Positions 1 through 36,625 of a stretch of 36,625 nt of DNA are shown one piece after another. The position numbers and the translations under genes were made by a program. The stretch is taken from contig JAGGVH010000041.1 in assembly GCA_021158105.1 (NCBI GenBank), positions 1-36,625 of the forward strand, in the 5' to 3' direction. The first letter of the stretch is position 1, and each line of letters begins with the position of its first letter. This DNA comes from Microcaldota archaeon. GTDB taxonomy: Archaea; Micrarchaeota; Micrarchaeia; Anstonellales; JAGGVH01. The notes under the pieces are model-generated. The model saw only the letters and a program-made list of their open reading frames with translations, was not told the DNA's origin and did not search any database.

Positions 1-1
1 A

Positions 2-1303
2 ACATGTTCAGTGATTGTTCCTGATGTTCCAGAAGGTACACTCGAATGTGACGCATATTATCCATGGGGATTAGATACTTGTCAGAACACTAAGACAGTT
101 ACAGTTTCAGGAGAAAATCATGCACCACAAGTTACTCTTGTGTCGCCTGAGCAATGGCAGGTGTTTGAAGATGAATTTAATATTCATTTTGAATGGTCCA
201 CATATGATGACGATGGCGACACTGTAACAAGCGAACTTCATATATTAAATGATAACACTGGCGAAGAATGGGAGTATGATGTTGGGACTGGAGCATCGTT
301 TGATTGGACCGCACCTGATTATGATGAATACAGTTGGTGGGTAGTTGTAAACGACGGTACTTACACAACAGAATCAGAAAGATGGCCGTTTATGATAATA
401 CGGTCTGAACAGATTAGAGTATTATCACCGGAGAATAATACATTGTTTATCCAACCCACTCATAATGGTGATATGGACATAACTGTTGAATGGAGCGGTC
501 CTGATGGCGATTATGACTTGTGCATACAAAATGCTGACGGTAGCGGGAGTCCGGAGTGTTCAACAGCCACTGGGCATAGCGGTACAGTAACATTGAAAGA
601 TACAGTTGGGTATACAGCTGAGGATTATAAGATATGGGTTGAACATGATGGGGAGGTTTCTGAGCCAGTCATAGTTTCGTACAAAGATGACGTCAAAGTT
701 GTTGCACCAGTTGCAGTATTCTTTGGCATGGAAGATGATAAGCTTGTCTGTAGAGGCAAAGTGATTGCACGGGATGACAGAGCAATCGGGCAAACAAGAA
801 GTGCATCGGTTGCTATACTAAAACTAAATCCTTATGATGCACTGATAAATAATCACAGTGATTTGATAATCAATGACGACAGCAGTTATATAGAAGCTTC
901 AGTTGACGACCCAGAATCTGGTGATTACAAGTGTAATGTTGGTGTAACATTATTAACTGGTCCAAGCGACACTTATGATTTTGCAACATATACTGTTGCA
1001 AAAGCATTACAGATACCAATCAAACCTAAACCTAACTTTAAACCCAAACCAATAAGCTTACCAACAACCTTACCAGTTAAGCCTGTCAAACCCGAACCTA
1101 TCAAGCCAACATCAATAATTTCAACACCAGAGAAAAACAAGTCAATATCAACAATGACCTCAACACAGATAAAAAAACCAACATCAATAAACTATAAACT
1201 GCCAGTAAGTTCAATCTTTGTCAAACCAGTTAAAAATGATGATACAAAAAAAGGATTGACAATGTTCAACTATGCACACATTAAGACAAATAAACATCAA
1301 TAA
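2..1303 (+). CDS. Secreted/surface protein with Ig-/fibronectin-like beta domains and a Pro/Lys/Thr-rich C-terminal tail (5' partial)
   Basis: ORF reads in frame upstream of the listed GTG (aca tgt tca gtg att), so it continues off the left edge. 'HAPQVTLVSPEQWQVFEDEFNIHFEWSTYDDDGDTVTSELHI..' resembles fibronectin/Ig-like repeats. The tail is rich in KPKP/KPVKPEP. Confidence 0.6.
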   Translation, partial: TCSVIVPDVPEGTLECDAYYPWGLDTCQNTKTVTVSGENHAPQVTLVSPEQWQVFEDEFNIHFEWSTYDDDGDTVTSELHILNDNTGEEWEYDVGTGASFDWTAPDYDEYSWWVVVNDGTYTTESERWPFMIIRSEQIRVLSPENNTLFIQPTHNGDMDITVEWSGPDGDYDLCIQNADGSGSPECSTATGHSGTVTLKDTVGYTAEDYKIWVEHDGEVSEPVIVSYKDDVKVVAPVAVFFGMEDDKLVCRGKVIARDDRAIGQTRSASVAILKLNPYDALINNHSDLIINDDSSYIEASVDDPESGDYKCNVGVTLLTGPSDTYDFATYTVAKALQIPIKPKPNFKPKPISLPTTLPVKPVKPEPIKPTSIISTPEKNKSISTMTSTQIKKPTSINYKLPVSSIFVKPVKNDDTKKGLTMFNYAHIKTNKHQ

Positions 1304-1329
1304 TATAATTTTTTCTTTTTTAATTTTTA

Positions 1330-2490
1330 TTAAAATTCAAACAATGTTTTCTGTTTTAGTATTATGTTTTTTTTCATGTATTCATTAAGTTTTATTTTTA
1401 ATAGTGGTCTAATATAATCTAAAGCCTCTGATAATTTATTAAATTTTATAGGCTGTTTTTGCATGGCATTTCTTACATTTTCCCTGACCTGCCATACACC
1501 TACAGGGATTGAATATTCCTCATCAATCTCCCTGAACACTATAGCTTTGGCCTGGCGTTTGCGCAAGTATAAATGTTCAACTACTCCATACCTTGCAGCA
1601 TAATATCCTCCTGCCTGTATCTCTGCATATTTTTTTCTGCCTTTAAACGGCTCATACTCATGGTTAAACCCCCATGACGTTCCCCATGGTGATTCAGTGG
1701 GCCATGCTTCATACTGTTCATATTCCCATGGTCCCGGTATTAGCAGAATTACAAAACGGTTGTGAAGGAATTTATTAGTGTAAACTTCATAATTATCGAT
1801 CCATTTATAATCTTTAATAATTTTTAAGTATTGTTTTGTTAGTATGTCGTCAACTGCAGTGATCGCCCATTTTGTTGGCACTAACCGTTTATTGTTTTCC
1901 TTTCCTAACACCCCTGCACTTAACAGTCTCATCGTGTAATACATGTCAGTTTTCATAGTAATCTTAAGTATCGCATCTTGTGCTTTGATGTCATCATTGA
2001 TAATGTTATATGTTATTCTTGGGATTTTAGGGTTGTCAACCAGTTTAACTTTTTTAACTGGTGCAGAATATCCCGTAGGGATGGTGTATACACTAAATTG
2101 CGGGTTTAATGTGGGCATTTTCTTAAATTTGACTTCTAATGAGACTGGCTTGTAAGAAAGTATACTGTCTGTTATGTCATCATTGATAGGGTTCTTTATA
2201 TAGGTCTTGTCTGTTCCTAACATGTTCATTCCAAATTGGGTTATTATTCTGTCATAACTTTGTCCGTATAACTTTGACGGATTGGCAGAATATTCAGGGT
2301 TTGATAATGATAACATGCTGCCTATCCTAACTTTAGGATAATTGTATGCGCCGACTAACAGGTATGGTGGTGTGGGGCCATAAAATTCTTCACTTATTTT
2401 GAGATTCTTGAGTTTTCTGTTTAATGATAAATAATACTTTTTCTTTAATGTTTCAACACGTTCTTTTGAAATAACTGACGGGTTCATCAT
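1330..2490 (-). CDS. Archaeal Nre-family DNA repair protein (NreA-like) with C-terminal PIP-like motif
   Basis: 'FYGPTPPYLLVGAYNYPKVRIGSM' matches the Nre core signature (PsvFVGRxgYPkVxvG). C-terminus ..QKTLFEF resembles the PCNA-interacting motif known in Nre proteins. Confidence 0.7.
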   Translation of the reverse strand: MMNPSVISKERVETLKKKYYLSLNRKLKNLKISEEFYGPTPPYLLVGAYNYPKVRIGSMLSLSNPEYSANPSKLYGQSYDRIITQFGMNMLGTDKTYIKNPINDDITDSILSYKPVSLEVKFKKMPTLNPQFSVYTIPTGYSAPVKKVKLVDNPKIPRITYNIINDDIKAQDAILKITMKTDMYYTMRLLSAGVLGKENNKRLVPTKWAITAVDDILTKQYLKIIKDYKWIDNYEVYTNKFLHNRFVILLIPGPWEYEQYEAWPTESPWGTSWGFNHEYEPFKGRKKYAEIQAGGYYAARYGVVEHLYLRKRQAKAIVFREIDEEYSIPVGVWQVRENVRNAMQKQPIKFNKLSEALDYIRPLLKIKLNEYMKKNIILKQKTLFEF

Positions 2491-3089
2491 CTCTCCCCAT
2501 ACTTCTCAGGTTTAATCTTCAACTGATTGATAAGATTTTCAATGTTTTCTTTTAATTCCTCAACCGTTCCATTGTTCTCGATTTTATAATCGCTCTTTTT
2601 TATACAGTCCAATATTGATTGTTTTGAAGGGTCAACATTCACTTTTTCTTTTTCCTCCTGTTTTAAAAATTCTTCAAATGTCTCTGGTGCCTGCTCCCTG
2701 TTTCGTTTTCTTATCCTTTCAAATCTTGTGCGAATGTCTGCATCTAAGAATATCAATATGAAATCTCGCCTCTTGCGAAGTGCATCAACTTCATACGGGT
2801 TACGGATTGATGTTATAACAAAGTCATGCCTGCCTTGCTCCTCACATTTTTTTATCTTGTCAAGTGCTTTGTCTGCCAGCACAGATGGCCCAAAATGTTC
2901 CCTCAGCCAGTTACCTTTTTTGATAAGGTTGTCCCTGGTTATTTGAACATTTTCTTTCATAAGTTCTTCGCGAATCATATCTGATAAAGATATGTGCATG
3001 TAACCTTTATCTTCTAAGATTTTGGCAAATGTATCTTTGCCGCAGGCGTTATACCCCACTACCCCTATTATCATAACATCACTTTCCAC
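2487..3089 (-). CDS. P-loop nucleotide/dephospho-CoA kinase-like protein
   Basis: Walker A 'GVVGYNACGKDTF', 'SLSDMIREEL', 'DFVITSIRNPYEVDALRKRRDFILIFLDADIRTRFERI'. Overlaps the Nre gene by 4 nt. Confidence 0.7.
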   Translation of the reverse strand: MESDVMIIGVVGYNACGKDTFAKILEDKGYMHISLSDMIREELMKENVQITRDNLIKKGNWLREHFGPSVLADKALDKIKKCEEQGRHDFVITSIRNPYEVDALRKRRDFILIFLDADIRTRFERIRKRNREQAPETFEEFLKQEEKEKVNVDPSKQSILDCIKKSDYKIENNGTVEELKENIENLINQLKIKPEKYGER

Positions 3090-3112
3090 TTAAAATTATT
3101 TTTTATTTTTCG

Positions 3113-3168
3113 GCTCAGAAGTTACTCCGATCATCACATGTCAGCCTGGGACGGTCTCATCACAGCCA
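3113..3168 (-). ncRNA. C/D box small guide RNA (archaeal sno-like sRNA)
   Basis: Minus strand: GGCT GTGATGA(C) GACCGTCCCAGG CTGA(D') CAT GTGATGA(C') TCGGAGTAACTT CTGA(D) GCC. All four boxes are consensus, there are two 12-nt guides, and a short GGCT/AGCC terminal stem. Confidence 0.88.
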
Positions 3169-3257
3169 ATAAATATTTGGAAAGGAGATAATAAAAAGGT
3201 TTCATATAGTTTCTGGTTTAATTGTTTTTATTAGGATGTTTAAGAAATCTTTTGAGT

Positions 3258-3806
3258 TTATCTTTTGACTTTTCGTTCCAACCATTCAACCGCCTTCTTA
3301 ACATAATATTCATTATCATTTTTTAATGTATTAACTATTTTCTTTGCTTCCTGATTATCTGGGTGGTTTATCATGAGAACTATGCCGAACCGTTTCTTCC
3401 AAAGATTGTTTGATTGTGTACACCTAACAGCAAATTTAATGATTTCGTCACTCTTTCTTTTTATTATTCCTCTTATTCCTTGGGTTGCTAATGTGTCGCA
3501 TGTTGCCCAATCAGTAAGGGTTTTTGAAAATTCTTTAACCAGTTTAAGCGTCTTGTCAGGATTTTTCTTTCCAATCCTGGATAATAACTTTGCAGCTATT
3601 ATTCTTTCTTCTACATAGCCGCTTTCCCATAATTCTTCAATGTCTTTAAACTCAGCATTCTTTGTCCATTTAGTAATCATTGGATTAATTTTTGATAATT
3701 TCACTCCATGAACTTTATTATGTACTTTTATTGTTCTTAGCCAGCTTTCCCTGGCTTTTTCATTTTTGTTTTTATTAATAAATTTTCTTATCTCATCTGT
3801 TATCAT
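3258..3806 (-). CDS. AlkD-like HEAT-repeat DNA alkylation repair protein
   Basis: 'WESGYVEERIIAAKLLSRIGKKNPDKTLKLVKEFSKTLTDWATCDTLA' and 'WKKRFGIVLMINHP' fit the DNA_alkylation HEAT-like family. Confidence 0.75.
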   Translation of the reverse strand: MITDEIRKFINKNKNEKARESWLRTIKVHNKVHGVKLSKINPMITKWTKNAEFKDIEELWESGYVEERIIAAKLLSRIGKKNPDKTLKLVKEFSKTLTDWATCDTLATQGIRGIIKRKSDEIIKFAVRCTQSNNLWKKRFGIVLMINHPDNQEAKKIVNTLKNDNEYYVKKAVEWLERKVKR

Positions 3807-3852
3807 AATCAGTATCTTTTAGTATATGTTTATAAGATTTATTGGTTAGGCT

Positions 3853-4248
3853 TTACAACATAATCAATTCAAAATTGTATATCTTTTTTAGCTTTTTAAA
3901 ATCTTTATCAAATGTAACCAACTTTGCATTGTTCAGCCTTGCAGTTGACATTATCATCAGGTCAGCCATAGTAAATTGATATCCTTTTTTCATGCACATG
4001 TTTTTTATGTTTGCTGATTCTTTTGCGATTTGTGTGGTGATTGGCAATGTGTTGACATTTTCAATGAATCTCTCAACTGCGTTTACATGCATTCTGCTCT
4101 TCTTTTCTGCGGCCCACAACAATTCGTAAACTGTTATTACTGAGATGTACCATCTGAATGCAGGAATGTCTATATTTTCAATCTTGTTTTTTAATTTTTC
4201 ATTTCCTTTCAACCATTCTATGGCAGCAGATGTATCAAAAATTAACAT
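3853..4248 (-). CDS. vapC: VapC-type PIN-domain ribonuclease toxin
   Basis: 'MLIFDTSAAIEWLKGNEKLKNKIE', 'FTMADLMIMSTARLNNAKLVTFDKDFKKL': the PIN acidic residue pattern. Confidence 0.85.
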   Translation of the reverse strand: MLIFDTSAAIEWLKGNEKLKNKIENIDIPAFRWYISVITVYELLWAAEKKSRMHVNAVERFIENVNTLPITTQIAKESANIKNMCMKKGYQFTMADLMIMSTARLNNAKLVTFDKDFKKLKKIYNFELIML

Positions 4249-4432
4249 TTCTATCTCTCCTGTTTTTCTTAATTAGTTTATAATCCAATCCTGACTTTAA
4301 TATCCCAAATGTGGAGTTGACGTCACTTCTTTTGGAAAGCATTTCCCGTAATACTTCTGAAAAACTTTTATCCTTCTTAAATTTTTTAATCTTCTTATAT
4401 ACTTCATCATCTATGTTTATGTTCACGCTCAT
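4235..4432 (-). CDS. vapB: VapB-type antitoxin, archaeal RHH/DUF217-like
   Basis: 'MSVNINIDDEVYKKIKKFKKDKSFSEVLREMLSKRS'. Overlaps vapC by 14 nt. Start moved in from the ORF-track start (4498) because the TATA box lies between. Confidence 0.8.
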   Translation of the reverse strand: MSVNINIDDEVYKKIKKFKKDKSFSEVLREMLSKRSDVNSTFGILKSGLDYKLIKKNRRDRNVNF

Positions 4433-4449
4433 GCATGTATGTATGCATG
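4430..4449. promoter_or_regulatory. Perfect palindrome CATGCAT-gtatgt-ATGCATG at the vapB start (probable VapBC operator)
   Basis: 7-bp perfect inverted arms overlapping the ATG; AT-rich TATA-like AAATATTT immediately upstream (4451-4460, minus). Confidence 0.65.
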
Positions 4450-4490
4450 CAAATATTTTTAAACATATTTTCTCGCCTCTAATAAAATTG

Positions 4491-5294
4491 TTATCCAATT
4501 ATCCCCTCACCAAACTTTACTTTGTATAAGTAAGGTTTCAAGAGTTTAGTGTTAAACATGTCATGTTTGTTTAGTATAAAGATTGTGGGGAACCGCGCCA
4601 TTGCATATATGTCAAATGACGCGTCAGTTATCAGTATGGTTTTATTGGTGTCAGTGTCAATGTCAGCTTTTGATATGGTTTTAATTATTCTATTGTTAAA
4701 TCTGACTTCCATTGGAACGATTGAGATTATCTGGTCTCCTGAACCGTGGACAGAAAAGAAATTGAGTCCTATTCTCTCGGCCATTTTGTCTGCTACTTCT
4801 ATTATGTTAAGTGTTGACATGTGGACTCTTATCCCTCTTTTGATTTCATTTTCTAAAAAGTTTAATAATGGAATGTTAAATTCTTTGACTGAGTTTATGA
4901 CTTCATCCACCCATCCGTTGGCATTGAATTTTCTGAACCATTCAACCATTTTGATATGCTGGATGGTGAATGCGGTTTCTGATTCTTTTTGATATTCCAT
5001 GAATATGTCTGAGGCAATTGACGATTTAAACAGTGAATTAATCATTGTTCTGAATGTGTTTTCCTTATACAATGTACCGTCCATGTCAACTATGATGTCT
5101 GTGTAAGTATTTAATATTTCTTTAGTTTTCATTCTCCAGAAGAGATGATTGATTGTGGCGCGTGCAAACGATAACATGATTTTTTTCTTTTCGATTCGTT
5201 TTATTTTTTTGTTCATCTTAGCATCGTTGATAGTTAATTCTGTTTCAAATATCTCTCTAATCTTTTCAGTATATGGGTTAAATCTCCATGTCAT
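4491..5294 (-). CDS. HAD-superfamily phosphatase
   Basis: Motif I 'DIIVDMDGTLYKE', 'RVHMSTLN', 'ISKADIDTDTNKTILITDASFDIYAMA'. Start set at MTWRF.. Confidence 0.75.
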   Translation of the reverse strand: MTWRFNPYTEKIREIFETELTINDAKMNKKIKRIEKKKIMLSFARATINHLFWRMKTKEILNTYTDIIVDMDGTLYKENTFRTMINSLFKSSIASDIFMEYQKESETAFTIQHIKMVEWFRKFNANGWVDEVINSVKEFNIPLLNFLENEIKRGIRVHMSTLNIIEVADKMAERIGLNFFSVHGSGDQIISIVPMEVRFNNRIIKTISKADIDTDTNKTILITDASFDIYAMARFPTIFILNKHDMFNTKLLKPYLYKVKFGEGIIG

Positions 5295-5357
5295 ACAACA
5301 TATTATGACAATAAAGATTAATAAACTTTGCTTATCAATACTTTTCTTGTGAGCCGT

Positions 5358-6608
5358 ATGAAAAATGAGAAGAATGAACATTGGTCCGGGATAACAGGTT
5401 TTTTGATTGCTGCTATTGCCGGTGCAGTAGGACTGGGCAATTTCTGGAGAATGCCATACCTGGCGTCACAATATGGTTATGTTCCATTCTTCATAGCATT
5501 TATCATTTGCGTCTTCTTTGTCAGCATTCCAATAATGTTTATTGAACTTGTGGCTGGAAAACTGTTTAAGGTTTCTTTTATGAAGGCATACAAGAATGTT
5601 AATTTTCCATTGCCTGGCTATATATCGTTTTTTTTGATAATCATATTAACAAGCTATTATATTGTAGTTGCGGGGTGGGTATTTTCTTATGTGTTGACAT
5701 ATCCTTTTTATAACTTAAATTTCCAGCAACTTGTTGACAATAATATTGCACCGTTGGGGTATGTCTTTGTTTTGATAATATCTGCCATACCTGTTTATCT
5801 TGGAGTGAAAACTGGCATTGAAAGGTTTTCTAAGATATTTATGTTGTTATTGTTTTTCATCACTTTATTCATTCTGTTTGTTGTATTGTCTGAAAATCCA
5901 ATCCCTATTATAACATTATCATTTCCTATGGATATTAATGTTTGGATGTTGGCATTTTCGCAATCATTCTTTTCGCTTTCAGTAGGGTTTGGAGTGATGT
6001 TTACGTATGCAACGTATATCAAGCAGAAGACTTCAGTGTTTACAGATTCTTTGGTTATAGGGTTGTCTGATGCTATTGTGGGATTGATTGCAGCGTTCAT
6101 AGTTTTTGTCCTGTTAAACGGGGAGGTTAATACACAGGGTGCAGTATTAGTGTTTGATGTGTTATCATCAGTGTTTATAAATCATGCCATTGGATGGCTG
6201 TTCTATTTTTCGTTATTGATTGCAGCAATAACATCAATAATTTCGCTTTTAGAGTTCATAGTTTCAAACCTTAAAGGTTATGGTCTGAGTAGAAAACGTG
6301 CTGTTGTGTATACAGTATTGTTTTTTATGTTTCTGGGGTTGTTTCCTGCTCTTAGTTATTCTTCATTTTCTTTAAAGATTTTTAATCTTCCAGTCCTGGA
6401 TTTTTTTGATAAGTATATTATAGGTGCAACGTCATGGTTAGGCATATTCTTTTTAACATTCTTTGTATGGAAGATTGACAAGGAGAAGTTTACAAAGCAG
6501 TTGGGTGCAGGTGTTTTGGGTGATATAATATTTTATTGGTGCAGGTATATCTTACCGTTGTTTGGTCTTGTCATGGCGTACATAAGTTTAAAATTTGTGT
6601 TTGGATAA
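5358..6608 (+). CDS. Sodium-dependent transporter, neurotransmitter:sodium symporter (NSS/SNF) family
   Basis: 'WSGITGFLIAAIAGAVGLGNFWRMPYLASQYG' is the NSS TM1 signature; multiple TM segments. Confidence 0.92.
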   Translation: MKNEKNEHWSGITGFLIAAIAGAVGLGNFWRMPYLASQYGYVPFFIAFIICVFFVSIPIMFIELVAGKLFKVSFMKAYKNVNFPLPGYISFFLIIILTSYYIVVAGWVFSYVLTYPFYNLNFQQLVDNNIAPLGYVFVLIISAIPVYLGVKTGIERFSKIFMLLLFFITLFILFVVLSENPIPIITLSFPMDINVWMLAFSQSFFSLSVGFGVMFTYATYIKQKTSVFTDSLVIGLSDAIVGLIAAFIVFVLLNGEVNTQGAVLVFDVLSSVFINHAIGWLFYFSLLIAAITSIISLLEFIVSNLKGYGLSRKRAVVYTVLFFMFLGLFPALSYSSFSLKIFNLPVLDFFDKYIIGATSWLGIFFLTFFVWKIDKEKFTKQLGAGVLGDIIFYWCRYILPLFGLVMAYISLKFVFG

Positions 6609-6627
6609 AAACAAAAGGTTTGATTTT

Positions 6628-7785
6628 ATGGAATTACCGCGTGCAGAGATCAAAAAGGAGCCAGAAGATTTTATTGTTGAGGAAATACTTCCTAATGGTC
6701 ATGTGTTAAATGTTGATACTGTTTACAGTCATGATGAGGGAAGGAAGGATGGGAAGTTTGTCCATTTTATCATGCAAAAGAGGGATTGGGATACTAATTC
6801 TGCGATAAAACGAATAGCGCGTGCGCTCAGGATAAGTCATAAGAGGTTTAACCATGCTGGGACAAAAGACAAGTTTGCAATAACTACTCAGAGGGTTTCG
6901 TGCTTTGCGTGCGACAAGGATAAGTTACTTAACCTTAAACTTAAGGACATTAAGATTTTAGGGGCATGGTATGAGAATGATAAAGTCAGGTTGGGTGAAC
7001 TGGCCGGCAACCGGTTTAAAATTAGGATTTATACTGAAAACAATGCTGATGGTGTCAAACCTTTAAACATGTTCTTCAACTTTTTTGGTCCTCAGAGGTT
7101 TGGCACGACAAGGAGAAATACTCATTTGATTGGAAAGAATATGCTTTTGAGCGATTATAAAAGTGCAGTATTGTCTTATTTATTAGACTCAAACAGTGAA
7201 CATTCTGAAACTGCCAAAGATGCAAGAAAGAGGTTAAAAGATGACTTGGATTTTAAGAAGGCCCTTATTTATTTCCCAAAGTATTTAAGGTATGAGCGGA
7301 TTTTGCTTTCTCATCTGGCTGAACATCCGACAGATTATATAGGTGCACTGCGCAGGTTTCCCCGGAGCACTGTATTAATGTTTATCCATGCTTATCAATC
7401 CTATCTGTTCAACATGGAGTTGTGTTATATGATAACTCACAATTTTGATTTGTCGTATAACACTAAACTCAACATAATAGGTTATGAAACTGAGGTTAAT
7501 GACATAGAAAAGATGATATTAAAAAAGGAAGGTCTAACAAAAGAGATGTTTATGCTTAAGTCAATGCCTGAACTGAGCGCCAAGGGTAACTTCAGGAATG
7601 CGATAGAGGTTGTGGACGAGCCGCAGTTTAAAGATAACATTTTTATATTTTCTCTGAGGCCAGGAGCATATGCTTCAACATACCTTCTTCATCACTTCAC
7701 TATTGATTCTCTGCCACTTCCACCTGGGTTTTCACGTCAGTGTATGCAGGAAAGCATAAAGAAGCTCTCAGATTTATCTTTTTAA
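6628..7785 (+). CDS. truD: tRNA pseudouridine(13) synthase TruD
   Basis: 'HAGTKDKFAITTQRVSCF', 'FFGPQRFGTTRRNTHLIGKNML'. Confidence 0.92.
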   Translation: MELPRAEIKKEPEDFIVEEILPNGHVLNVDTVYSHDEGRKDGKFVHFIMQKRDWDTNSAIKRIARALRISHKRFNHAGTKDKFAITTQRVSCFACDKDKLLNLKLKDIKILGAWYENDKVRLGELAGNRFKIRIYTENNADGVKPLNMFFNFFGPQRFGTTRRNTHLIGKNMLLSDYKSAVLSYLLDSNSEHSETAKDARKRLKDDLDFKKALIYFPKYLRYERILLSHLAEHPTDYIGALRRFPRSTVLMFIHAYQSYLFNMELCYMITHNFDLSYNTKLNIIGYETEVNDIEKMILKKEGLTKEMFMLKSMPELSAKGNFRNAIEVVDEPQFKDNIFIFSLRPGAYASTYLLHHFTIDSLPLPPGFSRQCMQESIKKLSDLSF

Positions 7786-8557
7786 TATACTCTTCTTGGA
7801 GTGATTTAAACATTTGTTTCTCATCATCAGTCATTTCATTTATCTGGCTTTTTGCAGTATAATATTGAATTTTGTTCATTATTTCTTTTATTTTTTTTTC
7901 ATTGTCGTCAAACTCCTTGGTTTTCTCAGGCTCCACCCATACCTTTTCGTCATTAACCCATCTTGGTATAAACCTTGTTTTATATCTCTCAATTTTTATG
8001 TTTTCACCGTCTAACTTTATAGTATAACCTAATCTTTCCATGATTGGTGTTATCTTATTCTTTATATCTTCTGGCAGGACAACGGCAACTTCGTTTTTTT
8101 CATTTTCAACCAGTTCTCTGATTTCTTTTGCATTTTCTACGGGGGCCATTGTCAATATCACAGACAATGCAGCAAGTTCTTCTTTAAATTCATAATTTTG
8201 TTTTGCAATAGTGCCTCTCTTTTTCATTTTTTCATATAATTCACCGGTCTTTGATGATGCAGCAGAAACAACTTCTTCAACAGAATATGAATTAATTTCT
8301 TTGTTAAGAGTTTCAAGTTCTTTCCTGTTTAATGTTAATGTTTTTAATCCCGCTAAAGCCATCTTCTCCTTTAATGGTTTTAGATTATTATCCAAGTTTG
8401 CAATCGCAGTATCCAGTGCAATAATTTGGGGGTCATTGCTGTTTGCACCTTTGACGACTAAAAAATTCTTTTTAAATTCTAATTCATTTTTCCTTCTATT
8501 TAATATGATATAATCCAATACCTCTTTTGAGGATATTATGATCTTCATGTCTATCAC
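7700..8557 (-). CDS. Hypothetical protein, helical/charged
   Basis: 285-aa ORF with SD (aaaaaggtgat) and TATA (tttataaata) upstream; 86-nt tail-to-tail overlap with truD. Confidence 0.6.
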   Translation of the reverse strand: MIDMKIIISSKEVLDYIILNRRKNELEFKKNFLVVKGANSNDPQIIALDTAIANLDNNLKPLKEKMALAGLKTLTLNRKELETLNKEINSYSVEEVVSAASSKTGELYEKMKKRGTIAKQNYEFKEELAALSVILTMAPVENAKEIRELVENEKNEVAVVLPEDIKNKITPIMERLGYTIKLDGENIKIERYKTRFIPRWVNDEKVWVEPEKTKEFDDNEKKIKEIMNKIQYYTAKSQINEMTDDEKQMFKSLQEEYIKKINLRASLCFPAYTDVKTQVEVAENQ

Positions 8558-8570
8558 CTTTTTTATTTAT

Positions 8571-8650
8571 AAACCATAGGAGGTGAGGGGGAAACCCCTC
8601 ACATTTTGGCTCGGCTTTTATAATTTTCTGGTCGCCCCGCGTTTGCGAGT
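8571..8650. other. GC-rich intergenic element 1, with perfect 8-bp hairpin GTGAGGGG-GAAA-CCCCTCAC
   Basis: Hairpin at 8583-8602 with GNRA-type loop. Shares AAACCATRGGAGGTGAGGGGGA and a CCGCkTTTGCG motif with the element at 15961-16010 (opposite strand). Confidence 0.5.
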
Positions 8651-8651
8651 A

Positions 8652-9092
8652 TTATTTTTTGTATGTGAAGTATACTTTTCTTCCAACTTGTTTTTTGGTG
8701 AGTAGCCCCATGTTACATAACCTGTTCAACCTTGCTGATGCGGCATTAGTTCCCTTGTATTTGAATTTGTTCTTAACATCTTTTGCAGTTACCCGTTTTC
8801 TTTCTTTTATGAATGAAACGATTTCTTTGTCTATTTCTGGCAGCCATTCTTCTGTTTCTTCAATTTTTCCGGTTATAGGTTTTTCTTTTATTAGTGCCTC
8901 AAGTCTTTCTATCTTGTTCATAAGGTTTTTGATTAATCTGTTAGTGTTTTCCCTCTCTTCTAACAGTTGCGAAACCATCATGCCTAAGAATACCGGATCG
9001 TTGAGTTTCTCTATTATGTCACTGTGTCTTTCCACTATTGCACTAACAAATTTCTCACTTTCCTTACCGATAGGTTTATATCTTTTATCCAT
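8652..9092 (-). CDS. Winged-helix DNA-binding protein with N-terminal coiled coil
   Basis: C-terminal 'VTAKDVKNKFKYKGTNAASARLNRLCNMGLLTKKQVGRKVYFTYKK' is a wHTH. Confidence 0.65.
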   Translation of the reverse strand: MDKRYKPIGKESEKFVSAIVERHSDIIEKLNDPVFLGMMVSQLLEERENTNRLIKNLMNKIERLEALIKEKPITGKIEETEEWLPEIDKEIVSFIKERKRVTAKDVKNKFKYKGTNAASARLNRLCNMGLLTKKQVGRKVYFTYKK

Positions 9093-9125
9093 GTAAATAC
9101 CTCAGCTTTGTTGGCACACAACAAT

Positions 9126-9232
9126 AATGTGATATTATCACATTACTGTCATGACATAATCATGACAATATTTATAAATGTTTTGGTCTGTCGTCAGAAC
9201 ATTTTGATATGTTTTAATCATGAAATATCATG
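9126..9232. promoter_or_regulatory. Cluster of palindromes in a divergent promoter region
   Basis: AATGTGAT-att-ATCACATT (9126-9144), TGTCATGA-cataa-TCATGACA (9147-9167), CATGA-aata-TCATG (9219-9232), with TATA-like tttataaat at 9171. Confidence 0.6.
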
Positions 9233-9280
9233 GTTTATAATATAACAAATTATTTTATGGGTTTTTGATTGGGTGGTTAA

Positions 9281-9826
9281 ATGGAAAACACATTTTTCAA
9301 GCGTATGTTAAAAGAATTGTACATAGGATATAAAACCAAAGACATTAAAAGGATAAAATCTGTTGAGAAAAAATGTGTTGGTGAACTTGTTTTAGGGTTT
9401 AATAAGAACCTGTTTAATCTTGCATTGTTATGTTTTATGATTAGTAAATTACTTTCTAAGGATAGATATTCTAAAAGTCCTTACATAATAAAAGTTGATG
9501 AATATTTTAATCTTCTAAAAACTCATATAAAAGAAAGGGATTATATTAGTATGAGAAAGATTATTACAAAGATGATTAAACTTATCAATACATTAGATGA
9601 AGCCGATAAAAAATACATTAATAAGCTTGCATACAATGGCAAGGTTAAGATTGGTGCAAAACTTTATGCACAGGGGTTGTCTTTGAGCACTGCGTCAAAG
9701 CTTACAGGGGCAGACAAGTTTGATATATTGTCATACATTGGAAAGACGTTGATGGCTGACAGGGTTAAAACATATAAACCAATATCAAAACGTTTGAAAG
9801 AAGTTGAGGCTATATTTTTGGGGTGA
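9281..9826 (+). CDS. Helical protein with C-terminal UPF0175-like HTH; probable antitoxin partner of the PIN protein
   Basis: 'KIGAKLYAQGLSLSTASKLTGADKFDILSYIGKTLM' resembles UPF0175 (lgaeLYaegklSlgkAaeLaGls..). PIN gene starts 4 nt downstream. Confidence 0.55.
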   Translation: MENTFFKRMLKELYIGYKTKDIKRIKSVEKKCVGELVLGFNKNLFNLALLCFMISKLLSKDRYSKSPYIIKVDEYFNLLKTHIKERDYISMRKIITKMIKLINTLDEADKKYINKLAYNGKVKIGAKLYAQGLSLSTASKLTGADKFDILSYIGKTLMADRVKTYKPISKRLKEVEAIFLG

Positions 9827-9830
9827 GGGT

Positions 9831-10487
9831 ATGGAGACAGTCATCTGCGATGCAAGTTCATTGATTGCACTTTCTGATACATGTGATTTGGGTGTTTTAA
9901 GATTGTTTAGAAAGAAGGTTAATTTTGTAATTCCAAAGATGGTTGAGTATGAGTGCATAACCCGGCCGATGAGCATCAAACAGTATTCTATCCATGCTTA
10001 CAAATTACAACATCTCGTAGAAAAAAAGATTATTACTGTCATTGATGAAGACGATAATTTTCTTAAGAGGATTATGGACCTTGGCAATCATATATTTTAT
10101 AGGAAAGGCAAGCCTATCCATTTGATTGACAAGGGTGAATGTGGCATGATTGCATCAGCTGTTGATAGAGATATAAGATATATGTTGATTGATGAAAGAA
10201 CTACACGAACATTGATTGAAGCGCCAGAAGTATTGAAAAAACATCTTGAGGATGAGTTTCATGTTAATATAATGGTAAACATTGAAAATTTAGAAGAGTT
10301 TAAGAGATTAACAAAAAATATAAAAATTCTGAGAAGCAGTGAACTTGTCATTATGGCATACAAAAAAGGATATTTTGATTCATATGAAAACCCAAAACAA
10401 TTTTTATCGGCTTCGCTTTATAAATTAAAATACACGGGTTGTGCATTGAGTTTTGATGAGATTGAAAAGTTTATATCAACATTATAA
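9831..10487 (+). CDS. PIN-domain protein with C-terminal extension
   Basis: 'METVICDASSLIALSDTCDLGVLRLF', 'LIDKGECGMIASAVDRDIRYMLIDERTTRTLIE'. Start corrected to the ATG after GGTGAGGGT. Confidence 0.75.
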   Translation: METVICDASSLIALSDTCDLGVLRLFRKKVNFVIPKMVEYECITRPMSIKQYSIHAYKLQHLVEKKIITVIDEDDNFLKRIMDLGNHIFYRKGKPIHLIDKGECGMIASAVDRDIRYMLIDERTTRTLIEAPEVLKKHLEDEFHVNIMVNIENLEEFKRLTKNIKILRSSELVIMAYKKGYFDSYENPKQFLSASLYKLKYTGCALSFDEIEKFISTL

Positions 10488-10535
10488 TTTTGGGTAACAC
10501 CTGTATTTTTATACTTTTTCCTACATAATTATATT

Positions 10536-11720
10536 ATGGGTAATGGTAAAAAAGGAAGGAAAAAGAATGGTAAAGGTTTTGAGATATTACACGATGTCAT
10601 TGTTGACGATGAACTAAAAAAGTATGATCTTCATTTGCATTCAAGATATTCTTCAGATTCGGTTATGAGTTATGATGATATTATTGAAATAGTAAAGCAT
10701 TTCAGAAAAAAGGTGATAAGTTTTACAGGTCATGACAGTATTGGTGATCCTGATGAAATGAAAGCACTTTCAGGAGAATATGGTATAACTATCATTCCGG
10801 GTATAGAGATTTCTTCACGTATTGAATCTACTAATACGCGATGCCACATTTTAGGTTATGATTTTGATCCAAGCGCCCCAGAATTCAGTTCTCTGGTTGA
10901 AGACATGGTTCATGTTAGGATTGAGGCAGTGTTGTCAGTGATAAAAAATATTCAATATACTCATAATTGGGTGTTTCCAGATAACATCGACATTGAAAAA
11001 ATGGTCAGAGAACGTCCTATTCATGAGGTATTAAAAAAGGTTTATTTTCATGTTGCATTTCATAATTTTAAAGATTTTATATATTCTGATTATGACAGTG
11101 GATATTTATGGGCAGTAATTTATGATAAATATTCTAGAATCATTTCTGCGCTTGCACATTTTGATGCTCGCCGGGTATTAAGTGCAATCTTAAATTCTGG
11201 TGGGATACCTGTCTTGGCTCATCCAACAAGTCTAAAGATTTCTAAACGTGACATTGAAGAGCTTGTTGATATGGGGTTGAAAGGTATTGAAGTGTTTCAT
11301 AGGATGTTGAAAGAAAATGAGGTTGAGCAGTTGTTGTATGAGTGCAGAAGAAAAGGGTTGGGGATAACGGTTGGCAGTGATTTCCACGGCAAACGCATTA
11401 AAGATTTAAAGAGTATAAAACTGACAAGATCTGAGGAAAAGAACATATTCAATCTGTTTAAACCTCCTGTTGAAAGAATAAGTGATATCAGTGAGATGGG
11501 TAATCTTGGCGTATCTGATGCAAACTCAGATCATGATGAAGAGCAATGGGATGTTAAGGAACTTGAAGAATTACAGTTTAAAGTTAGAAATTATGTGTCA
11601 TACTTAAAAACATTTGAAAAGCAGAACAGGATGATCAACAAAGCAAAGCAGTTTACTGACAAATGGAGGAACGGTAACAATGGATACATTAACCATAAAA
11701 AGAAAAAGATAAAACGTTGA
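10536..11720 (+). CDS. PHP-domain metal-dependent phosphoesterase
   Basis: 'KYDLHLHSRYSSDSVMSYDDIIE', 'SFTGHDSIGDPDE', 'IIPGIEIS', 'GGIPVLAHPTS', 'ITVGSDFHG'. Confidence 0.88.
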   Translation: MGNGKKGRKKNGKGFEILHDVIVDDELKKYDLHLHSRYSSDSVMSYDDIIEIVKHFRKKVISFTGHDSIGDPDEMKALSGEYGITIIPGIEISSRIESTNTRCHILGYDFDPSAPEFSSLVEDMVHVRIEAVLSVIKNIQYTHNWVFPDNIDIEKMVRERPIHEVLKKVYFHVAFHNFKDFIYSDYDSGYLWAVIYDKYSRIISALAHFDARRVLSAILNSGGIPVLAHPTSLKISKRDIEELVDMGLKGIEVFHRMLKENEVEQLLYECRRKGLGITVGSDFHGKRIKDLKSIKLTRSEEKNIFNLFKPPVERISDISEMGNLGVSDANSDHDEEQWDVKELEELQFKVRNYVSYLKTFEKQNRMINKAKQFTDKWRNGNNGYINHKKKKIKR

Positions 11721-11724
11721 AGTT

Positions 11725-12126
11725 CTAATCAATCACTTTGAACTTATAGCCGTAATGTATCAGTCCAGCATTTCCATCTTCTTTCATCTTTCTGAATACC
11801 ATTTTTACCTGGGCACCGATTTTAACCTTTTTATCGTCGCTCTCAACAATCTGTCCTAATATCTTAGGCCCTTCTGATAATTCAATGATTGCAAGGTGAT
11901 ATGGTGCATCAAGTTCTAACCCTGTCGGTGGCGTGTAAACCTTAGTAAAAGAATATATCTTGCCATTGCCACTAAACCTTTTTTTGACAAGCTTGCCTTT
12001 TCTCCTGCATTTTGGACAAACTACTCTTGGTGGGAAATATGCAGTTTCGCATGTTTCACAAACATTGCCTTCCAACCTATACCTGTTAGGTATCTTTCTC
12101 CATATTGACGGTATCCCTTCAACCAT
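11725..12126 (-). CDS. Zn-ribbon/OB-fold (DUF35) protein of the thiolase-HMG-CoA synthase complex
   Basis: 'CETCETAYFPPRVVCPKCRRKGKLVKKRFSGNGKIYSFTKV'; adjacent to thiolase and HMGS. Confidence 0.9.
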   Translation of the reverse strand: MVEGIPSIWRKIPNRYRLEGNVCETCETAYFPPRVVCPKCRRKGKLVKKRFSGNGKIYSFTKVYTPPTGLELDAPYHLAIIELSEGPKILGQIVESDDKKVKIGAQVKMVFRKMKEDGNAGLIHYGYKFKVID

Positions 12127-12138
12127 ATAATCACCTTC

Positions 12139-13311
12139 TTAATCAGCTCTTTTCATTATGTGAACAACTGCAGTTGCGCCAGAACCTCCTATGTTATGGG
12201 TTAATCCTATTGTTGCATTGTCGACTTGTCTTTTGCCTGCCTCGCCCCTCAACTGCCATGTGATTTCAGCTGCCTGTTTAACTCCTGTGGCACCTACAGG
12301 GTGACCGCATGCTTTTAGTCCTCCTGAAGTGTTTATAGAAATTTTACTGTTCAATGCAGTCTCGCCTTCTAATGTGGCAATGCCCCCCTTGCCTTTTGGA
12401 AAGAAGCCCAAATCTTCAATTGCCAAAACCTCTGCTATTGTGAAACAATCATGGACCTCTGCAAGATTGATATCTTTTGGAGTAACCTTTGCTTGTTTGT
12501 AAGCATTCTCAGCTGCCACCCTTGCGGCCTTTAATGATGTCAAAGATTCCCTGTCATGAAGAGCAAGCGTATCACTAGCCTGTGCACTCCCGATTATCTC
12601 AATAGGAGTATCAGTATACTTCTTTGCAATGTCTGACGATGCCAATACCACTGCTGCTGCACCGTCAGTGATCGGTGAACAATCTAGGATTTTTAAAGGG
12701 TCGGCAATAGGTTTTGAGTTTAACACCTGGTCAATAGTTATTTTGTTTTGGAATTGTGCAAATTCATTATGTGATCCGTTTTCATGATTCTTGACTGCAA
12801 CTGCTGCTAACTGTTCTTCGGTTGTACCGAACTCTGTCATGTGCCTTCTTGCAATGAGTGCATACAATGCAGGAAATGTTGCTCCTGAAAAGAATTCCCA
12901 TTCAATGTCGCCTGCGCCCGCTAATGCAATAGTTGCATCGCCTGTGCTGACATCAGTCATCTTTTCTACACCGCCGACTACTACAATATCATACATCCCA
13001 GAAGCTACAGATAAGTATGCTTGCCTCAATGCAACACCGCCTGATGCACATGCAGCTTCAACCCTGACAGATGGTAATGGGTTAAGTCCCATTGCATCTG
13101 CAAGCAATGCGCCAATGTGTTCTTGCCCAACCAACCTCCCGGCTGCCATTGTGCCACCGTAAACAGCTTGGATTTCTTCACCTGATAAGTTTGCGTCAAC
13201 CAATGCCCTCACGCCTGCTTCTGCGATTAGTTCAGGTATTCCTTTGTCCCATCTCTCTCCAAACTTTGTCATTCCAGCGCCAATAATCGATACTTTCCTC
13301 ATATAAACCAC
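12139..13311 (-). CDS. Archaeal acetyl-CoA C-acetyltransferase (thiolase)
   Basis: '[22 protein letters not shown]', '[24 protein letters not shown]'. Confidence 0.93.
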
Positions 13312-13323
13312 CTTGTATATAAT

Positions 13324-14361
13324 TTACATCTTAAGTTTTCTCCTATGTTTAACATACTTCCCGTATGATAGATATTCTTTGTTATCGATGAATTCCTTAA
13401 CCTTTGTCCCGCGGTTCCTGACCTCTTCAATCCTATCAGTTACTGTTATGTCAAATGCGTCAGACCCCGCACCAGAACCAAATGATGATACCAATATCCG
13501 CGCTCCTGGTTTAGCTTGGTCTAATACGTTGGATAATGCCACCATGATCGCTCCAGAATATGTGTTGCCTATGTATGGGGTTAAAAGTCCAGGAGTGACC
13601 TTTTCTTTTGGTATGCCCATCTTCTTTGCTAAACGTAATGGAAACTTGGCATTAGGCTGGTGGAACACAAAATAATCATAATCTTCAATAGAAGTGTTCA
13701 TCCTTTCCATCATGCCACGTGCAGCAGACCCTACATGTTTAAAGTAAGCAGGCTCGCCTGTGAATCGTCCGCCATGGGAAGGATAATCCTGCCCTGGACG
13801 TCTCCAGAAGTCTGGTGTGTCAGTGGTGAACGAGTATGTTCCGTTAATCTCAGCAACAAGGTTTTTCTGGCCTATGATGTATGCACCTGCGCCCGCACTT
13901 GCAGAGTATTCTAATGCGTCCCCTGGCCTGCCCTGTGATGTATCAGAACCGATTGCGACACCATACCTTGCCATTCCTGATTTGACCAGTCCTAAACAGA
14001 TTTGTATTCCTGCTGTCCCTGCCTTGCATGCAAATTCTAAATCTGCTGCAGTCATGTGGGGCGTTGCACCTATTGCTTCTGCAACAATCGTTGAGGTCGG
14101 TTTGACAGCATACGGGTGTGACTCTGAACCTACAAATATCGCATCAATTTCCTGAGGGTCAATGTCTGCTCGTTTGAGTGCAATACGCGCAGCTTCAACA
14201 GCTAATGTTGATGCATCTTCATCAACGTTTGGCACACTCTTTTCAATTATACCTAATCCCTTAGTAATCCTATCCGAGTCTTCTCCCCATACCTCTGCGA
14301 TTTTTTCAGTTTTAATCCTATACTTTGGTATATATGCACCATAACTTACAATTCCTATCAT
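13324..14361 (-). CDS. Hydroxymethylglutaryl-CoA synthase (archaeal type)
   Basis: '[26 protein letters not shown]', '[23 protein letters not shown]', '[17 protein letters not shown]'. Confidence 0.93.
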
Positions 14362-14394
14362 CTTATAACCTCCTCATAAAATTAATTGAATGAA

Positions 14395-15117
14395 TTATAA
14401 TTTGTTTAATATGTTTTTCATCTTTTCAATGTCTATGTTTGTAATAAGCACTGGCAACATTTCTTTTTCTGCAATCTTAAGGGCAAGTTCATCAACCTTT
14501 TTTATCCCGTGAAGTATCACTATGCTCGGTTTGAGTGCAGAAACCCTGATGACTACTAATGGGCTGCGGCCAGTCGATACTTGTGTGAATATGAATGCTC
14601 TTTCACTCATTGCACCGTATAACCTGGGATATTGTGAATATGGCAAACCAAGGATAACCCTTAATGAGTTTATTAGTGTGTAGCCATACACCTTTTTTGT
14701 GTCAAGCAATTCTTCATTTGCCACAACTTTTGCGTTTAACAATTTAACCAATTCTTTGCCTGTAAAACTTGTAGCAAATTCGTGAACTTCAAAAAATTCC
14801 TTCTCATTAACAAATTCTTGGGTAAGTTGAGCTGTTACCTTGCCACCTTTTGCTAAATCAATATCAACTATTGCATTGATAAACCTTCTGATGATGTTTA
14901 TACCAGGAGACGTACGGCGGTTTGATTCATAATCACTAATTGTTGATGGTGAAACACTAAGATAATCTGCAAGTTCTGTTTGTGTTATGTCAAATATTTC
15001 TCTCCATTTTTTCATTGTAGAACCTGGTTTTGATGACAGTGCAATCTCGCCTGCAACTTCTTTTTTGAGTTTTTCGATTGTGTTTTCGATATTATTCTTT
15101 GGATAACCTGTGTTCAT
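14395..15117 (-). CDS. XRE-type HTH regulator linked to the HMGS operon
   Basis: 'MKKWREIFDITQTELADYLSVSPSTISDYESNRRTSPG'. Confidence 0.85.
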   Translation of the reverse strand: MNTGYPKNNIENTIEKLKKEVAGEIALSSKPGSTMKKWREIFDITQTELADYLSVSPSTISDYESNRRTSPGINIIRRFINAIVDIDLAKGGKVTAQLTQEFVNEKEFFEVHEFATSFTGKELVKLLNAKVVANEELLDTKKVYGYTLINSLRVILGLPYSQYPRLYGAMSERAFIFTQVSTGRSPLVVIRVSALKPSIVILHGIKKVDELALKIAEKEMLPVLITNIDIEKMKNILNKL

Positions 15118-15204
15118 TATTCCACCTTAAATTAAACTTTCTAAACCTAATATAATTACACATAAATTCTATCTATTGTTCTATCCATACATTTTTAAAT
15201 ATAA

Positions 15205-15232
15205 CGTAAAGATTTACGACTATTGTCGTAAA
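15205..15232. promoter_or_regulatory. Triple alternating half-site array CGTAAA-ga-TTTACG-actattgt-CGTAAA
   Basis: Perfect palindromes CGTAAAgaTTTACG (15205-15218) and TTTACGACtattGTCGTAAA (15213-15232) share the middle half-site. They lie just upstream of the TATA-like element (minus) of the HTH regulator. Confidence 0.6.
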
Positions 15233-15891
15233 CACACTTCCTTATAAGGGCAGTTCTCGCACCATACACCTGTTCTTTTCTCAAATTTGTCATCTTTTAA
15301 TTTTTTGTATATCTCATTTCTGACATTGTTTGTTGTTTTAATAGCATCATTCTTCATAGTATTGGTTATTTCTATCATCTCAATTGTGTTATCTGTTAAG
15401 TAAAACACTGTACCTTTGCGAATAGGTGTGTGCCACTTGTTTTCTAGTAGTGAAGCGTACAATGATAACTCAAAATGCGTCCATGGCCATTGGCTCGACC
15501 ATTTGTATTCAACAACGTATAATTCATTTTCTATCCTGTCAATCCTGTCAATGATTGCACGCATCTTATTGTTTTTATCTATTATTTTATACTCTCTGAA
15601 TAATGGTCTTTTTAAAGTATATTGTGAGGCGAGATCTGAAAAGTTTTCAAACTGTTCTTTAAATGCATAGAATCTTTTATGTTTTTTGAGCTCTTCAAGT
15701 ATCTCATACTTTGATTCAAACTGTTCTTTGCCGATATAAACATTTTCAAGTGCCTTGTGAACCTCTTTACCGTTCTCAAGCGCTTCAACATATTTTTGTT
15801 TGACCTTTCTAATCTTTGCCAAATACCATGAGTATGGACATGTTAGAAATTGTATAATCTGCGACTTGCTGAGCCATCCTGACCATACCAT
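15220..15891 (-). CDS. Cas4-like PD-(D/E)XK nuclease (stand-alone)
   Basis: 'LSKSQIIQFLTCPYSWYLAKIRKV', 'RAIIDRIDRIENELYVVEYKW', C-terminal 'CENCPYKEVCLRQ' Fe-S type cysteines. Confidence 0.8.
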   Translation of the reverse strand: MVWSGWLSKSQIIQFLTCPYSWYLAKIRKVKQKYVEALENGKEVHKALENVYIGKEQFESKYEILEELKKHKRFYAFKEQFENFSDLASQYTLKRPLFREYKIIDKNNKMRAIIDRIDRIENELYVVEYKWSSQWPWTHFELSLYASLLENKWHTPIRKGTVFYLTDNTIEMIEITNTMKNDAIKTTNNVRNEIYKKLKDDKFEKRTGVWCENCPYKEVCLRQ

Positions 15892-15960
15892 GAATAAAAT
15901 TTAGTAGAGTAGTTTATAAACATACTGAGGCCCATTTTCCGTTTGATTGTTTTATAAACA

Positions 15961-16010
15961 GTAAGAGGGGGTCCACCGCAAAAGCGGCTCCCCCTCACCT
16001 CCCATGGTTT
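15961..16010. other. GC-rich intergenic element 2, nested hairpin
   Basis: + strand GAGGGGG(15965-15971)-tcca-CCGC-aaaa-GCGG-ct-CCCCCTC(15990-15996). Flank shared with element 1 in inverted orientation. Confidence 0.5.
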
Positions 16011-16131
16011 ATTAAAACTGTCCATATCTACAAAGATAATGTTTTTAAAGCATACGATTTTTGTGTTTTATTACGTCGGACGTGTTAATTTGTGCAGTTC
16101 TTTTTAACCCACAAGTATATACTTTTTTAAA

Positions 16132-17139
16132 CTATTCCTTCCTGCATAATACATCTAATACAACTTCATCAATCTTTGATGAGTATGGTCTGACTATTTT
16201 TTTGTTTATGACTTTTGTTTTATATCCAACTTCCTTTGCAATGTTTCGGATTTCGTTCTCAATCTCTGTGAACGGGTCGTTCTTTGGAGTGAAAGCATAG
16301 ATATGTATGAACCCTTTATCTTTTAATGCAATGAGCATATCTTTTACAAAATGGGTTGCGTCCTTGGGCAAAGGCATTATTATTCTATCTGCCCAATCTT
16401 TGTATTCCTTGGCTTTTTCTTTAGCATCGCCTTCTATTACTATAACGTTTTTTAACCTGTTCAATCTAATGTTTTCTTTAAAATATTCGACAGCATCACG
16501 GTTGAGTTCAATCCCGACTACTTTTGTTTTTGGATGCATCTTGCCTATTAAAACTGCAAATGGGCCATGCCCTGCAAATGGCACAAGAACGTTTTCGTTT
16601 TCTTTTACAAGTTTAGCAATCCTCAGCCTCTCATTTCCGAGACGTGTCGAGTAAAACATGTTTGCAACGTCAACTTTGTAAACACATCCATTTTCCTTAT
16701 AAGTAGTTTCTGTTTTGTCTTCACCTAATATTTTTCTCATTTTTCTTATCCTTAATATACCTTGCATCCCACTTTCCTTTTTTAAGACTGTTTTAACAGT
16801 TTTATGAACTTTCATGATACCTTTTGCAATATCCTTCTCATATTTTTTATATTCTTTTGGTATGTCTATTATTGCAATGTCTCCTATGACTTCAAAAGAT
16901 GACTTTTCAATGTTTATCCCTTTATTTTTTAGGTATCTTTTAAGGTTTATCCTTTCTTCAATCTTGTCAAAGAATGTTTCATCAACATTTATGATACTAC
17001 ATTCGGGTGGGACTTCTATATTATCATAAACAGGAAAATAAACATAATCTTTATCATTCTTAACCTTATAATCCTTTCTAATGTGAATAAGCCTTCTAAT
17101 TTTTTCAGCGTTTAATCTATGGACTTTGATTGCTTTCAT
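16132..17139 (-). CDS. trm5: tRNA (guanine37-N1)-methyltransferase Trm5 family
   Basis: 'KTETTYKENGCVYKVDVANMFYSTRLGNERLRIAKLV', 'VLVPFAGHGPFAVLIGK', 'RIIMPLPKDATHFV'. Confidence 0.88.
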   Translation of the reverse strand: MKAIKVHRLNAEKIRRLIHIRKDYKVKNDKDYVYFPVYDNIEVPPECSIINVDETFFDKIEERINLKRYLKNKGINIEKSSFEVIGDIAIIDIPKEYKKYEKDIAKGIMKVHKTVKTVLKKESGMQGILRIRKMRKILGEDKTETTYKENGCVYKVDVANMFYSTRLGNERLRIAKLVKENENVLVPFAGHGPFAVLIGKMHPKTKVVGIELNRDAVEYFKENIRLNRLKNVIVIEGDAKEKAKEYKDWADRIIMPLPKDATHFVKDMLIALKDKGFIHIYAFTPKNDPFTEIENEIRNIAKEVGYKTKVINKKIVRPYSSKIDEVVLDVLCRKE

Positions 17140-17827
17140 GTTCTTTATTAATATGGTGAATACTTAAAAATGATTGTTTAATTCTATGTCCAAACAGGTT
17201 GTCAATACCAGTTCTTTTGACATCCTCAGGCAGTTCTATTTTTGGGTTGAAAAGATTAAGGAATGTTATGATATTGCGTACCCACACCCTTGCAACATAA
17301 GAAAAACCAACATCTTTTATCAAATCTTCATAATTGCCCTCTTTTTCAAAATGGTCTTTTATCATCGAATTCATTCTTTTTATCCATAATATAACTTTTT
17401 CAATCTTTGATTCTAATATTTTATCTTTGCTAATGTTGTGTGTCTTCTTAAAGAAATCTAAAAACTGGTCAGGATTATCATTATATTTTGCGACCTCCCA
17501 AAACATCAAGAGTGCTGCTAAATAATTCCCTTCATCAGCAGTGAATATGATCAGGCCATTGTATTCTTCGTCTGCATTTAGTAACAAATCGTCAATAGTT
17601 AATATCTTTGGTATTCCTTTTCCGATTAGGAATTCTGATTTGACTGCAAAATTGTGAGGATATATTGCATATTCCTCAGGAACTCTGATGAGAACATCTT
17701 TTCTTTTTTCAGGAGGAAGTTTAAGGACTTCAAATTCTGAAACGAATCTGGTCAGGTGGATAATGTTTGAGTTTAAACTTTTTATTTTATTTCGCATGGC
17801 AATCTCTTTAGTCTTTAATATTGTCAT
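17117..17827 (-). CDS. Hypothetical protein
   Basis: 236-aa ORF overlapping the trm5 start by 23 nt on the same strand; no family recognised. Confidence 0.6.
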   Translation of the reverse strand: MTILKTKEIAMRNKIKSLNSNIIHLTRFVSEFEVLKLPPEKRKDVLIRVPEEYAIYPHNFAVKSEFLIGKGIPKILTIDDLLLNADEEYNGLIIFTADEGNYLAALLMFWEVAKYNDNPDQFLDFFKKTHNISKDKILESKIEKVILWIKRMNSMIKDHFEKEGNYEDLIKDVGFSYVARVWVRNIITFLNLFNPKIELPEDVKRTGIDNLFGHRIKQSFLSIHHINKEHESNQSP

Positions 17828-17852
17828 AGTGTTTATTACAACGTGGTGATAT

Positions 17853-18146
17853 TTAAACCTTTTTGTGGTTTTCTAAGGCTCTTTTAAGAGCTTTAATGGG
17901 CAGTACTGCAAACGATTTTTTCCCTTCTGATAAATCTGTGAATCCCAACATTGCTAATAATTCTTCATCTTCAACATTTCTTATCTCGTTTGCTTGTTTG
18001 CCTTCGAATGTCTTCATTTTTTTGATTACTTTCTTTGTTATTTCCGAGAGGTTTTCTCCGGTAATTGATATTTTTTTTATATAATCATTTTCCAAGTTTA
18101 CATTTATGTATACAATTTCACCACAGTCTTCTGCTACTCCTTCCAT
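17853..18146 (-). CDS. IscU/SufU-like protein with degenerate cysteine ligands
   Basis: 'EDCGEIVYINVNLENDYIKKISITGENLSEITKKVIKKMKTFEGKQANEIRNVEDEELLAMLGF..KSFAVLPIKALKRALENHKK' follows the IscU layout. Lies 14 bp downstream-adjacent to sufS. Confidence 0.65.
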   Translation of the reverse strand: MEGVAEDCGEIVYINVNLENDYIKKISITGENLSEITKKVIKKMKTFEGKQANEIRNVEDEELLAMLGFTDLSEGKKSFAVLPIKALKRALENHKKV

Positions 18147-18160
18147 ACCACCACCATTTG

Positions 18161-19351
18161 TTAATTCTTTATCTTCTTTAATACATCAACAAAGTAATCT
18201 ATTTCACTGAATGTATTGTATATATAAAAGCTGGCTCTTGCTGTGGCACGGGAGTTTAATCTTTTATGTAATGGTTCTGCACAGTGTTGCCCTGCTCTTA
18301 TTGCAATACCTTTTTTATTAAGAGCATCTGAAAGGTCTCTCACATTATATCCTTTATAATTAAATGAAACTAACCCAGTTCTTTCTTTTTTTGGACCGAA
18401 AGTTTCTACGTTACTTATTCTTTCCATTTCTTCAAAGGCATATTTGACCAGTTTCATTTCGTGTTGTCTTATTTTTTTCATTCCAATATTTTTTAAATAT
18501 CTAACAGCTTCTGTTAATCCAACTACTCCTGCAATGTTAGGCGTTCCTCCTTCAAATTTTGCTGGCGGGTCAGCCCATGTTGATTCGTATAAGCTAACAT
18601 GTTCAATCATGTCACCACCAAACAAGAACGGCTCCATATCTATTCTTGAATTTATGTATACTCCACCTACACCTGTTGGCCCTAACATTTTGTGTCCTGT
18701 GAACACTAAGAAATCACATTCGATTTCCTTGACATCAATCGGTATGTGTGGAACACCTTGACTTGAATCAATAATAGAGATTGCTCCATAGTGATGTGCT
18801 TTTTTTGATATTTCTTTTATGGGATTTATTGTCCCTAAGACGTTTGACGCATGAGTGATTGAGACAATTTTTGCGTCTTCAATCTTATCATATTCTTCTT
18901 CGGGTATTTCTCCTTTTTCGTTAATGTCTAAGTATATCAATTCTGCACCTTTCCACTTAGCTAACATCTGCCATGGTATCAAGTTTGCATGATGTTCCAT
19001 TATACTTATTACGATTTTATCCCCTTTTCTAATGTTTTCCAGTCCCCATGAATACATGATTGAGTTTAATCCTTCTGTTGCATTTTTTGTGAATACTAAT
19101 TCTTTTTTGTTTGCTCCTATGAATGAAGCAACTTCTAATCTTCCTTTTTCATACAATTCTGTTGCTTCCTCACTCAATTGGTGAATCCCCCTGTGGACAT
19201 TTGCATTATGATTTTTATAATATTTAGTTATTGCATCTATTACAGTTACAGGTTTCTGTGAAGTTGCTGCATTGTCAAAGTATATAATTGGATAACCATT
19301 AATTCTCCTGTTTAATATTGGGAAATCCATTCTTATTTTTTCAGTATCCAT
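18161..19351 (-). CDS. sufS: SufS-type cysteine desulfurase
   Basis: 'YPIIYFDNAATSQKPVTVIDAI', 'VSITHASNVLGTINPIKEI', 'VFTGHKMLGPTGVGGVYI', 'IAIRAGQHCAEPLH'. Confidence 0.94.
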   Translation of the reverse strand: MDTEKIRMDFPILNRRINGYPIIYFDNAATSQKPVTVIDAITKYYKNHNANVHRGIHQLSEEATELYEKGRLEVASFIGANKKELVFTKNATEGLNSIMYSWGLENIRKGDKIVISIMEHHANLIPWQMLAKWKGAELIYLDINEKGEIPEEEYDKIEDAKIVSITHASNVLGTINPIKEISKKAHHYGAISIIDSSQGVPHIPIDVKEIECDFLVFTGHKMLGPTGVGGVYINSRIDMEPFLFGGDMIEHVSLYESTWADPPAKFEGGTPNIAGVVGLTEAVRYLKNIGMKKIRQHEMKLVKYAFEEMERISNVETFGPKKERTGLVSFNYKGYNVRDLSDALNKKGIAIRAGQHCAEPLHKRLNSRATARASFYIYNTFSEIDYFVDVLKKIKN

Positions 19352-19433
19352 ACATTGTCACCAGGTATTTATTTTTTTAAATACCTATTTTTTGAAAACA
19401 TATTTTTTTAAATGTTTAACATGTTATTTTATT

Positions 19434-19913
19434 ATGGCAAATTCAAAGAAACTTACTCCTTTTCAAATGATTGAAGGCAATGTCTTCATAATAACATCAC
19501 GGGCAGGTCCGGTCAAAAACGGTTTTGTGGCTGCATGGGTTACAAGGCTTTCTTTTGATCCTCCGTTGGTTGGTATAGCATTGTCTCCTGAGCATTTTAC
19601 ATACTGGGTGATAAACCAAAGCATGATATTTACAATAAATTTTGTTTCTGATGATAATAAAGGTGTATCATTGGTTAAATCTTTTGGGACACAGTCTGGC
19701 AGGGATGTTGACAAATTTAAGAAGGTTAAGTATTTTGAGGGTAAGACGGGTTGTCCGATATTGAAAGATGCAGTAGCTTATATTGAATGCAGAGTAGTCA
19801 GAAAAATTAAGACTGGCGACCATTATCTGTTTATTGGAAAAATTGTTAATCAAAAGAAAGTTAAAGAAAAGAAAATCTTAACAAGGTTAAAAACAAGGGA
19901 GAAGGGTATTTAA
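19434..19913 (+). CDS. Flavin reductase-like FMN-binding protein
   Basis: 'VFIITSRAGPVKNGFVAAWVTRLSFDPPLVGIALSPEHFTYWVI', 'GDHYLFIGKIV'. Start corrected to the ATG at 19434, downstream of a TATA element. Confidence 0.85.
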   Translation: MANSKKLTPFQMIEGNVFIITSRAGPVKNGFVAAWVTRLSFDPPLVGIALSPEHFTYWVINQSMIFTINFVSDDNKGVSLVKSFGTQSGRDVDKFKKVKYFEGKTGCPILKDAVAYIECRVVRKIKTGDHYLFIGKIVNQKKVKEKKILTRLKTREKGI

Positions 19914-20393
19914 TGTTTTATGATGTTTCCAATGTTTAATCATTTCCTTATCCAATGATACTAGGTATATATTCATCTTATCACTGTATTCTTTAGATGT
20001 GTTATAAATTATTTCTGCACCCATCTTTTTATCAAACCCGAATACCCCACACGAAACTGCCGGGAGTGCAATGCTTTTAGCATTAAGTTCAATGGCCTTT
20101 TTAAAAACATTGTTTATAGTTTTTCTTAAAACTTGAGGTCTGGTGCCTCTTGGTCCCACAACATGAATTATCCATTTTGCTTTAAGGTTTCCTGCAGATG
20201 TGACTGCTGTCCCGCCAACCTCTAAATGACCGTTCTTTTTAATCCATTCTTTGCTTTCTTTGTTTATTATCGGTCCGCCTGCTTGTGATATTGCTAATGC
20301 TACACCTCCGTCGTGTGAGAGGTATTCATTTGCTGTATTTACGATGATGTCAGCTTTTACTTTTGTAATGTCTGTATGTATTATGTGGATCAT
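19887..20393 (-). CDS. Macrodomain protein (ADP-ribose hydrolase-like)
   Basis: 'HTDITKVKADIIVNTANEYLSHDGGVALAISQAGG', 'WIIHVVGP', 'SIALPAVSCGVFGFDKK'. Confidence 0.92.
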   Translation of the reverse strand: MIHIIHTDITKVKADIIVNTANEYLSHDGGVALAISQAGGPIINKESKEWIKKNGHLEVGGTAVTSAGNLKAKWIIHVVGPRGTRPQVLRKTINNVFKKAIELNAKSIALPAVSCGVFGFDKKMGAEIIYNTSKEYSDKMNIYLVSLDKEMIKHWKHHKTLNTLLPCF

Positions 20394-20414
20394 TTTCTGA
20401 CCTCCAACTAAATT

Positions 20415-21980
20415 TTATAGTTTGGTTTTTCTTGGGGCTGTTTTACTGAACGCTATCTCGCATGCATTAACTATGTTATCAGTCCATGTGTGTATAACAT
20501 TTTTGTACTTGTTCGGATGTAATTTGCTCAATCCTCCAATTCCTATAGTGCCAGTGTTGACTTCTATTCCTTTGAATAGTATCCCTGCGTTCGGGCCTAT
20601 CGTCGGTACAAAGTCTACTGAGCCGAATGTCACATTCATTGTTGATGGACAAAGATAATTATCTTTCCCTATGTTTTGATTATTTTCATACCTTGCTTCG
20701 TCTAACAATTCTTGGAACACTGCACCGGCTGTTAAACTGAGTTTGTTGATGTATTGCTCTGCTAACTTTCTTGCATCATTTTTTGGTATGAATGTCCAGT
20801 TTTTTCTTATGAATTCTGTTAGCACGTCAACACTCCTAGCGGCATGGCCTGATAATGATATGTTTGCAACGAAGTCTGACGCCCCGACCTTTGCATAGTT
20901 TGCAGTGCTTTCAAAATGATCTTTAACCCACTGGACAACAAACCTGAACTCAATCTTACGTCCTATCTTTGGCTGTTCAAGTTCTTCTTCAAACAGGTAT
21001 ATGTTTTCCCCGCCTAACTTGTTAAAGAAATATGGAAAATAAATATTATTAAGTATATGTCTTATGAGTTCGCGTATCTTCTTTTTGTTTTTTGTTATAA
21101 AGTGGACTTTATTTCTGATTCTTTTGCCCCCCTCATCTACTAACAATTTTATTAAACCGTCATCACTTGTATCAATGTATAAGTTGTTGTCTTCAATCTT
21201 GATTCTTATTACTCCCATGCCACCGCCAGTGTGGACAGCAGGTTTTAAGTATGTTGCTTTGTTGTTGTGGGAGTTTTCAATTATGAAATCAACGTATCTA
21301 TAGTCCTCATCTTTGTTGGTGATTATAAATTCTTCATTGCTTTCATTTTTGTTTAATCTTAATCCTAATACATCCAATATCACATCTTTTATTTTAATAT
21401 TCTTAAAACTTAAGCCATCAATGTCTTTTTTAATTGAATAGCTTGCTTTGTATAACATATTCTTAACAGGGCTTGTAAAATATCTTAACGGACTAAACGG
21501 TTGGATTAGTTCATCAATCCCTTCTTTTGCTTTACCTAAAAATGGAATATATTTGAACGGACGGCTTGGTATTGCCATGTCGAAACGTCTTAATATTTTT
21601 TGTGTAAACCATTTGTTATCAAAATACCTTGGAAGGTTTGTTGTAACAGGTAACAATTCCCCTTCTTTGTAGTATGAACATTTTGCACTTTCTTCTAACC
21701 ATAGTTCTGTCACCCCAACCTGTTTAGGTGTTATCTCATAAACGTTTCCTTTGATATCTCTAACCGGCCAAGTGTTTTGTTGAAGTAGATTTTCCCATTC
21801 TTCTCTTTCAGCTGCTAACACCATCACAGGATATTTTGATAATAACTTGTCCCATGCATACTTGTTGCGTTGAACATATTTGAACGTCCTTATTAAGACA
21901 ATCCTTTCACCGTTATCAAGGTTATAGGGCGGTTTGATTTTTTTATTGGATTTTCTTTTCATTATCTTTCGCCTCCCCAT
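20415..21980 (-). CDS. ATP-grasp protein (YheC/YheD-like)
   Basis: 'TYLKPAVHTGGGMGVIRIKIEDNNLYI', 'RKIEFRFVVQW', 'YAKVGASDFVANISLSG', 'FKGIEVNTGTIGIGGLSKL'. Confidence 0.6.
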   Translation of the reverse strand: MGRRKIMKRKSNKKIKPPYNLDNGERIVLIRTFKYVQRNKYAWDKLLSKYPVMVLAAEREEWENLLQQNTWPVRDIKGNVYEITPKQVGVTELWLEESAKCSYYKEGELLPVTTNLPRYFDNKWFTQKILRRFDMAIPSRPFKYIPFLGKAKEGIDELIQPFSPLRYFTSPVKNMLYKASYSIKKDIDGLSFKNIKIKDVILDVLGLRLNKNESNEEFIITNKDEDYRYVDFIIENSHNNKATYLKPAVHTGGGMGVIRIKIEDNNLYIDTSDDGLIKLLVDEGGKRIRNKVHFITKNKKKIRELIRHILNNIYFPYFFNKLGGENIYLFEEELEQPKIGRKIEFRFVVQWVKDHFESTANYAKVGASDFVANISLSGHAARSVDVLTEFIRKNWTFIPKNDARKLAEQYINKLSLTAGAVFQELLDEARYENNQNIGKDNYLCPSTMNVTFGSVDFVPTIGPNAGILFKGIEVNTGTIGIGGLSKLHPNKYKNVIHTWTDNIVNACEIAFSKTAPRKTKL

Positions 21981-22036
21981 ATCACCATGAAAATAAAAAT
22001 ACTTTTAAAGATATGCTTATCCTTCTGAGGATTATA

Positions 22037-22150
22037 TTATAATAAAAAATAAAAGGAGTTATGTATGTTTATGTGTTCATCGCTTCTTTGTAAAGCTTTA
22101 ACAGCTATTAGTATTTCATCTTGGTTGATGAAGTAAAGTAGGTTATTCAT
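22037..22150 (-). CDS. Candidate 37-aa small protein translationally coupled to the CYTH gene
   Basis: aaggagcaATGaaTAA: SD and ATG overlap the CYTH stop. Peptide MNNLLYFINQDEILIAVKALQRSDEHINIHNSFYFLL. Confidence 0.3.
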   Translation of the reverse strand: MNNLLYFINQDEILIAVKALQRSDEHINIHNSFYFLL

Positions 22151-22712
22151 TGCTCCTTACATTATTTAATAGCATATTTGGATAACCCGTGTTAGGTGCT
22201 TCCACCCATTTTATATTTAATTCTTCAAGTAACTTATAGCATTCTTCTTTAATCTTTTCAGGGGAGTCATTTACAACTTTTGCCTCCACTTCAATAAACC
22301 ACCCTAACCCTTCAATTTTATCAAGTAGAATCTCAAAATTTTTATATTTGTAATACTTTCTATGCTTCTTGACTGTTACTTTAAGTTTCATGCCTATCTT
22401 TTCTAAGATTTCGCGCATAATGTCAGGGTTTTCTATTTCTGTTTCATATTCATCAGTTTTTAATAACTTTCCATCATCTCCATAATGGCAAGAATGGTAT
22501 GCTAAAATGTATTTTTTATTGTCATGCCTTATTCTTAGGTATTTTTTTGTTGGTTTTTCATCAAAGTAATCATTGTTTATAGGTACAAAATATTCATCTT
22601 TTTGTTCTTTTTCTTTGATGAACTCGGTTTTGTGTTCTAATACTCTTTCAGCTTCATTCGGATTTATGATTCCTACTTTAATCTCAATCTCTTCGTTCAT
22701 AGGCATGTTCAT
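22143..22712 (-). CDS. CYTH-domain protein (CyaB/ThTPase-like)
   Basis: 'NEEIEIKVGIINPNEAERVL', 'KYLRIRHDNKKYILAYH', 'EILLDKIEGLGWFIEVEAKV': the EXEXK and lineage motifs. Confidence 0.88.
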   Translation of the reverse strand: MNMPMNEEIEIKVGIINPNEAERVLEHKTEFIKEKEQKDEYFVPINNDYFDEKPTKKYLRIRHDNKKYILAYHSCHYGDDGKLLKTDEYETEIENPDIMREILEKIGMKLKVTVKKHRKYYKYKNFEILLDKIEGLGWFIEVEAKVVNDSPEKIKEECYKLLEELNIKWVEAPNTGYPNMLLNNVRSNE

Positions 22713-22817
22713 ACTTTGAAAATTTATAAAGGTTTTGTTAGTTAATTTTTAATAGGGAAATTTTGTTGTAATCTATGTATGGAAATGTTTTTAAATTTTA
22801 AGAATAATAATATATGT

Positions 22818-23948
22818 ATGAACTCAAAACTAAAAAACAAAACCGATAATCTTGAGAAACCACAGTTTAGGGAATTAGGAATTCCTTTATTAGATAATAC
22901 AGAGTTGCCAAAGCTTAAGAGTGATATTATTAGCAGTGTTCAAGATGTTGGAAAGGGCGTTTATCAAATTAGAGAGGTACAAAAATATACACCAAATTCA
23001 AATTATAAGCATGAATTGTTATTTTTTATAAAACCTGAAGTGACTGATCCTGATAATCATGTTGATTTATCTTCTGTTTTAGATATCATTTTCAATATAT
23101 TCAAAGAATATAGCATCTTTGTTGAGGGTATATATACAATAGGTGCAAGCTATCTTAAGAAATATAATCTTATAGCTAATCATTATAGCGTAATCAACAG
23201 AGTTGCAAAAGAGGGCATTGAGGCATTATCAAATGATGCCCTGAAAATGTTTAATGAAGTTTATAATATTGATTCAAAGAATCCTGGAGATAATGTTGAA
23301 ATTCTAGGGGGGTTTCAGTTCTTACAGAAATATAAAAACTTTGATCCAAAATCTTTAGAATTATTGTGGAGTAATACTGGTTTCAAAAAAATAGCTAGTG
23401 GTGTGTTTGCAACTAAGTTAAAACTCTTTAATAAAGAGATTTATCTATTAAATGGTTTCTTTCCATTTAGACTTGAACATTATACATCTAAAGGTAAATC
23501 AATTGTTGTCATGATAATCTCTTCTAATGTGGGTTGGGATACATTAAGAAACAAAATGCTTGGAATTACAGACCCACAAAAAGCATATGATGGGAGCATT
23601 CGTAGAATTCTTTTTGAATATAAGGATAGATGGAGTCTAAAGAATGTAAATACAGGTTATAATTGTGTCCACATGTCTGCCGGTCCTATTGAGGCATTAT
23701 CGGAAATAGTAAGATTTCTGTCAAGATATGATAATAATGTTATAATAAAACCAGATGAAACCATGATTGGTAAAAGATTTATTGATGGGGGTTTCTCAAA
23801 TGATGATCTAGATTATTTTATGTCAAATCCAAAAGTTTTATACAAAGGTAGAGTGACTAATATTTTTGACCTAACTGAAGAGAATAACATAGAAGAAGTT
23901 ATCAGCAAATTGAAAGAAATTAAAGTGATATCTTATAGTAACTATTAA
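22818..23948 (+). CDS. Divergent nucleoside-diphosphate-kinase-like protein
   Basis: 'LLFFIKPEVTD..VLDIIFNIFKEYSIFVEGIYTI' and 'MLGITDPQKAYDGSIRRILFEYKDRWSLKNVNTGYNCVHMSAGPIEALSEIVRFL' resemble NDK blocks (vliKPDgv.. / GatnPaea.pGTIRgdf...n.vHgSds.esA.rEi). Start set downstream of TATA tttttaaatttt. Confidence 0.5.
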   Translation: MNSKLKNKTDNLEKPQFRELGIPLLDNTELPKLKSDIISSVQDVGKGVYQIREVQKYTPNSNYKHELLFFIKPEVTDPDNHVDLSSVLDIIFNIFKEYSIFVEGIYTIGASYLKKYNLIANHYSVINRVAKEGIEALSNDALKMFNEVYNIDSKNPGDNVEILGGFQFLQKYKNFDPKSLELLWSNTGFKKIASGVFATKLKLFNKEIYLLNGFFPFRLEHYTSKGKSIVVMIISSNVGWDTLRNKMLGITDPQKAYDGSIRRILFEYKDRWSLKNVNTGYNCVHMSAGPIEALSEIVRFLSRYDNNVIIKPDETMIGKRFIDGGFSNDDLDYFMSNPKVLYKGRVTNIFDLTEENNIEEVISKLKEIKVISYSNY

Positions 23949-23970
23949 TTGACAATTCCATTTGAAAACA

Positions 23971-24066
23971 CTTTTTAATCATGCTCTTAAAATATTAAAA
24001 GAAAGCGGTTTAAAGGCAGTCTTTGATTGGGCTGTTAATAAGATAAGAAGGTTAATAGAAAATTAG
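23971..24066 (+). pseudogene. C-terminal remnant of the zincin-type protein encoded at 31340-32056
   Basis: In-frame 'LFNHALKILKESGLKAVFDWAVNKIRRLIEN*' vs 'LFDHAFKILKESGLRAVFDWGVGRIRKVL'; high nucleotide identity, no upstream start or body. Confidence 0.75.
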
Positions 24067-24139
24067 TGATGATATTTAGTGGTGGTATAATCTGTACTGT
24101 TAATGAAACTCATTTAAATATTATCTTTGTAATTTTTAT

Positions 24140-25744
24140 ATGCACTCTGTGAATGTTAATAAAAGATATCATAGGATAACTGGTTACATTATTGATGTTG
24201 CCAATGAAATTATTTATCCAGGCCAGATAGAATTTGATAATAAAATCAGGAGGATAACTCGTTTGCCTGAACATCTTGTTAAAAAGCAGTATATATTACC
24301 TGGCCTGGTGGATGCTCATGTTCATATTGAAAGTTCAATGTTGATCCCCAGTGAATATTCGCGGATTGCTGTCCAGCATGGTGTGGTGGCAGCAGTGGCT
24401 GACCCGCACGAGATTGCTAACGTTTTAGGTTTGAAAGGTATTAAGTTCATGTTATCAAATGGTAATAAAACACCGTTCAAGTTTTATTGGGGTGCACCGT
24501 CCTGTGTGCCTGCAACCCGGTTTGAAACTTCAGGTGCAGTGATTGATCATAACCTGATTGAAGTTCTTTTCCGTAAGTATGGTTTGTATCATTTATCAGA
24601 GGTGATGAATTATCCGGGCGTTATAAATCATGATATGGAAGTCATGGCAAAGATTGCAATCGCAAAAAGACTGGGCAAACATATAGATGGTCATGCCCCG
24701 GGATTGACAGGGCGCGATCTGGATAAATATATTTCGGCAGGCATTGAGACTGATCATGAATGTTATATGTTGAGCGAGGCGCGCGAGAAACAACGTAAAG
24801 GCATGAAAATAATTGTAAGACAAGGGTCAGCCGCCAAGAATTTAAATGAATTGTACTCCTTGTTAAATGATCCTGATACAATGTTATGCACTGATGACAT
24901 TCATCCTGATGACCTTTCTAATTCATACATTAATGGTATAATCAAGCAAGCGATCGAATTGGGCGTTCCAGTTATTAAGGCTATCAAGGCGGCGACATAT
25001 AATCCTGTTAAGCATTACGGTTTGAATGTGGGTTTATTGCATGAAGGTGACCCCGCAGACATTGTAATAATAGATAGTATTAACCGGTTCAATGTCATGT
25101 CCACATGGATAAATGGTGTTAAGGTTTATGATAGAGGTAAAATCTTTATCACTAAATCCAAGACAAAACCCATTAACATAATGCGTAGGTCAAAGGTAAA
25201 GTTATTTGATATAGTTGATAGAAAAGTTCCTTTTATAATAAAAGCTAAAGACGGACAATTGGTAACTGATAAGATTAACACGCCAGCATCCTGTATAAAC
25301 ATAAAAAAGGATGTGTTAAAGATAGTAGTTGTTAATAGGTATAAGAATACTAAACCTGCAGTGGGATACATTAGAGGTTTTGGGATTAAACACGGCGCGT
25401 TCGGGTCAACCATCATGCATGATTCTCATAACATTGGAGTAATCGGTGCTGATGACAAATCAATAGTTAAAGTAGTTAATACATTGATTAGGATCAAGGG
25501 TGGATTAGCAGTGTTATATAATAACCATTTATCAATACTTAGGTTACCTTATGCTGGGTTAATGACAAATGATTACCACCGTGCATCACAACAATATAAG
25601 AAGTTAACTAATGTTGTTAAACGTATGGGTTGTAAGTTTAAAGCGCCGTTCATGACATTGTCTTTCATGGGATTGTTGGTAATTCCTCATGCTAAGATTT
25701 CTGATAAAGGATTGTTTGATTGTGATAAGTTTGATTTTGCATAA
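24140..25744 (+). CDS. ade: Adenine deaminase
   Basis: 'YILPGLVDAHVHIESSMLIPSEYSRIAVQHGVVAAVADPHEIANVLG', 'DGHAPGLTGRDLDKYISAGIETDHE', 'MLCTDDIHPDDL'. Confidence 0.93.
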   Translation: MHSVNVNKRYHRITGYIIDVANEIIYPGQIEFDNKIRRITRLPEHLVKKQYILPGLVDAHVHIESSMLIPSEYSRIAVQHGVVAAVADPHEIANVLGLKGIKFMLSNGNKTPFKFYWGAPSCVPATRFETSGAVIDHNLIEVLFRKYGLYHLSEVMNYPGVINHDMEVMAKIAIAKRLGKHIDGHAPGLTGRDLDKYISAGIETDHECYMLSEAREKQRKGMKIIVRQGSAAKNLNELYSLLNDPDTMLCTDDIHPDDLSNSYINGIIKQAIELGVPVIKAIKAATYNPVKHYGLNVGLLHEGDPADIVIIDSINRFNVMSTWINGVKVYDRGKIFITKSKTKPINIMRRSKVKLFDIVDRKVPFIIKAKDGQLVTDKINTPASCINIKKDVLKIVVVNRYKNTKPAVGYIRGFGIKHGAFGSTIMHDSHNIGVIGADDKSIVKVVNTLIRIKGGLAVLYNNHLSILRLPYAGLMTNDYHRASQQYKKLTNVVKRMGCKFKAPFMTLSFMGLLVIPHAKISDKGLFDCDKFDFA

Positions 25745-25808
25745 GTTGAAATGGATTTTTTAATAAAAGCCAAACATTTTTATATTTATCTTAATAAATG
25801 CATAATTA

Positions 25809-27542
25809 ATGACACCCATTGTTAAATCTTATACTTCAAATGATTATAATGATGTTGAGACTGCTAAGCACAAGAATAGGAATAAGTTTATGAATAGAGT
25901 TAGAAAAGTTTATAGAAATTATAATCTTAATTGTCAAGATATTGATTTGTTTTTAGAGAGTGTAAACGAGTTTTACAAGTTATGGGTTGAAATGAAAGAG
26001 GACGAATCATTAGTATTATCTTATGAAGGGTTTATGTTGTTGACTTTAGACAATTTTGATGAGATTATGTCTTTTGTTGGTAAAGAATATAAAAAGTTTA
26101 AACGTGTTGCAAAGAAGGATTATGGGGAAGACATTTTAGATATATCATCTATGAAAAATTTTGAATTGTTATTAAAAAATCTTAAGATTTTAACATCTAA
26201 GATTAGGGGTATGTTTGATAAATATGATGTTGTACCGTTGCTTATTAATGTGCCAGAATTGAAAGATAAGATATATCTCAAGGCTAAGAATGATATAGAT
26301 AATCTTGTTACTCTTTATGCTCACAGGAATGTCGAAGAATTGTTAAACTATGATTACGTTTATGGACCTGAGTTGGACGAGATTTGTGAGATGTTAGAGA
26401 TTGATTTGCATGAATTGGAAGAGGATGAAAAAGCAAAGATTTCCTCACGAACTATGACAAGAAACGATTTTAATAATATGATGAATCGTGTAATGATTGA
26501 ACACAGACCTCACCTTATTAAATTTGAACCGTTATCTTATGTTTTAGATGTTGAAGAGGTGGGGGAAGTAGTGTGGAATATTAAGTTGAATGATTATGAT
26601 GTTAAGGGTGCAGTTTTTAACAGGAAGAAAAATGTTGATATTTTTATGATGCTTCAGTTTATTGTTGAGCCGTGTGATAATTATACATTTGGAGTTGCAT
26701 ATTTTCTCAGAAGTAGGTTTCATAATATGAGATTGCTGATGTTTGGGGAGATAAAAGAGGGATTGGATAAGTATTATGAAGAGTTCAGTGTAGACAATAA
26801 TATAATAAATATCGGCCAGTTTCATGGTTTTCTGTTGAAATTGTATGGTAAAAGGATATCAGAACGGTTGGATACTTTAAATAAATTATCGTCAATGTTG
26901 AAACTTAGGTTTAATATATTAGCTTCTTTGATTGTGATTAGTATGGTTGGTGGGGACGATTTGACTGCATGGGTGGAGAATTTAGAATATGGCAAAATTA
27001 AAAGAATGCTTGAAAAATACCAATCAGTTGTTATAGATAATATTGATGTGCTACCGTCCTCTGCAGATGAAGTGTTTAAATTGATAGATAAAGGAATAAA
27101 ACGGCAGATTAATCATATGGAGCTGGGTGATGATGAAGTTATAGGGGATGTTTTGTCTTATGATGACGAGACTTTTGAGATTGATGACGAGACAAGAATA
27201 TACCTTGAATCAGTCAAGGTATCGCCTTATACTGTAATGTATGTTTTGTGGTGGGGACTAAGAAAGAAGAATAACTCTTGGGCATGCCAAAACGATTACA
27301 TCCCTAAGGAGCATGCAGTCGGCAATACTATTAGGAAAATGCGATCAGTTACTCATGATTTTAAGGTGAATGATAAGGATGTCAAAGATACAATAGAATT
27401 CTTAATTAATAAGGGAATATTATTACAGCATAAAAATAATGCTACTGTGGGCATTAACCTTAATGGGAGCAATGTTGACCCAAATCTGAGATATTTACAG
27501 GAATATTTAAAACGGATGATGTTTAAAGTGAGTATGTTGTGA
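25809..27542 (+). CDS. Hypothetical 577-aa protein, possible C-terminal winged helix
   Basis: Long ORF with TATA-like 'tttttatatttatc' upstream; C-terminal helix-rich 'DVKDTIEFLINKGILLQHKNNATVGINL'. No family recognised. Confidence 0.6.
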   Translation: MTPIVKSYTSNDYNDVETAKHKNRNKFMNRVRKVYRNYNLNCQDIDLFLESVNEFYKLWVEMKEDESLVLSYEGFMLLTLDNFDEIMSFVGKEYKKFKRVAKKDYGEDILDISSMKNFELLLKNLKILTSKIRGMFDKYDVVPLLINVPELKDKIYLKAKNDIDNLVTLYAHRNVEELLNYDYVYGPELDEICEMLEIDLHELEEDEKAKISSRTMTRNDFNNMMNRVMIEHRPHLIKFEPLSYVLDVEEVGEVVWNIKLNDYDVKGAVFNRKKNVDIFMMLQFIVEPCDNYTFGVAYFLRSRFHNMRLLMFGEIKEGLDKYYEEFSVDNNIINIGQFHGFLLKLYGKRISERLDTLNKLSSMLKLRFNILASLIVISMVGGDDLTAWVENLEYGKIKRMLEKYQSVVIDNIDVLPSSADEVFKLIDKGIKRQINHMELGDDEVIGDVLSYDDETFEIDDETRIYLESVKVSPYTVMYVLWWGLRKKNNSWACQNDYIPKEHAVGNTIRKMRSVTHDFKVNDKDVKDTIEFLINKGILLQHKNNATVGINLNGSNVDPNLRYLQEYLKRMMFKVSML

Positions 27543-27598
27543 TTTATTAATAATCATTTTAAAGGTTGATGACAATTTAGATAAGTGGGGGTAAACTG

Positions 27599-28585
27599 AT
27601 GGTGAGAACAAATCATAAAATTAAGAATGTTTATTCTTCCTATGACAAAGAAAAGTTGTCATTTATTACTCACGGTGTGAGGAAAAGGACAGAATTTCAT
27701 TTTCATGGGCCATGTGTTGGTTTAACTTATGATCTCTCAATGCGTAAAAAATTGATTGAATGGTTTGATAGGATTAAGGATGATGTGCCGTTAAAGTTAA
27801 CACCTAAATTTATCAGAGTTGCTTATCCAATTAATTTTGAGATAGTGTGTATTCATTTCGGTGGTGGAAACAGAAATTTAAAACTTCAAACTGCAGAATC
27901 ATGGTATCGGGCTTTGAGAGTTTTAGGTTTGCCTCGATCAAAATGTGATAAGATTAACAGAATAAATCTATATATAAATGAAAGTTTCCTTATTAATTCA
28001 GATAGTATTAAGGTTGTAAATGATTTGGTAAACTGGGTTGGGGGTGATTTGATTCATCGAAACGATTATGAATTAACAGAACGTTATGTTAAAGATAATG
28101 ATCTTATTAAGTATGATTTAGTTAAGAAGATATTTAAAAAAATAAGTTTTTCGGTTTGGTATTTGTTTCTAAGGTCCGTTGGTTTTACAACAGAACGTAT
28201 ATCCTCTATCAAGGTATCTGAAAAGGTTTTAATGTTAAGACAAAAACCTGAAGCACAACCAATTATTAAGTGGTTTAATGGTAATAGGTTAGGTGAACGG
28301 TTGCCAATAAATCTTACTAAATCAAAAATAAGACATGAATTTCCAGAGAAATATAGCCAGATGATGAAAATTTTTGGTAATTATGGTGTGGCATTAAGAG
28401 TTTGTGGTGTGCCAGATGATAAAATTCTTAAGATTATTGACGAAGAAGCAAAAATTAAATCTCCTGAGCGTACGTATAATAGGCGTAGAGAATTCGCCGT
28501 TATCATTGCTAAAGTATTGGGTGGAGAAATTGACCCGAAATTGATTGAAGACATATTGAACAGTGGAGTAAAGATTGATTATTAA
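27599..28585 (+). CDS. Protein with tandem homing-endonuclease-associated-like DNA-binding repeats
   Basis: Repeats: 'LTPKFIRVAYPINFEIVCIHFG..ESWYRALRVLGLPRSKCDKI', 'LVKKIFKKISFSVWYLFLRSVGFTTERI', 'LTKSKIRHEFPEKYSQMMKIFGNYGVALRVCGVPDDKI'. Resembles the HNH_repeat pattern (..r.yP.ly..a...FGsW..ALraaGl). Confidence 0.5.
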   Translation: MVRTNHKIKNVYSSYDKEKLSFITHGVRKRTEFHFHGPCVGLTYDLSMRKKLIEWFDRIKDDVPLKLTPKFIRVAYPINFEIVCIHFGGGNRNLKLQTAESWYRALRVLGLPRSKCDKINRINLYINESFLINSDSIKVVNDLVNWVGGDLIHRNDYELTERYVKDNDLIKYDLVKKIFKKISFSVWYLFLRSVGFTTERISSIKVSEKVLMLRQKPEAQPIIKWFNGNRLGERLPINLTKSKIRHEFPEKYSQMMKIFGNYGVALRVCGVPDDKILKIIDEEAKIKSPERTYNRRREFAVIIAKVLGGEIDPKLIEDILNSGVKIDY

Positions 28586-28592
28586 TCTATGA

Positions 28593-29606
28593 TTAATTAG
28601 TTGTTTGATGGATTGTTTTTGATATATCCATGTTTAATTCTCTGTTTGATACAGTGCATGCAAACCCGTGTGATTTGCATTTTATATAGTAACCATTGAT
28701 ATAATCTTTTTTGGTTGGGTAATCAATAGATAATACTATTTTTCCATCATTTTTAATCTGTTCTAAATACTGTATAACATCTTTGGTATATTTATTATCC
28801 TGTGGAGTGTCATCATCATACCATGTATCTTCAATACCTATACCATCTATTATCTTTTGATATTCATCATACTCATAAAGTTCTGGAGAGTTCTGAGGAA
28901 TTATTAGGAAGTTGGGATTGATTTTTCTTCCAGTTTCCTTAATCTTCTTTACAAATTCAATCATTTCTTTAGTTGAGTTTACATTTGGATAATCATTATA
29001 GTATTCATATGCATCTACAATGTCCAGATACAACCCATCGTAATTATGTGCAAGGTCTTGAGTTCTGTTCAGTATAATCTTCTGCCATTCAGGATACCAA
29101 AATTTAACTTTATAATTACCTTCCCACTCTGGGTTTTCATTATCTAAAAATTCTGGATTGCCCGGTCTCCAGTCTTCTTTCCAATATTCTCTATAATTCT
29201 CAGCTTCTCCAATGCTTAAGTATGCCAACACTATCTTATTTTTCTTTATGTTTTTCAATTGTTCATAAGTTAAGTTGGCATCGTCTGGGTCAATTACTAT
29301 TAAATCTACATTAAGGTTTATTAGATTGTGATATTTAGCATTTTGAAGTTGATAATGCCAAGTTGTAATTTTGTTATTCTCTGATAGTTCTGTATTGTTT
29401 GGTGATGTTGTGATATTATGGTTGCCAGTTGTATTGCTTAACTGGATCTCAGTAGTGTTGTTTGATTGTGTTACGGTGTTGTTGAGATATTGACTTTCTT
29501 CTTGGTCGTTTAATGTTTTGGTTGGTTCGCTAACTGATATACAACCTGTTAGGAATATCCAAATTATTATTACCATTATCTTTAATGTGTTCACATAATC
29601 ACCCAT
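28593..29606 (-). CDS. Secreted lipoprotein with GH114/TM1410-like (endo-polygalactosaminidase-type) domain
   Basis: Hydrophobic N-terminus with lipobox-like 'IFLTGC'. 'TTWHYQLQNAKYHNLINLNVDLIVIDPDD', 'IVLAYLSIGEAENYREYW', 'YDGLYLDIVDAYEYY'. Confidence 0.75.
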   Translation of the reverse strand: MGDYVNTLKIMVIIIWIFLTGCISVSEPTKTLNDQEESQYLNNTVTQSNNTTEIQLSNTTGNHNITTSPNNTELSENNKITTWHYQLQNAKYHNLINLNVDLIVIDPDDANLTYEQLKNIKKNKIVLAYLSIGEAENYREYWKEDWRPGNPEFLDNENPEWEGNYKVKFWYPEWQKIILNRTQDLAHNYDGLYLDIVDAYEYYNDYPNVNSTKEMIEFVKKIKETGRKINPNFLIIPQNSPELYEYDEYQKIIDGIGIEDTWYDDDTPQDNKYTKDVIQYLEQIKNDGKIVLSIDYPTKKDYINGYYIKCKSHGFACTVSNRELNMDISKTIHQTTN

Positions 29607-29706
29607 TGTTTTATTGTTGATTTTATTTTTAAATTAACCGATTTTTTATAATCTTCAAAGAATTTTTTGAAATCGTACTTTTTTATGTAGGAGTTCAACT
29701 AAAACC

Positions 29707-29727
29707 AAAAGCCCCAGGAGGGATTTG
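29707..29727. repeat. Duplicated tRNA 3'-end (candidate att copy)
   Basis: aaaagccccaggagggatttg is identical to 31077-31097, i.e. the tRNA-Thr T-loop half, T-stem, acceptor 3' strand and flanking TTTT. Confidence 0.75.
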
Positions 29728-29743
29728 CTCTCTTGTCAAAATT

Positions 29744-29794
29744 TGTATCATCTATAATACATTTTTTAGGTATTTTTGTATCATTCACGATACA
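29744..29794. promoter_or_regulatory. Tandem operators TGTATCAtctataATACA and TGTATCattcacGATACA
   Basis: Two 18-bp (im)perfect palindromes (29744-29761, 29777-29794) spaced 33 bp, directly before TATA-like tttttaaat of the ATPase gene. Confidence 0.65.
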
Positions 29795-29823
29795 TTTTTA
29801 AATCTTAATGCACTAATTTAAGC

Positions 29824-31071
29824 ATGAAAGAAGTGATAAAGAAAATAATCTCAGAAGGATGGGATTTAAAACTAAGTTATATACCACGAAATCTAATATC
29901 ATCAGAATTGATAACAAGTAATGTGCCTTTGGTACTCACCGGACCTAGGCGAGCAGGTAAGAGTTATACGATGTATGAGATTAGAGAAGTGCTAAGAAAA
30001 AAAGGCAAAGATTTTGTATACATAAACTTTGAGGATGAGCGTTTATTACAATTTAAAACCGAAGATTTTGACCTTATCCTTGAAGCATATTACGAGCTAA
30101 GAGAGGAAAAACCAGTGTTATTCTTTGATGAGATTCATAATGTTAATGGATGGGAAAGGTATGTTAGGAGGCTTGCAGATAATGGATACAAAGTTGTCAT
30201 AACAGGTTCTAACTCTAAAATGTTAAGCAAAGAGATTGCAGAAAGATTAGGTGGCAGATTTATCGAGATTAATATCTATCCACTCAGTTTTAAAGAATTT
30301 CTTAAATTCAAAGGTGTTGAGTTTAAAGAGGAATACTTATACTCTAAACAAAGGTTCAAGTTAAAGAAATACTTTGATGAATATCTTGAGTTTGGTGGGT
30401 TCCCGGAAGTTTCGTTATTCTCTGGGAAAATGAGTAAAGAAAAACTTCTTAACACCTATTTTGACCTAGTGTTCTATAAAGATTTAGTCTCTCGAGAAAG
30501 AGTAGAAAATGAAGAAGTTCTCAAACTTATAATTAAAAAATTAAGAGAGAACATAGGTAAATTAATAACTCCAAGGAGGATCTACTCTTTCTTAAAAGAA
30601 TCAGATATGCCTATAAGTCCTAATACTGTTGACAGGTATATTAACTATTTACAAGAATCATTTCTAATCATTTCTTGTTTACCTTTTGCAAAATCAGTAT
30701 CAAAACAGATACGTAAGAAGAGATACTTCATCGATAATGGTTATGTTAAGTTATTTGAGATAAAAGAAGATAAAGGATTGATGTTAGAAAATTTGATATT
30801 TACAGAATTAATAAAAAAAGGAAAGAAAGTGTTTTATCATCTTGGGCAAAATGAATGTGATTTTATCTTAGGTTCAAATGAAGCAATGCAGGTTACGTAT
30901 GAACTGAATAAAGAAAATGAAGATAGGGAAGTGAAAGGTCTTTTGGAAGCTATGAAGACATATAAACTCAAAAAAGGATACATAATAACCAATGATCAAG
31001 AAAAAGAGATAAGAGTTAATAACAAGAAGATCATAATCATGCCAGCATGGAAATGGATTTTAAAAAATTAA
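29824..31071 (+). CDS. AAA-type ATPase with DUF4143 domain
   Basis: 'VPLVLTGPRRAGKSYTMYEI', 'KPVLFFDEIHNVNGWERYVRRLADNGYKVVITGSNSKMLSKEIAERLGGR', 'FGGFPEVSLF', 'QNECDFIL'. Confidence 0.92.
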   Translation: MKEVIKKIISEGWDLKLSYIPRNLISSELITSNVPLVLTGPRRAGKSYTMYEIREVLRKKGKDFVYINFEDERLLQFKTEDFDLILEAYYELREEKPVLFFDEIHNVNGWERYVRRLADNGYKVVITGSNSKMLSKEIAERLGGRFIEINIYPLSFKEFLKFKGVEFKEEYLYSKQRFKLKKYFDEYLEFGGFPEVSLFSGKMSKEKLLNTYFDLVFYKDLVSRERVENEEVLKLIIKKLRENIGKLITPRRIYSFLKESDMPISPNTVDRYINYLQESFLIISCLPFAKSVSKQIRKKRYFIDNGYVKLFEIKEDKGLMLENLIFTELIKKGKKVFYHLGQNECDFILGSNEAMQVTYELNKENEDREVKGLLEAMKTYKLKKGYIITNDQEKEIRVNNKKIIIMPAWKWILKN

Positions 31072-31080
31072 TATGGAAAA

Positions 31081-31209
31081 GCCCCAGGAGGGATTTGAAC
31101 CCTCAACCTCTCGCTTTCCCACACAGGATTTCTTAGTGCAGGTTCTTTGCTGCCGAAGCAGTAAAGAAAGTGCTACGAGGCGAGCGCTCTACCATTGAGC
31201 TACTGGGGC
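31081..31209 (-). tRNA. tRNA-Thr(CGU) with 58-nt intron at 37/38 (intron 31116-31173)
   Basis: GCCCCAG-TA-GCTC-AATGGTA-GAGC-G-CTCGC-CTCGTA^intron^A-GCGAG-AGGTT-GAGGG-TTCAAAT-CCCTC-CTGGGGC. BHB: CUCG/UGGG central helix with bulges UA^G and AA^A. No encoded CCA. Confidence 0.93.
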
Positions 31210-31339
31210 TCAATCTACTGAGGTTATATGGATATATTAATAGATAATATTATAAGTCTAATTTCAAGAGTTTTCTTCATTCAAATTTTAATTAAAATAA
31301 CAGATATATTTAAAAACACTTTTAACCATAATTATACAC

Positions 31340-32056
31340 ATGGAACAAATGCGTAAAAAAGCTTTAAAGAATAAGATAAAAGTTCATGGTCTATTCCCTA
31401 AAAAGCGTAATGAATTTTTAGATAAATTCTTAGATTATCAAAAAGAACTTGAATCAGAATTGGGTATAAACATTTGGGAGATGCTCGAAAACCTTCCAGA
31501 AAATATCATTGTAAAACCTTTATCTGTAGACTTAGATTTCAAGAGTTTTTATGTAGGTAGGTGCGAATTAAAAGAAAAGAAGATGTTTATTTCACATTTC
31601 TTACATGATAATAGGTATAAGGTAGAGTTTACGATTAATTTTAGTATTTATTCTGTAAATAAAGAATTGTTCGATTCTCCATTCTTTGAATTTTTGAAGA
31701 AAGCAAAAAATGTTGACACAATGGCAGGGATCACTAAACCAATAATAATCCACGAACTTATGCACTTAGCTCTTGATGTTTACTTTCTTTATGAGTATGG
31801 GATAGATTATCTAAGAACGCTTAGCAATTCTATGAATGATGTTAAAATGGTTCACGAAGCAGTGGCGTATGTCACAGGATACCATTTTGGTGGAAAATTA
31901 CCCGATGATAAAAAGTTTAAATTTGGCATAATCAATCAAGAGCTTTTTGATCATGCTTTTAAAATATTAAAAGAAAGTGGTTTAAGGGCAGTGTTTGATT
32001 GGGGTGTTGGAAGAATAAGAAAGGTGTTATTTGGTTCTTCGTCACCACAAGAATGA
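31340..32056 (+). CDS. Predicted zinc metallopeptidase-like (HExxH) protein
   Basis: 'KPIIIHELMHLALDVYFLYEYG' (HELMH), followed by 'VHEAVAYVTGYH'. Confidence 0.55.
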   Translation: MEQMRKKALKNKIKVHGLFPKKRNEFLDKFLDYQKELESELGINIWEMLENLPENIIVKPLSVDLDFKSFYVGRCELKEKKMFISHFLHDNRYKVEFTINFSIYSVNKELFDSPFFEFLKKAKNVDTMAGITKPIIIHELMHLALDVYFLYEYGIDYLRTLSNSMNDVKMVHEAVAYVTGYHFGGKLPDDKKFKFGIINQELFDHAFKILKESGLRAVFDWGVGRIRKVLFGSSSPQE

Positions 32057-33265
32057 TTATTTTGTCATCCATTCTTTATACAATTCTTCAAATTCATTAT
32101 TCTTTATCGCATTTCTAATCTTCTTCATAAGATTTAACATGAAATGTATGTTATGGTATGTAACAATTCTCATCCCCACTAACGGATCGTTCTTGAACAT
32201 GTGATGAATGTATGCACGTGTAAACCGTTTCATTTTACATTTACAGTGTGGGTCGAGTGGTTTGTTGTCATCTTTAAACTTTGCGGATGTTATATGTGCC
32301 CTAAATTTGTTCTTGACATTTCCACCTGATTCCGGAGATATGTAGAAGTATCCCGCTCGTCCAATCCTTTGCGGGCCAACACAATCGAACAGGTCGATTC
32401 CTCTTTTTACTGATTCAAAAATGTCCTCTACAGTACCTATCCCGAGCAAATGTTTAGGTTTATCTTCTTGAAGGTATGGCACCACCCAGTCAAGGGTTTT
32501 ATATGTTTGTTTTTTGCCGAACGCTCCGCCAATGCCTATCCCGTCAAACCTTTTATTGCCAACATTCATTTCTGATATGGTTTTTGTACTTTCTATTCTT
32601 AGATCTTTAAACAGTCCGCCCTGAACGATCCCGAACAACATCTGTTCCTTTTTAGTGTGGACTCTTAGGCTTCTTTTTGCCCATTCATGTGTCCTTTCCA
32701 TGCTTTCTTTTGTGTATTCATAGTTTGCAGTAGGCGATGTGCATTCGTCAAACGCAAAGATTATATCACTTCCAAATTCTTCTTGAATCTTTATAGATTT
32801 TTCTGGTGTAAGTTTATGTTTTGAACCGTCATACACAGATTTGAATGTTACACCGTCATCATCAACCCATGCATGCCGTGAATATTTTTTAATTTGACCA
32901 TCCATGCTTTTTTGTTCTTCATCGTCTTGGTTGTATTTGAATTTGCTCCTGCCCATCTCGCTCCCTATGCCTAACGAGAATGCTTGGAACCCCCCAGAAT
33001 CTGTCATGATTGGCCCTTTCCAGTTTATGAATTTGTGCAGTCCTCCAAACTGTTTAATTTTTTCAATCCCCGGGCGGAGGTATAAGTGGTATGTATTTAA
33101 CATCAATATCTGTGCTCCCAGTTCTTCAATGTCATAGGTGTCAAGCATTTTGATGCCGCCACGTGTTGCAACCGGTACAAAGGCAGGCGTTTCAACAGTG
33201 CCATGTTTAAGAATAAGTTTGCCTGTCCGTGCCAGAACATCTTTTGATGTTATTATAAAAGTCAT
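32057..33265 (-). CDS. tgt: Queuine/preQ-type tRNA-ribosyltransferase (TGT), bacterial-like architecture
   Basis: 'KLILKHGTVETPAFVPVATRGGIK', 'IMTDSGGFQAFSLG', 'MLFGIVQGGLFKDLRIEST', 'HCKCKMKRFTRAYIHHMF..VTYHNIHFMLNLMKKIRNAI'. Confidence 0.9.
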   Translation of the reverse strand: MTFIITSKDVLARTGKLILKHGTVETPAFVPVATRGGIKMLDTYDIEELGAQILMLNTYHLYLRPGIEKIKQFGGLHKFINWKGPIMTDSGGFQAFSLGIGSEMGRSKFKYNQDDEEQKSMDGQIKKYSRHAWVDDDGVTFKSVYDGSKHKLTPEKSIKIQEEFGSDIIFAFDECTSPTANYEYTKESMERTHEWAKRSLRVHTKKEQMLFGIVQGGLFKDLRIESTKTISEMNVGNKRFDGIGIGGAFGKKQTYKTLDWVVPYLQEDKPKHLLGIGTVEDIFESVKRGIDLFDCVGPQRIGRAGYFYISPESGGNVKNKFRAHITSAKFKDDNKPLDPHCKCKMKRFTRAYIHHMFKNDPLVGMRIVTYHNIHFMLNLMKKIRNAIKNNEFEELYKEWMTK

Positions 33266-33293
33266 GATTATATTTTTATCAGCAAGGTTTAAT

Positions 33294-34139
33294 TTACTTA
33301 CTATGTTTTAATATCCTCTTAACATATTTGTCACTAAAAACCGGTTCTATAATTTTATCGTGGTATTTGGGTTTAACTCTCCTTCTTCTGAGTATTGCTT
33401 TAAAGATTTCAATCATCTCGTCTTGTGTGAAATTATTATTTTTCATTGTGTTAACAACCTCATGCGGCGGTACGTCCTCTGTTTCCCCTTCAATATAATA
33501 AAACCCGTTAGAGTTCTTAATCTTCTCTCCTAATTTTTCGTTTTTTATGTATGATAATATTCTTTTTGTTGTAATCTCTTTGAATACATCTCTGCACATC
33601 AAATTGCTCATGATTTCTACCCAATGTTCTGTAAACCTTTTCCTCATTCTATAAACAGTGTTCTGAAACTCTTCAGATTCTTTTAATACTACAATTTCCG
33701 AAGAAAATATTCTTTCTTCTAACCCATAATTTTCACTTCTGATGTGTCTTTCAATCTCATAGATTGTTTCACCAATCACCTGAAACTTGTTGGGTGCATT
33801 CCTGATCATGTCTTTTTTGATGTATTCTTTGAATACTACAAAATTGTCAATGTCGCTTATCTCTTCTTTTGTCAACATTCTGTATATTGCACTCCCAAAC
33901 ATAAAGACTGAATCTACATTCTTATCGGTTAATAATTTGTTTATGTATTTTACTACACTTTCTAACTCATTTCCAAACTCTTTTATAGCATCTTCAAACA
34001 TTCTTAGAAACCTGTGAAGGTTGATGTTAACGTTGACGAAGATATCAACGGGCGGTATCACTGTTATTATTGATTTTTCAGGATTTAGAATATGTTCAGC
34101 GTTTGTTTTGTGATCATCATTTTTCAGATATTCATTCAT
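33294..34139 (-). CDS. Predicted nucleotidyltransferase-fold protein
   Basis: 'VDSVFMFGSAIYRMLTKEEISDIDNFVVFKEY' resembles the GS..[x]n..DxD minimal nucleotidyltransferase motif. Confidence 0.5.
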   Translation of the reverse strand: MNEYLKNDDHKTNAEHILNPEKSIITVIPPVDIFVNVNINLHRFLRMFEDAIKEFGNELESVVKYINKLLTDKNVDSVFMFGSAIYRMLTKEEISDIDNFVVFKEYIKKDMIRNAPNKFQVIGETIYEIERHIRSENYGLEERIFSSEIVVLKESEEFQNTVYRMRKRFTEHWVEIMSNLMCRDVFKEITTKRILSYIKNEKLGEKIKNSNGFYYIEGETEDVPPHEVVNTMKNNNFTQDEMIEIFKAILRRRRVKPKYHDKIIEPVFSDKYVKRILKHSK

Positions 34140-34229
34140 GTTATAATTTATATATAATTATGTTTTTAAATGTTATGTTTTAACCCATCACATTTTTAAA
34201 TATTAAACTTTCAAAATATCATAGGTGAT

Positions 34230-36625
34230 ATGATGGTTTTAACTTATAAAGCTGAAGAACTAAATGATATAAAGAACCGGATGGTTAACAATGGGATTAT
34301 TGACGAAGACATTGCAAGAGGGGTAAATACTCTTTATGACCTTGTGAAATCTTTAAAGGGCAAGTGGCCTGAAGCGTATCCTATCCTAAAAGATTCAAAC
34401 TTGCCAGGAATGTTGGTTTATGGCGTCACCCCATCATTTGCTAAGAACAGTTATGAATACTGGTTGATTTTATCTTTTGCATACACTGTCTGCGATCAGA
34501 TGAATTATTATTCTTCTAATAGGTTTAAGGATGTTTACAATGATATAATCTCAGATGCTGAGAATATTAAAAACCAGGAAAATCTTCCAATGTCAGAAGC
34601 ATTGGTCCGTGCGCTTGATTCTGAACTAAAATCTGTTAAGTTCATGGCAGTAGTTCCTAAACTGTCATCTGGTGAGGATGTATTGCCTTTATGGGAAAGG
34701 AAAGAGTGGCCGCCGGGTGAAGGATATGATGGGTTTTATAATAGATATTTGTCTATTGCTCGTGATGTAAATGATGTATTGTTATTTATATCATCAGCAG
34801 GCATATCCAATATTTCAATGTGGTGGGGTTATGCTTCTGGAAAATTCAAGGATGTACGCGAAAAGCTTGATGACCTGAAGAATGATGTTTACAATAGAAT
34901 GAACAGTTTGGATTCGTCGTCTGAAGAATATAAAGTGCTTAATAAGATATATAATAATCTAACTGAAGAGAACTTATTATTTTCAGAGAGCGATAACATT
35001 GACAAGAGCGAGATGAGTTCACTGATAAGCTTTATCAGGTATAACCTAAAAAATTATACATTAGAAAACATGTTTTCGCCTGACACAGACGTTTTTAGTT
35101 CTCTTAGGACTTCATACCAGACCCTTAGTTACATAGATGATTATACAATCAGAAATGTCTTGGGTTTTACAACACTCACAAGCATTGAGGGAGAACCAGA
35201 AGAAGGACCAGAAGGAGAGCCTGAAGAAGAACCAGAAGAAGGACCTGAAGAACCCGATATGAGCGTTATAGATTGGGACAGTATCATCACTGAGAAAAAA
35301 TATGAATATAAATTTGGTGATGGCAATGAGATTATAATAAACCGCAAAAACTTTAACCTTCTTTTGTCTATGATGTATGGTCCAAATTGTGAGATACTTG
35401 ATAAGGTTGCAGACGAATTCAATCTTTTTTCAGACAATAAAACAAGGCAATATGCATTCATGCCTAATGATGACCCGCTGACAAAGTATGCAAAGTTTAT
35501 CAAGGCGTTAAGTGTTATCAGGGAGTATGATCCTGAGCAGATTGGCAACCTTTCAAGCCTTTTCGAGGTGAATCATCCAGACGTCTTTTCCCAGGTTACT
35601 GATATAAACGATAACCTTTTTTATTCTGATCCAGCAGGCATGGAAACTGTGAAGATGCGTGCGTGGGACTCAGTATCATTGTTATACTTAATAAATACAT
35701 TATCAAACCCGTCACATCCATTAAACCGGTTGAACAACGACTTATCAACTGTTTTGTCGTACACCAGTCAACTTCCGTTTGGGTATAAGGTTTTAGGTTT
35801 ATACAATCCCCTCCTTAACAACCTGTTCAACACTAACCTTATCCAGAACGGAACAGGCCTTTACATGGATTATATATCATACATGACACAATTGTACAAT
35901 TCATTGCCGTACTATTTAAGGTACAATGCACTTACAGAATTTAACCTTGAAATACCTAAGGAAATTGGCGGCAAGTTCTCAGATTTGGACTTAGCACAGA
36001 GGATGGCTATAATTGCTAACCAATATGGATTTTATGTTAATGATCCATATTATACCATCCCTCAGATTATCGGGATACCGCAATTACAGGATGACCTTGC
36101 ACGGATTTGCAATACAATGGTGCCATACATGAGTTATCTTGACCCTGGTTGGAGTTATTCTAACCTTATAAGATATTATTCTGCACGTGCACAAACCACT
36201 ATGCCGTATGCAACATATAACCCGTCATCACTGCGCGTGTCAGTTCCTGAGGATGTTATGATGATAGGGTTAAGCGATGCTTACAGGAAGGTTTATGATA
36301 GATATTTCCCTATCAGTCTAAAAACAACCAATGTTGAGCTTGAACAGTATGCAAGGGCGAAAGGTATAACTGAAAGTGAGATAAAAGCTATGGCAAAAGC
36401 GTCAGGTCCTGGCGGGAAGCGTATCAGCGGTGAAGCGGGCAAAACAGAAAATAAGAGTTATGAGCTTGGGGAAAGAGAAGTTTGGCTACGGTCAAAAGAG
36501 ATTAACAAATATTTTCAATTTGAAGCACAGAATTATAGGATTTATGATGTTCCTGTTCGTGATGTCTTTGTCAGTTCATTGACCAATATTGTAGAAAATT
36601 ATGGTGGTGAATTACAAACTAGCAA
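34230..36625 (+). CDS. Large uncharacterised protein, 3' partial (at least 798 codons)
   Basis: Open frame read codon by codon from ATG 34230 (SD aggtgat, TATA tttttaaatatt) to the window end with no stop. Absent from the ORF track because no stop is reached. Contains acidic EGEPEEGPEGEPEEEPEEGPEEP linker. Confidence 0.85.
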   Translation, partial: MMVLTYKAEELNDIKNRMVNNGIIDEDIARGVNTLYDLVKSLKGKWPEAYPILKDSNLPGMLVYGVTPSFAKNSYEYWLILSFAYTVCDQMNYYSSNRFKDVYNDIISDAENIKNQENLPMSEALVRALDSELKSVKFMAVVPKLSSGEDVLPLWERKEWPPGEGYDGFYNRYLSIARDVNDVLLFISSAGISNISMWWGYASGKFKDVREKLDDLKNDVYNRMNSLDSSSEEYKVLNKIYNNLTEENLLFSESDNIDKSEMSSLISFIRYNLKNYTLENMFSPDTDVFSSLRTSYQTLSYIDDYTIRNVLGFTTLTSIEGEPEEGPEGEPEEEPEEGPEEPDMSVIDWDSIITEKKYEYKFGDGNEIIINRKNFNLLLSMMYGPNCEILDKVADEFNLFSDNKTRQYAFMPNDDPLTKYAKFIKALSVIREYDPEQIGNLSSLFEVNHPDVFSQVTDINDNLFYSDPAGMETVKMRAWDSVSLLYLINTLSNPSHPLNRLNNDLSTVLSYTSQLPFGYKVLGLYNPLLNNLFNTNLIQNGTGLYMDYISYMTQLYNSLPYYLRYNALTEFNLEIPKEIGGKFSDLDLAQRMAIIANQYGFYVNDPYYTIPQIIGIPQLQDDLARICNTMVPYMSYLDPGWSYSNLIRYYSARAQTTMPYATYNPSSLRVSVPEDVMMIGLSDAYRKVYDRYFPISLKTTNVELEQYARAKGITESEIKAMAKASGPGGKRISGEAGKTENKSYELGEREVWLRSKEINKYFQFEAQNYRIYDVPVRDVFVSSLTNIVENYGGELQTS

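Follow-up and report, generated by a model that had tools for sequence, protein, structure and literature searches.

Several kinds of mobile DNA resemble the locus described here. Archaeal integrative elements that target tRNA genes, such as those of the SSV and pNOB8 types and proviruses including ArcVen-P3, share with it the direct repeat of a tRNA 3' end and the overall layout, in which the element lies downstream of the tRNA and the tRNA stays intact. Archaeal integrases classically use as att site a repeat that begins in the T-loop and continues to the tRNA 3' end; a case of 55 nt has been described at tRNA-Ser (PMC4158269). Two further kinds, the gene cassettes of integrons and the dif modules of plasmids, are one-gene units located between recombination sites, and are thought to be mobile without a recombinase of their own. 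The protein encoded at the locus belongs to PDC-S01, the COG1373-like ATPases listed by PADLOC as a candidate single-gene defence family. According to the sections of PMC12988326 consulted, S01 is the fourth commonest prokaryotic defence gene and an ATPase fused to a PD-(D/E)XK-like domain, its defence role is that of an unvalidated candidate, and several candidate families are enriched in DPANN; these sections contain no mention of a one-gene mobile unit, direct repeats or duplicated host gene ends. A similar ATPase, likened here by description only, is arCOG03166, an AAA+ ATPase fused to an HTH and a RecB-like nuclease, which is common in dark matter islands and "likely involved in defense (or some plasmid gene)" (PMC4158269, "Dark matter in archaeal genomes"); single-gene mobility and repeats are absent from that account. 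PDC-S01 is among the most frequent candidate defence genes of archaea and bacteria, and its spread was undescribed in the literature found; one-gene mobility and duplicated gene ends were unreported in the literature searched, which covered few subscription journals.

The window, that is the whole stretch of 36,625 nucleotides analysed here, from a Micrarchaeota archaeon, contains a tRNA-Thr gene whose 3' end recurs exactly, as the original prediction had described (Table 1). The two copies of AAAAGCCCCAGGAGGGATTTG start 1370 bp apart, with 0 such matches expected by chance, and a pattern search of the whole assembly (962 kb, 50 contigs) found these two copies only, which excludes a common genomic repeat; the other match in the assembly carried three mismatches and lay at the 3' end of another tRNA-Thr. 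The repeat spans the tRNA from C56 of the T-loop to position 73. The proposed origin from a tRNA 3' end was therefore correct, although the proposed split of about 17 tRNA and 4 flanking nucleotides has to be replaced by 18 and 3. A mis-join of the assembly at the 21-mer is unlikely because 21 bp is shorter than the usual assembly k-mers. The assignment of the tRNA to Ser(CGA) by ARAGORN with introns was rejected as mis-spliced, since reading by hand, with the 58-nt intron spliced at 37/38, gave the anticodon CGT (Thr); the matching gene of a relative (G002) was called Thr(cgt) by ARAGORN.

Table 1. Features of the locus (window positions) and repeats around related ATPases in other loci (locus identifiers)
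Feature	Position or locus	Strand	Evidence or remark
Displaced copy of the tRNA-Thr 3' end (distal repeat)	29707..29727	-	18 tRNA nt + 3 flanking nt; 21/21 match
Putative inserted unit, 1349 bp (operators, promoter, ATPase gene)	29728..31076	+	borders at -96 from ATG and +5 from stop
Operator-like palindrome TGTATCATCTATAATACA	29744..29761	+	sequence
Second operator-like palindrome TGTATCATTCACGATACA	29777..29794	+	sequence
TATA-like box TTTTTAAATC	29795..29804	+	sequence only; about 24 bp before ATG
AAA_14 + DUF4143 ATPase, 415 aa, PDC-S01 family	29824..31071	+	Pfam, PADLOC, AF2
Proximal repeat (3' end of the intact tRNA-Thr gene)	31077..31097	-	
tRNA-Thr(CGT) gene with 58-nt anticodon-loop intron	31080..31209	-	Rfam RF00005, E 1.3e-12; ARAGORN with introns
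Repeat from Nre	L270		64/70 identical
Repeat from arginase	L269		31/33
Repeat from AMP phosphorylase	L261		38/43
Repeat from RIO kinase	L086		33/42
Repeat from Nif3 (spirochaete)	L172		36/36
Copies of an approximately 100-bp repeat	L115 (G051): 779-881, 2284-2374, 4066-4174, 5608-5716, 6632-6715		

Between the two repeat copies, the ATPase gene was the sole ORF of at least 80 aa, preceded by the TATA-like box and by two palindromes of the form TGTATCN6(A/G)ATACA. ORF list, Pfam and sequence agree that the contents are a lone AAA/DUF4143 ATPase with its promoter and operators, as proposed, and the upstream neighbour, taken before for a GH114-like gene, was assigned to GH114 by Pfam. No integrase was found among the ORFs of at least 80 aa between the copies by Pfam, in agreement with the absence noted earlier; the sole tyrosine recombinase that Pfam recognised in the assembly is Xer-like (236-265 aa) and lies on another contig (C21). 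No transposase was found between the repeats in the ORF list or by Pfam, and the unit has no terminal inverted repeats, its inverted arms being A+T-rich matches away from the ends. A DDE or other IS-type transposon was rejected on these two grounds and for want of a fixed short target duplication. The exact repeat and the content between its copies support the view that DNA with one gene was inserted where the tRNA ends and that this end was duplicated. We consider it probable that the segment 29728-31076 represents a mobile unit of one gene, whose insertion at the 3' end of tRNA-Thr(CGT) duplicated the target. Compared with the elements of the SSV and pNOB8 types, the unit lacks an integrase and measures 1.35 kb, not many kb, and its ATPase family also occurs at the 3' ends of protein genes and at one promoter.

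The ATPase consists of a P-loop domain followed by DUF4143 (Pfam AAA_14, E 1.7e-38; DUF4143, E 6.6e-13), and matched the PADLOC PDC-S01 profile PDLC04787 along nearly its full length (residues 18-414, E 6.6e-105). The AF2 model (mean pLDDT 93) contains an AAA+ domain, a middle helical/winged-helix region and a C-terminal PD-(D/E)XK-like fold, and its nearest solved structures were the archaeal AAA+ ATPase SSO1545 (2FNA, the closest in the PDB) and Cdc6/Orc1. G45-K46 of Walker A and D102-E103 of Walker B were invariant across 42 sequences. As read from the model, residues 317-407 are arranged in the α-β3-α-β order of PD-(D/E)XK enzymes; E322, E344, D346, and Q356 in this C-terminal part were invariant in the 42 sequences, and the position of the usual lysine was occupied by C, T, S, or A. 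The host genome contained 35 AAA_14 matches in 0.96 Mb. The benefit to the host is probably defence against viruses or plasmids, a prediction made at the level of the family.

Comparison of related ATPases in unrelated contexts showed that the DNA held in common was limited to one gene together with some 60-110 bp upstream of its start and 5-60 bp downstream of its stop codon. The identity was 92.8% from -64 to +38 for L073 and L094, which come from different families, 92.2% from -102/-107 to +6 for L092 and L093, 89.3% from -81 to +11 for L137 and L145, and 91.2% from -72 to +52 for L177 and L187 of a single genome; the repeat-bracketed pair L113/L112, at 77.5%, likewise had the unit alone in common. 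The ends of the window unit, at -96 where the distal repeat ends and at +5 where the proximal repeat starts, coincide with these borders. No target duplication of at least 10 bp was found in the unit pairs with known borders, which implies that the duplication is either not universal or not persistent. The original prediction had left the choice between a minimal element and a collapsed remnant. The remnant would be what is left of a larger tyrosine-integrase island in tRNA-Thr, namely the ATPase and both att copies, and the T-loop-to-3'-end repeat does match a classic archaeal att site while a tyrosine recombinase is encoded elsewhere in the genome; but the one-gene content recurs at several unrelated gene ends, with repeats that directly abut the promoter and the stop codon, and deletions would not end at the unit borders every time. 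Since many genomes show this one-gene design, at a variety of gene ends that are unrelated to each other, and related ATPases share exactly that unit, the remnant was not supported and is unlikely; the one-gene insertion is supported.

As judged from their sequences, the repeats around these ATPases fall into two kinds, borne by the element or derived from the target, and the repeat of the window is of the second kind. Target-derived repeats were the 3' ends of conserved host genes, including Nre, arginase, AMP phosphorylase, RIO kinase, and Nif3 (Table 1). The lengths of the host-derived repeats were 21, 33, 36, 42, 43, 70, and 86 bp and hence not fixed. Where the repeats were coding, their copies differed by 10 synonymous changes to 6 others (p 4e-4 against random change). 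In L261 (3023-4231), the last codons of the ATPase are the copied tail of AMP phosphorylase, read in frame (FEMRKMLRGSMQ vs VEMRKMLLGSMQ), and the stop codon of the tail is used. A non-autonomous cassette bracketed by att sites, moved in trans by a tyrosine recombinase of the host or of foreign origin, such as the Xer-like enzyme, is an improbable explanation of the locus: one Xer-like recombinase is present in the genome, gene 3' ends are typical targets of such enzymes, and the synonymous lean looks as if one copy came from the gene of another lineage, but the repeats, from 21 to 86 bp, have no apparent common core, and we rejected the lean as proof of a foreign att copy because selection on the intact copy, once the insertion had taken place, would also produce it. 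By the same analogy, window-type repeats appear to differ from the sites of integron cassettes and dif modules in deriving from the target, with no attC or dif-like common core seen.

Element-borne repeats were copies of the palindromic operator-promoter region at both ends of the unit, which were better kept than the gene. The 41-bp repeat of L113/L112 was 97-100% identical around an ORF of 77.5% identity, with nothing in common outside, and the 38-bp repeat of L073/L094 was 100% identical within an entire stretch of 93%. For L113/L112 and for L073 (416-1501) and L094 (2208-3293), which lie in different contexts, the homology ended at the repeats or within about 20 bp of them. These operator copies (97-100% in one group of relatives, against 77-93% for the ORF) are what would favour a functional repeat, in which paired operator or terminator copies at gene ends serve regulation and no scar is involved. 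For the window we hold this to be very improbable, since the repeat there is tRNA sequence without palindromic symmetry, located outside the operators, and no operator of the window type is present downstream.

The family-wide statistics were obtained from 140 regions that surround ATPases in the host genome and in up to 58 relatives of the same order, by aligning 300 bp before each start to 200 bp after the stop and accepting a repeat score of at least 16. Direct repeats bracketed 61 of the 154 related ATPases, compared with 10 of the 440 other ORFs (Fisher p ~3e-30); a few of the 61 come from the tandem arrays L090, L143, L188, and L194, and shuffled pairings gave a bracketing repeat in 0.3% of cases. 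A wider family model was used in the later counts because "other" ORFs with repeats in the first round had proved to be ATPases of related families, and some of the 10 may likewise be unrecognised ATPases. In a wider bacterial and archaeal set, where the same arrays were retained, 20/86 ATPases and 6/321 other ORFs were bracketed. Among exact repeats of at least 20 bp, the commonest span was that of one gene (ORF length plus 500 bp or less), found at 17 of 62 ATPase loci and at none of 108 controls. Of the ATPase junctions in Micrarchaeota, 27/98 showed a duplicated end of a neighbouring non-ATPase gene, as did 6/201 of the controls (p 1e-9); the corresponding figures for the wider set were 9/53 and 1/164 (p 1.4e-5). 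This screen also catches operator repeats overlapping a gene end. No clear enrichment of ATPases beside tRNAs was observed. The proposed search for other DUF4143 ATPases at tRNAs gave one case, the ATPase of L166, which abuts the 3' end of a tRNA-Val gene without a displaced copy, and many others that show the window pattern at the ends of protein genes. A chance local duplication of the tRNA end unconnected with the ATPase is scarcely credible, for although replication slippage can copy small tRNA ends, the expected number of matches was 0, the copies sit at the unit borders and the pattern is family-wide.

The arrays L090, L143, L188, and L194 consist of nearly identical ATPase genes in tandem, in which each repeat carries the 3' end of the previous copy. 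Their repeats were rejected as insertions and read as ATPase 3' ends within paralog arrays.

Sites without the ATPase were found for several of the related loci. In the host genome (G000), the promoter of an HTH-CBS gene is present in two 86-bp copies, and the ATPase of L094 (5986-7296) lies between them; a genome of another family (G009) has the HTH-CBS gene (70% protein identity) with one promoter copy and no ATPase. This comparison is one-sided, as the gene on the far side of the other copy has no recognisable counterpart there in G009. In four relatives, the AMP phosphorylase gene has as its immediate downstream neighbour a gene from which about 2.8 kb separate it in the occupied genome; this stretch contains two further genes besides the ATPase. 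Nif3 is single-copy and free of the ATPase in two sibling genomes of L172. The joined-flank, two-sided search for empty sites within the fetched loci returned array self-matches only. For the tRNA-Thr site of the window, no empty form was found among the relatives, which include one genome of the same genus, without the exact tRNA end; in other genomes the tRNA end was single at each tRNA gene and the flanking genes were not syntenic with the window. The flanking gene at 31340-32056 gave no usable synteny in the 58 relatives. The closest ATPase homologs, L035 and L036 (63%), were not at a tRNA and had no repeats.

A window-like promoter, 77% identical over 53 bp including TTTAAGCAT (E 2e-5), was found in a genome of another family (G004), where no ORF of the window type is left. 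Within 2.5 Mb of loci, where about one chance match is expected, the operator motif occurred at the window gene, its ortholog L065/L036 (G053) and this relic only. The relic promoter is suggestive of a trace of the unit at the same tRNA. In L204 (G004:C51, 2660-2745), the orphan promoter/operator points at the 3' end of tRNA-Thr(CGT) from about 660 bp away, and next to it is a different type of ATPase, which has operator repeats at either end.

What is observed is the repeat, a single gene as content, unit borders in relatives that agree with those of the window and host gene ends duplicated around related ATPases; together these suggest that the unit moved as DNA. On the preferred reading of a one-gene mobile unit, the segment would be an autoregulated PDC-S01 ATPase gene that carries its own operator and promoter, and its insertion would leave the last 21 bp of the target in duplicate, which keeps the tRNA whole; insertion at gene ends would keep the cost low. 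Two routes can be envisaged. In one, the unit inserts between staggered cuts that are then filled in, so that the target duplication varies in length; in the other, a small circle, in which the sole intergenic stretch resembles the target, is integrated there by one crossover. Either would fit the repeats, since their lengths vary (21 to 86 bp) and no core is apparent. The candidate enzymes would be the ATPase itself, a Xer-like recombinase or integrase acting in trans, and homologous recombination by the host. Similar scars in dozens of related ATPase genes suggest that one-gene units are the form in which they travel, settling at gene ends and leaving the host gene unbroken. More tentatively, PDC-S01-type ATPases, with their AAA+ domain and nuclease-like C-terminus, might be self-mobile, the protein cutting or capturing the target, inserting its own gene with a long and variable duplication and preferring gene ends; on that view, one of the commonest candidate defence families would form a new class of mobile DNA, either selfish or dual-use. 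If true, one-gene movement to gene ends would explain the many copies in tiny DPANN genomes, and these genes would represent a mobile unit whose target duplications are long and variable and which has no recognisable recombinase of its own.

Beyond the genomes of the order, no relatives were found on viral contigs, and phage and plasmid records gave distant homologs at most. A homolog was present in 175 records of Acinetobacter plasmids. Such plasmids, among them those of L337, L339, L340, and L341, were rejected as a strain-level source of empty sites and are uninformative, because the PDC-S01-like gene lies in a conserved stretch without one-gene borders, where it adjoins WYL, DUF1819, and DUF1788 genes, a BREX-type neighbourhood. 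In L115, a repeat of about 100 bp occurs many times in an 11-kb region around an ATPase (Table 1). In the window, the orphan protein of 238 aa encoded at 31340-32056 contains a HELMH motif of the HExxH type, has no Pfam match and gave no convincing homolog in the 58 relatives. A frame of 31 aa at 23965-24057, located just before the adenine deaminase gene, matches residues 200-230 of this protein with 65% identity and resembles a fragment of a second copy of it.
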